From contig JAUSNJ010000024.1 of assembly GCA_030645355.1 (NCBI GenBank), forward strand, positions 19,846-83,845: a DNA stretch of 64,000 nt, read 5' to 3'. Source of the stretch: Rhodoferax sp. GTDB lineage: Bacteria; Pseudomonadota; Gammaproteobacteria; Burkholderiales; Burkholderiaceae_C. The position numbers were made by a program, and so were the translations under genes. The notes under the pieces are model-generated. The model had not been told where the DNA came from and did not search any database. It saw nothing but the letters and a program-made list of their open reading frames with translations. Position 1 is the first letter of the stretch, and each line of letters starts with the position of its first letter. This document shows positions 1 through 64,000 of this stretch, one piece after another.

Positions 1-951
1 GCGCATCAACATGGCGAGCGTCAAACACACAAACACGACCATCAGTAAACCGTAGCCCCAATACGGGTAGGAGTAGGTGGAAAACTGCGCAACCTTGCCC
101 TCACCAAACAGCGTTGGCATAAACGGCTTGACCGTGAACGCGCCCCAGGCGTGCATGTTGTGGCCAAAAAACCAAAGCCAACCCGCATACTCAATCACAA
201 AGTACAGCGGCAACAGGCTGGGGACCAGAACGAGCAGCAACACGAAACGACGGAACTTCGCCACACCAATAACCACCGCCACCATTGCTGCGATGAGCCC
301 GCCCATGGCTATCTGGCTGTACAGGGTAACGTTGTCACCCCACACTTTGATGCGTGCAGGTTCGTTGAAAAAGGTGGCCGCCTCGGCCATATAGTTCTTG
401 ACGTGTTCAGACAGGTGGCCCAGTGCAAACTGGTGCACCAGCATCCAGACGGCAACCGCCGAAAACCCGCCCCCTAAAACGAGCAGGCGACGCTTGCCTT
501 CAGGCGTGATGAAGCCCAGTAGCATTACCGTGAAGAAGCCAAAGAAGAACTTGGCCAACGGCTTCTCGACCGGCGCCCCGGTTGCAATCGGGAACATGCC
601 CACGTAGTGGTTGATGGTGTTCATCTCGTGAACACAGTCCAGACCGGCAGCATCCTTGTTGACGTCTTTCTTGGCGTCCAGAATCGGGTTGTAACGCTCG
701 GAGTCCGGTCCCATGTCTGCCTGCATGGTCTCCGACCCCATGCGGGTGCTGGCACCCACGGCGCTGCAGCCATTCTTCACGACATCAAAGTGAAAGTGAA
801 TACGGATGCCATCCGGAAAGGCATCCTTGGGATAGTTGGGCGCCGTAAGGGATACCCACCAGATTGGCGCAAAAAAGGCGCTGATCATGGCCACCAGGGC
901 CACCAGGGTAAGGACCGTGATCAGGCGATTTTGTTTGGTCTGGTCTTGCAT
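1..951 (-). CDS. NosB-like multi-pass membrane protein of a clade II nos cluster (C-terminus truncated by window edge)
   Basis: Manual reverse-strand translation from ATG at 951: MQDQTKQNRLITVLTLVALVAMISAFFAPIWWVSLTAPNYPKDAFPDGIRIHFHFDVV..., open for 317 codons to base 1 with several hydrophobic segments. Not in the ORF track because it has no stop in the window. Name rests on synteny with nosZ and cytochromes c. Confidence 0.7.
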   Translation of the reverse strand, partial: MQDQTKQNRLITVLTLVALVAMISAFFAPIWWVSLTAPNYPKDAFPDGIRIHFHFDVVKNGCSAVGASTRMGSETMQADMGPDSERYNPILDAKKDVNKDAAGLDCVHEMNTINHYVGMFPIATGAPVEKPLAKFFFGFFTVMLLGFITPEGKRRLLVLGGGFSAVAVWMLVHQFALGHLSEHVKNYMAEAATFFNEPARIKVWGDNVTLYSQIAMGGLIAAMVAVVIGVAKFRRFVLLLVLVPSLLPLYFVIEYAGWLWFFGHNMHAWGAFTVKPFMPTLFGEGKVAQFSTYSYPYWGYGLLMVVFVCLTLAMLMR

Positions 952-960
952 GGTAATGGC

Positions 961-1704
961 TTACTTCTTCTTGGCAGGCTTGGCAGCCGCACCCGCTTTG
1001 CACATTGCGCCCGGCATGACCAGACTGGACTGGTAGGCTGAAATGGCGACCAGTTGCGCGTTGTCATATTTCTTGATGATCGTCACCATGTCGGGATTCG
1101 CATTGCGACGATGGCCATCCCGAATTTCCGTCATTTGCCGCAACAGGTACTTGTAGTGCTGGCCCGCAAGCACCGGATAGAACTTGTCTTTGACGCCCTC
1201 ACCATTGGCCTTGTGGCACTCAATGCACTCTTTCTCATACATGACCTTGCCGTCCGCAATCTGCTTCGCTGCATCCGGGCCTTCATACATTCCGTGTACG
1301 GCGGGAATGCACAAGCTCTCGATGTAGGCAGAGACATTGGCCAGTTCCTGCGCATCTGTCAGCTCCTTGGCAAATGGATACATGGTGGGGTTGTCGCGCA
1401 AGCCGGCACGAATGTCGGCCATTTGCTTGATCAGCACCGTGGTGTGTTGCCCGGCCAGTTGGGGGAACGTGCCGTCAGGACGTCCCGCACCGGAAGGCAG
1501 GTGACAGGCTCCGCACACTTCATAGCCTTCTTTGCCGTCCTTGGCGTTGCCCTTGAGTTTCAGGGCTTCAATTTTTTCGCCTTCCTGGGCGTTCCATTTA
1601 TAGTCCTTCGCCTCAATCCCCGCTTGCTTGGCGGCTGGCGGACCAGCCAAACTGAGCGCAGGAGCCAAAGCCAGCGACAGCGCCAGCGCAAGAATTTTTT
1701 TCAT
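961..1704 (-). CDS. Diheme c-type cytochrome of the nos cluster (NosC2-like)
   Basis: Signal peptide and two CXXCH motifs (CGACH, CIECH); adjacent to nosZ. Confidence 0.85.
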   Translation of the reverse strand: MKKILALALSLALAPALSLAGPPAAKQAGIEAKDYKWNAQEGEKIEALKLKGNAKDGKEGYEVCGACHLPSGAGRPDGTFPQLAGQHTTVLIKQMADIRAGLRDNPTMYPFAKELTDAQELANVSAYIESLCIPAVHGMYEGPDAAKQIADGKVMYEKECIECHKANGEGVKDKFYPVLAGQHYKYLLRQMTEIRDGHRRNANPDMVTIIKKYDNAQLVAISAYQSSLVMPGAMCKAGAAAKPAKKK

Positions 1705-1740
1705 ATCAGTTACCTCAAGTATTTTGGAAAAAGGGGCAGG

Positions 1741-2067
1741 CTATTTGAGCTTGGAAAGGTACAGCGCCATTTCTTTAATGTCCTTGTCCGTCACAAGCTC
1801 CACCCCCTCGGGGTTGACCATGACGCCTTTCATGGCTGCACTGCTTGCGTTGGATCGTGCTCCGCTTTTGATGTCACGCATTTGCTGCTCCATGTAAGCC
1901 GCATTTTGTCCAGCGAGCTTGGGAAAGGTCGGTGTCATCGGCTTCTTGCCTTCCTTGCCGTGGCAGGCAATGCAGGTCTTTTCCGCGTAGAGCGCCGCAC
2001 CATCCGCCATGGCGGCGCCGGATGCGATCGTGGCCAGCATAGCGGCGAGAAACAATTTTGTCTTCAT
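1741..2067 (-). CDS. Monoheme c-type cytochrome of the nos cluster (NosC1-like)
   Basis: Signal peptide, one CXXCH (CIACH), 108 aa, between nosZ and the diheme cytochrome. Confidence 0.85.
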   Translation of the reverse strand: MKTKLFLAAMLATIASGAAMADGAALYAEKTCIACHGKEGKKPMTPTFPKLAGQNAAYMEQQMRDIKSGARSNASSAAMKGVMVNPEGVELVTDKDIKEMALYLSKLK

Positions 2068-2140
2068 GGTTTTACCTTTTCAAATGAATTCGGGGAGTCG
2101 AGTTGATCGACCCCCCGACTCTGGATGCGATCAACCGTGT

Positions 2141-4429
2141 TTACTTGACCTTCTTGGCACCGTTCTGTTCCAGGAAAGTCTTGGCCCGCAATCCCAGGTC
2201 TGCAGTCTTCACCTGGTATTGCCACACTTGCTCTGCCCACAGATTGGCGTTTTCCCAATCCTTCTTGGCGAATGCAGCTTCATGCTTGGCCTTGATGTCC
2301 TTGGTCTTGCCAAGTTGGTCAAACGCGTCTTCCACCATCGCCACGACTTCAGGGAAGTCCTTGTAGTTCACACTGGTGATGTAGGCCACCACGGAGTCAA
2401 TGATGACCTGTGTGTCAGCCACTTTCTTCAGCGTGGCTTTGTAGTCCGCTTCAGTGTAGTTTTGCGCAGCCAGTGTCGTCTTGGTGGGTTTCCAGCCCTT
2501 TGGCTTCACCAACAAATAGCCTTGCATTTCCAGGTGCAACGCAGAGCAGAACTCTGTGCAGTAGTACGGGTAGACGCCTTCCTTGTCGGCCTTGAACTTG
2601 ACCGCTACGGTCTTGCCGGGTTCAACCGACGCGTGCACGTTGAACGTGGACACGGTGAAGCCGTGCGTTTCGTCCTGGGCGCGTTCCAGATTGGTCAGGT
2701 TGATGGTCACTTCATCGCCGACTTCAACTTCGATGGTTTCAGGCGTGATGTGCGAACGGATCAAGGTGCCGAATACTTCAACCTTGTTGCCCTTCTTCAC
2801 AATGCGTTCTTCGCCCGCCTTGGTCGCGCCTGCGTGTGGTTTGTCGGTACGGCTGTCGGTACCAACCTTGTAACGCACGGCTGGCTTGAGTTTCTTGGCA
2901 TCAATAGCGACAACGTAATGCGGCTCACCCAGAGGCAATGGCATGTCATACAAAAGCTGCATCTTGTCGCCGCTGATGTCGATCAGCTGGTGATTTTGTG
3001 GGTGCAGAGGCCCGACTGGCACGAAGCGGTCAATGGCGAGCTTGTTCAGAGCGACCAGGTATTTGCCGGCAGGCTTGGTGGAATCACCCTCCATCGTCAT
3101 CAGGTGGCCAATGTTGTAGTGCACGCTGAGCTTGTCGAGCACCTTGCCTTCGCAGTAGTTCCACTTGGCAACCTGCGAGTCCACATACAGCGAGGTGTAG
3201 GCAATGCAGGGCTTGCTGTCATACTGGGTATGCAGCGGGCCAAGACCCAGGGAAACCTGTGTTGCAACCGCATCTTTCATGGCGATCACCGGGATGCCGT
3301 ACGGATCTTTGGACTCAAACTTGCCAGCTTTGATGGCAGCCTGAATTTTCTCGAAGCTGTAAACCGACACGTGGGTGTCGAGTTTGCCGGCCACGATGAT
3401 GTTCTTGCCATCAGGGGTCACGTCGACACCGTGTGGTGATTTGGGTTCCGGAATCAGAAACAGCACGCCTTCCTTGATGGCGGTTTCCATCATCAGCACA
3501 TCATGTCCGTTGATCTTCTTGGCCTTGCCGGCAGCCACCAGTTCGGCAGCCTTTTTCCAGTTGATCACGTGCATGTAGTCCGTGTCTTTGGCCGAGCAGC
3601 CCGCCTCATAGGGAGGGCGGCCTTTTTCGATACCACCGACATAGCGTTCGGAGCAGAAAGAGTTGGTGAATGACCAGCCTTCGGACACGCCCTTACCGGC
3701 GTCGGACAGATCCTGCGAATACGGTGGCAACTCCAGGGAGAACGACTTGGCGGTGTCGATGCGCCCTTCCTTGCGGTCAAACTTCCAGTAGGTGATACCG
3801 CCGCGGTATTTTTCGTTGAACTCCTCGAGCGGGTAGAACTTCTTGTTCTCCAGCGGCGCTGCATACTGCGCCGCTTCGATCACGTACTCGGTGTTGGTGG
3901 TAACAAACGTTCCGCCGTGTTCCGACTTGAAGATCGGGTTGACGATGATCTGCTTGGTCTCGAAGTCACGCAAGTCGATGACGGCGATGCGGGGATTGGC
4001 CTTGTCATTGATGAACAGGAACTGGCCATCGTACTCGCCGTTGGTTTCGGAAATGGCGGGGTGGTGGGTGTCGCCCCATGTGATGTCCTTGCCGTCAATC
4101 TTGCCGCCAGCCAGAACCTTCTTGGAGCTCTCATCAAAGCCATAACCTTGCCATGGCTCGGGTGTGAACACACCGATGTACTTCAGAATGCGCATCGAGG
4201 GAATGGCATATACGATCACCTGCCCCGATTGCCCGCCAGAGCTAAACGCCACAAACTCGTCGCGCTTGCCCGTCGGTACATACGTCTTGGCAGCCGCCAA
4301 CAAATCCTGCTGGCTCAGGCCACGCTCTTTCAACACGTCCTGCAGGGAATCTGCCGACCAGACTGCCGAAGCAGCAAAGCCCATGCAGCCAACCACCAGG
4401 GATATGGCCGTTTTGTTCAATCGTTTCAT
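2141..4429 (-). CDS. nosZ: Nitrous oxide reductase, clade II / Sec-dependent type
   Basis: 762 aa; CuA motif CTEFCSALHLEM; N-terminus MKRLNKTAISLVVGCMGFAASAVWSA has no twin-arginine motif; neighbouring cytochromes c and NosB-like protein. Confidence 0.93.
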   Translation of the reverse strand: MKRLNKTAISLVVGCMGFAASAVWSADSLQDVLKERGLSQQDLLAAAKTYVPTGKRDEFVAFSSGGQSGQVIVYAIPSMRILKYIGVFTPEPWQGYGFDESSKKVLAGGKIDGKDITWGDTHHPAISETNGEYDGQFLFINDKANPRIAVIDLRDFETKQIIVNPIFKSEHGGTFVTTNTEYVIEAAQYAAPLENKKFYPLEEFNEKYRGGITYWKFDRKEGRIDTAKSFSLELPPYSQDLSDAGKGVSEGWSFTNSFCSERYVGGIEKGRPPYEAGCSAKDTDYMHVINWKKAAELVAAGKAKKINGHDVLMMETAIKEGVLFLIPEPKSPHGVDVTPDGKNIIVAGKLDTHVSVYSFEKIQAAIKAGKFESKDPYGIPVIAMKDAVATQVSLGLGPLHTQYDSKPCIAYTSLYVDSQVAKWNYCEGKVLDKLSVHYNIGHLMTMEGDSTKPAGKYLVALNKLAIDRFVPVGPLHPQNHQLIDISGDKMQLLYDMPLPLGEPHYVVAIDAKKLKPAVRYKVGTDSRTDKPHAGATKAGEERIVKKGNKVEVFGTLIRSHITPETIEVEVGDEVTINLTNLERAQDETHGFTVSTFNVHASVEPGKTVAVKFKADKEGVYPYYCTEFCSALHLEMQGYLLVKPKGWKPTKTTLAAQNYTEADYKATLKKVADTQVIIDSVVAYITSVNYKDFPEVVAMVEDAFDQLGKTKDIKAKHEAAFAKKDWENANLWAEQVWQYQVKTADLGLRAKTFLEQNGAKKVK

Positions 4430-4601
4430 ATGCTTCTCTCCAAGTTGAATACGCTCATTACCAAATTCTGGGCACGCACTCCAATCAGTTTTCTTATTAC
4501 GACTGGGGGTATCTAGCGAGCGCGATGGTAGGCCGAACGGTCAAAAAGAAAACTAATACAGATTAGGTTTAGGACACGTGGCAAGCGGCTTGCGCACTTC
4601 T

Positions 4602-4615
4602 TTGACATGCGTCAA
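4602..4615. promoter_or_regulatory. Candidate FNR/DNR/NNR-type binding site TTGAC-ATGC-GTCAA
   Basis: Perfect 5-4-5 dyad upstream of nosZ. Confidence 0.55.
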
Positions 4616-4774
4616 CTTGATGGCAAAAAGTTGCCAGTGCAGCGGGTTTGGTGGGGGGTCTGATCGGCGTGGAAAGCGGCCGCACTCCGTCAGGCATCTG
4701 ACAGGAAATACCCTCGCCTGGGCACGCCACCGTGCGCGTACGCTGTATTCTGGTAACTTGCTGAGGAACACGAG

Positions 4775-5644
4775 ATGAAAATTGCACTGTTAGGTATCGG
4801 CCTCATGGGCTTTCCAATGGGGCGCCGCATGTGTGAAGCAGGGCACACCGTGCATGTTTGGAATCGCACGCTAGGCAAGGCGCAGCGCCTTGCCGCTGCG
4901 GGTGCGATCGTGCACGAGCAGCCAGCCGAGGCTGTTCGGGACGCTGAACTGGTCATTACCATGCTGGACGACGGTGCTGTTGTCGGGCAGGTCTTGTTTG
5001 ATATGGGTACGGCTGCCGCCCTGCAACCAGGCAGCCTGGTGGTCGACATGTCGTCCATCAAACCGGTCGAGGCCCGTGACCATGCAGCACGACTGAGCGA
5101 GCGGCACATCGCCTACCTGGATGCGCCGGTCTCGGGCGGCACCATAGGCGCAGACAATGGCACGCTGGCCATCATGGCAGGGGGCAAAGCCAGCAGTTTC
5201 GAGCGTGCGCGGCCCATTCTGGATGTGTTTGGCCGCGCCACGCATGTCGGGCCCACCGGCGCCGGACAACTCACCAAGTTGGCCAACCAGATGATCGTGG
5301 GTGCAACGATTGGCATCGTCGCAGAGGCGCTTTTGCTGTGTGAACGCGGCGGCGCCGACATGGGCAAGGTCAAAGAAGCCATCACCGGTGGTTTTGCCGA
5401 CAGCCGCATACTGCAGGTGCACGGCCAGCGAATGGTAGAGCGCGACTTTGCACCCCGGGGGAAGATGTCCGTCCAGCTCAAGGATTTGCGCAACGCGCTG
5501 TCCACCGCCCAGGAAGTCGGCTTTGATGCGCCGATCACGGCCTTGTTCGAGCAGTTGTATGCCCAGGGCATTGAGCATGGCCTGGCAGACCTCGACCACG
5601 CCGGCCTGTTTGTGGAACTGGCCAGCCGCAACGGCATGTCCTGA
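4775..5644 (+). CDS. NAD(P)-dependent oxidoreductase, 3-hydroxyisobutyrate dehydrogenase family
   Basis: N-terminal Rossmann motif GIGLMGFPMGRRM and DAPVSGG motif; 289 aa. Confidence 0.88.
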   Translation: MKIALLGIGLMGFPMGRRMCEAGHTVHVWNRTLGKAQRLAAAGAIVHEQPAEAVRDAELVITMLDDGAVVGQVLFDMGTAAALQPGSLVVDMSSIKPVEARDHAARLSERHIAYLDAPVSGGTIGADNGTLAIMAGGKASSFERARPILDVFGRATHVGPTGAGQLTKLANQMIVGATIGIVAEALLLCERGGADMGKVKEAITGGFADSRILQVHGQRMVERDFAPRGKMSVQLKDLRNALSTAQEVGFDAPITALFEQLYAQGIEHGLADLDHAGLFVELASRNGMS

Positions 5645-5653
5645 TCCTGGACC

Positions 5654-5683
5654 AAAAAAAGGACCCCGCAGGGTCCTTTTTTT
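5654..5683. terminator. Bidirectional Rho-independent terminator
   Basis: AAAAAAAGGACCC-CGCA-GGGTCCTTTTTTT between convergent genes. Confidence 0.9.
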
Positions 5684-5699
5684 CGAGCTTCAAACGCTG

Positions 5700-7595
5700 T
5701 TAGTCAAACGTACGGGCAGCACGCTTCTTGGCATCGCGCGGCACAAACACCTTGCCCGCATTTCCGGGCTTCACACCCATGGGCTTGCTGAATGCTGGTT
5801 TGCGCGCCGCAGCGAAGTCGCCACCACTGCGGGGGGCTGCATCGGGGCGGCCACCACCGGCAAAGCGGTCGTTGAAGCCACCCTTGCGGGCGTAGCTGAA
5901 ACCACCGTTGTCACCAACATCGCGTGGACCGTTGTCACGGTTTCCGCCACCAAATCCGCTATTATTTTGATAGCTGCCTGGACCTGCATCACGAGGACCA
6001 GCAGCATTTCTGTCACCAAAACCTGGATTGCCGCCACGGTTGCCACCGAAGCTGGGGCGTGCACCACCGGCGCCACCGCCAAAGTTGCGGTCACGCGGTG
6101 CGCGGTCCGCAAAGTGACTGCCGCGACCACCAAAGCTGGCACCGGTACCGGGACGGGACTCGGGGAAGCGCTGCTGTGGCTCCAGTCCTGGAATGGTCTC
6201 GGACTTGAAGTGTTGGCGGGTGTAGGCTTCAATGTCGAAAATCTTGCGGCGGTCACGCACTTCGGCAAAAGTGACGGCCAAACCATCGCGCCCGGCACGG
6301 CCGGTGCGGCCAATGCGGTGGGTGTAGTCCTCGGCCTTCATCGGCAAACCAAAGTTGAACACGTGGGTGATGGTGGGGACGTCAATACCCCGGGCCGCGA
6401 CATCGGTGGCCACCAGAATTTGCACCTGGCCATTGCGCAATGCCATCAGGCGGCGGTTGCGCAGACCCTGGCTCAGGGCACCGTGCAATGCCACGGCATC
6501 AAATCCGTCTTGCTGCAAGTCGCCAGCCAAACCATCACACTCGATCTGGGTGCTGGCGAAGACGATGGCCTGGTTGATGGTCGTGTCACGCAGCCAGTGG
6601 TCCAACAGCTTGCGCTTGTGGTGGGCGTTGTCGGCCCAGAACAGCACTTGCTTAATGTTGACGTGCTTTTCCTGCGGGCTGTCGATGGTGATGCGCTGGG
6701 GTTCGCGCATCACGCGGGCAGCCAACTGCTGGATGCGGGGCGCAAAGGTGGCGCTGAACATCATGGTCTGCTTGCGGGCGATGGTGAGCTGGTTGATTTC
6801 GGCCAGATCGTCGGAGAAGCCCAGGTCCAGCATGCGGTCGGCTTCGTCCACCACCAGGAACTGGACTTGGTCCAGCTTGATTTGCATGGAGCGTTGCAGG
6901 TCCAGCAGACGGCCGGGCGTGGCCACCACCAGGTTGGCGTTCTGCAACTTGGCGATTTGCAGCTGGTACGGCATGCCGCCCACGATGTTGGCGATGCGCA
7001 GACCGCGGCAATGCTGCACCAGATCGATCGCGTCATTGGCCACTTGCTGGGCCAGTTCACGGGTCGGGCAGACGATCAACGCGCCGGGAGCCGGTGCCTT
7101 GAAGTTGCGAGGGTTGGTCGGATCCTTGCGCTTGGAACGCTTGGGAGGTGCTTCGCCACGGGCTATGGCTTCTGCCACTTCGCGCTCGAACGCTGCGCGC
7201 TCGTCGGCTTCGGCTTGGGCTTGCTGCTTCAGCAGGGTGTGCAATACGGGCAGCAGAAAGGCCGCTGTCTTGCCGCTGCCGGTCTGGCTGGAGACCATCA
7301 GGTCAATGTACTTGGCCGCCGATTGACCGTCGCTCTCGCCGGGCAGGGCAAGGGGAATGGTCTTCAGTTGAACCGATGTAGGCTGGGTGTAGCCCAGGTC
7401 CTTGACAGCATGGACCAGCTCGGGCGCCAGACCCAGCAGCACGAAGCCATTGGGTGCTTCTGGTGCTTCGGGGACTTCAGGCGTATCGAGGCCGTTGCTG
7501 GCGTCGGCTGTCATTACAGCGTCGCTGGCAAAAGAGGGGTTAGAGGAAATTTCGGCAGGCGCAAAGGCACCTGTCACTTCAAAAGCGTCAGTCAT
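5700..7595 (-). CDS. DEAD-box ATP-dependent RNA helicase, RhlE-type, with Gly/Arg-rich tail
   Basis: SQTGSGKTAAF, PTRELAQQ, VVDEADRMLD, SATF, HRIGRTGRAG motifs; ORF extends to 7643 but MTDAF (7595) is the likelier start. Confidence 0.9.
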   Translation of the reverse strand: MTDAFEVTGAFAPAEISSNPSFASDAVMTADASNGLDTPEVPEAPEAPNGFVLLGLAPELVHAVKDLGYTQPTSVQLKTIPLALPGESDGQSAAKYIDLMVSSQTGSGKTAAFLLPVLHTLLKQQAQAEADERAAFEREVAEAIARGEAPPKRSKRKDPTNPRNFKAPAPGALIVCPTRELAQQVANDAIDLVQHCRGLRIANIVGGMPYQLQIAKLQNANLVVATPGRLLDLQRSMQIKLDQVQFLVVDEADRMLDLGFSDDLAEINQLTIARKQTMMFSATFAPRIQQLAARVMREPQRITIDSPQEKHVNIKQVLFWADNAHHKRKLLDHWLRDTTINQAIVFASTQIECDGLAGDLQQDGFDAVALHGALSQGLRNRRLMALRNGQVQILVATDVAARGIDVPTITHVFNFGLPMKAEDYTHRIGRTGRAGRDGLAVTFAEVRDRRKIFDIEAYTRQHFKSETIPGLEPQQRFPESRPGTGASFGGRGSHFADRAPRDRNFGGGAGGARPSFGGNRGGNPGFGDRNAAGPRDAGPGSYQNNSGFGGGNRDNGPRDVGDNGGFSYARKGGFNDRFAGGGRPDAAPRSGGDFAAARKPAFSKPMGVKPGNAGKVFVPRDAKKRAARTFD

Positions 7596-7799
7596 GGTTT
7601 TACTCACACGCGAGTGCCGCAGGGTATGCGGCTGCTCCGTCAATGGTTAAAAAACATCAACCATCAAACGGAACCTGCGTCTGAATACTTTCCAGCGCTT
7701 GGGGCCCAAATAGGCGGACCCGGTGAATGAAGGGAGATGTACAAATGCACTACTGCTTGTAGCGCAGCCTTCGATTATGCCATGGATCCGGGTTTCTAC

Positions 7800-8372
7800 C
7801 TAACTCAATTTTAAAAAGTGCTGTCGGTAGTGTTCCAGTTCATCGATGGACTCGTGCACATCGGCCAGCGCCGTGTGGCGCTGCTGCTTCTTGAAAGACG
7901 CATGAACGTCGGGCCGCCAGCGCTTGGACAGTTCCTTGAGTGTGCTGACATCCAGGTTGCGGTAGTGAAAAAAGGCTTCCAGCTTGGGCATGTACTTGAC
8001 CAGGAAACGCCTATCCTGGCCGATGGAGTTGCCACACATGGGCGAGCCGTTGGCAGGCACATACTGCTTCAGGAACGCAATCAGTTCATTCTGCGCCTGC
8101 TCTTCGGTCACGGTCGATGCCTTCACTTTATCGGTCAACCCGCTCTTGCCGTGGGTCCCCTTGTTCCAGGCGTCCATCTTGTCCAGTTGGGCATCGCTCT
8201 GGTGGATCACCAATACGGGGCCTTCGGTGCGGCACTCCAGGTTGGGGCCGGTCACGATGACCGCGATTTCGATAATGCGCTCGACATCCGGGTCGAGGCC
8301 GGTCATCTCGCAATCGAGCCAGACCAAGTTTTTGTCGGATTTGCCGAGAGGGGTGGTGTTGGGTTCGTCCAT
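7800..8372 (-). CDS. orn: Oligoribonuclease
   Basis: MDEPN...[27 protein letters not shown]; DEDDh exonuclease motifs; start trimmed to 8372. Confidence 0.94.
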
Positions 8373-8409
8373 GCGGGCGATTGTCGCTGATGACCTAAAC
8401 TCCATCGCC

Positions 8410-9699
8410 ATGAATGATCTCTTTGCCAGCCCTTCTTCTGCTTCCCTGACCACGACGGTGGTCTTTGCGCTGGCCCTGAGCCTCAGCCTGATTCTGAAAT
8501 TCTGGCTCGCCTCGCGCCAAATTCGCCACGTCGCGCAGAACCGTCATGCCGTACCAGCGGCCTTCGCAGAAAAAGTTGCGCTCGCAGCACATCAGAAGGC
8601 CGCCGATTACACCATCGCCAAAGCGCGCTTTGGCCTGCTGGAACTGGCCTGGGGTGCGGTGCTGACCATTGCCTGGACTCTGCTGGGTGGACTGTCAGCA
8701 CTGAACCAGTTGCTCGCAGGCGTACTCGAGAATCCCCTCGCCCAGCAAGTTGCGCTGCTGGCCGCATTTGTGGCCATCGGCGGACTGCTGGACCTGCCTT
8801 TTACGCTCTACCAGACCTTTGTCATCGAAGAGCGCTTTGGCTTCAACAAGACCCGTTTGACGCTATGGCTTCAGGACTTTGCCAAATCCCTGTTGTTGTC
8901 CGCATTGATCGGATTGCCCTTCATCACGCTGGTGATCTGGATGATGGGAGCAACAGGAGCGTGGTGGTGGCTGTGGGTCTGGGGCGTATGGATGGGTTTC
9001 AACCTGTTGGCGCTGCTGATTTACCCCACCTGGATTGCACCGCTGTTCAACAAGTTCCAGCCGCTGGAAGATCCACAGGTCAAGGAGCGAGTGACCGCGC
9101 TGATGGCCCGGTGTGGCTTCACCTCCAAGGGCTTCTTCGTGATGGACGGCAGCAAACGCAGCGCCCATGCCAACGCCTATTTCACCGGCTTCGGTGCCTC
9201 CAAACGTGTCGTGTTTTATGACACCCTTTTGGCACAACTGAGTCCAGCCGAAGTTGACGCGGTACTGGCCCACGAACTGGGACATTTCACGCACCGGCAT
9301 GTAATCAAGCGCATCGTCGCGATGTTTGCCTTGAGTCTGGTCGGGTTCTTTGCGCTGGGCTGGGTCAGCCAACAAGTCTGGTTTTATACTGGCCTGGGGG
9401 TCGCGCCCAACCTGGATGCACCCAATGACGCCCTGGCGCTGCTGCTGTTCATGATGGTGCTGCCGCTGCTGGGCACCTTGATGGGCCCGGTCTTCGCGCA
9501 GATGTCGCGCAAGCATGAGTTCGAGGCTGATGCCTATGCCGTGACACAGACCAGTGGCCCGGACCTGGCAAACGCACTGCTCAAGCTGTTTGAAGACAAT
9601 GCATCGACGTTGACGCCGGACCCGGTCTACGTTCAGTTTTATTACTCCCACCCACCCGCGACGGAGCGCCTGGAGCGCATCCTGGCCGCGGCCCACTGA
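8410..9699 (+). CDS. M48 family metallopeptidase (Ste24/CAAX-protease-like)
   Basis: HELGH zinc motif, multiple TM segments; start trimmed to MNDLFASPS at 8410. Confidence 0.9.
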
Positions 9700-9711
9700 A
9701 CGCCAGCAGCC

Positions 9712-10659
9712 ATGGCAACACCCCCCCCTTTGGAAACCGGTCTCGTGATTGCCGGGCACGGCCGCCACGTGTGGGTTGAAACGCCGGACGGACGGCGCCT
9801 GATTTGCCATCCGCGCGGCAAGAAGAGCCAGACTGTCGTCGGTGACCACGTGCTGTGGCAGGCCAGCGAAGACGAAGGCACCATCGAAAAGGTGCAACCG
9901 CGGCGCAACCTGTTCTACCGGCAGGACGAAATCCGCACCAAGTCTTTTGCCGCCAATCTTGACCAGGTGCTGATCCTGATCGCAGCCGAACCTGAGTTCT
10001 CGGAGAGCCAGCTGGCGCGGGCGCTTATCGCCGCCGAAGCCGAACACATCCAGCCCATCATTGCCGTCAACAAGAGCGATCTGGCCGAGCCATTCCAGCG
10101 CGCCTGGGCGCGCATGGGCGTGTACCGCGACATGGGCTACACCGTACTGCCGATGGCACTGAAACCCAAGGGAGACACCACCCTCGACACGGAGCACCAC
10201 CTGGACGTTGTGCTCGCGGGCAAAACCACGCTGGTGCTGGGTCCGTCGGGGTCCGGAAAGAGCACCCTGATCAACCGCTTGATTCCCGACGCGCAGGTGC
10301 TCACCAACGCCATCTCAACGGCGCTGAACTCCGGCAAGCACACCACCACCAGCACCACGCTGTATTGGGTGGATATGGCCAAGACCACGGCGGTGATCGA
10401 CTCTCCCGGTTTTCAGGAATTCGGTCTGAACCACATCGAGCCCATGCACCTGGCCAGCCTGATGCCCGACATCAAGGCACACGCCAGCGACTGCAAGTTC
10501 TACAACTGCAGCCACTTGCATGAGCCGGGCTGCGGTGTGATTGCCGCTCTACAAAAAATCTCTGATGGCTATTTGGCCCCTGGCCCCCGTGAAATAAGCA
10601 TGAATCGCTACAAAATATATAGCAATTTATTCGCCGAGCTTTCGCAGAAGCGGTATTGA
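9712..10659 (+). CDS. rsgA: Ribosome small-subunit-dependent GTPase A
   Basis: Circularly permuted GTPase motifs NKSDL, GPSGSGKSTLIN, DSPGF and C-terminal Cys/His cluster CKFYNCSHLHEPGC. Confidence 0.93.
   Translation: MATPPPLETGLVIAGHGRHVWVETPDGRRLICHPRGKKSQTVVGDHVLWQASEDEGTIEKVQPRRNLFYRQDEIRTKSFAANLDQVLILIAAEPEFSESQLARALIAAEAEHIQPIIAVNKSDLAEPFQRAWARMGVYRDMGYTVLPMALKPKGDTTLDTEHHLDVVLAGKTTLVLGPSGSGKSTLINRLIPDAQVLTNAISTALNSGKHTTTSTTLYWVDMAKTTAVIDSPGFQEFGLNHIEPMHLASLMPDIKAHASDCKFYNCSHLHEPGCGVIAALQKISDGYLAPGPREISMNRYKIYSNLFAELSQKRY
10567..10623 (-). repeat. Dispersed ~55 bp repeat copy inside rsgA
   Basis: Reverse complement GCTATATATTTTGTAGCGATTCATGCTTATTTCACGGGGGCCAGGGGCCAAATAGCC. Confidence 0.65.
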
Positions 10660-10665
10660 CCGGCC

Positions 10666-11586
10666 CTACCCCAGCAGCCTGGCCAGCGACAGCAGCGCCA
10701 AAAAAACCATCCACATCACGACGGTGCGCCACACCAGCCCGACCACGGCACGCAGGTGCACGGGCTGTGGCGTTTGCCCTGCTCCCGGGCTCTCCGGCTC
10801 GCCCAGTTTGACGTTGACCGCGCCGGCGGTGGCTGCCAGCACGACGCCGTCGTTGTCACCCGGAAACTGGGCTTCGTGCTGGCGCCAGCTGTCCACGGCT
10901 TCCTCAAAGCTGCCGACAAAGGCAAACCCCAGCGCCGTGATGCGGGCGGGCACCCAATCCATGACATACCAGGCAAGGCTGGCGGCCGCTTTCAGTGCAT
11001 CACTCAGTGGCGCAAGGGAGGGACGATTGGGACGGTTGGCATAGCTGGCAAAGTATTCGCCGATCCGGTACAACACTGCGCCCGCCGGACCCAGGCCCAT
11101 CGCAGCCAGCAAGGAGTACCAGGCGAACACGCCAAACACGTGGCGATGGGCGCTCAAAACGGAGTGTTCAATCACATGCCGCACAATCTGGCTGCGCGGC
11201 AAGGCACTGACGTCCATGCGCATCCATAGCGCCAGCTGTTGCCGCGCCACATCTTCCTCGCCCGCCAGCAACGCATCGCGGATCACGGTGAAGTGGTGGC
11301 TGAACTGGCGAAATCCCAGGGTGGCGTACAAAATCGCAGTGCTCCACACCGCTGCGGCAATCCACCCCAGTGACCACACCAGCAGCCAATGGACGCCGCA
11401 GGCAACCACTGCGGGGGCTACGACTGCAATCCACCACGCCAGCCAGCTATGGTGCGGCTTGCCTGTATCCAGATTGCGAACCACCCAGCGCACCCAGTTG
11501 CGCACCCCCAGATGAACAGGATTGCCTTGCCCCAGAGGCCGTGCCTGCTCCAGCAGCAGCGCAAATAGTATGGAGAGAAAACTCAT
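10666..11586 (-). CDS. CobD/CbiB-family integral membrane protein
   Basis: Hydrophobic 306 aa protein; family assigned from recognition of the sequence pattern. Confidence 0.7.
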   Translation of the reverse strand: MSFLSILFALLLEQARPLGQGNPVHLGVRNWVRWVVRNLDTGKPHHSWLAWWIAVVAPAVVACGVHWLLVWSLGWIAAAVWSTAILYATLGFRQFSHHFTVIRDALLAGEEDVARQQLALWMRMDVSALPRSQIVRHVIEHSVLSAHRHVFGVFAWYSLLAAMGLGPAGAVLYRIGEYFASYANRPNRPSLAPLSDALKAAASLAWYVMDWVPARITALGFAFVGSFEEAVDSWRQHEAQFPGDNDGVVLAATAGAVNVKLGEPESPGAGQTPQPVHLRAVVGLVWRTVVMWMVFLALLSLARLLG

Positions 11587-11615
11587 GGGGCAATCATAGC
11601 GACTGCCTGCGCAGC

Positions 11616-12293
11616 TCAGTCCAGCAGGAACCGATAAAAGTTACGCAGCATGCCGGCGGTTGCACCCCAGATAAAGCGCTCGGCCTTGGCATCCACATAG
11701 GGCATGGACAGCCACTCGCGGCGAGCGCCCGCCCATTCGACCGCATGGCGGTGGTGGTTGGCGGGGTCCATCAAAAAGTCCAGTGGCACTTCAAAGACAT
11801 CCGCAACTTCATGCGGATTGGCGGTCACCACATGCTCCGCCTGGACCAGTGCCACCACAGGCGTCACGATGAAGGCGCTGCCGGTCGTATAGATCGGCAA
11901 AGTGCCCAGCACCTCCACAAACTTGCGATCCAGGCCGATTTCCTCCTGCGCCTCGCGCAAGGCGGTATCCACCGCGTTGGAATCGTCCGGGTCCGCCTTG
12001 CCGCCAGGAAAAGCAATTTGTCCGGAATGGCTGGACAGATGGGTGGTGCGCTCGGTCAACAACACGGTCAGGCCCTGGTCCCGCATGACCAGCGGAATCA
12101 GCACTGACGCATGCACAGCAGGCCGTTCTGAAAAACGAGGCTCGGCCAGCAACTCGGGCGTCCAGCTATGGGCTGCTGCAAAGCGCTGCGCCAGCGCCTG
12201 CGGTTGCATGACGCGCGGCTGCACCTTTGGCAGGTGACGGTCAACACCGATCACCGGAACCTGGCGTGGGTCAAAGGACGGCAAAACAGTCAT
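11616..12293 (-). CDS. NUDIX hydrolase (CoA pyrophosphatase family)
   Basis: NUDIX box GGKADPDDSNAVDTALREAQEEIGL; start trimmed to MTVLPSFDPRQVP at 12293. Confidence 0.88.
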   Translation of the reverse strand: MTVLPSFDPRQVPVIGVDRHLPKVQPRVMQPQALAQRFAAAHSWTPELLAEPRFSERPAVHASVLIPLVMRDQGLTVLLTERTTHLSSHSGQIAFPGGKADPDDSNAVDTALREAQEEIGLDRKFVEVLGTLPIYTTGSAFIVTPVVALVQAEHVVTANPHEVADVFEVPLDFLMDPANHHRHAVEWAGARREWLSMPYVDAKAERFIWGATAGMLRNFYRFLLD

Positions 12294-12328
12294 AAAAAAA
12301 CCGCCACAAGCTTGCGCCGGGCGGTTTC
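12294..12328 (-). terminator. Rho-independent terminator after rplS
   Basis: Minus strand GAAACCGCCCGGCGCAAGCTTGTGGCGGTTTTTTT. Confidence 0.88.
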
Positions 12329-12348
12329 GCTGAAGACACGGTTTGGAA

Positions 12349-12720
12349 TTAAACCGCGGTCTTCTTGGCTGGCAGTTTTTCCTTGATACGTGCCGACTTG
12401 CCGCTGCGGTCGCGCAGGTAGTACAGCTTGGCGCGGCGCACATCACCACGGCGCTTGACTTCAATGCCGGCGATCAGCGGGCTGTAGGTCTGGAACGTAC
12501 GCTCCACGCCTTCACCGCTGGAGATCTTGCGCACGATGAAGCCACTGTTGAGGCCACGGTTGCGCTTGGCGATCACGACGCCTTCGTAAGCCTGCACGCG
12601 CTTGCGCGTGCCTTCGACCACGTTGACGCTCACCACCACGGTGTCACCGGGAGCGAAATCAGGAATGGTTTTACCCAGGCGAGCAATTTCTTCTTGCTCA
12701 AGAGTTTGGATCAGGTTCAT
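12349..12720 (-). CDS. rplS: 50S ribosomal protein L19
   Basis: [47 protein letters not shown]; start trimmed to 12720. Confidence 0.96.
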
Positions 12721-12825
12721 GTTTTTCCTTCGTAATCGTGTATGCGCCGGCACCGGTTGGTGCAAAGCGGGCAAACTGCCGCTTTGGCCGTACAGAGGAT
12801 TGGTTAGCCTGCCATTATAGCAAGT

Positions 12826-13572
12826 TCATCGCCGACCAGCCAGAAGCGCCTCGTCCTGCTGGCTCAGCAGGCCTGCGCCACGCGCCACTTCCAGCAAATC
12901 AGGGCGGTGCACTGCGGTAAATTGCAGGCGCTGATCACGCCGCCAGCGCTCGATCTGGCCATGGTGGCCGGATAACAGGACGTCGGGCACTCGGTGGCCA
13001 TCCCATTCTTCCGGGCGCGTGTAGTGCGGGCAATCCAGCAGGCCATCCAGCGACGGATTGAAGCTGTCCAGGTGGTGGCTATCCGCGTCCGACAGCACGC
13101 CCGGCTGCAGGCGCGCCACGGCGTCCAGCAATGCGATGGCCGGAACTTCGCCACCCGACAATACAAAATCCCCCAGACTGATCTGCTCGTCCACATGGGT
13201 ATCAATGAATCGCTGGTCAATGCCTTCATAGCGGCCGCAGACCAGAATCGCGCCCGAACTGCCGGACCAGCGCTGAACCGCCGCGTGGTCCAGGCGCTTG
13301 CCAATGGGTGAAAACAGCACCACCGGGGCGCCGTCATTGCGTTGGGACCGAATGTGGGCGAGTGCCAACTGTAGGGGTTGCGCCATCATCACCATGCCAG
13401 GCCCGCCGCCAAAGGGTCTGTCGTCCACGCGACGGTAATTGCCGGTGGCAAAGTCCCGCGGATTGGAAAACTGGACATCTACCTGCCCGGACTCAAAGGC
13501 GCGCCGGGTGATGCCAACGGTCAGAAACGGAGTGAAAAGCTCAGGAAAAAGAGTGACGACATCGAAGCGCAT
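12826..13572 (-). CDS. trmD: tRNA (guanine37-N1)-methyltransferase
   Basis: MRFDVVTLFPELF, GGGPGMVM, YEGIDQR; rpsP-rimM-trmD-rplS synteny. Confidence 0.96.
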   Translation of the reverse strand: MRFDVVTLFPELFTPFLTVGITRRAFESGQVDVQFSNPRDFATGNYRRVDDRPFGGGPGMVMMAQPLQLALAHIRSQRNDGAPVVLFSPIGKRLDHAAVQRWSGSSGAILVCGRYEGIDQRFIDTHVDEQISLGDFVLSGGEVPAIALLDAVARLQPGVLSDADSHHLDSFNPSLDGLLDCPHYTRPEEWDGHRVPDVLLSGHHGQIERWRRDQRLQFTAVHRPDLLEVARGAGLLSQQDEALLAGRR

Positions 13573-13582
13573 GCGCCTGGAC

Positions 13583-14146
13583 TCAGTAGTCGGTTTGCCA
13601 GTCCACGCGGATGCGGCGTGCCGTCAGGTCCACATCATCCACATAGGCAGCCACAAACGGGATCATGCGTTCACAGGTCTTGCCGTCTTCCTGGTATTCC
13701 ATCACCAGCACGGTTTGCGCTCCGGTGGACAGCAACTCCTTGACCACCCCCAAGGCTTCGTCCTGGCGATTCACCACATCCAGGCCAATCAGATCGACCC
13801 AATAGTATTCATCCTGGGCGGCCGTCGGAAAACTGGAGCGTGAGACAAAAATGCGGGATCCGCGCAGGGCTTCAGCAGCGGTGCGGTCGTCCACACCATG
13901 GGCGGTGGCGACTACCGTGTCAGAGTGTTCCTTGGCTTCCTTGACGGACAGTTGGGCGACACCCGTGAACGTCTGCGCACCGCGCTCGGTGGGCAATAGA
14001 AACCAGCGTTTGGAAGAAAAAAGCGCCTCTGGATCGGCACTGTAGGGCAGGACTTTGAACCAACCCTTGACGCCCCACGCGTCCGCAATCCGTCCGACTT
14101 CAATGGCATCCGCTGGCAATTCAGCAGCTTCGAGTCCGGTGAGCAT
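13583..14146 (-). CDS. rimM: Ribosome maturation factor RimM
   Basis: VGRIADAWGVKGWFKV...YYWVDLIGL; synteny; start trimmed to 14146. Confidence 0.92.
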   Translation of the reverse strand: MLTGLEAAELPADAIEVGRIADAWGVKGWFKVLPYSADPEALFSSKRWFLLPTERGAQTFTGVAQLSVKEAKEHSDTVVATAHGVDDRTAAEALRGSRIFVSRSSFPTAAQDEYYWVDLIGLDVVNRQDEALGVVKELLSTGAQTVLVMEYQEDGKTCERMIPFVAAYVDDVDLTARRIRVDWQTDY

Positions 14147-14200
14147 GCGCGTAGGGTGCCGGTCAGAGGGCGATCGCCCTCCTCGCAGCAACTTGGCCTA

Positions 14201-14452
14201 TTAAGCGGCCTTCTTGGCCGCTTGCTGGATCAGGCGTTCCACAGTGGGAGAAGCCTGTGCGCCAACGCCTTGCCAGTAAGTCAGACGATCCTGCGCAATG
14301 CGGATGCTTTCTTCGTTGGCCGTTGCAATGGGGTTGTAAAAACCGATACGCTCGATGAAGCGTCCATCACGGCGTGTGCGCTTGTCAGCCACAACGATAT
14401 TGAAAAACGGGCGTGCTTTAGCACCGCCACGGGCGAGTCGAATGACGACCAT
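14201..14452 (-). CDS. rpsP: 30S ribosomal protein S16
   Basis: [41 protein letters not shown]. Confidence 0.97.
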
Positions 14453-14572
14453 GATTTATCCTTTGGGTGGCAGAAATTGCTTTCCACCATGTAATTCAAA
14501 GTTGAGACACGCAACTGACCACCCGGCCAGTGACACTCTGAATAGCTTTCCATTATAACCTGTAAGAGATTC

Positions 14573-15106
14573 ATGACCAAGATTCGCCCCAGCACGGACG
14601 CTGACATCCCGACCATTACCGCCATTTATGCCCACCACGTACTGAACGGAACCGGTACCTTTGAGACGGACCCGCCCAGCGAACAGGACATGGCGCAACG
14701 CCGCGCCGATGTTCTGTCCAAGGGACTCCCCTATCTAGTCGTGGAGTACGCGGGCAACGTCGTCGGCTTTGCATACTGCCAGTGGTTCAAGCCCCGTCCG
14801 GCCTACCGTTTTTCCGCCGAAGACTCCATTTATCTGGCCGCGTCCGCCCATGGCAAAGGACTGGGCCGACTGCTGCTGGTGGAACTGATGGCTCAGGCCG
14901 AGCGCGCCGGCGTGCGCAAGCTGATTGCCGTCATCGGTGATTCCGCCAACCATGGCTCCGTTGGAGTACACAAGGCCTGCGGATTCAATCCCGTTGGGGT
15001 TCTGGCCAACTGTGGCTGGAAATTCGACCGCTGGCTGGATGTTGTGTTGATGGATCGCACCATAGGGCTGGGCAGCTCCGAGGCTCCGGCACAATCGCAG
15101 ACATGA
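14573..15106 (+). CDS. GNAT family N-acetyltransferase (phosphinothricin acetyltransferase-like)
   Basis: IRPSTDADIPTITAIYAHHVLNGTGTFE...GKGLGRLLL. Confidence 0.88.
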   Translation: MTKIRPSTDADIPTITAIYAHHVLNGTGTFETDPPSEQDMAQRRADVLSKGLPYLVVEYAGNVVGFAYCQWFKPRPAYRFSAEDSIYLAASAHGKGLGRLLLVELMAQAERAGVRKLIAVIGDSANHGSVGVHKACGFNPVGVLANCGWKFDRWLDVVLMDRTIGLGSSEAPAQSQT

Positions 15107-15576
15107 AAAACAAAACCCTGGCCACCTGGCTTGCTTTCGCCGGTGGCCCGCTTGGACTGCACCGCATTTACCTGTTTGGCGTGACAGACCGCCTGGCCTG
15201 GCTCCTGCCAATCCCTACACTGATGGGACTCTATGGTGTGTACCGCGCACGCTCAGTGGGTCTGGATGACACCTGGAGCTGGGTACTGATTCCAATGCTG
15301 GGCTTCACCATTGCCGGTTGCACCATCAACGCCCTTGTGTATGGCCTGACGGCGGCTGACAAGTGGAACAAGCGCTTCAATCCCGGCGCGCCATCCGACG
15401 CAGCAAGCGGTCAAACCAACTGGTTCACCGTGGGGGCGCTGGTCACGTCACTCCTGGTCGGAACCACGGTTCTGATGGCCAGCCTGGCCTTCAGTTTTCA
15501 GCACTACTTCGAATACCAGGTTGGGGAGGCCCGGTTGATCTCGCAACCAATGGATGTCAAAAAATCTTCAGACTGA
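15103..15576 (+). CDS. TM2-domain-like membrane protein
   Basis: AGGPLGLHRIYLFG motif with several TM segments; 4-nt overlap with preceding CDS. Confidence 0.65.
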   Translation: MKNKTLATWLAFAGGPLGLHRIYLFGVTDRLAWLLPIPTLMGLYGVYRARSVGLDDTWSWVLIPMLGFTIAGCTINALVYGLTAADKWNKRFNPGAPSDAASGQTNWFTVGALVTSLLVGTTVLMASLAFSFQHYFEYQVGEARLISQPMDVKKSSD

Positions 15577-16567
15577 TCCAGTAGGCCACCGCCGCCACAA
15601 ATGCACTGGCGGGAATCGTAAAGATCCAGGCCCAGACGATGTTGCCGGCAACGCCCCAGCGCACGGCACTGGCGCGTTGGGTTGAGCCGACGCCGACAAT
15701 CGCACCGGTAATGGTGTGGGTCGTCGACACCGGGATACCCAATGCTGTCGCGAGAAACAACGTGATGGCGCCCCCCGTTTCGGCACAAAAGCCGCCCACG
15801 GGTTTGAGCTTGGTGATTTTCTGCCCCATGGTCTTCACGATGCGCCAGCCGCCAAACATGGTGCCCGCACCAATCGCCGTGTAGCAGCACAGGATGACCC
15901 AGGTGGGGGGTGATGCCGCTCCGGCAGCGGTGTAGCCCGTTGCAATCAGCAGCATCCAGATGATGCCTATGGTCTTTTGCGCGTCGTTACCGCCGTGGCC
16001 CAGGCTGTACGCGCCAGCGGACACGAGTTGCAGGCGTCGAAACCATTTGTCGACCTTGGAGGGCCGGCTCCTGCGGAATACCCAGGCCACCGCAACCATC
16101 ATGAGGGAGCCCAAAACAAAACCCAGCACGGGCGACACGAAGATGAAGACAACGGTCTTGAGAATCCCCGCCGACACCAGTGTTCCCGCGCCGGACTTGG
16201 CAATCACCGCCCCCACAACTCCACCGATCAGTGCGTGCGAAGAACTGCTGGGGATCCCGTAATACCAGGTGATGACATTCCAGGTGATCGCTCCCAGCAG
16301 CGCACCAAAGACCACATGGGTATCGACCACGCCCGGTTGAACAATGCCTTTGCCCACCGTCGCTGCCACACTTAGCTGAAAGACAAAAATCGCGATGACA
16401 TTGAAGAAGGCCGCGAAAAGAATGGCTTGACCTGGCTTCAGGACACCCGTGGACACCACGGTTGCGATCGAGTTCGCAGCGTCATGAAAACCATTCATGA
16501 AGTCGAACAACAGGGCCAGCACCACCAGCAAGACTACTACCCACAGGGCCGTTTGTACGGTTTCCAT
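15557..16567 (-). CDS. PiT-family inorganic phosphate transporter
   Basis: LFDFMNGFHDAANSIATVV and GGNDAQKTIG signatures; start trimmed to METVQT. Confidence 0.92.
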   Translation of the reverse strand: METVQTALWVVVLLVVLALLFDFMNGFHDAANSIATVVSTGVLKPGQAILFAAFFNVIAIFVFQLSVAATVGKGIVQPGVVDTHVVFGALLGAITWNVITWYYGIPSSSSHALIGGVVGAVIAKSGAGTLVSAGILKTVVFIFVSPVLGFVLGSLMMVAVAWVFRRSRPSKVDKWFRRLQLVSAGAYSLGHGGNDAQKTIGIIWMLLIATGYTAAGAASPPTWVILCCYTAIGAGTMFGGWRIVKTMGQKITKLKPVGGFCAETGGAITLFLATALGIPVSTTHTITGAIVGVGSTQRASAVRWGVAGNIVWAWIFTIPASAFVAAVAYWISLKIF

Positions 16568-16586
16568 CGTCGTATCCGCGACCGGT

Positions 16587-17234
16587 TCAGGAATTCTCGA
16601 GGACGATGCCCTCAATCACATTGGCCACGTCTTCGCACTTGTCGGTAATGGTTTCCAGCAACTCATAGATCGCCTTGAGTTTGATGACTTCACGCACGTC
16701 CGGTTCCTCGCGGAACAGCTTGCTCATGGCAGTGCGCATCACGCGATCCGCGTCCGATTCCAGCCGGTCGATCTCTTCACAGGTCTTCAACGCGGCCTCG
16801 GCGGTGGATGGCTCTGCGATATTGCCCAACAACTTGACGGCATCACGTAAGCGCTCGCAGCACTTCACACTCAAATCGGTCAAGCGGGTAATTTCCTCCG
16901 TCATGTGGCGCACGTCATACAGCGCCATGGTTTCGGCAGAATCCTGGATCAGATCCGCCACATCGTCCATGGTGTTGATCAACGAGTGGATCTGCTCGCG
17001 GTCAATCGGCGTGATGAAAGTGATGTGGATGGCTTTGTTGCATTCGTGCGTGACGCGGTCGGCTGCGCGTTCGGCATCATCCACTTCCTGGTTGTATTTG
17101 GCGCGCAGGTCCAGGTCCGCGTAATTGGCGACCAGTTTGGAAAAGGCGTGCGCCGCTTCCACAATACGGTCCGCATGCTGGTTGAACATTTCAAAAAAAT
17201 TGCCCTCACGCGGCAGAAGTTTTCCAAACAGCAT
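16587..17234 (-). CDS. DUF47 / PhoU-like phosphate transport regulator
   Basis: MLFGKLLPREGNFFEMFNQHADRIVEAA; paired with PiT transporter. Confidence 0.9.
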   Translation of the reverse strand: MLFGKLLPREGNFFEMFNQHADRIVEAAHAFSKLVANYADLDLRAKYNQEVDDAERAADRVTHECNKAIHITFITPIDREQIHSLINTMDDVADLIQDSAETMALYDVRHMTEEITRLTDLSVKCCERLRDAVKLLGNIAEPSTAEAALKTCEEIDRLESDADRVMRTAMSKLFREEPDVREVIKLKAIYELLETITDKCEDVANVIEGIVLENS

Positions 17235-17323
17235 CACGATTCCTTCACCCAAAAGACCAACAACTTGACGTTTTCAAGACGGCGAAGTTTAACCGCCCCG
17301 GGATTGCTCCTCTCCAGCACCCG

Positions 17324-17701
17324 CTAAGCAGTCCTAAAGATGAAGTAAACCGCGCCGACCATGCAGAGCCCGGCCCAAACGTAGTCCATTTTGAACGGCT
17401 CATTCATATAGAGCATCGCGAACGGCACAAAGACGCTCAGTGTGATGACCTCTTGCGTGATTTTGAGTTGGGCCACGGTGAACCCAGCCTGCTGGAAACC
17501 TATGCGGTTGCCGGGCACCTGCAGCAGGTATTCAAACAGGGCGATACCCCAGCTTGCAAGCGCAGCAAAGTACCAGGGTGCGGTTGCCATGTTCTTCAGG
17601 TGCCCGTACCAGGCGAAGGTCATGAACACATTGCTGGCGATCAGCAGTAGAACTGTTTGCAGGGAGAAGGGAATGGTGTTCAGGAATTGCATGTCGCGCA
17701 T
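17324..17701 (-). CDS. DMT-family small membrane protein (DUF486)
   Basis: FMTFAWYGHLKNM...FEYLLQVPGNRIG; four TM segments. Confidence 0.85.
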   Translation of the reverse strand: MRDMQFLNTIPFSLQTVLLLIASNVFMTFAWYGHLKNMATAPWYFAALASWGIALFEYLLQVPGNRIGFQQAGFTVAQLKITQEVITLSVFVPFAMLYMNEPFKMDYVWAGLCMVGAVYFIFRTA

Positions 17702-17770
17702 TATCTCGGCTCGTTTGGCAGTCGGCTTATGCGCCAACGTTGGCTCTGAATTCGCCCGGCGCCAAGGACT

Positions 17771-17868
17771 CATGCGTCAGGCCAGGGGTGACCGTTTTGC
17801 GCAGGTAAAGGAGGAGCCCGAAGGACGGGGGACACGGAGCAAAACGGCCACCCCTGGCCTGATGCGTG
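17771..17868. repeat. Long near-perfect inverted repeat (about 30 bp arms, 38 nt loop)
   Basis: Arms 17771-17800 and 17839-17868: GCGTCAGGCCAGGGGTGACCGTTTTGC / GCAAAACGGCCACCCCTGGCCTGATGC. Confidence 0.9.
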
Positions 17869-17903
17869 CGACCGAAATGATTGCGACACCCTCGGCGCGC
17901 AAC

Positions 17904-17936
17904 AAAAAAGCCCCGCAGCTTGCGCCGCGGGGCTTC
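17904..17936 (-). terminator. Rho-independent terminator after acnB
   Basis: Minus strand AAGCCCCGCGGCGCAAGCTGCGGGGCTTTTTTG. Confidence 0.9.
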
Positions 17937-17961
17937 AGGATTGAAACGGAAGGTGGAAGGC

Positions 17962-20580
17962 TTACGCCGCCACACCGTCCTTCACCGTGTCAGCCATGTC
18001 GGTGTAGTCCTTCACCTGGTCAAAGTTCAGGTATTGGTAGATCTTGTCGCTAGCCGCGGTCAAGACGCCCATGTCGGCCATGTACTCAGCCTTGGTCGGA
18101 ATGCGACCCAGCTTGGAGCAGATGGCAGCCAACTCGGCGGAACCCAGGTACACATTGCTGTTCTTGCCCAAGCGATTGGGGAAGTTGCGGGTGGACGTGG
18201 AGAACACGGTGGCGCCCTCCTTCACCTGCGCCTGGTTACCCATGCACAGGCTGCAACCCGGCATTTCCATGCGCGCACCGGCCGAGCCCAACACGCCATA
18301 GTGGCCTTCTTCCGACAACTGCTTGGCGTCCATCTTGGTGGGTGGTGCCATCCACAGCTTGACCGGGATGTCGCGCTTGTTTTCCAACAGTTTGGAAGCG
18401 GCACGGAAGTGGCCAATGTTGGTCATGCAGGAGCCAATGAAGACTTCGTCGATCTTGGCGCCGGCCACTTCCGACAAGGTTTTCACATCGTCCGGGTCGT
18501 TGGGGCAGGCCACGATAGGCTCATGGATGTCGGCCAGATCGATCTCGATAACCGCTGCATATTCCGCATCCGCATCGCCCTTGAGCAACTGGGGATCGGC
18601 CAGCCAGGCTTCCATCGCCTTGATGCGGCGGTTGATGGTGCGCACGTCAGAGTAACCCGTCGCGATCATCCACTTCAACATCGTGATGTTGCTGTTGATG
18701 TATTCGATGATGGGTTCCTTGTTCAGGTGTACGGTGCAACCACCGGCGCTGCGTTCGGCCGACGCGTCGCTCAGCTCGAACGCCTGCTCGACCTTCAGGT
18801 CCGGCAGCCCTTCGATCTCCAGAATGCGACCCGAGAAGATGTTCTTCTTGCCCTGCTTGGCCACGGTCAGCAGACCGGCCTTGATGGCATACAAAGGGAT
18901 CGCATTGACCAGGTCACGCAGCGTGACGCCGGGCTGCATCTTGCCCTTGAAGCGGACCAGCACGGACTCTGGCATGTCCAGCGGCATGACGCCGGTGGCA
19001 GCGCCAAACGCCACCAGACCGGAACCCGCGGGGAAGCTGATGCCGATGGGGAAACGGGTGTGGCTATCGCCACCAGTGCCCACGGTGTCGGGCAACAGCA
19101 TGCGGTTGAGCCAGCTGTGGATGATGCCGTCACCAGGACGCAACGGCACGCCGCCGCGGGTGCTGATGAAGTCGGGCAACTCGTGGTGCATCTTCACGTC
19201 CACGGGCTTGGGGTACGCGGCCGTGTGGCAGAAGGATTGCATCACCAGATCGGCGCTGAAGCCCAGGCAGGCCAGGTCTTTCAGCTCGTCGCGGGTCATG
19301 GGGCCGGTGGTGTCTTGCGAACCCACGCTGGTCATCTTGGGCTCACAGTAGGTGCCAGGGCGGACACCCTGCTGGTTGCCATTGACGACAGGCAGACCAC
19401 AGGCGCGGCCCACCATTTTTTGTGCCAGCGTGAAGCCCTTGTGTGTATCGGCCGGGTTGTGCGGCAGACGGAACAGGGTGCTGACAGGCAGGCCCAGTGC
19501 TTCACGCGCCTTGGCGGTGAGGCCACGGCCAATGATCAGCGGAATGCGGCCACCCGCGCGCACTTCGTCAAACAGCACGTCGCTCTTGACCTTGAACTCG
19601 GCAACCACCTTGCCATCCTTCAATGCCTTGCCGTCGTAGGGACGCAGTTCGATGACATCGCCCATGTTCATCTGGCTGACGTCCAGCTCGATCGGCAAGG
19701 CGCCCGAGTCTTCCATGGTGTTGTAGAAAATCGGGGCGATCTTGCTGCCCAGACAGACACCGCCAAAGCGCTTGTTCGGCACGAACGGGATGTCTTCGCC
19801 GGTGAACCACAACACGGAGTTGGTGGCCGACTTGCGCGATGAACCGGTTCCCACCACGTCACCCACGTACGCAACCAGATTGCCCTTGGCCTTCAGGCTT
19901 TCGATGAACTTGACCGGGCCACGCTTGCCGTCTTCCTCCGGCACGATGCCAGGGCGGGCGTTCTTGTGCATGGCCAGCGCGTGCATCGGGATGTCAGGGC
20001 GGCTGAACGCATCCGGTGCGGGCGACAGGTCGTCGGTATTGATTTCACCGGCGACCTTGAACACGGTCAACGTGATGCTTTGCGGCACTTCGGGACGGCT
20101 GGTGAACCACTCGGCATCGGCCCAGCTCTGCAGCACGGCCTTGGCGGCGGCATTGCCCTTGTCGGCCTTTTCCTTGACGTCGTGGAACTGGTCGAACATC
20201 AACAGGGTCTTCTTCAGGCCCTCGGCGGCTTGGCTTGCGACCACTGCATCGTCCAGTAGATCGACCATGGGGCTGATGTTGTAGCCGCCCAGCATGGTTC
20301 CCAGCAACTCGGTAGCGCGTTCGCGGCTGATCAGAGTGCACTTTTCGGTTCCGTGGGCCACAGCGGCCAGGTAGCTGGCCTTGACCTTGGCGGCATCGTC
20401 CACACCGGCGGGCACGCGGTGGGTGATCAGGTCCACCAACGTAGCCTCTTCCCCTTTGGGGGGGGCCTTGAGCAGCTCAATCAACTCTGCGGTCTGCTTG
20501 GCAGACAAGGGCAGCGGGGGAATGCCCAATGCGGCACGTTCGGCCACATGGTCACGGTAGGCTTTCAACATAGTATTCAC
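17962..20580 (-). CDS. acnB: Aconitate hydratase B / 2-methylisocitrate dehydratase
   Basis: 872 aa AcnB-type protein; FeS-ligand motifs [12 protein letters not shown] and [11 protein letters not shown] gene cluster. Confidence 0.95.
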
Positions 20581-20600
20581 TCCTTCTTAAACAACAAAAG

Positions 20601-20648
20601 TCTATCTAGCCCTCGTCAACAGGGCATAGTGCGCTATCTATTTTGCAG
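20601..20648 (-). repeat. Dispersed ~55 bp repeat copy overlapping a stop codon
   Basis: Reverse complement GCAAAATAGATAGCGCACTATGCCCTGTTGACGAGGGCTAGATAGA. Confidence 0.65.
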
Positions 20649-21210
20649 CACCTTGAACCATTTCCTGGACCCCACCGCTGGCAACAACCGGTACCAGTGC
20701 GGTCTTTGGCGCGTCCAGCAAGCCGGGCACCGGATTGCGTTCCAGCGCTTGGGCGACCAGCAATTGGTCCGGGTTCATGCAATCGTCTGCCAGACGCTTA
20801 CCCTCTTTCTGGTTCATCAGCATGGATTTGTTGGCCAATTGCAACCACACTGCACCGGACGACGCCTCTTCCAGACGGACCGCCCCGGTACTGGTCACGA
20901 CAGGCTCCATCAAATAGCGTTTGCGACCGATCTCCAGCACGAAGCGACCCAACGAATGGGCGTCCGGCGTCATCGTGACTTGAACGGACAGTTCGCACTG
21001 AATCTTGCCGACCAGCACTTTCCTGGCAATCGCCTCTTGCTCGGGCGACAAAACCACCGGCGCCAGGGCCTCCGGCTCTGCAGCCGCTCGCAAGGCCGCC
21101 TTGGCGGGTGACCGTTTGGTCTTTGCCACCGGCTTGCTGGGTTCGACCGCTTGCGCTGGCAAGGCCATGGCCAATGGCAACAACAGACCAACTATCAAAT
21201 GTTTCATCAT
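20638..21210 (-). CDS. Secreted hypothetical protein
   Basis: Signal peptide MMKHLIVGLLLPLAMALPAQA; start trimmed to 21210. Confidence 0.7.
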   Translation of the reverse strand: MMKHLIVGLLLPLAMALPAQAVEPSKPVAKTKRSPAKAALRAAAEPEALAPVVLSPEQEAIARKVLVGKIQCELSVQVTMTPDAHSLGRFVLEIGRKRYLMEPVVTSTGAVRLEEASSGAVWLQLANKSMLMNQKEGKRLADDCMNPDQLLVAQALERNPVPGLLDAPKTALVPVVASGGVQEMVQGAAK

Positions 21211-21224
21211 GGAAGTACCCTCAC

Positions 21225-22280
21225 TTAGTGAACCCTGGACGGGAAGAATGCATGCGTGGATCCGGGCATTTCGCAACCGGTCTGGTGAGCGCGTTCCAGC
21301 ACCTGCCAGAAATACCGAAAACTGGCCCGATCATGCAGTTTGCCATCCACCGATATCGGTGCCCATTCTTCCCGGCTGGCCTTTTCCACAATACGTGCGG
21401 CCATCTCGATGGCCTCAAGGGAAGGCGTAAAGGCTCGCAAAATGGGGCGAATCTGCCCAGGATGGATACTCCACATACGGGTGTAGCCCAATGCACCAGC
21501 CGCCGTTCTTGCGGCGCGCTCCACCACCGAAGCATCGCGCAATTCGGTCACCACACAATGGGAAGGGACTTTGCCGGACGCATGGCAGGCGCTTGCAATG
21601 TCAAGCTTGGCCCGCACCACCAGCGGATGGTGAAACTGGTCCAGTGTTGCGCCATCCGTGGCAGCCCGAACGCCCATCGCCGTGTGGGAAATGGCGCCCC
21701 CGTGGGCGGATACAAAATCCATCAAACCAAAACTCAATGATTGCACCCGGGGATGTTCCGCAATCTCGAACGCCCGGTGCACAGCGCGTGGCGATTCGAT
21801 CAGGACGTGCAGGGGCAAACGGTCGACACACTGGCCCGGACGTACGGCAGCGTCAATGGCTTCCAGTGCCAGGTGCACATCGTGCAGGGACTCCACCTTG
21901 GGGAGCATGACGTAACTCAGGGACTGCGCTGCGCCGCCCACCACAATCGCCACGTCGGACGCGAACGCCGGGTGGTCCACCGCATGCAGCCGTGCGCCGA
22001 CCCGGCGCGACAATCCATCCGCTATCAAATTGGAAGCATCATTCGCGCTATTGGCGAGGGCGCAGACCATATTTGCCTGATCGACCTCGCCGCCAACGGG
22101 TGCTCCATCTTCGCAGTCCAGTGTCACGTCAAATACGCAGACACCGAACTCTTCCATCATCTCGGCCTGCAGTTGCAGGCTCTTGACCATCCGCGCCTCG
22201 ACGCCACTGTAGTGGTCACACACCGGCAACAAATCCGCAGTGCCCTGGGCACCAAGAAGAATGTCGCGCGGGTGTTCCAC
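21225..22280 (-). CDS. HpcH/HpaI aldolase/citrate lyase family protein (CoA ester lyase-like)
   Basis: VTLDCEDGAPVG, HVLIESPRA, SFGLMDF motifs; GTG start; 3-nt gap from mdh. Confidence 0.85.
   Translation of the reverse strand: MEHPRDILLGAQGTADLLPVCDHYSGVEARMVKSLQLQAEMMEEFGVCVFDVTLDCEDGAPVGGEVDQANMVCALANSANDASNLIADGLSRRVGARLHAVDHPAFASDVAIVVGGAAQSLSYVMLPKVESLHDVHLALEAIDAAVRPGQCVDRLPLHVLIESPRAVHRAFEIAEHPRVQSLSFGLMDFVSAHGGAISHTAMGVRAATDGATLDQFHHPLVVRAKLDIASACHASGKVPSHCVVTELRDASVVERAARTAAGALGYTRMWSIHPGQIRPILRAFTPSLEAIEMAARIVEKASREEWAPISVDGKLHDRASFRYFWQVLERAHQTGCEMPGSTHAFFPSRVH
22021..22075 (+). repeat. Dispersed ~55 bp repeat copy inside CoA lyase gene (diverged)
   Basis: GCTATCAAATTGGAAGCATCATTCGCGCTATTGGCGAGGGCGCAGACCATATTTG. 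Confidence 0.5.
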
Positions 22281-22283
22281 GAT

Positions 22284-23270
22284 TTACAGCAGGTGGGCGA
22301 CGCCGGCCTGCTCGTCCTGCAACTCCTTGAGCGTCTTGTTGATGCATTCCTGGCTGAACGCGTCGACCGGCAGGCCTTCGACCAGTTTGTATTCGCCGCC
22401 TTCGCAGGTCACGGCAAAGCCGAACATCGTGTCCTTGGGGATGCCGTACTGGCCGTCCGAAGGGATGCCCATGGTGACCCACTTGCCGTTGGTGCCCAGG
22501 GCCCAATCGCGCATATGGTCAATCGCGGCGTTGGCCGCGGACGCTGCGGACGACACGCCGCGCGCTGCGATGATGGCGGCACCGCGCTTGCCCACGGTGG
22601 GCAGGAAGGTATTGGCGTTCCAGTCCTGGTCGTTGATCATGTCCTTGACGCTTTGGCCGTTGATGGTGGCAAAACGGTAATCGGCATACATGGTGGGCGA
22701 GTGGTTGCCCCACACGGCCATCTTTTCGATGTCGGCCACGGCCTTGCCGGTCTTAGACGCCAACTGGCTCAAGGCGCGGTTGTGGTCCAGGCGCAGCATG
22801 GCGGTGAAATTCTTGCGTGGCAAATCGGGCGCGCTCTTCATCGCGATGTAGGCATTGGTGTTGGCAGGGTTGCCAACCACCAGCACACGCACATTGCGGC
22901 TGGCAACAGCATTCAGGGCCTTGCCTTGTGCGGTGAAAATTTCCGCATTCACGGCCAGCAATTCGGCACGTTCCATGCCGGGACCACGGGGACGTGAACC
23001 AATCAGCAGCGCGTAGTCCACATCCTTGAATGCCGTCATGGGGTCGCTATGGGCTTCCATGCCCACCAGCAAGGGGAATGCACAGTCCTGCAATTCCATC
23101 ATCACACCCTGCAGGGCCTGCTGGGCTTTTTCCACTGGAACTTCCAGCAAACTCAGCACGATGGGCTGGTCTTTGCCCAGCATTTCGCCCGAGGCGATAC
23201 GAAACAGAATGGCGTATCCAATTTGACCGGCGGCTCCGGTGACTGCAACGCGAACGGGCTTTTTGCTCAT
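22284..23270 (-). CDS. mdh: Malate dehydrogenase
   Basis: [45 protein letters not shown]; start trimmed to 23270. Confidence 0.96.
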
Positions 23271-23393
23271 GGTGATAACTCCAGGAAGTGTTGTGAAAAC
23301 GGCGACTGTCCGGGGACCCAAGCAAAAGGTTGAATCCTTCAGAATGTTTTGGAGTTTACCCCTGAAATAGCTGCAAAGTCAATTTGTCTTATG

Positions 23394-23405
23394 TCTTATA
23401 TAAGA
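23394..23405. promoter_or_regulatory. Candidate GntR operator TCTTATATAAGA
   Basis: Perfect 12-bp palindrome between divergent mdh and gntR. Confidence 0.55.
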
Positions 23406-23460
23406 TATGATTGCGCATGTTTTCGAGACTGACTCCAAGCTGACTTCCGGGGCCCCATTC

Positions 23461-24270
23461 ATGTCCGCAACGACTACTCCCAGCAATGACCACGCCACAA
23501 CTCAGGGCACCGAGTTGGGTGGGTCTGTCGCCGCGGCGCCGCAAACACCGGCGTTCAGCCCGCTGTACCAGCAGATCAAGGTATTGATTCTGCAAAGTCT
23601 TCAGGCGGGCGAATGGAAACCCAGTGCCGCCATTCCCAGCGAGATCGAACTCGCCGCCCGATTCAAGGTCAGCCAGGGGACTGTCCGCAAGGCCATTGAT
23701 GAACTGGCGTCCGAGAACCTGCTCGTGCGGCGCCAGGGCAAGGGCACCTTCGTAGCCACCCACGCAGAACGCCAGATTCAGTACCGCTTTCTCAAGCTGA
23801 TCCCCGACAACGGCGACCCCAGCAGCGAAGGCCCAGCACAACGCCACATCATTGATTGCAAGCGGACCCGCGCGTCGGTGGAAGTGGCGCGTGCGCTGGC
23901 CATTCGCACCGGCGACGCCGTGCTGCAAGTGCGCCGCGTGTTGTCGTTTACCGGCAACCCAACCATCCTGGAAGACCTGTGGCTGCCTGCGGCGCCATTC
24001 AAGGGGCTGACTGCCGAGCGGCTGCGGGACTACAACGGACCGATGTACGCCTTGTTTGAAACCGAATTTGATGTGCGGATGGTACGGGCGGAAGAAAAAA
24101 TCCGCGCCGTGTTGCCTGACCCGGAACAATGCGAACTGTTGAAAACCGATCCGCAAACCCCGCTTCTGAGTGTGGAACGCATCGCCTACACCTATAACGA
24201 TGCGCCCATGGAAATGCGCCGGGGTCTGTACCTCACGAACAAGCACTACTATCGGAATGCCCTCAATTGA
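23461..24270 (+). CDS. GntR/HutC-family transcriptional regulator
   Basis: N-terminal wHTH (PLYQQIKVLILQSLQAGEWKPSAAIPSEIELAARFKVSQGTVRKAIDELASENLLVRRQGKGTFV) and UTRA-like domain; start may be 23407 or 23461. Confidence 0.9.
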   Translation: MSATTTPSNDHATTQGTELGGSVAAAPQTPAFSPLYQQIKVLILQSLQAGEWKPSAAIPSEIELAARFKVSQGTVRKAIDELASENLLVRRQGKGTFVATHAERQIQYRFLKLIPDNGDPSSEGPAQRHIIDCKRTRASVEVARALAIRTGDAVLQVRRVLSFTGNPTILEDLWLPAAPFKGLTAERLRDYNGPMYALFETEFDVRMVRAEEKIRAVLPDPEQCELLKTDPQTPLLSVERIAYTYNDAPMEMRRGLYLTNKHYYRNALN

Positions 24271-24372
24271 ACACCTTGTTGATGCAAGTCCAGTGTCAGC
24301 CTGTTGCAGTGCAATAGAATTTTGACTTGAAGCAGCAATAATTACATCCGGTTACATCCAGAAAGCCTACTC

Positions 24373-24816
24373 ATGTCTGAGCTCAAACCTGCACCCCGCG
24401 CCAAACGGCCGGAATTCCGCAATATCAATGCATTCAATGACTTACCCGGTTACCGTTGGCCGTTGGCGGCCATTGTTTCCGGCATGCACCGCGCCAGTGG
24501 CCTGATCATGTTCCTGTTGATGCCCTTCATCATCTGGATGTTTGACACTTCGGTCAGTTCGGAATTCTCGTTCGCACGCTTCACATCGGCATTCAACAAC
24601 GGCATCGGTTTTGTGCCCGGCATTTTGGTCAAACTGGTTGCCCTGGGTCTGATCTGGGCATACTTGCACCACTTCTTTGCCGGCATGCGCCACATCCGCA
24701 TGGACCTGTTTCACACCGTCACCAAGGAAGCCGGCAAGAAGACCGCCCAGATCACCCTGCTGTTGAGCCTGGGTCTGACCGCGGTGCTCGGTGCCAAGTT
24801 GTTCGGCCTGTACTGA
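24373..24816 (+). CDS. sdhC: Succinate dehydrogenase cytochrome b556 subunit
   Basis: RPEFRNINAFNDLPGYRWPLAAIVSGMHRASGLIMF; HHFFAGMRH; precedes sdhDAB. Confidence 0.92.
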   Translation: MSELKPAPRAKRPEFRNINAFNDLPGYRWPLAAIVSGMHRASGLIMFLLMPFIIWMFDTSVSSEFSFARFTSAFNNGIGFVPGILVKLVALGLIWAYLHHFFAGMRHIRMDLFHTVTKEAGKKTAQITLLLSLGLTAVLGAKLFGLY

Positions 24817-24870
24817 TACGGCCGCGCTCACCGTCCAAACATCTCCGATTTACCCATTCAGGAACCCAAT

Positions 24871-25236
24871 ATGTCTGTAAATTACGGATCCAAGCGTGTC
24901 GTCGTTGGCGCGCACTACGGTCTTCGCGACTGGCTTGCCCAGCGCGTTACCGGCCTTTTGATGGCGCTGTTCACATTTGTCGTGCTGGCGCAGGTCATAT
25001 TTGGTAAAGGCCCCATGGGCTACGACAAATGGGCCGGCATCTTCTCCGCCCAATGGATGAAGACGCTGACCTTTGCCGTCATCATTGCGCTGCTGTACCA
25101 CGCATGGGTGGGCATGCGCGAAATTTTCATGGACTACATCCAGCCTGTGTATGTGCGACTTGCACTGCAGGTTTTTGCCATTGTCTGGCTCGTGGGCTGT
25201 GCGGGCTGGGCCATCCAGGTCCTGTGGCGCCTTTGA
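24871..25236 (+). CDS. sdhD: Succinate dehydrogenase membrane anchor subunit
   Basis: AHYGLRDWLAQRVTGLLMALF...YHAWVGMREIFMDYI; synteny. Confidence 0.92.
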   Translation: MSVNYGSKRVVVGAHYGLRDWLAQRVTGLLMALFTFVVLAQVIFGKGPMGYDKWAGIFSAQWMKTLTFAVIIALLYHAWVGMREIFMDYIQPVYVRLALQVFAIVWLVGCAGWAIQVLWRL

Positions 25237-25263
25237 TCCCATTGAACTACTGAGGCTGATTTC

Positions 25264-27054
25264 ATGACCTATCCCGTTACAACAAGAAAATTTGATGTCG
25301 TCATCGTCGGTGCCGGTGGCTCCGGCATGCGCGCGTCGCTGCAACTGGCCCGCGCCGGCCTGAACGTCGCCGTCCTGAGCAAAGTGTTCCCGACCCGTTC
25401 GCACACCGTGGCCGCGCAAGGCGGCATTGGTGCCTCGCTGGGCAACATGAACGACGACAACTGGCACTACCACTTCTACGACACCATCAAGGGTTCGGAC
25501 TGGCTGGGCGACCAGGATGCCATCGAGTTCATGTGCCGTGAAGCACCCAAGGTCGTCTACGACCTGGAACACATGGGCATGCCGTTTGACCGCAACCCGG
25601 ACGGCACCATTTACCAGCGTCCCTTTGGCGGCCACACCGCCAACTACGGTGAAAAAGCTGTCGAGCGCGCCTGCGCTGCGGCCGACCGCACCGGCCACGC
25701 CATGCTGCACACGCTGTACCAAAAGAATGTGGAAGCCAAGACCAGTTTCTTCGTCGAATGGATGGCGCTGGACCTGATCCGCGACGCCGAAGGCGATGTG
25801 GTCGGCGTGACCGCACTGGAAATGGAAACCGGCGACCTGCATGTGCTGCACGCCAAGACCGTGCTGCTGGCCACCGGCGGTGCCGGCCGTATCTTCGCAG
25901 CCTCGACCAATGCCTTCATCAACACCGGTGACGGCCTGGGCATGGCGGCCCGTGCCGGCATTCCACTCGAAGACATGGAGTTCTGGCAATTCCACCCCAC
26001 CGGTGTCGCTGGTGCCGGCGTGTTGCTGACCGAAGGCTGCCGCGGCGAAGGCGCCATTTTGCTGAACAGCAACGGCGAACGCTTCATGGAGCGCTACGCC
26101 CCAACCTTGAAGGACCTGGCTCCGCGCGATTTCGTGTCCCGCTCCATGGACCAGGAAATCAAGGAAGGCCGTGGCTGCGGACCCAACAAAGACTACGTGC
26201 TGCTCAAACTCGACCACCTGGGCGCAGAGACCATCCACAAGCGCCTGCCGTCGGTGTACGAGATTGGCGTCAACTTCGCCAATGTGGACATCACCCGTGA
26301 GCCCATCCCCGTCGTTCCCACCATCCACTACCAGATGGGCGGTATTCCCACCAATGTGAACGGCCAGGTCGTCGTTCCCAAGGGCGATGTGCACAACGCC
26401 GTCGTCAATGGCCTGTATGCAGTGGGCGAATGCTCCTGCGTCAGCGTGCACGGCGCCAACCGCCTGGGCACCAACTCACTGCTGGACCTGCTGGTGTTTG
26501 GCCGCGCTGCCGGCAACCACATCGTGGACTTTGCCAGCAAAACCAAGGCCCACAAGCCGCTGCCTGCCGATGCGGCCGACCGCACCATTGCCCGACTGTC
26601 ACGCCTGGACAACTCCACCAACGGTGAATACGCACAGAATGTGGCGGATGATCTGCGCGCCAGCATGCAATTGCACGCCGGCGTGTTCCGCACCCAGAAG
26701 AGCATGGACGAAGGCGTGGTCAAGATCGCCGAGCTGCGCAAGCGTGTCAACGCGATCACCTTGAAGGACAAATCCAAGGTCTTCAACACCGCACGGATCG
26801 AAGCCCTGGAAGTGGACAACCTGATTGAAGCGGCCCAGGCCACCATCGTGTCGGCGGCAGCACGCCATGAGAGCCGTGGCGCCCACACGGTGGACGACTA
26901 CAACGATACGCCAGAGCACCCGAATGGCCGCAACGATGCCGACTGGCACAAGCACACACTGTGGCATAGCGAGAGCAATTCGCTGAGCTACAAGCCGGTG
27001 CAAATGAAGCCCTTGACGGTTGAATCCGTGCCACTCAAAGTTCGCACATTCTGA
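25264..27054 (+). CDS. sdhA: Succinate dehydrogenase flavoprotein subunit
   Basis: FAD motif VVIVGAGGSGMRASLQLA; SHTVAAQGGIGASLGN; 596 aa. Confidence 0.97.
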   Translation: MTYPVTTRKFDVVIVGAGGSGMRASLQLARAGLNVAVLSKVFPTRSHTVAAQGGIGASLGNMNDDNWHYHFYDTIKGSDWLGDQDAIEFMCREAPKVVYDLEHMGMPFDRNPDGTIYQRPFGGHTANYGEKAVERACAAADRTGHAMLHTLYQKNVEAKTSFFVEWMALDLIRDAEGDVVGVTALEMETGDLHVLHAKTVLLATGGAGRIFAASTNAFINTGDGLGMAARAGIPLEDMEFWQFHPTGVAGAGVLLTEGCRGEGAILLNSNGERFMERYAPTLKDLAPRDFVSRSMDQEIKEGRGCGPNKDYVLLKLDHLGAETIHKRLPSVYEIGVNFANVDITREPIPVVPTIHYQMGGIPTNVNGQVVVPKGDVHNAVVNGLYAVGECSCVSVHGANRLGTNSLLDLLVFGRAAGNHIVDFASKTKAHKPLPADAADRTIARLSRLDNSTNGEYAQNVADDLRASMQLHAGVFRTQKSMDEGVVKIAELRKRVNAITLKDKSKVFNTARIEALEVDNLIEAAQATIVSAAARHESRGAHTVDDYNDTPEHPNGRNDADWHKHTLWHSESNSLSYKPVQMKPLTVESVPLKVRTF

Positions 27055-27071
27055 GAGATTGAGGAACACTT

Positions 27072-27776
27072 ATGACCAAACGCACTTTCTCCATCTACCG
27101 CTACGATCCGGACAAGGACGCCAAGCCCTACATGCAGGACATCGAAGTGGAACTCGATGGCAATGAGCGCATGCTGCTGGACGCCCTGATGAAACTCAAG
27201 GCGATTGACCCTACCATCTCGTTCCGGCGCTCCTGCCGCGAGGGCGTGTGCGGTTCAGACGCCATGAACATCAATGGCAAGAACGGTCTGGCCTGCCTGA
27301 CCAATATGCTGACACTGCCCGGCAAGATCGTCTTGAAGCCCCTGCCCGGCCTGCCCGTCATCCGCGACCTGATCGTGGACATGACGCAGTTCTTCAAGCA
27401 GTACAACTCGATCAAGCCGTATTTGATCAACGACACGGTGCCGCCTGAAATAGAACGTCTGCAAAGCCCCGAAGAGCGCGAAGAGCTCAATGGCCTGTAT
27501 GAATGCATTTTGTGCGCGAGCTGCTCCACCAGCTGCCCCAGTTTCTGGTGGAACCCCGACAAGTTCGTGGGTCCTGCCGGTCTGTTGCAAGCCTACCGCT
27601 TTCTCGCGGATAGCCGCGACCAGGCCACCGGCGAACGCCTGGACAACCTGGAAGACCCATACCGCCTGTTCCGCTGCCACTCCATCATGAATTGTGTGGA
27701 CGTGTGCCCCAAGGGATTGAACCCGACCAAGGCCATTGGCAAGATCAAGGAAATGATGGTGATGCGCACCGTTTGA
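27072..27776 (+). CDS. sdhB: Succinate dehydrogenase iron-sulfur subunit
   Basis: CREGVCGSDAMNINGKNGLAC, CILCASCSTSCPSFWW, CHSIMNCVDVCPKGLNP. Confidence 0.97.
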   Translation: MTKRTFSIYRYDPDKDAKPYMQDIEVELDGNERMLLDALMKLKAIDPTISFRRSCREGVCGSDAMNINGKNGLACLTNMLTLPGKIVLKPLPGLPVIRDLIVDMTQFFKQYNSIKPYLINDTVPPEIERLQSPEEREELNGLYECILCASCSTSCPSFWWNPDKFVGPAGLLQAYRFLADSRDQATGERLDNLEDPYRLFRCHSIMNCVDVCPKGLNPTKAIGKIKEMMVMRTV

Positions 27777-28069
27777 TGGATATGCATGAAGTCGAAGACA
27801 ACCTGCTTGACGAACGGGCTCTCAGCAAGCTGCGGTGGCGGTGTCGCCGCGGGCTGCTGGAGAACGACTTGTTCATCGAGCGGTTCTTTCAAAACTTCAG
27901 CGAGTCGCTGACGGTACGCCAGGCCCATGCACTGGGCTTATTGATGGACTTGAGCGACAACGATTTGTTGGACGTGCAATTGGCACGGAAATCGGTCGCG
28001 CAGGTATCGGAGTCGCTGGATCGCGAAGATGTGCACGAAGTTCTAAGTATGTTGAGAAAAAACTGTTGA
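27776..28069 (+). CDS. sdhE: Succinate dehydrogenase assembly factor 2 / SdhE family
   Basis: [19 protein letters not shown]; start overlaps sdhB stop by 1 nt. Confidence 0.9.
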
Positions 28070-28079
28070 AAGGTCGAAA

Positions 28080-29390
28080 ATGAAACTAGCAGACAACAAA
28101 GCCACCCTGTCATTCAGCAATGGCAGCCCCAGCGTCGAATTGCCTGTCTACCAGGGCAGCGTCGGCCCGGATGTTGTGGACATTCGCAAGCTGTATGCGC
28201 AAACCGGCATGTTCACGTACGACCCCGGCTTCCTGTCGACGGCGTCGTGCCAGTCGGCCATCACCTACATCGATGGTGACAAGGGCGAGTTGCTGTACCG
28301 CGGCTACCCGATTGAGCAGTTGGCGACCAACTGCGATTTCATGGAGACTTGCCACTTGTTGTTGTACGGAAACCTGCCCAACGCACAGGGCAAGGCCGAA
28401 TTCACCAAGCGTGTGGCCAACCACACCATGGTCAACGAGCAGATGCAGTTTTTCCTGCGTGGCTTCCGCCGCGATGCGCACCCCATGGCCATCATGACCG
28501 GACTGGTGGGCGCCCTGTCGGCCTTCTACCATGACAGCACCGATATCAACAATCCGGAACACCGCGAAGTCTCCGCGATTCGTTTGATCGCAAAAATGCC
28601 TACGCTGGTTGCGATGGCGTACAAGTACAGCGCTGGTCAGCCTTACATGTACCCCAAGAACAACCTGAGCTACGCCGGTAACTTCTTGCACATGATGTTC
28701 GCAACGCCCTGCGAAGAATACGTTGTCAACCCCGTGATCGAACGTGCACTGGACCGAATTTTCGTGCTGCACGCCGACCACGAGCAAAACGCATCCACCT
28801 CCACCGTGCGCCTGTGCGGCAGCTCCGGCACCAACCCCTTTGCCGCCATTGCCGCCGGTGTAGCCTGCCTGTGGGGCCCTGCCCACGGTGGCGCCAACGA
28901 GGCTTGCCTGAACATGCTGGAAGACATCCAGAAAATGGGCGGCATCTCCAAGGTCGGACAGTTCATGGAGCAGGTCAAGGACAAGAACTCTGGCGTCAAG
29001 CTGATGGGCTTTGGTCACCGCGTGTACAAGAACTACGACCCACGCGCCAAACTGATGCAGGAAACCTGCAAGGAAGTTCTGACGGCCCTGGGCCTGGAAA
29101 ACGATCCTTTGTTCAAGCTCGCGATGGCGCTCGAAAAAATCGCTTTGGAAGACGAGTACTTCGTTTCACGCAAGCTCTACCCCAACGTGGACTTCTACTC
29201 CGGCATCGTCCAGCGCGCTATCGGTATTCCGGTGAGCCTGTTCACCGCGATCTTCGCACTGGCCCGTACCGTCGGCTGGATCGCGCAATTGAATGAAATG
29301 ATTGGCGATCCCGAGTACAAGATTGGCCGTCCACGCCAGTTGTTCACCGGCTCCGAGCGCCGCGACGTACTGCCTATCGCGCAACGCTAA
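28080..29390 (+). CDS. gltA: Citrate synthase
   Basis: [40 protein letters not shown]. Confidence 0.97.
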
Positions 29391-29407
29391 ATTGCCGCAC
29401 TCCCTAG

Positions 29408-29442
29408 AAAGCCCGCTGGCGGTTACCGTCGGCGGGCTTTTT
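29408..29442 (+). terminator. Rho-independent terminator after gltA
   Basis: AAAGCCCGCTGGCGGTTACCGTCGGCGGGCTTTTTA. Confidence 0.85.
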
Positions 29443-29508
29443 ATTTGCCTGCCCACTGGCTGACTTCAACCGGTTACTCAACCTGGCCGGTCAGCAGCCA
29501 ACCGGCTT

Positions 29509-29562
29509 GCTACACATTTGATAGCTGCATTGGTATATTGCACGAGGGCTAAGGGCTATTTC
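29509..29562 (+). repeat. Dispersed ~55 bp repeat copy, intergenic
   Basis: GCTACACATTTGATAGCTGCATTGGTATATTGCACGAGGGCTAAGGGCTATTTC. Confidence 0.75.
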
Positions 29563-29743
29563 TTCTGAGAATGTCTTCCACGCATCCCTGGGCGTCGGCG
29601 CCCTCCGCGCGCTGGGTTAGGGGGTAGCCGCCCCTGGGCAACATGGCTTGGCATACCTACCATCGCAAAACACGATGTCAACTCATAAAATGCTGTAGCA
29701 AAATAGGGGCATTCATCGCCATTAGCGATGCCAACAAGGAACA

Positions 29744-30691
29744 ATGAGCACCCCCGACCGCAGTATTGCCCGCCGCATAGACCTGACTTCGCTTCAGCTC
29801 TTTGCCGCGGTCTGCGAACTGGGCAGCATTGGCAAGGCGGCGCAACGGGAGTTCATTGCGCCTTCGGCCCTGAGCAAGCGGCTCAGTGATCTGGAGGCCA
29901 CGCTGGGCAGTGCGCTCTTGCACCGCCACTCACGCGGTGTCCACCTGACGCCTGCGGGCCAGAGCCTGTTGCACCATGCGCGTAGCGTGCTGTTCAGCCT
30001 CGAACGCATGCAGGCCGAACTCAGCGAATACGCAGATGGCGCGCGCGGCCAGGTCCGGATGCACGCCAGCATCTCGGCCACGGTGCAGTTTTTGCCAGAA
30101 GACCTGGGTGCCTTCATCCGCACGCACCAGGGCGTCAAGATCGACCTCGAAGAACATCTGAGCAGCGAAGTGCTGCGCGCGGTGCAGGAAGGTGCAGCCG
30201 ATCTCGGCGTGTGCAACACAGCCGATGGTGTGGGCGAGCTGCAAACCCTGCCCTATCGACAAGACCAGCTCGTGCTCATCGTGCCCACGGGACATGCACT
30301 GGCAGCCAAGACCAGCGTGGCCTTTGAAGAAACCCTGGCCTTTGACCACGTGGGACTGCACTCCAACAGCTCCATTTATGTGGCCATGCGCCAGGCCGCT
30401 GCTGCATTGGGGCAGAGCATCAAACTGCGCATACAGGTCAGTGGACTGGACGCCATGGGCCGCATGATCCTCAACGGGCTGGGCATTGGCGTGATGCCCT
30501 TGCGCGCCTTTACGCTGATGCACAGCGCGGGCGGCCTCATGGCCGTGGCCCTGAACGATGCCTGGACCACACGCCGCATCGAGCTGGTAGCCCGCGACTT
30601 CTCCACGCTGCCGCGCACGGCGCGGCTGCTGGTGGACCACCTCACCGCCGCTAACCACACGATGACCCCGCAGCCAGGGGCCCAAGCCTAA
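29744..30691 (+). CDS. LysR-family transcriptional regulator
   Basis: N-terminal HTH ([59 protein letters not shown]). Confidence 0.93.
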
Positions 30692-30719
30692 AATTCAATT
30701 TCACAAGGAAAACCTCACC

Positions 30720-32168
30720 ATGGCACGCACGCTCTACGACAAACTCTGGGACGACCATGTCGTCCACACCGAAGACGACGGCACCGCCATCCTCTACATC
30801 GACCGCCCCCTGGTCCATGAAGTCACCCGCCCCCAGGCCTTCGAAGGCCTGCGTGTCGCCGGCCGCAAGGTCTGGCGTGTCAGCTCCATTGTGGCCACCG
30901 CCGACCACAACACGCCCACCACCGGCTGGGAGCGCGGCTACGACGGCATCACCGACCCGACAAGCAAAGAGCAGGTCATGACGCTGGACTCCAATATCAG
31001 TGAATTTGGATCCGCCGCCTACTTCCCCTTCCTGTCCAAGCGCCAGGGCATCGTGCACGTCATCGGGCCAGAGAACGGTGCCACCCTGCCCGGCATGACG
31101 GTCGTCTGTGGTGACTCGCACACCTCCACCCACGGCGCGTTTGGTGCACTGGCACACGGCATCGGTACCAGCGAGGTCGAGCATGTGATGGCCACGCAAA
31201 CCCTGCTGGCCAAAAAGGCCAAGAACATGCTGGTCAAGGTCGAAGGCACGGTCGCCCATGGCATCACGGCCAAGGACATTGTGCTGGCCATCATCGGCAA
31301 GATCGGCACCGCGGGCGGTACCGGTTACACCATCGAGTTTGGCGGCACTGCCATTCGTGCCCTCTCCATGGAAGGCCGCATGACCGTCTGCAATATGGCC
31401 ATCGAGGCCGGCGCCCGCGCAGGCCTGGTGGCGGTGGATGAAAAGACCATTGACTACGTCAAAGGCCGTCCTCTCGCCCCCGGTGCCAATGCCACCAGCC
31501 CCGAGGCGGCGGCCGTGGAGTGGGACCAGGCCGTGGCGTTCTGGAAGACACTGCACTCCGACGCCGGTGCGCATTTCGACACCGTGGTCGCTCTGGACGC
31601 CACCCAGATCGTTCCGCAAGTGACCTGGGGTACGTCGCCTGAAATGGTACTGGGCATTGACGCCCGTGTGCCGGACCCGGACAAGGAAAAAGACGCCAAC
31701 AAACGTGGCGCCATCGAACGTGCATTGACCTATATGGGTCTGGAGCCCGGCAAGGCGCTGGACGATCTGTTTGTCGACAAGGTCTTCATCGGTTCCTGCA
31801 CCAACAGCCGCATCGAAGACATGCGCGAAGCCGCCGCTGTGGTCAGGAAGCTCGGCCAGAAGGTCGCCAAGAACATCAAGCTGGCGATGGTGGTTCCGGG
31901 CTCTGGCCTGGTGAAAGACCAGGCTGAGCGCGAAGGACTGCACGAAATATTCAAGGCTGCCGGCTTCGAATGGCGCGAACCCGGTTGCTCCATGTGCCTG
32001 GCCATGAATGCGGACCGGCTGGAGCCGGGCGAGCGCTGCGCCTCCACCAGCAACCGCAATTTCGAAGGGCGTCAAGGCGCCGGTGGACGTACCCATCTGG
32101 TAAGCCCGGCGATGGCAGCAGCAGCAGCCATCCACGGCCATTTTGTCGATATCCGCAAGTTCAGCTAA
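30720..32168 (+). CDS. leuC: 3-isopropylmalate dehydratase large subunit
   Basis: [54 protein letters not shown]. Confidence 0.97.
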
Positions 32169-32198
32169 CCCAACCAACCCCACCGAGAGGACACCACC

Positions 32199-32327
32199 AT
32201 GAAAACCATCGTTTACGCCGTGTGCGCATCTGCCCTGTTGCTGGTAACCGCTTGCAACACCGTCAAGGGTGTGGGCCAGGACATCCAGAAGGCTGGAGAG
32301 AAGATCGAAGGCGCGGCCAAGAAATGA
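32199..32327 (+). CDS. Entericidin A/B-family small lipoprotein
   Basis: Manual translation [42 protein letters not shown]; lipobox LVTAC; below the ORF-track length cutoff. Confidence 0.88.
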
Positions 32328-32974
32328 ACCCGTTCACCATTCACAAGGGGCTGGTCGCGCCCATGGACCGCGAGAACGTGGACACGGACGCCATCATCCC
32401 CAAGCAGTTTCTGAAGTCCATCCGCAAGACCGGTTTTGGACAAAACCTGTTCGACGAGTGGCGTTACCTGGACGCGGGCTTTCCGGGCCAGGACCCTGCC
32501 AGCCGCAAACCCAACCCGGACTTTGTGTTGAACCAGCCGCGCTATGCCGGAGCAAGCATCCTGCTGGCGCGCAAGAACTTTGGCTGCGGTTCGTCGCGCG
32601 AACATGCGCCCTGGGCGCTGGACCAGTACGGCTTTCGCGCCATCATTGCACCCAGCTACGCAGACATTTTCTTCAACAACAGCTTCAAGAACGGCCTGCT
32701 GCCAATCGTGCTGAGTGAAGCACAGGTCGACCAGTTGTTCAACGAAGCGCTGGCCTTCCCCGGCTACCAGCTCACCATCGATCTGGAGCGCCAGGTCATC
32801 GTCAAGCCCCAGGGTGAAGAGATTGCGTTTGACGTGCAGGCTTTCCGCAAATACTGCCTGCTCAATGGCTTCGATGACATTGGCCTGACCCTGCGCCATG
32901 CCGACAAGATCAAGGCATTTGAGACCGAACGGCTTGCGCAAAAACCGTGGCTTGCCCGCAGCATGACTGCATGA
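32324..32974 (+). CDS. leuD: 3-isopropylmalate dehydratase small subunit
   Basis: [28 protein letters not shown]; start trimmed to 32324 (ATGA overlap). Confidence 0.96.
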
Positions 32975-32995
32975 GTTGCTATTAATAGTAGAGCA

Positions 32996-33040
32996 TTGCG
33001 GGTCAGACCAGTCGCGCAGCGACGTGCTCTGACCCCAACG
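32996..33040. repeat. Intergenic imperfect palindrome, GGGTCAGA...TCTGACCC type
   Basis: Arms 33000-33007 / 33028-33035 with inner GTCG...CGAC; resembles 39911-39956. Confidence 0.7.
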
Positions 33041-33058
33041 GATTGAGAAAGTTTGAAT

Positions 33059-34126
33059 ATGAAAATTGCAGTATTGCCCGGTGATGGCATCGGTACCGAA
33101 ATCGTCGCCGAGGCCGTCAAGGTATTGAACGTCCTGGGCCTGCCCCTGGAAATGGAAAGCGCCCTGGTCGGCGGTGCCGCCTACGAGGCCCATGGTCACC
33201 CCCTGCCCGAATCCACACTCAAGCTCGCCAAAGAAGCTGACGCGGTTTTGTTCGGTGCCGTCGGTGATTGGAAGTACGACAAGCTGGACCGCCCGCTGCG
33301 CCCCGAGCAGGCCATCCTGGGCCTGCGCAAGAACCTGGGCCTGTTCGCCAACTTCCGCCCCGCGATCTGCTACGAACAGCTGGTCGGTGCCTCAAGCCTC
33401 AAACCCGAGCTGATCTCGGGCCTGGACATCCTGATCATCCGCGAACTGACCGGTGACATCTACTTTGGCCAGCCCCGTGGTCGCCGCATCGCAACCGATG
33501 GCCACTTCCCTGGTGCCGAAGAAGCCTTTGACACCATGCGCTATTCGCGCCCCGAAATCGAGCGCATCTCCCACGTGGCTTTCCAGGCCGCGCGCAAGCG
33601 CAGCAAGCGCGTGACCAGCGTGGACAAGGCCAATGTGCTGGAAACCTTCCAGTTCTGGAAGGACGTGGTTTCTGAAGTCGGTCTGCAATACCCCGACGTG
33701 GAGCTGGACCACATGTACGTGGATAACGCCGCCATGCAACTGGTCAAGGCTCCCAAGCGTTTTGACGTGGTGGTGACCGGGAACATGTTTGGCGACATTT
33801 TGTCGGACGAAGCCTCCATGCTGACCGGCTCCATCGGCATGCTGCCCTCGGCATCGCTGAACGCCAGCAACCAGGGCCTGTACGAACCCAGCCACGGCAG
33901 TGCGCCAGACATTGCCGGCAAGGGCATCGCCAACCCGCTGGCCACCATTCTGAGTGCCGCCATGATGCTGCGCTTCAGCCTGAACCAGGAAGCCTCGGCG
34001 CAGCGCATTGAAGCCGCCGTGCAAAGAGTACTGGCGCAAGGCCTGCGCACCGCCGACATCTACAGCGAAGGCACGACCCGCGTCAGCACGCGCGAGATGG
34101 GCGACGCGGTTGTCAAGGCCTTGTAA
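33059..34126 (+). CDS. leuB: 3-isopropylmalate dehydrogenase
   Basis: [38 protein letters not shown]. Confidence 0.97.
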
Positions 34127-34148
34127 GTGCCTGGCTTACAATCGGCGC

Positions 34149-34265
34149 ATGCAAATCAATCGCCCCGCTGTCCTGCCACTGCCCTTCTGCGGCGGTACAG
34201 GTGCGTGGGCCGGTGTGTCGTCAGCTACGCCTGCGACCACCAAGACGACAACCATTAAAGGCTAA
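34149..34265 (+). CDS. Putative attenuator leader peptide upstream of asd
   Basis: MQINRPAVLPLPFCGGTGAWAGVSSATPATTKTTTIKG*; clustered Thr/Lys/Ile codons near the stop, followed by a strong stem-loop. Confidence 0.6.
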   Translation: MQINRPAVLPLPFCGGTGAWAGVSSATPATTKTTTIKG

Positions 34266-34308
34266 AGAGCCCGGTTCGTCGCGCCCTTCCCGGCCAGACG
34301 AGCCGGGC
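34216..34308 (+). promoter_or_regulatory. Candidate attenuator with alternative pairings 1:2, 2:3, 3:4
   Basis: Segment 1 TGTCGTC (34216-34222), 2 GACGACAACC (34244-34253), 3 GCCCGGTTCGTC (34269-34280), 4 GACGAGCCGGGC (34297-34308). Confidence 0.6.
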
Positions 34309-34352
34309 AGATCAAATTCTGAGTAGTTGAATTTTTCTGAAAGGGCAATGTC

Positions 34353-35489
34353 ATGAAGGTAGGTAATCTCGTAGGCCTCGTCGGTTGGCGCGGCATGGTG
34401 GGGTCGGTCCTGATGGACCGCATGGAAACCGAGGGCGACTTCGCGTTGATTGAACCCATGTTCTTCTCCACCTCAAATGCCGGCGGCAAAGCCCCGGCCC
34501 AGGCCAAGAACGAAACCGCGCTGCAGGACGCCTTCAACATTGACGCGCTGAAGCGTTGCGACATCATCATCAGCGCCCAGGGTGGCGACTACACGACCGA
34601 AGTCTTCCCCAAACTGCGCGCCGCCGGCTGGAGCGGCCACTGGATCGATGCCGCGTCTACCTTGCGGATGGAAAAAGACGCCATCATCATTCTGGACCCG
34701 GTCAACATGCCGGTCATCCAAAAAGCGCTGTCCAATGGCGGCAAGAACTGGATCGGTGGCAACTGCACTGTCAGTTGCATGCTGATGGGCGTGGGTGCGC
34801 TGTACAAGGCCGGCCTGGTGGAGTGGATGAGCACCCAGACCTACCAGGCAGCCAGCGGTGGTGGCGCGCAGCACATGCGCGAACTGCTAACGCAGTACGG
34901 CACGCTGAACGCGGAAGTCAAAGCCCTGTTGGACGATCCCAAGAGCGCCATCCTGGAGATCGACCGCAAGGTCATTGCCAAGCAGCGAGCACTAACTTCC
35001 GCTGAAACCGCTAACTTCGGCGTGCCTCTGGGCGGCTCGCTGATTCCCTGGATCGACAAGGATCTGGGCAATGGCCAGTCCAAGGAAGAATGGAAAGGCA
35101 TGGCCGAGACCAACAAGATCATGGGCTTGGGCGAAGGCTTCAGCGCCCCGGCCATTCCCGTGGACGGTTTCTGTGTGCGCGTGGGCGCCATGCGCTGCCA
35201 TAGCCAGGCGCTGACCTTCAAGCTGAACAAGGATGTGCCGGTGGCCGACCTGGAAGCCATGATGGCTGCCGACAACCAGTGGGTCAAGGTGGTCCCCAAC
35301 ACACGCGAGGCCACGATCAAGGATCTGACCCCCGTCGCAGTGACCGGGACGATGACGATTCCGGTGGGCCGCGTACGCAAATTGGCTATGGGTCCGCAAT
35401 ACGTCGGCGCCTTCACGATTGGTGACCAATTGCTCTGGGGAGCCGCGGAGCCATTGCGCCGGATGCTACGGATTTTGCTAGCCGCGTAA
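34353..35489 (+). CDS. asd: Aspartate-semialdehyde dehydrogenase
   Basis: [30 protein letters not shown]; 378 aa. Confidence 0.96.
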
Positions 35490-35725
35490 TTAATTGCAAC
35501 TCGGGAGCATCGACACCGATTACACTCCCGAGTCGTTGTCGACAGGCAACAAATGCGACACAAGATGATGGGTAGCAAGCGAAGCTTACAAAGTTAAGCG
35601 CTTTCTTAGCTTGTCAGGCTAAGACATTGATGTTATGGTACTTTTTACGTTTTAAGAGTTGGGCCTTCTGCCCGAAAAAAGCATAGTAATTGCCGCTCGC
35701 GTGAGCAGCACCGGAGGCATATAAA

Positions 35726-38380
35726 TTGATTGCTAAGTCACATCTTTGGCAGAAGACCGCTGTAGCAGCTGCGGCCATTGCGCTACTCGGCCTATCCACA
35801 AATGGGGCTTGGGCTTTGTCTCTGGGCCGCATCACTGTTCAGTCTGCGTTGGGCGAACCGTTACGCGCTGAAATTGAAGTGCCTGAAATTAACGCTGAAG
35901 AGGCGGCGTCGCTCAAAACCAGCATCGCTTCCCCTGCAGCATTTGCCGCAGCTGGCCTTGAATACAACGCTGCCATGGCCAGCTTGCAAGCAACACTGCA
36001 ACGCCGCCCTGATGGCCGCGCCTATATACGCCTTAGTAGCGACCGCCCCGTCAACGACCCGTTTGTGGACATGATCATGGAAGCCAGCTGGTCGTCCGGG
36101 CGCATCCTGCGCGACTACACCATGCTGTTTGACCCACCCGTGCTGCGCAAGCCAGCACCAGTGGCGGCCACATTGCCGCAGGTCTCCCCGGCACCAGCCA
36201 CTTCCTCCAGGCCGGCAATGCCAGCGGGATCCACCCTGAGTGAGCCTCCACAGCCCTCGCGCAGCAGCCCGCCACAGGCCCGACCTTCGGCAACGACGCT
36301 CGCACCATCGAAGCCAGCGACCAGCACGCCGTCCGACGATGCGCGACGCATAGTCGTCAAGACCGGAGACACCGCCAGCAAGATCGCCGCCAACAATAAG
36401 CCGGCAGGAGTTTCTCTGGACCAGATGTTGGTGGCCCTATTGCGCGCCAATCCAGACGCTTTTGTGCACAGCAACATCAACCGGATCCGCTCCGGCGCCG
36501 TTATGGACATCCCCAGCGCAGAGCAGGCCCAAGCGCTGTCTGCGGCGGAAGCGACGCAAACCGTCATTGCCCAGAGCAAGGATTTCAATGAATTCCGACG
36601 CAGTCTTGCGTCCAATGCACCCGTCGCAGCCGTAGCGGCACCAACCCGCAAAGCCGGCGGTGCAATCGAGACCAAAGTTGAAGACAAAAAGGCCGCGGCG
36701 GTAACGCCAGACAAGTTGACGCTTTCAAAAGGTGCCATACAAGCCAAGGCGAACGACGCAAAAATAGCCAAGGAACGCGCGGACAAGGAAGCTGCAGCAC
36801 GTGCCACCGAGATTGCCAAAAACATCAGCGATCTGAAGAAGCTTGGTACCCCCGCTACTCCAGCCGCACCGGTGCCCGCCGTTACAGCGTCTCAACCCAA
36901 GGCAGCGGCATCGTCCGCACCGGCGTTGGTTGTAGCAGCACCACCGCCCGTTCCTGTTCCAGCCTCCGCACCTGCGCCAGTTGTTGTAGCCTCTGCGCCT
37001 GCTTCAGCTCCGATGGCCATGCCAGCGTCGGCACCGGCTTCTGCTCCAGTGGCGGCGCCAGCAACGTTGCCAGCATCCGCTGCGGACAAGCCCAAGGCAG
37101 TTGTGGTTCCTGTGCCGGAACCCGTAGAACCTCCCGGATTGATCGACGAATTGCTGGAAAACCCTTGGCTTCCGTATGGTGCCGGTGGCTTGATTGCGCT
37201 CCTGGGTGGTTTTGCGTTTTGGCGCAGCCGCCAGCGCAAGAAAAATCAGTCGCACATGGATAGTTCGTTCCTGGAGAGCCGACTACAACCCGACTCGTTC
37301 TTTGGAGCCAGTGGTGGGCAGCGGGTCGACACCAACAACGAAAACGCGGCTACTGGCTCATCAATGGTCTATTCCGCCAGCCAGCTGGATGCGGCGGACG
37401 ACGTGGATCCGGTCGCCGAAGCCGACGTGTACCTGGCCTATGGACGTGACCTGCAGGCCGAAGAAATTCTCAGGGAAGCGGTGCGTACCAACCCGGGACG
37501 ACTGGCGATTCACACCAAATTGCTGGAGATTTTCGCCAAGCGCCGTGACGCCAAGAATTTTGAAGCGAGTGCCACGCAAGCCTTTCAACTGACGGGTGGC
37601 AACGGCCCTGACTGGGTGCGGGTTTGTGAAATGGGCCTGGGGTTCGACCCCAGCAACCCCCTGTACCAGCCCGGCGGTGCGCCGGACAATATGGCAACCC
37701 AGCCACTGTCCGCTGCCCCCAACTCATCGTTTGGCAACAGCACCATACCGCAGCCGGTACGCGCCGACGTGAGCGAGCCCGTTTCGGGCGTCGATCTGGA
37801 CCTGGACCTGGACTTTTCACTGGACGAGGAACCCGCCAGCGCAATTACCGAGGTTACCAACGACAGCTTCAACCAAGCCGCAGTGGAGCAGACCGTCAAG
37901 ATGCCTGCCGCTGAAGCGGGTTCGGCCCTGGATATGGACTTTGACCTTCCAGATGAAGCACCCGCCCCCGACCCGGAACCGGTACACGAGGAAGCCAGTG
38001 CGGTGCTGGAAAATTCGCTGTCCATGGACAGCTTCAGTTTGGACGACCACGACCAACTTCCGCGGCCTGATTTCAATGCCACTGCACCCATGCCCGTCGA
38101 ACCGGTTGTTCCAACGGCGCCCGCTGTGGATGATTCGGGCATGCTGGAGTTCGACCTGGGCTCGCTGTCGCTGGATCTGGACGGGCCGACCACCGAAAAA
38201 CCAACCTTGGCACCGGACAGCGAGAACGAAGACCCCCTGGAGACAAAATTGGCGCTTGCCGATGAATTTGTCTCCATCGGTGACGAGGACGGCGCCCGCG
38301 CCCTGATTGAGGAAGTGGTTGCCGAGGCAACTGGCGAGATGCGTGCCAAGGCGCAACGCGCATTGGCGAACCTGAGCTAA
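35726..38380 (+). CDS. fimV: FimV-family pilus assembly / hub protein
   Basis: LSLGRITVQSALGEPLRAEIEV N-terminus, LysM-like region, Pro/Ala-rich linker, TM, TPR-like acidic C-terminus; TTG start with GGAGG 8 nt upstream. Confidence 0.88.
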   Translation: MIAKSHLWQKTAVAAAAIALLGLSTNGAWALSLGRITVQSALGEPLRAEIEVPEINAEEAASLKTSIASPAAFAAAGLEYNAAMASLQATLQRRPDGRAYIRLSSDRPVNDPFVDMIMEASWSSGRILRDYTMLFDPPVLRKPAPVAATLPQVSPAPATSSRPAMPAGSTLSEPPQPSRSSPPQARPSATTLAPSKPATSTPSDDARRIVVKTGDTASKIAANNKPAGVSLDQMLVALLRANPDAFVHSNINRIRSGAVMDIPSAEQAQALSAAEATQTVIAQSKDFNEFRRSLASNAPVAAVAAPTRKAGGAIETKVEDKKAAAVTPDKLTLSKGAIQAKANDAKIAKERADKEAAARATEIAKNISDLKKLGTPATPAAPVPAVTASQPKAAASSAPALVVAAPPPVPVPASAPAPVVVASAPASAPMAMPASAPASAPVAAPATLPASAADKPKAVVVPVPEPVEPPGLIDELLENPWLPYGAGGLIALLGGFAFWRSRQRKKNQSHMDSSFLESRLQPDSFFGASGGQRVDTNNENAATGSSMVYSASQLDAADDVDPVAEADVYLAYGRDLQAEEILREAVRTNPGRLAIHTKLLEIFAKRRDAKNFEASATQAFQLTGGNGPDWVRVCEMGLGFDPSNPLYQPGGAPDNMATQPLSAAPNSSFGNSTIPQPVRADVSEPVSGVDLDLDLDFSLDEEPASAITEVTNDSFNQAAVEQTVKMPAAEAGSALDMDFDLPDEAPAPDPEPVHEEASAVLENSLSMDSFSLDDHDQLPRPDFNATAPMPVEPVVPTAPAVDDSGMLEFDLGSLSLDLDGPTTEKPTLAPDSENEDPLETKLALADEFVSIGDEDGARALIEEVVAEATGEMRAKAQRALANLS

Positions 38381-38425
38381 ACCCTTGCTGGTACGCCTGG
38401 TGCTTGGTGCAGGCTTGATCAGGCC

Positions 38426-39208
38426 GTGAGGGTTGCGCTGGGCGTCAGCTACAACGGTAGGGCCTACCAGGGCTGGCAGAGCCAGTCTTCCGGGCAAACC
38501 GTCCAGGATCAGCTTGAGAAGGCGCTGGGCAAGTTCGCAGCCCGAAAAGTGTCCACGCTGTGCGCGGGCCGTACCGACGCTGGCGTGCACGGCATCATGC
38601 AGGTCGTTCACTTTGACACGAAGCTAGAACGGGATACTTACTCCTGGGTCCGTGGAACCAACGCCAATCTGCCCCGGGACATTGCCGTCCAGTGGGCCGT
38701 GCTGACACCCGACGCCTTCCACTGCCGGGCTTGTGCAACATCCCGACGCTATGCCTACGTGCTGTACGAATCCCCCATTCGCCCCAGCGTGGACCACGGG
38801 CGCGTGGGCTGGGCCTTTCGCAGCCTGGACGGTGAGGCCATGCAGCAGGCGTCCCAACTGCTGTTGGGCGAACACGACTTCACATCGTTCCGCGCTTCAC
38901 AATGCCAGGCACTGACTCCGGTCAAAAACCTATTTGAGATCAGCATGAGCAAGCGCGGTGCCTACTGGCGCATCGAGTTTGAGGCCAATGCCTTCTTGCA
39001 CCACATGATCCGCAACATCATGGGCTGCCTGGTGCTGATCGGTCAGGGGAAAAAGCCACCGGAATGGATGGCCGAGGTGCTGGCAGCACGTGACCGTCGC
39101 GCGGCGGCGCCCACATTTTCCCCCGATGGCCTGTACTTCCTGGGGCCACGGTATGACCCCAAGTGGGGCATCCCCGACCGCACGGCTGCGTATGATGGGT
39201 TGCCATGA
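38426..39208 (+). CDS. truA: tRNA pseudouridine(38-40) synthase
   Basis: CAGRTDAGVHGIMQVVHFDT; GTG start. Confidence 0.95.
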   Translation: MRVALGVSYNGRAYQGWQSQSSGQTVQDQLEKALGKFAARKVSTLCAGRTDAGVHGIMQVVHFDTKLERDTYSWVRGTNANLPRDIAVQWAVLTPDAFHCRACATSRRYAYVLYESPIRPSVDHGRVGWAFRSLDGEAMQQASQLLLGEHDFTSFRASQCQALTPVKNLFEISMSKRGAYWRIEFEANAFLHHMIRNIMGCLVLIGQGKKPPEWMAEVLAARDRRAAAPTFSPDGLYFLGPRYDPKWGIPDRTAAYDGLP

Positions 39209-39906
39209 CACTTCCTACACGAACCCGAATCAAGATCTGCGGTCTGACCCGCGAGCAGGATGTGGACGCAGCGGTGGCGGCCGGTGCGGACGCGATCGGT
39301 TTCGTGCTGTACGCCAAGAGCCCGCGTGCTGTCAGTGTCCAGCGCGCCGCCGAGCTGGCCAAACGCCTGCCGCCCTTCATCACACCGGTGCTGCTGTTTG
39401 TCAACGCCCCTGCTACAGAAATAATAGCTGCCTGCGCAATGGTTGCGGGGGCTACCGTCCAATTTCATGGTGATGAGTCGGCGCAGGACTGTGCCGAGGC
39501 AACGCTGAACAACAGCCGCCCATGGGTGCGCGCTGCGCGCATACCACTGGGCGATGGCGCGCGGGACTTTGACCTCGTAAAATACGCCAACAATTACTCA
39601 AACGCCCAGGCCATCCTGCTCGACGCCCATGTCGACGGATTTGGCGGCGGCGGCAAGGCATTCAATTGGTCACTGCTTCCTCCAAACGTCAACGCTCACC
39701 TCGTCTTGAGTGGTGGACTCACACCTGCAAACGTGGGCGATGGGGTCAGACAGCTTCGGCCGCGCTGTAAAACGCTGGCCGTGGACGTGAGCTCCGGCGT
39801 GGAAGCCGTGGACGCTCAGGGACTGCCTTTGAAGGGCATCAAGGATCCCGAGAAAATTTTCCAGTTCGTTGCCGCCGTGCGCGCAGCGGATCAGACCACC
39901 ACCTAA
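39205..39906 (+). CDS. trpF: Phosphoribosylanthranilate isomerase
   Basis: [44 protein letters not shown]; followed by trpBA. Confidence 0.95.
39412..39466 (+). repeat. Dispersed ~55 bp repeat copy inside trpF (diverged)
   Basis: GCTACAGAAATAATAGCTGCCTGCGCAATGGTTGCGGGGGCTACCGTCCAATTTC. Confidence 0.45.
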
Positions 39907-39910
39907 AACC

Positions 39911-39956
39911 TTGCGGGACAGACCTCAGCTACTCGCAGCGAGCCAGCTCTGTCCTC
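39911..39956. repeat. Intergenic imperfect palindrome, GGACAGA...TCTGTCC type
   Basis: Arms 39916-39922 / 39948-39954 with inner CTCG-CAG-CGAG; resembles 32996-33040. Confidence 0.7.
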
Positions 39957-39970
39957 AACACTTTACGACT

Positions 39971-41254
39971 ATGTACGACTACCACCAACCGGACCCGACC
40001 GGCCACTTCGGGAAATACGGCGGCAGCTTTGTCTCCGAGACACTGACCCACGCCATCAATGAGCTGAAAGACGCTTACGCCAAGTACCAGCATGACCCGG
40101 CCTTCATCGCCGAGTTCAAGTCCGAGCTGGCCCACTTTGTGGGGCGCCCTTCACCGGTCTACCACGCGGCGCGCATGAGCCGTGAGATGGGCGGTGCGCA
40201 AATCTTCCTGAAACGTGAAGACCTGAACCACACCGGTGCCCACAAAATCAACAACACCATCGGCCAAGCCATGCTTGCCAAGCGCATGGGCAAGCCGCGT
40301 GTGATTGCCGAGACCGGTGCCGGCCAGCATGGTGTGGCGACCGCCACCATCTGCGCCCGCTACGGGCTGGAATGCGTGGTCTATATGGGTAGCGAAGACG
40401 TCAAGCGCCAGAGCCCCAATGTCTACCGCATGAAGTTGCTCGGTGCCACCGTGGTGCCAGTCGAGAGCGGCAGCAAGACCCTGAAGGACGCGTTGAACGA
40501 GGCCATGCGCGACTGGGTCGCCAACGTGGACAACACTTTCTACATCATCGGCACCGTGGCGGGACCGCATCCCTACCCGATGATGGTGCGCGACTTCCAG
40601 AGCGTGATCGGCGAGGAATGCCTGGTGCAGATGCCCGAAATGACAGGCGGCAAACAACCCGACGCGGTGATCGCCTGCGTGGGCGGCGGATCGAACGCCA
40701 TGGGCATTTTCTACCCCTATATCCAACATGAAAAGACCCGCCTGATCGGCGTGGAGGCTGCGGGAGAAGGCCTGGACAGTGGCAAGCATTCGGCGTCCAT
40801 CCAGCGCGGCAGCCCCGGCGTGCTGCACGGCAACCGCACCTATGTGCTGCAGGACGACAACGGCCAGGTCACCGAGACGCACAGCATCAGCGCCGGCCTG
40901 GACTACCCCGGCGTCGGCCCCGAGCATGCCTTTCTGGCCGATATTGGCCGCGCCGAATACGTGGGCGTCACCGACAAGGAAGCACTAGAAGCCTTCCACT
41001 ACCTGTGCCGCACCGAGGGCATCATCCCCGCGCTGGAATCCAGCCATGCGGTGGCCTATGGCATGAAGCTGGCTAAGACCATGCGTCCGGACCAATCCAT
41101 TCTGGTCAATCTGTCCGGACGGGGGGACAAGGACATTGGCACGGTGGCCGATCTGAGCAATGGCGAATTCTTCTGCAGGCCCAGCTGCACCGGCCAGTCG
41201 GTCAAGGGGGGCGAACAGCCTATCCAGATCGTCAAGCAAGGAGCAGCAGCATGA
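39971..41254 (+). CDS. trpB: Tryptophan synthase beta chain
   Basis: [36 protein letters not shown]. Confidence 0.97.
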
Positions 41255-42072
41255 GCCGCATTGCCCTGAAGTTTGCCGAACTCAAGGCACAGGGCCGCAA
41301 GGCGCTGATTCCCTTCGTCACCGCCGGCTACCCGTATGCTGACGTCACACCCGAACTGATGCACGCCATGGTGGCGGGTGGTGCGGACGTGATTGAGTTG
41401 GGTGTGCCCTTTTCCGACCCCAGCGCCGACGGCCCCGTCATCCAGAAAGCCGGCGACAAGGCCCTGGCCTTTGGCATTGGCTTGGTGCAGGTGCTGGCCA
41501 TGGTCCGAGAATTCCGCAAGACCGACGCCACCACCCCCGTGGTGCTGATGGGCTACGCCAACCCGGTGGAGCGCTACGACCAGAAACACGTCACACCCGG
41601 TGTAGCCAGTCCCTTCGTGAAAGGCGCCGCAGCCGCCGGCGTAGACGGCGTGCTGATCGTCGACTACCCGCCCGAAGAGTGCGAGGCCTTCGCCGCCGAC
41701 CTGCGCGCCCACAGCATGGATTTGATCTTCCTGCTGGCACCCACCAGCACCGATGCCCGCATGCAGCAGGTGGCCCGGGTGGCCAGCGGCTACGTGTACT
41801 ACGTGTCGTTGAAGGGTGTGACCGGTTCGGGCGCGCTGGACGTGGGTGCCGTGGAGGCCATGCTGCCCCGCATCCGCCAGCACATTAGTGTGCCAGTGGG
41901 CGTGGGCTTTGGCATCCGCGATGCGGCGACCGCCAAAACGATCTCCCGGGTGGCCGATGCCGTGGTGATTGGCAGCAAGATCATCCAATTGCTGGAGAAC
42001 CAGCCCCGCGATCAGGTGGCGGCCACTGCCCAGAACTTCCTGAAAGAAGTCCGGAGCGCTTTGGATTCATAA
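41251..42072 (+). CDS. trpA: Tryptophan synthase alpha chain
   Basis: [33 protein letters not shown] overlap with trpB. Confidence 0.97.
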
Positions 42073-42147
42073 TGGCACCCTTGCGGAACCGGGCGCTGCT
42101 GCCCAGCAGCAGCCCCATCGGTTCCCCCTTGTGATGAAGGAAAACCC

Positions 42148-43020
42148 ATGAGCTGGCTTGAAAAACTGCTTCCCCCGAAAATTCAACAAACCGACCCTGC
42201 GGACCGCCGCAGTGTCCCGGAAGGCCTGTGGGTCAAGTGCCCCAGCTGCGAATCCGTGCTGTACAAGACCGATCTGGAACAAAACCAGAACGTCTGCCCC
42301 AGCTGCAGCCACCACCACCGCATTGGCGCCCGTGCACGTCTCAATGTGTTTCTGGACAACGAAGGCCGGTTCGACATCGGGCAGGACATCCTGCCCGTGG
42401 ACCCGCTCAAGTTCAAGGACAGCCGCAAATACCCCGAACGCCTGAAGGAAGCCCTGGAAAACACTGGCGAGACCGATGCGCTGGTGGTCATGGGCGGTGC
42501 CGTGATGGGCATCAGCCTGGTGGCGGCCTGTTTTGAGTTTGACTTCATGGGCGGCAGCATGGGCTCCGTGGTGGGCGAGCGCTTTGTACGCGGCGTCGAG
42601 ACCGCCATCGAGCAAAAGGTACCCTTCCTGTGCTTTACCGCCACCGGTGGCGCGCGCATGCAGGAGGGCCTGCTCTCGCTGATGCAAATGGCCAAGACCA
42701 ATGCCGCGCTGACCCGCCTAGCCAAAAAGGGCCTGCCCTATATCAGCGTGCTGACCGACCCGACCATGGGCGGCGTAAGTGCCGGCTTTGCCTTCCTGGG
42801 CGACATGGTGATCGCCGAGCCCAAGGCCCTGATCGGCTTTGCCGGACCGCGCGTCATCGAGTCCACGGTGCGTGTGACCTTGCCCGAGGGCTTCCAGCGC
42901 TCCGAGTTCCTGCAAACCAAGGGCGCGGTAGACCTGATTTGCGACCGCCGCGATCTGCGCAAGACCGTGGCCAATTCGCTGGCGATGTTGCAACGTCAGC
43001 CTGCCGATGCGGTGATTTAA
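42148..43020 (+). CDS. accD: Acetyl-CoA carboxylase carboxyltransferase beta subunit
   Basis: Zn finger [34 protein letters not shown]. Confidence 0.96.
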
Positions 43021-43042
43021 AAGCCCTTCTTCTTCCGCCACC

Positions 43043-43121
43043 GCGGGGGATTGCGGTGAGCCGGTGTCCTCATACTGCCAAATGCGCAGAAATCGGACCC
43101 CGACTCACCGCAATCCCCCGC
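43043..43121. repeat. Long inverted repeat between accD and yggT-like gene
   Basis: 18-bp perfect terminal arms GCGGGGGATTGCGGTGAG / CTCACCGCAATCCCCCGC, extending to 27 bp with two mismatches. Confidence 0.92.
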
Positions 43122-43151
43122 TCTACATTTGCGTGGCGTAATAACCAGACA

Positions 43152-43748
43152 TCAGATCGCCACCAACACCGCAGCCTGCACATTCCCCAGCACAATCCCG
43201 GCCACCTGCAGAATCAGCAGCAGCACCAGCGGAGACAGGTCAATGCCCCCCACCAGCGGCACCACACGCCGTATCGGAATCAACACGGGCAGCACTAGGC
43301 GCTCCAGGAAATCCGCGCCAACCGAATGGCTTTGCACCCAGGACAGAATCGCGTAAATGATGACCAGCCCGGTCATGCCGGAAATCGCCATGCGCACCAG
43401 GCCAAAGGCGGCCAACACCACCACGGACAGCATGCCGGCGGTCATGCCGGTGAGGGCCCACAAAATCACAAACTGCGCCAACTGCACCAGAAACGCACCC
43501 ACCAGACTGGCCATGTCCCAGCGCCCCACGGCCGGAATGACCCGGCGCAGCGGCAACACCAGCCAGTCGGTCAGCGCAAAAATGAACTTGGCCAGCGGGT
43601 TGCCCGAGCGCACCGACATGGGAATGCGCTGGTACTGCATGTACAGGCGCAGCAGGCAGGTTCCGGCGATCAATCCGGCGGCCACTTCCAGCAGCAGCGA
43701 GGTAATTTGGTAGAGCATGGTGTCCAATGAAAAGAGCGTTTCCATCAT
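43152..43748 (-). CDS. YggT-family membrane protein
   Basis: Two YggT-like repeats ([48 protein letters not shown]). Confidence 0.9.
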
Positions 43749-43823
43749 ATACGGACCGCCCCTCTTAGAATCAAGGGTTCTGGCCGGCAAAAGCGGCCCT
43801 CATTGACCTACTGCGCGCACCCC

Positions 43824-45425
43824 ATGTCTGACCCACTTGCTCCCGTTTCTGTACCCGTTTCCGCATCGGCCCAATCCCCTGCTCCCCAGGACGAAAACCA
43901 GCTGATCCTCGAACGCCGGGAGAAACTCAAGGCCATCCGCCAGCGCCAGATTGACGGCCACGGCGTGGCCTTTCCCAACGACTTCAAGCCCACGCACAAG
44001 GCTGAAGAATTGTTCGCCGAGTACGACGCACACTCCACCGAGATCCTGGCCAGCATGGCAGTCACCGCCAAGGTTGCAGGGCGCATGATGCTCAAGCGCG
44101 TCATGGGCAAGGCCAGCTTCTGCACGCTGCAGGACGCCTCCTTTGGCCCCAGCGGCGGACGCATCCAGATTTATGTCAAGGGCGAGGACGTGGGCGCTGA
44201 GTTGTATGCCCTGTTCAAGCACTGGGACCTGGGCGACATCGTGGCCGCCGAGGGCACGGTGTTCAAGACCAAGACCGGTGAGCTGTCCCTGCACGCCAGC
44301 AGCATCCGCCTGCTGACCAAGAGCCTGCGCCCCATGCCCGACAAGTTCCACGGCATCAACGACCAGGAAGTGAAGTACCGCCAGCGTTACATCGACCTGA
44401 TGATGGACGAAACCGCGCGCAAGCGTTTTGTGGACCGCAGCAAGGCGGTCAGCGGCCTGCGCGAGTTCATGGTGCAGCACGGCTTTCTGGAAGTCGAGAC
44501 GCCTATGCTGCACCCCATTCCCGGCGGTGCCAACGCCAAGCCCTTTGTGACCCACCACAACGCGCTGGACCAGCAAATGTTCCTGCGCATTGCGCCCGAG
44601 CTGTACCTCAAGCGCCTCATCGTCGGCGGCTTTGACCGGGTGTTCGAGATCAACCGCAACTTCCGCAACGAAGGCATCTCGGTGCGCCACAACCCCGAGT
44701 TCACGATGATGGAGTTCTACGCGGCCTACTGGAACTACCAGGACCTGATGTCGTTTACCGAAGCCCTGGTGCGCGACGCCGCCATCAAGGCCGGCGACAG
44801 CCTGCACCTGACCTACGGCGGCAAGCCCGTGGACCTGGAGGCACCGTTTGAGCGCTTGACCATCCATGAAGCGATTTGCAAATACACCGAAGCCGGTGAA
44901 GCGCTGGAAGGCGGCAGTGGCCGCAAAGTGGACGACGCCACCTGGCTGACCAACGCCCTGCGCAAACTCGGCATGACCGAGGCCAAGCACCACCTGTCCA
45001 CGCGCAGCCTGGCCAGCTTGCAGGTGCTGTACTTTGAAGAAACCGTGGAAGAGAAGCTGTGGAACCCCACCTTCATCTGCGAGCATCCGGTTGAGATCTC
45101 GCCACTGGCGCGCGCCAGTGACACCAACCCCGAGGTGACCGAGCGCTTTGAGCTCTACATCACCGGCCGCGAGTTCGGCAACGGCTTTAGCGAGCTCAAC
45201 GATGCCGAAGACCAGGCCGCGCGCTTCAAGTCCCAGGTCGACGCCAAGGACAGCGGCGATGACGAGGCCATGCACTACGACCACGACTTTGTGCGCGCAC
45301 TGGAGCACGGCATGCCACCCACGGGCGGCTGCGGCATCGGCATTGACCGCCTGATGATGCTGCTGACCGACAGCCCCAGCATCCGCGACATCATCCTGTT
45401 CCCCGCTTTGCGCCGTGAAGCTTAA
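43824..45425 (+). CDS. lysS: Lysyl-tRNA synthetase
   Basis: [46 protein letters not shown]; start trimmed to 43824. Confidence 0.97.
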
Positions 45426-45427
45426 GG

Positions 45428-45482
45428 AAAACTGGCCGCTAGCCCTCGTCAAATAAGCGCACTACGCTATGAAAAACGTAGC
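45428..45482 (-). repeat. Dispersed ~55 bp repeat copy spanning a start codon
   Basis: Reverse complement GCTACGTTTTTCATAGCGTAGTGCGCTTATTTGACGAGGGCTAGCGGCCAGTTTT. Confidence 0.75.
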
Positions 45483-45999
45483 GCCCGTAGCGTTGAAATT
45501 TCTGCACGGCTACCCTGCGGAAACGCTGGCCCAGGTGCAGCAGATGCTCGACGGTGGGCGAATTGGCCCCTGGCTGCTGCAAAAATACCCCGAGGCCCAC
45601 GGTGTGCGCACCGACCGTGCTCTCTATGACTACGTGCAGGAACTCAAAACCGAATACCTGCGTGGCGCCGAACCCTTGAGCAAAGTGGTCTTTGACAGCA
45701 AACTGCAGATCGTGCAGCACGCACTGGGCACCCACACCACGATATCAAGGGTGCAGGGCAGCAAGCTGAAATCCAAGCGGGAGATCCGCATCGCCTCGCT
45801 ATTCAAGGACGGCCCGCACGAGTTCCTGCGCATGATCGTGGTCCATGAACTGGCCCACCTGCGTGAACGCGCCCACGACAAGGCCTTCTACCAGCTCTGC
45901 GCCTATATGGAACCGGGCTACCACCAGTTGGAATTTGAGCTGCGTCTGTATCTGACCTATCTGGACGCTGGATGTGAACTACTATGGGGAAGCCGGTAG
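45469..45999 (+). CDS. YgjP-like/M48-type metal-dependent hydrolase
   Basis: HELAHLRERAHDKAFY zinc motif; 176 aa. Confidence 0.85.
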   Translation: MKNVAPVALKFLHGYPAETLAQVQQMLDGGRIGPWLLQKYPEAHGVRTDRALYDYVQELKTEYLRGAEPLSKVVFDSKLQIVQHALGTHTTISRVQGSKLKSKREIRIASLFKDGPHEFLRMIVVHELAHLRERAHDKAFYQLCAYMEPGYHQLEFELRLYLTYLDAGCELLWGSR

Positions 46000-46044
46000 C
46001 TAAGGCTGGCGAAAAAAGTGCAAAATAGTCCAAGCACAAATATC

Positions 46045-46058
46045 TTGACTTAGGTCAA
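46045..46058. promoter_or_regulatory. Candidate FNR/DNR-type site TTGAC-TTAG-GTCAA
   Basis: Perfect 5-4-5 dyad upstream of the GGDEF/EAL gene. Confidence 0.5.
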
Positions 46059-46161
46059 ATTTGCCATCCAATCAACAACCCATGGCGCGTCCTGGCAGCG
46101 GAGAAAGCAGTTCCGGTCCCACATGGACCCGCATTGCGCTGCAGGCCAGATTCCCCAGGAC

Positions 46162-49100
46162 ATGAACACATCGGCCCGCCATCGCTTCGTAGTGACCGTC
46201 ACGGCGGTATACGCAGTCTCTGCGCTGGCGTGGATTTTTCTGTCGGACCAATTGCTCTCGGCGTTCACCGATATCGCATCCATCCAGTGGTTGTCCACCG
46301 TCAAGGGTGTATTTTTTGTCGCAGTCAGCGCCGCCATGTTTTTCTTTGCGTTGCGCTCTGTACCCGACGGCAACACCTCTGCGGGCAGCACACTGATGCA
46401 CGCCCTGACCAGCGGAGTGAATGGACGCAAAAGCCGCTGGCCTATGTATGTGTTTGCTGTCCTGGTGTCGTTCAGCGCTCTGGTGCTGCACCAGTCCCTG
46501 GCGCCCCAGAGTGGCGGGCGCTTGATGCTGATTCTCTTTATGCTGCCCATTGTGTTGAGCGCTTTGCTGGGCGGGATGGGGCCGGGGCTGGCCTCAACGG
46601 TTGTGGTCGCCCTGGTCACTGACTACTTTGTCATCCCTCCGATTGCCAGTTTCCGTGTAGCCGCCAGCCAGGACCTCTTGCAGTGGTTCTTTCTGGTCGT
46701 TAACGGCACTGCGGTCAGCGTACTGAGTGAAATGTTGCGTGTTGCCGCAGCCCGGGTTGAAGCCAAACACCGCTTGCTCGATGCCATCGTCTCCGGCACC
46801 GAGGACGCCGTGTTTGCCAAGGACCTGGACGGTCAATACCTGCTGGCCAACCAGGCGACGGCCCAATTGGCGGGAAAGCCCATCACCGAAATCCTGGGCG
46901 CAGACGACAGGCACCTGTTCTCCGCCGACACAGCGCGGCAGGTCATGGAAACCGACCAGCGAATCATCGCCAGCGGCCAGACCGTCAGCCACGAGGAGCG
47001 GCTGTCAACGCTGGACGGGCAAGCCCTGGTGTTCTGGGTGACCAAGGGGCCTATTGTTGACGACCTCGGCACCGCTATAGGCTTGTTCGGAATCTCACGC
47101 AACATCACGTCACAAACCAAAGCCGCTGCCGACCTGCAGCAGCGTGAACGTCGCCTGGCCCGCGTGATCGCCGGTTCTGACCAAGGCTATTGGGACTGGA
47201 ACCTGCAGACCAACGCCTTCACGGTTAGCGACCGTTGGGAGACCATGCTGGGATACGCGCCCGGGGAAATGGATGTATCCACCGACAACTGGGGCAATCT
47301 GGTCCACCCGGATGACCTGGTGGCAACGATGGAGTCCATCCGGCGCCACACCGACGGCTTGACGCCCACCCATGAAGCCGAATTCCGTGCGCGCACCAAA
47401 TCCGGCGAATGGCGCTGGATACTGACACGTGGCCGGATTGTCGAACACACGGCGGACGGCCAGGCGCTGATGATGTCGGGAACCCACACCGACATCACCG
47501 AACGCAAACAATTCGAAAGCGCCCAGCGCGAGGCCAACACGGTCTTTGCCAGCAGCTACGAGGGCATCATGGTGGTCGACCCCACGATGCGCATCACGAA
47601 AGTCAATCCGGCTTTCACCCGCATCAGCGGCTACAGCCCTGAAGAGGTCGTGGGTCAATCCCCCAGCATGCTGTCCTCGGGTCGACAAGACGCAGCGTTC
47701 TACCGCAGCATGTGGGATGCGCTGGCGCAGCGTGATTTCTGGCGCGGAGAGGTCTGGAACCGCCGCAAAAACGGTGAGGTGTTTGCGGAGTTGTTGTCCA
47801 TCTCGACGGTACGCGATGCCAGCGGGGTGGTCCAGCATTACGTTGGCGTGTTCACCGATATCAGCCATCTAAAGGCCCATGCGGCGGAGTTGGACCGCAT
47901 CGCGCACTACGACCCACTGACCGGGACCCCCAACCGGCGACTGCTGGCAGACAGACTAGAGCAGTCCATTCTGCGTTCAACCCGCAACGGCCATTTGCTG
48001 GCCGTGTGCGTCCTGGATCTGGACGGATTCAAGTCCGTCAATGATCGCCTGGGGCATGCCGCAGGTGATGCATTGCTGGTGGGTGTCACGGCCAACCTGC
48101 ACCACGTTTTACGTGTCGACGACACGCTGGCACGACTGGGTGGTGACGAGTTCGTGCTGCTGCTGTCCGACATCTCCACACCGCAGGAATGCGCGCTGAT
48201 CTTGAACCGCATTCTGCAGGTCACCCATAGCCCGGTGATGCTGGAGGGCCAGGCCGTCACCATCTCCGCCAGCATTGGTGTCAGTCTGTACCCCACCGAC
48301 AATTCCGACGCGGACACCTTGTTGCGACACGCGGACCAGGCGATGTACCTGGCCAAGGAAGCCGGCAGGAACCGCTACGTGCTGTTCGATCCGGAAAATG
48401 ACCGCAAGTCCCAGGTGCACCGCAATTTTCTTGATGTATTGCGCAATGCGCTGGATCACGACGAGTTCGTGTTGCACTACCAGCCCAAGGTCAATTTGAT
48501 CACTGGCGAAATGGTCGGTGTTGAGGCGCTGATCCGTTGGCAACACCCGCAGCGCGGGCTGGTGCCACCCGCTGAGTTTTTGCCTTTCATTGACGGCAGC
48601 AATCTGGAAAAGCCCCTGGGTGAATGGGTGATCCGCACCGCGCTGGCACAGGCGGCTGCATGGGGTCACCAGGGCCACCCGCTCAACGTCAGCGTCAATA
48701 TCAGTGCAGCCCATCTGCTTGAGCCTGACTTTTACGACAACCTGAAGTCCGTGCTGGAACAACACGACACGGCCTTCGCCACGCGCCTGGAACTGGAGGT
48801 GCTTGAAACGGCGGCCCTGTCGGACGTGGACCTTGCCGTGGCGGTGCTGCAGCGCTGTCGCGCCCTGGGCGTCAAGTTTGCGCTGGACGACTTTGGCACC
48901 GGCTATTCGTCGCTGACCTATTTGCGCAAACTGCCCGTGGATCTGCTGAAAATCGACCAGAGCTTTGTACGCAACATGCTCGTCAACGCAGAAGACCTGG
49001 GCATCGTCGAAGGCGTCATCCGCCTGGCCGGCGCCTTCAAGCGCGACGTCATCGCCGAAGGGGTGGAGACACTGGAGCACGGTACGGCCCTGCTGCGCCT

Positions 49101-49224
49101 GGGCTGCCATCTGGCGCAAGGCTACGGCATCGCCCAACCCATGCCACCCCAGGACGTGCTGCCGTGGTTGGCCACCTGGCAACAGGCGGCGGTGTGGACC
49201 GGGCTGAACGCGCTGGAACCCTAG
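46162..49224 (+). CDS. DUF4118-like membrane sensor with PAS repeats, GGDEF and EAL domains
   Basis: N-terminal TM/DUF4118-like region, PAS-like segments, LGGDEFVLLL and VEALIRWQHP motifs both intact. Confidence 0.92.
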   Translation: MNTSARHRFVVTVTAVYAVSALAWIFLSDQLLSAFTDIASIQWLSTVKGVFFVAVSAAMFFFALRSVPDGNTSAGSTLMHALTSGVNGRKSRWPMYVFAVLVSFSALVLHQSLAPQSGGRLMLILFMLPIVLSALLGGMGPGLASTVVVALVTDYFVIPPIASFRVAASQDLLQWFFLVVNGTAVSVLSEMLRVAAARVEAKHRLLDAIVSGTEDAVFAKDLDGQYLLANQATAQLAGKPITEILGADDRHLFSADTARQVMETDQRIIASGQTVSHEERLSTLDGQALVFWVTKGPIVDDLGTAIGLFGISRNITSQTKAAADLQQRERRLARVIAGSDQGYWDWNLQTNAFTVSDRWETMLGYAPGEMDVSTDNWGNLVHPDDLVATMESIRRHTDGLTPTHEAEFRARTKSGEWRWILTRGRIVEHTADGQALMMSGTHTDITERKQFESAQREANTVFASSYEGIMVVDPTMRITKVNPAFTRISGYSPEEVVGQSPSMLSSGRQDAAFYRSMWDALAQRDFWRGEVWNRRKNGEVFAELLSISTVRDASGVVQHYVGVFTDISHLKAHAAELDRIAHYDPLTGTPNRRLLADRLEQSILRSTRNGHLLAVCVLDLDGFKSVNDRLGHAAGDALLVGVTANLHHVLRVDDTLARLGGDEFVLLLSDISTPQECALILNRILQVTHSPVMLEGQAVTISASIGVSLYPTDNSDADTLLRHADQAMYLAKEAGRNRYVLFDPENDRKSQVHRNFLDVLRNALDHDEFVLHYQPKVNLITGEMVGVEALIRWQHPQRGLVPPAEFLPFIDGSNLEKPLGEWVIRTALAQAAAWGHQGHPLNVSVNISAAHLLEPDFYDNLKSVLEQHDTAFATRLELEVLETAALSDVDLAVAVLQRCRALGVKFALDDFGTGYSSLTYLRKLPVDLLKIDQSFVRNMLVNAEDLGIVEGVIRLAGAFKRDVIAEGVETLEHGTALLRLGCHLAQGYGIAQPMPPQDVLPWLATWQQAAVWTGLNALEP

Positions 49225-49240
49225 TACCCGGGAATCTTCC

Positions 49241-49459
49241 CTATGCCGAACTGCGGCGCAACGGCTTGAGCAGGTCGCTCAGCCCGTTGTGGTCGATCTC
49301 GTGCATCAGCGCCAGCAGGCGGCCGATTTCACCCTTGGGAAAGCCTGTGCGTGCGAACCAGGTCAGGTAGTTGCCCGGCAAATCGGCGATGATGCGCCCC
49401 TGATACTTGCCAAACGGCATGACGCGGGTCACCAGCAGTTGTAGGTCCTCAGCTTGCAT
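49241..49459 (-). CDS. DUF3820-family small protein
   Basis: VTRVMPFGKYQGRIIADLPGNYLTWFARTGFPKGEIGRLL. Confidence 0.85.
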   Translation of the reverse strand: MQAEDLQLLVTRVMPFGKYQGRIIADLPGNYLTWFARTGFPKGEIGRLLALMHEIDHNGLSDLLKPLRRSSA

Positions 49460-49521
49460 GGTCCAAGCATAGCGCCAGCCGACACGGGCGCTTTTCGGGG
49501 TGGGCCCGCAGCGCTGTTTTT

Positions 49522-49575
49522 GCTATCAAGTTGATAGCTAACTGCGCACATTCCACGAGGGCTATGTGCCACAAT
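49522..49575 (+). repeat. Dispersed ~55 bp repeat copy, intergenic
   Basis: GCTATCAAGTTGATAGCTAACTGCGCACATTCCACGAGGGCTATGTGCCACAATC. Confidence 0.8.
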
Positions 49576-49609
49576 CACTGCAAGCTTTTGTTCTGTGAGG
49601 AGTTCCACC

Positions 49610-49837
49610 ATGTCCCGTCCCGCTATTTGGGCTACCAAGGTTGTTGCGCTGATCCAGGGTGGCAACACGCAGGCCGCGCTGGCACAGATCAAGGTGGCGC
49701 CCTCGGTGAAGGATGTAGAGCAGTTGCGCACCCTGCTTGAAAATTCCGGTCTACTCAAGCGCCACCCCGTGATTGACAGCACCACGCAAGACCAGATTGC
49801 GGCGCTGAAGGGCTCGCGTTTGCACCGCGCGCCGTAA
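49610..49837 (+). CDS. Small hypothetical protein
   Basis: 75 aa ORF with RBS-like GTGAGGAG upstream. Confidence 0.6.
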   Translation: MSRPAIWATKVVALIQGGNTQAALAQIKVAPSVKDVEQLRTLLENSGLLKRHPVIDSTTQDQIAALKGSRLHRAP

Positions 49838-49889
49838 AGACGGGCGCATTTATTGGCATGGCACGGCATTTCCCGGAGACGCATTTGTG

Positions 49890-50258
49890 ATGAAACGTAA
49901 ACTTCTGCTGGTTGGCGTATCCGCGTTGAACCTGTGGGCCTGTGCCCAAAGTCCCGGGTATCCCAACCCTGACCCATTACCCCCGCCCAGCCTGTTGCAG
50001 GGCCGCGCCATGACCCAGCCGGTCACGGTGCGCGTCATCGTGCAGTTCAGGCAAGCCGCGGTCCCTAACGACGATGCGCTGGTCAAAACGCTGCAAGCGC
50101 AGGCCCAGGCGCCCGTGCACTACCTGACCGCGGTCTCGGCTGACACCCACGTCTACGGCGTGCAACTGCCGGCGGACCAGGCGCCGACCGCTACGCTGCA
50201 GCGGCTGGGCGCACTGCCATCGGTCGCCCACGCCGAGCTCGACGACAAAGCACGTTAA
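49890..50258 (+). CDS. Stand-alone I9/propeptide-like secreted protein or lipoprotein
   Basis: Signal peptide ending LWAC; VIVQFRQ, YLTAVSADTHVY, LGALPSVAHAELDD align by eye to the propeptide of the adjacent S8 protease. Confidence 0.7.
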   Translation: MKRKLLLVGVSALNLWACAQSPGYPNPDPLPPPSLLQGRAMTQPVTVRVIVQFRQAAVPNDDALVKTLQAQAQAPVHYLTAVSADTHVYGVQLPADQAPTATLQRLGALPSVAHAELDDKAR

Positions 50259-50273
50259 CGCAAGGATTGACTG

Positions 50274-52205
50274 ATGTCTGATACCCGCTTCATGGCAGCC
50301 GTGGCCTGTGTGTCCGTGCTGGCCAGCGCCTCGTTGCATGCGCTTGCCCAAAACACCACCGAACCCCGCGTGCAACCGCGCGCCGTCATGCAACAGCTTT
50401 GGGAGTCGCAGCCGCGGATGAACCGCCTGATTGTCAAATTCAGGGACGACGGCAGTAGCAAAACCACAGCGCAAAGTGCCGCGTCGGGCCAGGAGCGCGT
50501 CCAGGCGCTGAACCGCTCCGTCGCCATGGCCGGCAGAGCCACCACCAGCATGCTGACCTACCTCAAATCCGTGTCGCAGCACACCCACGTGGCGCAGACC
50601 AGCGCAACCATGAGCCACGCCGAGCTGAGGGCTCTGGCACAAACCGTGGCGCTGGACCCGCGCGTGGAATATGCCGAGGTGGACGAGCGCGTGTTTGCGC
50701 ATTTTGTGCCCAACGACACCTCTTACACATCACAGCAAGGCAACCTGAAATCGCCCTTTGTCGAGGCGGGTGGCGCCAACCTGCCCAATGCCTGGGGCCG
50801 CATGGCTGCGGGTGTGCCGGTCAGTGGTGCAGGCGTGACCGTCGCTGTGCTGGACACCGGTTACCGCCCGCATGCCGATCTGGCGGCCAATATTGTGGGT
50901 GGCTACGACTTCATCAGCCAGGACGGCTTCAACGACTTCACGACCGCCAACGATGGCAACGCGCGCGATGCCGATGCGCTGGACCCCGGCGACTGGAACA
51001 CCCAGGCCAGCCTGTGCGATGTCGAGAATTCGTCGTGGCACGGCACCAAAGTGGCAGGCATCATTGGAGCCGTTGGCAACAACGGCACCGGCATCATCGG
51101 CGTGGCCTACCGGGCCCGGATACTGCCGGTGCGGGTGCTGGGCGTCTGTGGTGGCTACACATCCGACACCGCCGCCGCGCTGCAGTGGGCCGCCGGAATC
51201 AGCGTGCCGGGCGTACCGGCCAACCCCAATCCGGCCAAGGTCATCAACATGAGTTTTGGGCGCAGCGGCACCTGCTCACTGACCTACCAAAACGCGATCA
51301 CCGCAGCACGCACTGCGGGCAGTGTCATCGTCGTATCCACCGGCAACGAATACTCCAAGACCACCATCACCCAACCTGCCAACTGCGCCGGCGTGATTGC
51401 AGTCGCTGCACACACGTCAACGGGCGCCGCCAGCGACTACACCAACGTCGGCCCCGGCACCACCATCAGCGCGCCCGGCAACAGCATTTACACCACCAAA
51501 AACACCGGCACCACGGTGCCGGATGCTGACAGCTATGGCGCGCACACCGGAACCAGTTTTTCCGCGCCCCACGTGGCCGGTGTCGCCGCACTGCTGATGC
51601 AGATCAAACCCGGCATTTCCCCGGCGGAGGTGCAGGCCCATCTAGTGAATTCCGCACGCCCCTATGCCAGCGGAACCTACTGCGCAAGCCACAGCGATTG
51701 CGGTGCCGGAATGCTCGATGCCTTCAAGGCCGTGCACACCCTGCTGCAGTCCCAGGGAATCGCCAACGCAGCGCCGCTGATGAACGCGCTGCCCACCCAG
51801 TATGTGTTGCCGGGCGGCACGCTGCAATTCACCGCGTCTGCCAGGGATGCGGAGGGCGACGCGGTGGCGTTCATCGGCAGCGGCTTGCCCGCAGGCGCGA
51901 CGTTTAACGCCGTCACTGGTGTCTTCACCTGGAGCAAGGCGCAACCGGCCGGTGACTACACCTTTGTGATCCAGCCCACCGACGGTGCAACGCTGGGGGC
52001 CAGCATCTCGGTCAAGATTTCGGTGACTACGGCCATACCCGTGGAGCCCGTGGTGCCTGTCACTCCAGCAGCCCCGGTGGCCAGTGGAGGCGGGGGCGGC
52101 GGTTCCCTGCACTGGATCGACGTGGTGGCCGGCTTGTTCCTGCTGTTAGCGACGGCCCGGTTGCGCCAGACGCCAGCGCCAAAACGTGTGGACCAGCAAG
52201 ACTGA
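50274..52205 (+). CDS. S8 family serine peptidase with C-terminal GlyGly-CTERM-like tail
   Basis: Catalytic VAVLDTGYRPH, SSWHGTKVAGIIG, GTSFSAPHVAG; tail SGGGGGGSLHWIDVVAGLFLLLATARLRQ. Confidence 0.92.
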   Translation: MSDTRFMAAVACVSVLASASLHALAQNTTEPRVQPRAVMQQLWESQPRMNRLIVKFRDDGSSKTTAQSAASGQERVQALNRSVAMAGRATTSMLTYLKSVSQHTHVAQTSATMSHAELRALAQTVALDPRVEYAEVDERVFAHFVPNDTSYTSQQGNLKSPFVEAGGANLPNAWGRMAAGVPVSGAGVTVAVLDTGYRPHADLAANIVGGYDFISQDGFNDFTTANDGNARDADALDPGDWNTQASLCDVENSSWHGTKVAGIIGAVGNNGTGIIGVAYRARILPVRVLGVCGGYTSDTAAALQWAAGISVPGVPANPNPAKVINMSFGRSGTCSLTYQNAITAARTAGSVIVVSTGNEYSKTTITQPANCAGVIAVAAHTSTGAASDYTNVGPGTTISAPGNSIYTTKNTGTTVPDADSYGAHTGTSFSAPHVAGVAALLMQIKPGISPAEVQAHLVNSARPYASGTYCASHSDCGAGMLDAFKAVHTLLQSQGIANAAPLMNALPTQYVLPGGTLQFTASARDAEGDAVAFIGSGLPAGATFNAVTGVFTWSKAQPAGDYTFVIQPTDGATLGASISVKISVTTAIPVEPVVPVTPAAPVASGGGGGGSLHWIDVVAGLFLLLATARLRQTPAPKRVDQQD

Positions 52206-52700
52206 CAGCAGCCCTCCCACCGCACCGGCTTCGTGGGCCGGGTAATACGTGGCGATGCCCAGCCAGCCCGGCGCCAACGGGTCGCCACTCCAACGCTGCA
52301 GCGCCAGTTTGACCGCCAGCACTATCAACAACAGAACTCCCACGCGGCGGGACCGTGCGCGCGACGTAGCAGAGTGTTGCGGTGCGCCGAGCAACAAGCC
52401 CAGCGCGCTGCCCGCCAACAGTCCATGCAAGGCGCCGGACGCGCCCGCATAGTAGGCACAGCTGGTATCCAGCACCAGGACCACCGCCACCCCTACATAA
52501 CCGCCGAGCAGCGCGGCCCATTGCACACACCCTTGCACCAGACCCCGAAACGCCAACAGCAGGACCACGGCGGCCAGTACATTCGCGCCCGCATGTAGCC
52601 AGCCGAAATGCACCCACTGCGCCGTCAGCACCAGCCACCAGGCACCGCTGTCATACGCTACGCGGTCAAACTGCCAGACCACGATAGCGCCCCGCCTCAA
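52146..52700 (-). CDS. rrtA: Rhombosortase (rhomboid-family, GlyGly-CTERM processing)
   Basis: Rhomboid-like GASGALHG Ser motif and AHEAGAVGG His motif; QFDR...GAWWLVLTAQWVHFGWLHAGAN; adjacent GlyGly-CTERM protein; TTG start overlapping nagZ stop. Confidence 0.8.
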   Translation of the reverse strand: MRRGAIVVWQFDRVAYDSGAWWLVLTAQWVHFGWLHAGANVLAAVVLLLAFRGLVQGCVQWAALLGGYVGVAVVLVLDTSCAYYAGASGALHGLLAGSALGLLLGAPQHSATSRARSRRVGVLLLIVLAVKLALQRWSGDPLAPGWLGIATYYPAHEAGAVGGLLSVLLVHTFWRWRLAQPGRR

Positions 52701-53791
52701 ACCACCCAGTCCAACGCCTGCATGTAGGCCGGCTGCACCATCAGCGCCTCCCAGTCCAGCGCGGGCGTGACCGGCAGCAGCGCACGCCGGCGCGCCTCGC
52801 TGGCGTCACTGGCCTGCCACTGGCCTTTGAGCTGGGCTTCGGTCAACCCGGCAATCAGTTCGTCCACGGCACTGCCACCGCCAACGCTGCTGGCGGTGGA
52901 CTGGTTGCACAGCAGCACCATGTCGCAGCCCGCGGTGAGTGCCGCTACTGCCGCCTCGGTGTAGCTGACAGCCCTGCCGTCAATCCGGCGCGCCCCGGCC
53001 ATGGACAGGTCGTCACTAAAGATGGCGCCACCAAAGCCCAGTTGGCCGCGCAGGATGTCATTGAGCCAGGTGCTGGAGAAGCCTGCCGCTCGCGCATCCA
53101 CCTTGGGATAGATGACATGGGCCGGCATCACGCTGGTGGTCACCGTGTTGAGCCAGCGGTAGGGTGCGGCGTCGTCGGCCAGGATGGCTTTGAGGCTGCG
53201 CTTGTCGACCGGAATGTCGGTGTGCGAGTCGGCCCTGACGAAGCCGTGGCCGGGGAAATGCTTACCGCAATTGGCCATGCCGCTTTGCAGCAGGCCGTGC
53301 ATCAGGCTCTTGGCCAGCAGGCTGACCACGCGCGGATCACGGCCGAAGGAGCGGTCGCCGATGACAGAGCTCTCACCGTAGTCCAGGTCCAGCACGGGCG
53401 TGAAACTCAAGTCCACACCGCAGGCGCGCAGCTCGGCACCCAGCACGTAGCCGCAGGCGGTGGCCGCGTTGGTGGCGTCCAGCGGCCCGGCATGGGTGTT
53501 GGCCTTCGGGGACGCCAGCCACATTTCACCCAGTGCACGCATGGGCGGAAGGTGGGTGAATCCATCGGTCTTGAACCGCTGCACGCGGCCGCCTTCATGG
53601 TCCACGCAGATCAGCAGGTCGGCGCGGACTTTCTTGATGTCACGGCACAGGGCAGTGAGCTGGGCGCGGTCTTGCCAGTTGCGCGCAAACAGAATCAGCC
53701 CGCCGACCAGCGGGTGGCGCAGGCGCTGGCGGTCCACCGGGGTCAGGGACAGGCCGGCAATGTCGATAATGAGGGGGGCGTGGAAGGTCAT
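52697..53791 (-). CDS. nagZ: Beta-N-acetylhexosaminidase
   Basis: VDHEGGRVQRF; GKHFPGHG...DSHTDIP; IFSDDLSMAGA; start trimmed to 53791. Confidence 0.94.
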   Translation of the reverse strand: MTFHAPLIIDIAGLSLTPVDRQRLRHPLVGGLILFARNWQDRAQLTALCRDIKKVRADLLICVDHEGGRVQRFKTDGFTHLPPMRALGEMWLASPKANTHAGPLDATNAATACGYVLGAELRACGVDLSFTPVLDLDYGESSVIGDRSFGRDPRVVSLLAKSLMHGLLQSGMANCGKHFPGHGFVRADSHTDIPVDKRSLKAILADDAAPYRWLNTVTTSVMPAHVIYPKVDARAAGFSSTWLNDILRGQLGFGGAIFSDDLSMAGARRIDGRAVSYTEAAVAALTAGCDMVLLCNQSTASSVGGGSAVDELIAGLTEAQLKGQWQASDASEARRRALLPVTPALDWEALMVQPAYMQALDWVV

Positions 53792-53816
53792 GGAAGTACT
53801 CCAGTAGCGCGTGATT

Positions 53817-53870
53817 GCTATACATTTAGTAGCTGTATTCTCATATTGTACGAGGGCTGGAGGCCAATTG
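53817..53870 (+). repeat. Dispersed ~55 bp repeat copy, intergenic
   Basis: GCTATACATTTAGTAGCTGTATTCTCATATTGTACGAGGGCTGGAGGCCAATTG. Confidence 0.8.
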
Positions 53871-53931
53871 GACATACAAGCTTTCCGCGCCGGGTCGCTT
53901 GGTGCAAACTATGTGAACCACAAGAAACGCC

Positions 53932-54501
53932 ATGCGACCCTCCATGAACGACTTCCCCACCCTGCAAACCCCGCGCCTGCACCTGCGCGAGATCACCGCC
54001 GCCGATGCACCCGCCTTGTTGGCCATCCATGGCGACGCGCAGGCCATGCGCTGGTTTGGCACCGACCCCCTCACGGAGCTGCCACAAGCCGCGAAACTGG
54101 TCGAGACCTTTGCCGCGTGGCGCAAGCTGCCCAACCCCGGCGTGCGCTGGGGCATTGCGCTGCAAGACGGTGGTGCACTGATCGGCAGTTGCGGCCTGTT
54201 CAAGTGGAACCGGGGCTGGCGTTGTTGCACGCTGGGCTATGAGCTGGCGCAACCCGCCTGGGGCCAGGGCTATATGCGCGAAGCGCTGACGGCCGCGCTG
54301 GACTGGGGCTTTGACAATATGGCGCTGAACCGCATCGAAGCCCAGGTGCATCCGGACAACACCGCGTCCCTCAAGAGTGTGCAGGCCCTTGGGTTTGAGT
54401 ACGAGGGGCGCATACGCCAGGCCGGATTCTGGCTGGGCCGGTACCATGACCTGCTGCAATACGGTCTGCTGCGCAGCGACTACCCAAGGCCCACACCATG
54501 A
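53932..54501 (+). CDS. GNAT family N-acetyltransferase (RimJ/RimL-like)
   Basis: TPRLHLREITAADAPALLAIHGD; GYMREAL; start 53932 or 53944. Confidence 0.88.
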   Translation: MRPSMNDFPTLQTPRLHLREITAADAPALLAIHGDAQAMRWFGTDPLTELPQAAKLVETFAAWRKLPNPGVRWGIALQDGGALIGSCGLFKWNRGWRCCTLGYELAQPAWGQGYMREALTAALDWGFDNMALNRIEAQVHPDNTASLKSVQALGFEYEGRIRQAGFWLGRYHDLLQYGLLRSDYPRPTP

Positions 54502-55541
54502 TGAATTTGCAAACCCTTGTGGGCACGGAGCTGCCCATCATCCAGGCGCCCATGGCAGGGGTGCAGGGCAGTGCACTGACGGTTGCCGTGTCCAACGCCG
54601 GTGGCCTGGGCTCCCTGCCCGGCGCCATGCTCACGCCCGATGCGCTGCGCCAGGAGCTGACCGCCATTCGCGCCCAGACCACGCGGCCCTACAACGTCAA
54701 TTTTTTCTGCCACACCCAGCCCGCGCCAGACCCCGCACGCGAGGCCGCCTGGCGCGCTGCGCTGGCACCCTATTACGCCGAGTTCGGCATAGACCCGGCC
54801 AGCATTGCCACGGCCCCGGCCCGCCTGCCCTTCAGCGCCGCGGTGGCCGATGTGCTGGCCGAATTTGAACCTCCCGTGGTGAGCTTTCACTTTGGCTTGC
54901 CATCGCCCGACCTGCTGGCACGGGTAAAAGCCTGGGGCGCCAGGGTGCTGTCCTCCGCCACCACCGTGGATGAGGCGCTGTGGCTGCAGGCCCACGGTGT
55001 GGACGCCGTCATTGCCCAGGGCCTGGAAGCTGGCGGCCACCGGGGCATGTTTTTGTCGGACGACCTGACTACCCAGGTGGGCACTTTTGCCCTGCTGCCC
55101 CAACTGGTGCGCGCCCTGCACGTGCCGGTGATCGCCGCTGGCGGCATCGCCGACGCCCGGGGCGTGGCTGCGGCCCTGGTGCTGGGCGCGGCGGGCGTGC
55201 AAGTCGGCACGGCCTACCTGCTGTGCCCCGAAGCCACCACCAGCGCCGTGCACCGCGCCGTGCTGCAAAGCGATGCCGCCCGCCACACCGCATTGACCAA
55301 CCTGTTCACGGGTCGCCCAGCGCGTGGCATCGTCAACCGCATCCTGCGCGAGCTGGGATCGATCAGCCCACTGGCGCCCCGTTTTCCACTGGCCACCTCG
55401 GCCGTGGCACCGCTGCGTGCCAAGGCCGAGGGCTTGGCCAGCGGCGATTTTTCCCCGCTGTGGGCGGGGCAGAATGTTGCGGGGTGCCGGGAGGTGCCGG
55501 CTGCGGTGTTGACACAGGAATTGGTCAGAGGCGTGGGTTGA
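54498..55541 (+). CDS. Nitronate monooxygenase / NAD(P)H-dependent flavin oxidoreductase
   Basis: PIIQAPMAGVQGSALTVAVSNAGGLGSLPGA; AQGLEAGGHRG. Confidence 0.88.
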   Translation: MMNLQTLVGTELPIIQAPMAGVQGSALTVAVSNAGGLGSLPGAMLTPDALRQELTAIRAQTTRPYNVNFFCHTQPAPDPAREAAWRAALAPYYAEFGIDPASIATAPARLPFSAAVADVLAEFEPPVVSFHFGLPSPDLLARVKAWGARVLSSATTVDEALWLQAHGVDAVIAQGLEAGGHRGMFLSDDLTTQVGTFALLPQLVRALHVPVIAAGGIADARGVAAALVLGAAGVQVGTAYLLCPEATTSAVHRAVLQSDAARHTALTNLFTGRPARGIVNRILRELGSISPLAPRFPLATSAVAPLRAKAEGLASGDFSPLWAGQNVAGCREVPAAVLTQELVRGVG

Positions 55542-55670
55542 CGGGAGGTCTGGAACGCGCACGCGCGTTCAGGTGTATAACTCGCTGAATAAGGGGTTGC
55601 ACGGAAGGCAAACGGCGTCGGAGGCATTGGGGGTACGCACCGGTACGTGCTGCACACGAGGAGATTCTGA

Positions 55671-56966
55671 ATGGGTACGAGCGGCACACAGGTAAACCAT
55701 CGCCAGGCGATCGAGACGTCGCTGGATGGCTACTTGCACATCTCGAAACTGGGGCTGCTGCTGGACGTGAATGCGGCCTATTGCGACCTCTCGGGGTACA
55801 CCCGCGAAGAGCTGCTGGGAATGCATATCTCTGCATTGGGAGAAAGTGCCGAAAAGGTCAAGGCGAACACCGAACACATCATCAAGTTCGGGGCCCACCG
55901 TTTCGAAACCATCCATAGGCGCAAGGACGGCTCCCCGTGGTACGCGGACGTGTCTGCGGCCTATTCGGAAGTGAATGACGGGGAAGTATTTGCTTTTCTG
56001 CGGGACATCACCGATCGCAAGAAAACCGAAGCGGCGCTGCGCGAGCAAAGCGAGTTCTTCCGCCTGATCACGGAAAATCTGGACGGATTCGTCGCGGTGC
56101 TCGACCTCGACGGCGTGCGGGTCTACAACAGCCCGTCGTACGTACGCCTGCTGGGCAACATCAAGACCGCCGGCACCTCGTCTTTCGTGGAAATTCATCC
56201 TGATGATCGCGACCGCGTCGTGCAGGCCTTCCGCAAGACGGTCGCCACCGGAATCGGGCAACACCTGGAATACCGGTTCATGCTGCCCCACGAAAAAGGC
56301 ATGCGTGTCATGGAATCCCGCAGCGGCGTGATCCGGGACAGCATGGGCCGGATCAAGAACGTGGCGGTGGTCTCCTATGACATCACGGAGCGCAAACGCA
56401 ATGAAGCGCAGGTGCATGACATGGCGTTCAACGACGTCCTCACCGGACTTCCGAACCGCCGCCTGCTGGGCGATCGGCTGAAGCAGACCCTGGCGGGGAG
56501 CAAGCGCAGTGGTTGCTACAACGCGCTCATTTTTCTGGATCTGGACAATTTCAAACCCGTCAATGATCGCCACGGGCATGCGGTGGGTGACCTGCTGCTG
56601 GTCGAGGTGGCGGGGCGTCTCAAACGCCTGATGCGTGCGGAGGACACGGTCGCCCGCATTGGAGGCGACGAGTTCGTCGTGATACTGAGCGCATTGAGCA
56701 CCAACAAAGTCGAAGCGGAGTCACTCACCCAGGCCATTGCCGAAAAGATTTGTGCTGCCATTTCGAAACCCTATGTGCTCGTGACGCAACCGGACGCAGA
56801 CATGCAGTCCACGGTGAAACACCATTGCACGGCGAGCATTGGTGTATCGCTGTTTGTGGACCACGAAGCCAAACCCGAGGACATACTTCGTTGGGCGGAT
56901 CTGGCCATGTACCAGGCCAAGGAAGCGGGTCGCAATGCCATCCGTTTCCACGAGTCCGCCGATTGA
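55671..56966 (+). CDS. PAS-PAS-GGDEF diguanylate cyclase
   Basis: PAS segments, ARIGGDEFVVIL; no EAL domain. Confidence 0.92.
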   Translation: MGTSGTQVNHRQAIETSLDGYLHISKLGLLLDVNAAYCDLSGYTREELLGMHISALGESAEKVKANTEHIIKFGAHRFETIHRRKDGSPWYADVSAAYSEVNDGEVFAFLRDITDRKKTEAALREQSEFFRLITENLDGFVAVLDLDGVRVYNSPSYVRLLGNIKTAGTSSFVEIHPDDRDRVVQAFRKTVATGIGQHLEYRFMLPHEKGMRVMESRSGVIRDSMGRIKNVAVVSYDITERKRNEAQVHDMAFNDVLTGLPNRRLLGDRLKQTLAGSKRSGCYNALIFLDLDNFKPVNDRHGHAVGDLLLVEVAGRLKRLMRAEDTVARIGGDEFVVILSALSTNKVEAESLTQAIAEKICAAISKPYVLVTQPDADMQSTVKHHCTASIGVSLFVDHEAKPEDILRWADLAMYQAKEAGRNAIRFHESAD

Positions 56967-57006
56967 TGCAATTTCAGCAGGCACCGCGTCGCGGGGGGCC
57001 TCCACA

Positions 57007-57408
57007 CTAGGTTTCTGATGCCGCTTCCACCACGCAGAAGCTCGCCGCGTAGTCGGTCTCGTCGGTCACGCTGATGTGTGCGCTGAGTTTGCGGGCTTCG
57101 AACCATTCCTTGAGCCCACCGTGCAGCACGACGATGGGCGCCCCACTGGGCAACTTGGCGATCTCACACAGGCGCCAGGTCATGGGCATGCGCATGCCCA
57201 GGCCAATGGCCTTGCTGAAGGCCTCTTTGGCAGAAAAACGCGTGGCCAGGTAGCGCACACCACGCTCGGGCCAGCGCTGGCTGCGCGCCTGCCAGGTGGC
57301 GAACTCGCCGTCGCTCAGAACTTTGAGCGCGAAGCGGTCGCCATGGCGCTCCAGGCTGTCGCGGATGCGGCGCACGTCGCAGATGTCGGTTCCGATGCCG
57401 TAGATCAT
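57007..57408 (-). CDS. acpS: Holo-[acyl-carrier-protein] synthase
   Basis: [28 protein letters not shown]. Confidence 0.95.
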
Positions 57409-57493
57409 GGGAAAGTGGCCCCCACGCTTGCCACTGCGTGTGCTGCGCTGCCCCCCCAGGGGGCCTTCGCGGCTTGGGACGGCCCGGCGCCGC

Positions 57494-58240
57494 TCATGCC
57501 AAACAATCCAGATAGGCCTTGATGGTAGCCGCGTAGCCCAGCTCCAGCGCGTCGGAGATCAGTGCGTGGCCGATGGACACCTCCTGCACACCCGGAACCT
57601 TTTGCACAAAGGCGGCCAGGTTGTCGCGGTTCAGGTCGTGGCCGGCGTTGACGCCCAGCCCCGCGTCCAGCGCAGCCTGGGCGGCACGGGCGAAGCGCTG
57701 CAACTGGGCATCCTGCTCGGGCGTGCCCCAGGCGGCGGCATAGGGCTCGGTGTAGAGCTCGATGCGGTCGGCGCCCACAGCCTTGGCGGCGGCCATGGAT
57801 TCGGGCTCTGCATCCATGAACAGGCTCACGCGCAGGCCCAGGGCATGGGCCTGATCAATCAAGGGTTTCAGACGTGCGGCATCCTGCGGAAAGGTCCAGC
57901 CGTGGTCGCTGGTGAACTGGCCCTCGGAGTCGGGCACAAAGGTGACCTGGTGCACCGGCAGCTTGCGCGCCACCAGATCGGCCACGCAGTCCATCAGGTT
58001 GTGGAACGGGTTGCCCTCGACATTGAATTCGCGGTCCGGCCAGGCCTTGAGCAGCGCGGCCAGATCCACTACATCGTCGGCGCGGATATGGCGTGCGTCC
58101 GGGCGTGGGTGCACGGTGATGCCCGCCGCACCCGCCTGCAGGCACAGCGTGGCCGCGCGGGTGACGCTGGGGAGCCCTAAGTGGCGGGTGTTGCGCACCA
58201 GGGCAACCTTGTTGAGGTTAACGGAGAGACTGGTGATCAT
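57494..58240 (-). CDS. pdxJ: Pyridoxine 5'-phosphate synthase
   Basis: [27 protein letters not shown]; start trimmed to 58240. Confidence 0.96.
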
Positions 58241-58986
58241 AAAGTTTGAATATCCATCATCATCTGACGGGTGCGCAGGGTCTTGACACCGCAATGGTAG
58301 TGCAACAGGGCGCGCAGCTGGGGCTTGAGTTCGCTGGTCACGGCAGCGCAGGCGCGCAAGGTGGTCGTGAAGGGCGCACCGTCTTCCAGCGCGGCCTGCA
58401 AATCGCTCCATTGCCCGCCGCTCAGGCTGGCGCGGTCGTCGTCGTGGGCCAGGCGCAGGCCACCCTCGGGCACCAGGCTGTAGCGGGCATCGGCGTCCAG
58501 CGCGCCCAGTGTCAGGGTTTGCAGGTCCAGTTGCGGCAGCAGGCCAATTTCCCGCAACAACAGCAGCTCATAGGTTCGCAGCGCGGCTTGCAGGACCTCG
58601 CCATGCTCACTGGCCAGCACGCGCACGACGTTGGCATACACATCAAACAGCACGGGGTGCGGGTCGTCGCGGGCCAGCAGGGTGAGCAACAGTTCGTTCA
58701 GGTAATAGCCCGACAAGAGCGCATCGCCCGTGGGCATGACGTGGCCGCCCTGCCACTCGGCGCTCTTCAGGGTGCGGATCTCCGCATCACCGCCAAAAGC
58801 CACATGCAGCATCTGCAGCGGCAGCAGCACCGGGCGAAAACTGGAGCTGGGCCGCTTGGCGCCCTTGGCCACCAGCGCAATGCGCCCGTGGTTTCGCGTC
58901 AGCACCTCCAGGATCAGGCTGGACTCGCTCCAGTCGTAGCGGTGCAGCACATACGCGGGCTCGTCAGAGATGCGCTTTGTGGCCAC
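58237..58986 (-). CDS. recO: DNA repair protein RecO
   Basis: [37 protein letters not shown]; pdxJ-recO-era-rnc synteny. Confidence 0.93.
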
Positions 58987-60045
58987 TTACTCATAGCCGA
59001 ATGAACGGACACGGGCCTCGTCGTCTGCCCAGCCGGAGCGCACCTTGACCCAGAGTTCGAGGAAGACCTTGGCATCGGCCAACTTTTCCAGCTCGACGCG
59101 GGTTTCCATGCCGATGCGTTTGATGCGTTCGCCCTTGTCGCCAATGACCATGGCCTTGTGGGTGTCGCGCTCGACGACGATGGTGGCGGCGATGCGCAGC
59201 AGGCGCTTCTGGCCTTTGCGTTGCGGTGGCTCTTCTTCAAACTTGTCGATGACCACGGTCGAGGTATAGGGCAACTCGTCGCCGGTCAGGCGGAACAGCT
59301 TCTCGCGCACCAACTCGCTGGCCAGGAATTTCTCGCTGCGGTCGGTGAGTTCGTCTTCGGCATACCACCAGGCCTGCTCGGGCAGGTACTTTTCGCAGAT
59401 GCCCAACAGACGCTCCGTGTCCTTGGCACTCTTGGCCGACATGGGCACAAATTCCGCAAACTGGTGCTTGTCCTGCATGGTTTGCAACCACGGTGCAATA
59501 TCACCCCGGCGGTGGATGTTGTCGAGCTTGTTGGCAATCAACAGCGTGGGAATGTTCTTGCCCAGCAGGGCCAGTACCCGCGCGTCGGCGGGCGTGAAGC
59601 TGCCAGCCTCGACGACGAACAAAATCAGGTCCACATCGGCCACGGCGCCCTGCACCGTCTTGTTCAGTGACTTGTTCAGCGCATTGGCGTGCAGGGTCTG
59701 GAATCCGGGCGTGTCGACAAACACAAACTGCGTGGCGCCGCGGGTGTGCATGCCGGTGATGCGGTGGCGCGTGGTCTGCGCCTTGCGCGAGGTGATACTG
59801 ATCTTCTGCCCCACCAAGGCGTTGAGCAGTGTGGATTTGCCGACATTGGGCTTGCCAACAATCGCCACCAGGCCGCAACGTTGGCCTTCATCGGCCTGCG
59901 TGCCGGGCTGCGCCAATTTGGGGGTGCTCTTGAGCAGGCCTTCGAGCATGCTGTCCAGATCGGGCTGCACGTCATTTACATCGCCAGCCCTCGTGGATGC
60001 TGCATCTGTAGCTATGGTTTTCGTAGTATTTTTTTTGGATGTCAT
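58987..60045 (-). CDS. era: GTPase Era with N-terminal extension
   Basis: [38 protein letters not shown] domain; start [17 protein letters not shown] at 60045. Confidence 0.95.
59982..60027 (-). repeat. Dispersed ~55 bp repeat copy inside the 5' end of era
   Basis: Reverse complement CTACGAAAACCATAGCTACAGATGCAGCATCCACGAGGGCTGGCGA. Confidence 0.65.
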
Positions 60046-60728
60046 GGTTTGACTTTTGCCTTGATGGTTAGCAGCATCGCGGCAGCTGCGGCCTGTTCTC
60101 CGGATCGGCGTGAGCCACCGATGCCCCGCTCGGTCAGGCGCAACTCGGGAATCTCGCACTCGACATCGAAGCTCTGTTTGTGTGCCGCGCCAATGGTGGC
60201 AACGACCTTGTACTGCGGCAGCTTCATTTTGCGGCCCTGCAGCCATTCCTGCAATTCGGTTTTGGGATCCTTGCCAATGGCATCCATGGTGGGGTTGATT
60301 TCCACCGCCTCAAAGAGACGGTGCACCAGTGCCTGCGCGACGGCAAAACCACCGTCCAGGTAGACCGCACCAATCAGCGCCTCCAGGGTGTCCGCCAGAA
60401 TGGAGGGGCGCTTTTGGCCCCCGGAGCGCACTTCGCCTTCGCCCAAGCGCATGACGTCGGGCAAACCCAAGCCTACCGCCAACTGGTGCAGGGTCTCCTG
60501 CTTGACCAGATTGGCACGCACACGCGACAAGTCGCCCTCGGGCAAGCTGGCCAACCGGGCATACAGCATGTCCGACACCGCCAGGTTCAGCACCGAGTCA
60601 CCCAAGAACTCCAAGCGTTCGTAATGATCGCTTGAGAAGCTGCGGTGGGTCAGTGCCTGGGTCAGCAGGGAAGTGTTTGAGAATTCATGTTGCAGACGGC
60701 GCTGCAACTCCACCAGTCCAGGTGCCAC
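60042..60728 (-). CDS. rnc: Ribonuclease III
   Basis: [28 protein letters not shown]; dsRBD. Confidence 0.96.
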
Positions 60729-60729
60729 G

Positions 60730-61104
60730 CTATTTGGAGCGACCGGCGTATTTGAGCGTCAGCCAGGCCGGACCCACCAAGTGGATTTCGCGCTGGTAGG
60801 AAAAACTCACGACCACTTTTTCACCCTCTTTGGTGATCTCCAGGTCTTTCTTGTCGACGGACTTGAAGTCATCGATGGCCTGCATCCGTTCAAAGCTGTT
60901 TCGGATATCGACGACCGATCCGCCCTCAAGTGCTGCCTTGTTGACCGCTTTGGTGATCGCCTGATACTCAATCATCGTTGGAAAAACCTGCGCGGCGACC
61001 ACACCGGTCAGCGCGATCACGGTGCCAACAAAGAGCAACCCAAAGAATGTGATGCCGCGTTGTTTGGACTTGCTATGCACTTTCATGTGAATCGTTCCTT
61101 TCAA
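60730..61104 (-). CDS. DUF4845 domain-containing protein
   Basis: KQRGITFFGLLFVGTVIALTG membrane anchor; position between lepB and rnc. Confidence 0.88.
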   Translation of the reverse strand: MKGTIHMKVHSKSKQRGITFFGLLFVGTVIALTGVVAAQVFPTMIEYQAITKAVNKAALEGGSVVDIRNSFERMQAIDDFKSVDKKDLEITKEGEKVVVSFSYQREIHLVGPAWLTLKYAGRSK

Positions 61105-62066
61105 TCAAACGAGCCTATGCGCTTGGGATTGCTGAAATTCATCCAGACAAAGAAGGCCTTGCCAACGATATTCTTCTCGGGCACAAAACCCCAGTACCTG
61201 GAATCCAGTGAATTATCGCGATTGTCACCCATCATGAAGTAGTGGCCTTCGGGAACTTTGCAGGTCACGCCTTCAACGGAATACAGGCAACCGTCCCGCC
61301 CCACAAAATTATCCGCACCAGGCACAAACGCCGGCCGTTCATCGTCGTTGAGCAGCTTGTGTTTCTTGTCGCCCAGTTGCTCCTCGAACTGTTTGAAGTA
61401 ACGCATGGCGTCCTCATCAAAAAACTCGGGGACGCTGGAGGTTGCAACCGCCTGGCCGTTGATCGTCAGGCGCTTGTTGATGTACGCAACCTGGTCGCCC
61501 GGCAAGCCCACCACACGCTTGATGTAGTCCAGACTGGGTTTGGGTGGGTAACGGAACACCATGACATCGCCCCGCTTCGGGGCATTACCCTCCGTCAGTT
61601 TGGTGTTGAGCACCGGCAGACGCAAGCCATAGGTAAATTTATTCACCAGAATCAAATCACCCACCAACAGGGTCGGGATCATCGAGCCGGATGGAATCTT
61701 GAAGGGCTCGACCAGAAACGAACGCAGGAAAAACACCGCAATGATCACGGGGAATAAACCGGCGGTCCAGTCCAGCCACCAGGGCTGCATCAGCAAACGC
61801 GTTTTGGCTTCCGCGATGTCTCCATCCACTTGCGTGATCCCCATCTTGCCCAGGTCAGCACGCCGCTGGATATCGGAAGCCTCCAGCGTTGCGGCAGCCT
61901 TCTCCCGTTGTGGCAAAAAGTAGTAGCGCTCGGCCAGCCAATAGACACCCGTTACCACGCTTGCCAAGAACAGCAGCAGGGCAAAATTGCCTTCGACCAG
62001 ACCCAAATACCAGGACCCCGCGTACAACGCAAAGGCTGCCAGAACGGCTGAGGTAATTGCCTGCAT
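61101..62066 (-). CDS. lepB: Signal peptidase I
   Basis: PSGSMIPTLLVGD; KRVVGLPGD; GDNRDNSLDSR. Confidence 0.96.
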   Translation of the reverse strand: MQAITSAVLAAFALYAGSWYLGLVEGNFALLLFLASVVTGVYWLAERYYFLPQREKAAATLEASDIQRRADLGKMGITQVDGDIAEAKTRLLMQPWWLDWTAGLFPVIIAVFFLRSFLVEPFKIPSGSMIPTLLVGDLILVNKFTYGLRLPVLNTKLTEGNAPKRGDVMVFRYPPKPSLDYIKRVVGLPGDQVAYINKRLTINGQAVATSSVPEFFDEDAMRYFKQFEEQLGDKKHKLLNDDERPAFVPGADNFVGRDGCLYSVEGVTCKVPEGHYFMMGDNRDNSLDSRYWGFVPEKNIVGKAFFVWMNFSNPKRIGSFD

Positions 62067-63880
62067 CAGTCTTCCACCTGCAGAATGGCGAGAAATGCCT
62101 CTTGTGGTACTTCCACGGAACCGATTTGCTTCATGCGTTTCTTGCCTGCTGTTTGTTTCTCAAGGAGCTTTTTCTTGCGCGAAATATCGCCGCCGTAACA
62201 CTTGGCCAGGACGTTTTTGCGCAGGGCTTTGATTGTCTCACGGGCAATGATGTTGGCTCCGATGGCGGCCTGGATGGCGACATCGAACATCTGGCGGGAA
62301 ATGATCTCGCGCATCTTGCCCACGACCGCACGACCGCGGTAAATGCTTTGGCTACGGTGCAGCATGATCGATAGCGCATCGACCTTTTCAGAGTTCAGCA
62401 AGATGTCGACCTTGACCACATCGGCCGCGCGGTACTCCTTGAACTCGTAGTCCATGGAGGCATAGCCCCGGCTCACGCTCTTCAGCTTGTCGAAGAAGTC
62501 GAGCACGATTTCGGCCAGCGGCATTTCGTAGGTCAACACGACCTGGCGCCCTTTGTAGGCCATGTTCATCTGCACGCCGCGCTTCTGGTTGGCCAGCGTC
62601 ATCACCACTCCCACGTATTCCTGCGGCATGTAGAGGTGCACGGTGACGATGGGCTCGCGAATCTCGGCGGTCTTGCCCACGTCGGGCATCTTGGACGGGT
62701 TTTCCACCATGATGACCTCGCCGTCGTTCTTCATGACCTCGTAGATCACGCTGGGTGCGGTGGTGATCAGGTCCTGGTCAAACTCGCGTTCCAGCCGCTC
62801 CTGCACGATTTCCATGTGCAGCAAGCCGAGGAAGCCGCAGCGGAAACCAAAGCCCAGCGCCTGCGAGACTTCAGGCTCGTAATGCAGCGAGGCATCGTTG
62901 AGCTTGAGTTTTTCCAGCGCGTCGCGCAGCGAGTCGTACTCACTGGCTTCGGTCGGGTACAGGCCGGCAAAGACCTGCGGCTGGATTTCCTTGAAGCCCG
63001 GCAGGGCTTCGGTGGCCGTGGCCGCAGCGCCACCGGTGCCCGGCTTGATCAGTGTGACGGTGTCGCCGACCTTGGCAGCCTGCAGTTCCTTGATGCCAGC
63101 AATGATGTAGCCCACCTCACCCGCCTCGAGCGACGGACGCGGCTGGTTGGCCGGTGTGAACACGCCCAGGTTGTCGGCGTTGTACATGGCACCCGAGGCC
63201 ATCATCTTGATGCGCTCACCCTTGACCAGACGCCCATCCACCACGCGCACCAGCATGACCACGCCCACATAACTGTCGAACCAGCTGTCGATGATCATGG
63301 CGCGCAGCGGGCCATCCGGATTGCCCTTGGGCGCAGGAATCTTGGCGACGATGGCTTCGAGAATATCGTCGATACCGAGACCGGTTTTCGCGGAGCACAC
63401 GATCGCGTCGGTGGCGTCAATGCCAATCACGTCTTCGATTTCACTGCGCGCGTTGTCGGGGTCGGCGTTGGGCAAGTCGATCTTGTTGAGTACCGGCAGC
63501 ACTTCCACATGCAGGTCGAGAGCGGTGTAGCAGTTGGCCACTGTCTGCGCTTCAACACCCTGGCTTGCATCCACAACCAGCAGTGCACCCTCACAGGCAG
63601 ACAGCGAGCGACTCACTTCATATGAGAAGTCCACATGCCCCGGTGTATCGATCAGATTGAGGTTGTAGACCTCTCCATTCTTGGCTTTGTATTGCAGCGC
63701 GGCGGTCTGTGCCTTGATGGTTATCCCACGCTCTTTCTCAATATCCATCGAGTCCAGAACCTGTGCCTCCATCTCGCGCGCTTCGAGTCCACCACAGCGC
63801 TGTATCAGCCGGTCCGCGAGCGTGGATTTGCCATGATCAATGTGCGCAATGATCGAAAAATTTCTGATGTGATTCATCAA
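62066..63880 (-). CDS. lepA: Elongation factor 4
   Basis: [39 protein letters not shown]; 604 aa. Confidence 0.97.
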
Positions 63881-63921
63881 CGAGAACGCTTAAGTGGTTG
63901 AATTAAAAAGAGGGAGGCAAG

Positions 63922-63956
63922 AAAAAAGGGCGCGTCGAGTATTGACGCGCCCTGAA
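63922..63956 (-). terminator. Rho-independent terminator for a gene right of the window
   Basis: Minus strand TTCAGGGCGCGTCAATACTCGACGCGCCCTTTTTTC. Confidence 0.8.
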
Positions 63957-64000
63957 CCAACAATCATTGGCAACTGCGAAGGTTGGAGCTTCATTGTAGG

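Follow-up and report, generated by a model that had tools for sequence, protein, structure and literature searches.

In the 64,000-nucleotide stretch of Rhodoferax DNA analysed here (hereafter the window), the region between leuB (stop codon, 34124–34126) and asd holds a small open reading frame (ORF), rich in Thr, Lys, and Ile codons just before its stop, and a hairpin (Table 1). Thr, Lys, and Ile are, Met excepted, the end products of the pathway fed by Asd. The locus thus raises the question of whether this short region senses these amino acids on behalf of asd and, if so, at which level it acts. The original prediction, made from the nucleotide sequence, had identified the downstream gene as asd, which the match to TIGR01745 bears out, and had proposed an attenuator with the logic of the thr and trp leaders. 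The closest named relatives, as judged by Asd, are Rhodoferax metagenome-assembled genomes (MAGs; 96% identical) and other Comamonadaceae. As described below, the region is most likely a real and conserved attenuator of asd, in which Thr, Lys, and Ile are sensed through codons and which acts on the initiation of translation.

Table 1 Features of the asd leader region, with positions in the window
Feature	Position	Strand	Basis or role
Putative -10 box TACAAT, 6 nt 5' of the leader ATG	34137..34142	+	TANAAT conserved upstream of free leaders
Leader ORF, 38 codons (ATG 34149, stop TAA 34263-34265), N-terminal part not conserved	34149..34265	+	Comparison of relatives
Predicted sensor codons T-T-K-T-T-T-I-K	34236..34259	+	T+K+I enrichment; TKTTTIKG or near variants in relatives
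Spacer codon Gly, then stop	34260-34262, then 34263-34265	+	Directly after the sensor codons
Strand 2 (GCCCGGUUCGUC)	34269..34280	+	Forms the long hairpin with strand 4; would be covered by a ribosome on the stop codon
Predicted anti-Shine-Dalgarno GCCCUU	34283..34288	+	OFF-state window fold; duplex energies with its own site
Strand 3 (CCCGGC)	34289..34294	+	Forms the short hairpin with strand 4
Strand 4 (GACGAGCCGGGC)	34297..34308	+	Common to both mutually exclusive hairpins
Spacer hairpin CAGA..AAAUUC/GAAUUU..UCUG	34308..34339	+	Puts the asd ribosome-binding site beside the anti-Shine-Dalgarno; window folds
asd Shine-Dalgarno region GAAAGGGC	34339..34346	+	Partner of the anti-Shine-Dalgarno via AAGGGC 34341-34346
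asd, aspartate-semialdehyde dehydrogenase, 378 aa, putatively regulated gene	34353..35489	+	TIGR01745 asd_gamma, E 2e-177

The leader reading frame and its distribution

The 38-codon ORF, which encodes MQINRPAVLPLPFCGGTGAWAGVSSATPATTKTTTIKG, and the 12-bp hairpin formed by strands 2 and 4 were both present as originally described and far above chance; the hairpin has a calculated energy of -31.6 kcal/mol (z = -4.4), with 0 of 200 dinucleotide shuffles as stable, and the whole leader fold has a z of -2.6. Leader peptides of relatives end in TKTTTIKG, TKTTTITG, ITKTTTG, and similar sequences, following divergent N-terminal halves. Of the last nine codons, 81% are for Thr, Lys, or Ile in leaders with an ORF of their own (free leaders, n = 69) and 77% in the form fused to leuB (see below), compared with 13% and 18%, respectively, in the 15 codons before them. 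Since these codons are enriched with varying order and number, also in the leuB fusions, their composition is what is kept. As expected of a thr-type leader, the C-terminus, TTKTTTIKG followed by the stop, is conserved.

A DNA search matched the region in 80 of about 90 genomes of the same genus, the most distant of which still aligned at the Thr/Lys codons and the hairpin. With a covariance model built on these two parts and used for a genome-wide search of the family and the order, the element was found in 109 of 141 Comamonadaceae genera and in 283 of 401 genomes, the latter count being a lower bound because some family members scored negative carry a diverged form, with E-values down to 1e-19. 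It is nearly always single-copy and lies upstream of asd at every locus examined. Some Comamonadaceae are truly without the leader, and in the other families of the order the model found it to be essentially absent, giving five matches with E-values of 0.01–0.05 (near chance), none at a locus containing asd. The original prediction was to be given up if orthologous asd leaders conserved neither the C-terminus of the ORF nor the stems; across the relatives, this conservation proved strong. One locus of the same genus (L026, genome G075), with a leuB–asd gap of 95 nt, has lost the sensor codons and retains a decayed hairpin, and its asd site reads GAAAGGTC in place of GAAAGGGC. Two public MAG contigs labelled Singulisphaera (L207) and Akkermansia (L265) carry a Comamonadaceae asd with the leader and are likely from mislabelled or contaminated bins. 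Several draft assemblies break exactly at the element (G046:C26/C150, G067:C58, G073:C311, and G088:C36/C67), probably owing to the GC-rich hairpin.

The leader ORF itself looks leaderless, as judged from the sequence upstream of it. TANAAT was found 5–9 nt 5' of the start codon in 66 of 69 nonredundant free leaders (TACAAT in 51), and a 67th has TAAACT, while a control with 643 ATGs inside asd gave none with a 5- or 6-match box 6–8 nt upstream. A Shine-Dalgarno-like site precedes the leader start in only 1 of the 69. The spacing between the -10 box and the ATG, from which the start position is predicted, points to a transcript that would start at or within a few nucleotides of the ATG.

At many loci, there is no separate leader ORF, and the sensor codons are the final codons of leuB, 70–120 nt from asd; the LeuB proteins then end in, for example, ...AVVAA-ITKTITKG, ...VVKAITKTTKS, ...VKTTKGITKS, or ...ASPKAITTITTGS. 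By a simple rule, 37 loci were classed as fused, 189 as free, and 41 as having neither form, with four of the free calls lying outside Comamonadaceae, among them a weak and probably spurious one (L192). On the weakly resolved Asd tree, the best count gives 13 changes between the free and fused states within the family, with a minimum of 3 for the fused state required by well-supported branches. Conversely, asd still has its leader in Acidovorax relatives, although leuB lies 0.9–1.1 kb away there, and in several Limnohabitans with no leuB within reach. In the fused form, the C-terminal tail of LeuB appears to be the attenuator's sensor. Such a tail of Thr, Lys, Ile, and Gly is encoded by leuB at L069, L103, L107-L109, L115, L131, L134, L138, L140, L146-L148, L151, L154-L156, L160, L162, L164, L201, and other loci.

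Alternative hairpins and the asd ribosome-binding site

The mutually exclusive pairings of the original prediction were correct in that two alternatives exist, but its segments were not the right ones, since strands 2 and 3 compete for strand 4. Its stem 1:2 is not conserved (of the 64 free loci in L001-L070, only 5 contain TGTCGTC), and its 2:3 pairing between codons and the strand beyond gave a mean z of -0.33 relative to synonymous codon shuffles, with significance in 1 of 69 leaders. A second hairpin, which it did not contain, overlaps the first and covaries like it. By strand-wise parsing of 93 nonredundant sequences, about 94% of cells were paired for 2:4, 8 of the 12 pairs showing double changes, and about 96% for 3:4 across six pairs, 3 of them with double changes, these counts ignoring shared ancestry. 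Moreover, a change of CCGGG to CCAGG in strand 4 was matched by C-to-T on both strands 2 and 3 in 5 of 5 sequences. The matched double changes on both alternatives indicate that both of these mutually exclusive hairpins are maintained. Arms of the GGACCCC/GGGGUCC type lengthen the short hairpin in diverged fused leaders. The spacer hairpin region is modestly stabler than its shuffles (mean z, -1.2).

An RNAalifold consensus from a MAFFT alignment chose the short hairpin together with a GGCU/AGCC mini-hairpin at the stop codon; because one-base indels made it miss the 2:4 pairing, strand-wise parsing was used instead. The GGCU/AGCC hairpin around the leader stop (34260–34272 in the window) is possible in most sequences according to RNAalifold and may compete for the 5' end of strand 2. 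Kissing of the short-hairpin loop with the spacer hairpin was dropped as a candidate, being present in some sequences only.

Strands 2 and 3 are separated by a GCC(C) motif that hardly varies; in the window, it reads GCCCUU and is complementary to AAGGGC of the asd Shine-Dalgarno region (hereafter anti-SD and SD). In the window fold, GCC of the anti-SD pairs with GGC of strand 3 within the long hairpin and is free in the short-hairpin state. The energy of the anti-SD duplex was -10.45 kcal/mol with its own ribosome-binding site (RBS) versus -5.79 kcal/mol with the sites of leader-less genomes, the own site being better in 93 of 93. AA..GGC is found at the asd site in 79 of 93 leader-bearing sequences, in 3 of the 18 family members without a leader, and in none of 23 from other families, and the leader-less relatives are mostly without GGGC there. 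Most leader-bearing exceptions that have no GGC keep the pairing by matched changes, for example CCCUC/GAGGG at L129 and GCCCCU/AGGGGU at L137. Base by base, anti-SD:SD covariation was detected at position -2/+2 (p = 0.004) and was not significant at the others, its weakness being due to the nearly invariant core. The advantage of the own pair over those of other leader-bearing genomes was small (permutation p = 0.015, phylogeny not corrected), and the association between leader and GGC gave no significant test on the tree, where well-supported independent contrasts were too few.

The competition among the strands was further analyzed by folding with the front edge of a ribosome set at successive positions after the leader stop codon. 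When RNA of the window was exposed from up to +3 nt after the stop, the probability of 2:4 pairing was 1.00 and that of anti-SD:SD pairing 0.00; from +8 on, 3:4 and anti-SD:SD reached 0.99 and 1.00, respectively. As for a translational attenuator in general, the hairpins are by computation mutually exclusive and one of them leaves the SD sequestered. By the geometry of the free form, the predicted switch falls between +3 and +8 nt downstream of the stop, so that stalling inside the leader ORF would open the SD. Over the 69 free leaders, mean anti-SD:SD pairing was 0.18 at +3 and 0.86 at +10, and a drop in SD exposure of more than 0.3 was seen in 41 of 69 native leaders compared with 3.5% when the leader was shuffled and the RBS kept. 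Swapping in the RBSs of leader-less genomes lowered anti-SD:SD pairing from 0.87 to about 0.22–0.24. Going by the E. coli footprint, the front edge would lie at about +4 at most for a ribosome with a sensor codon in the A site and at about +10 for one on the stop codon; taken with the computed switch, this reach implies that the conserved Gly-stop puts the switch between the two cases. When SD sequestration was averaged over the whole purine run with a long asd flank, no change between states was obtained, and the repeated calculation gave a modest change only (0.50 to 0.36); with pairing confined to the GGGC core, such averaging masked the effect. The 24 leuB-fused leaders showed no equilibrium switch, the SD being closed in both states (anti-SD:SD, 0.70 versus 0.86). 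With the RNA ending at strand 4, 2:4 was favoured in these leaders (0.78), and any switch in them would, on this folding model, have to be co-transcriptional.

Proposed mechanism and competing explanations

We consider it probable that the region is a ribosome-mediated attenuator of asd acting on translation and not a transcription terminator. In the scheme that follows, we infer the transcription start, the translation of the leader, the stalling, and the direction and size of the regulation. The leader ORF has Thr/Lys/Ile codons at its end and is probably read from a leaderless transcript. Under a shortage of charged tRNA-Thr, -Lys, or -Ile, a ribosome would stall on this cluster with its front edge no more than about 3–4 nt past the stop; strand 2 would then pair with strand 4, and strand 3 would hold the anti-SD inside the long hairpin. 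The asd RBS would thereby stay open and Asd be made, giving more enzyme when Thr, Lys, or Ile is short. With the amino acids plentiful, the ribosome would get to the Gly-stop and cover strand 2, strand 4 would pair with strand 3, and the freed anti-SD would close the asd site. Since an untranslated free leader would be partly open, repression would need frequent translation of the leader. Control of asd by charged tRNA, as originally proposed, is therefore likely in view of the conserved Thr/Lys/Ile leader, but its termination logic of the thr/trp type is not retained, the predicted output being exposure of the asd RBS.

Transcription attenuation, in which one of the hairpins would end transcription before asd, alone or with Rho, unless stalled ribosomes prevented it, would account equally for the sensing logic and for a geometry like that of the trp and thr leaders, with a stop codon just before the masked strand. 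T-runs of 5–7 are also present between strand 4 and the SD in 29 of 93 sequences, and terminator-less leader peptides for which Rho has been suggested are described (PMC1262725). However, the 8 nt following strand 4 contain five or more T in 0 of 93 sequences, so that intrinsic termination is unlikely and the caveat in the original prediction about a missing U-tract was right, and this strand gave no site resembling an intrinsic terminator. Both hairpins, moreover, end at the same base, and hence neither could be the sole terminator, and it would go unexplained why GGGC is conserved at the RBS and lost along with the leader. We thus regard termination as an unlikely output. The absence of a visible separate promoter in many genera with the codons on leuB would suit another explanation, that the element mainly governs how translation of asd is coupled to, or re-initiated after, that of leuB (or the leader), or else has a role in the stability or separation of the leu and asd messages, its Thr/Lys codons being slow ones that serve coupling and not a sensor. 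This seems improbable, because the leader stays with asd where leuB is far (Acidovorax relatives) or out of reach (Limnohabitans), and because the Thr/Lys/Ile make-up is kept while other residues are free.

Across the family, CGGCCAGACGAGCCGGGC is very highly conserved, which could be taken as a sign of a ligand- or protein-binding, riboswitch-like RNA with an incidental ORF, yet the three-way competition of strands explains this conservation. Insertions and deletions comprise whole codons with the frame kept, the composition persists after fusion to leuB, and a search of the region against Rfam gave no family match even at E-values up to 5, the Thr_leader model included; such an RNA is thus very improbable. 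A chance ORF beside a chance hairpin, for which only the small size speaks, is refuted by the distribution of the single-copy element across the family and has practically no likelihood left. Returning to the translational attenuator, we lean slightly towards its fullest form, in which a family-wide element with a leaderless ORF would sense Thr, Lys, and Ile jointly, its sensor having repeatedly moved onto or off the 3' end of leuB, and in which the LeuB tail would be only a regulatory signal.

Relation to known leaders

Proteobacterial amino-acid attenuators are textbook cases of transcription termination. The asd leader is of a known kind, ribosome-mediated attenuation, and differs from the thr and trp leaders in its predicted output, its apparently leaderless start, and its repeated fusion to leuB. 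With the thr operon leader of gamma-proteobacteria (thrL/thrABC; Thr_leader in Rfam), it shares Thr and Ile codons near the stop, alternative hairpins, and an aspartate-family gene downstream. In contrast to that leader, it has added Lys codons, precedes asd instead of thrABC, is without a U-tract or terminator, is predicted to act on translation initiation, and has a putative leaderless start or a fusion to leuB. In E. coli, the ilvGMEDA leader responds to more than one end product of a branched pathway and acts through a transcription terminator; multi-product sensing would be shared by the asd leader, which has no terminator and concerns other amino acids. As in the translational attenuators of the ermC/ermB type, the position of a ribosome on the leader ORF would decide whether a hairpin hides the downstream SD. 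The signal here, however, would be amino-acid starvation read through codons and not a drug, the RNA, gene, and hosts are others, and one hairpin would set the anti-SD free while the other would trap it.

The trpL attenuator of S. meliloti has a leaderless leader ORF at the 5' end of its transcript, senses Trp, and uses an intrinsic terminator (PMC7298713); a leaderless ORF would be the trait in common, suggested in the asd leader only by the spacing between -10 box and ATG. The actinobacterial LEU element before leuA combines a leader peptide containing regulatory codons with an RNA structure touching the SD and has no terminator; it forms a pseudoknot in which the SD is paired by the Leu codons, and the effects of codon mutations are reported not to fit classical attenuation (PMC1262725). 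Unlike that element, the asd leader has a separate anti-SD and a conserved amino-acid composition. No asd attenuator in Burkholderiales was found described in Rfam, NCBIfam, Pfam, or the open-access papers searched. If the proposed mechanism is true, a conserved, single-copy attenuator that acts on the RBS and senses three branch-point end products would widen the picture of attenuation. The leuB-fused forms further suggest that an enzyme tail can be kept for its codons and not for the protein, and caution is advisable in reading such C-terminal extensions as function.

In another Burkholderiales family (f14; L174, L275, and L276), a different leader ORF, likewise rich in Thr, Ile, and Lys, lies about 90–200 nt upstream of asd and ends in SIKRTTTIITKTVMKG, SITTIITKKTKTIILV, and STTIITKKTKTTVLV. 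It is followed by a hairpin with covarying arms (UCGUCCC/GGGACGA versus UGGCCCC/GGGGCCA) and, in these three loci, no U-tract; this leader may be either a diverged relative or of independent origin. Finally, the leu cluster of the window contains, between leuC and leuD, a lipoprotein-like ORF of 42 aa (32199–32327, + strand), which we take to be entericidin-like.
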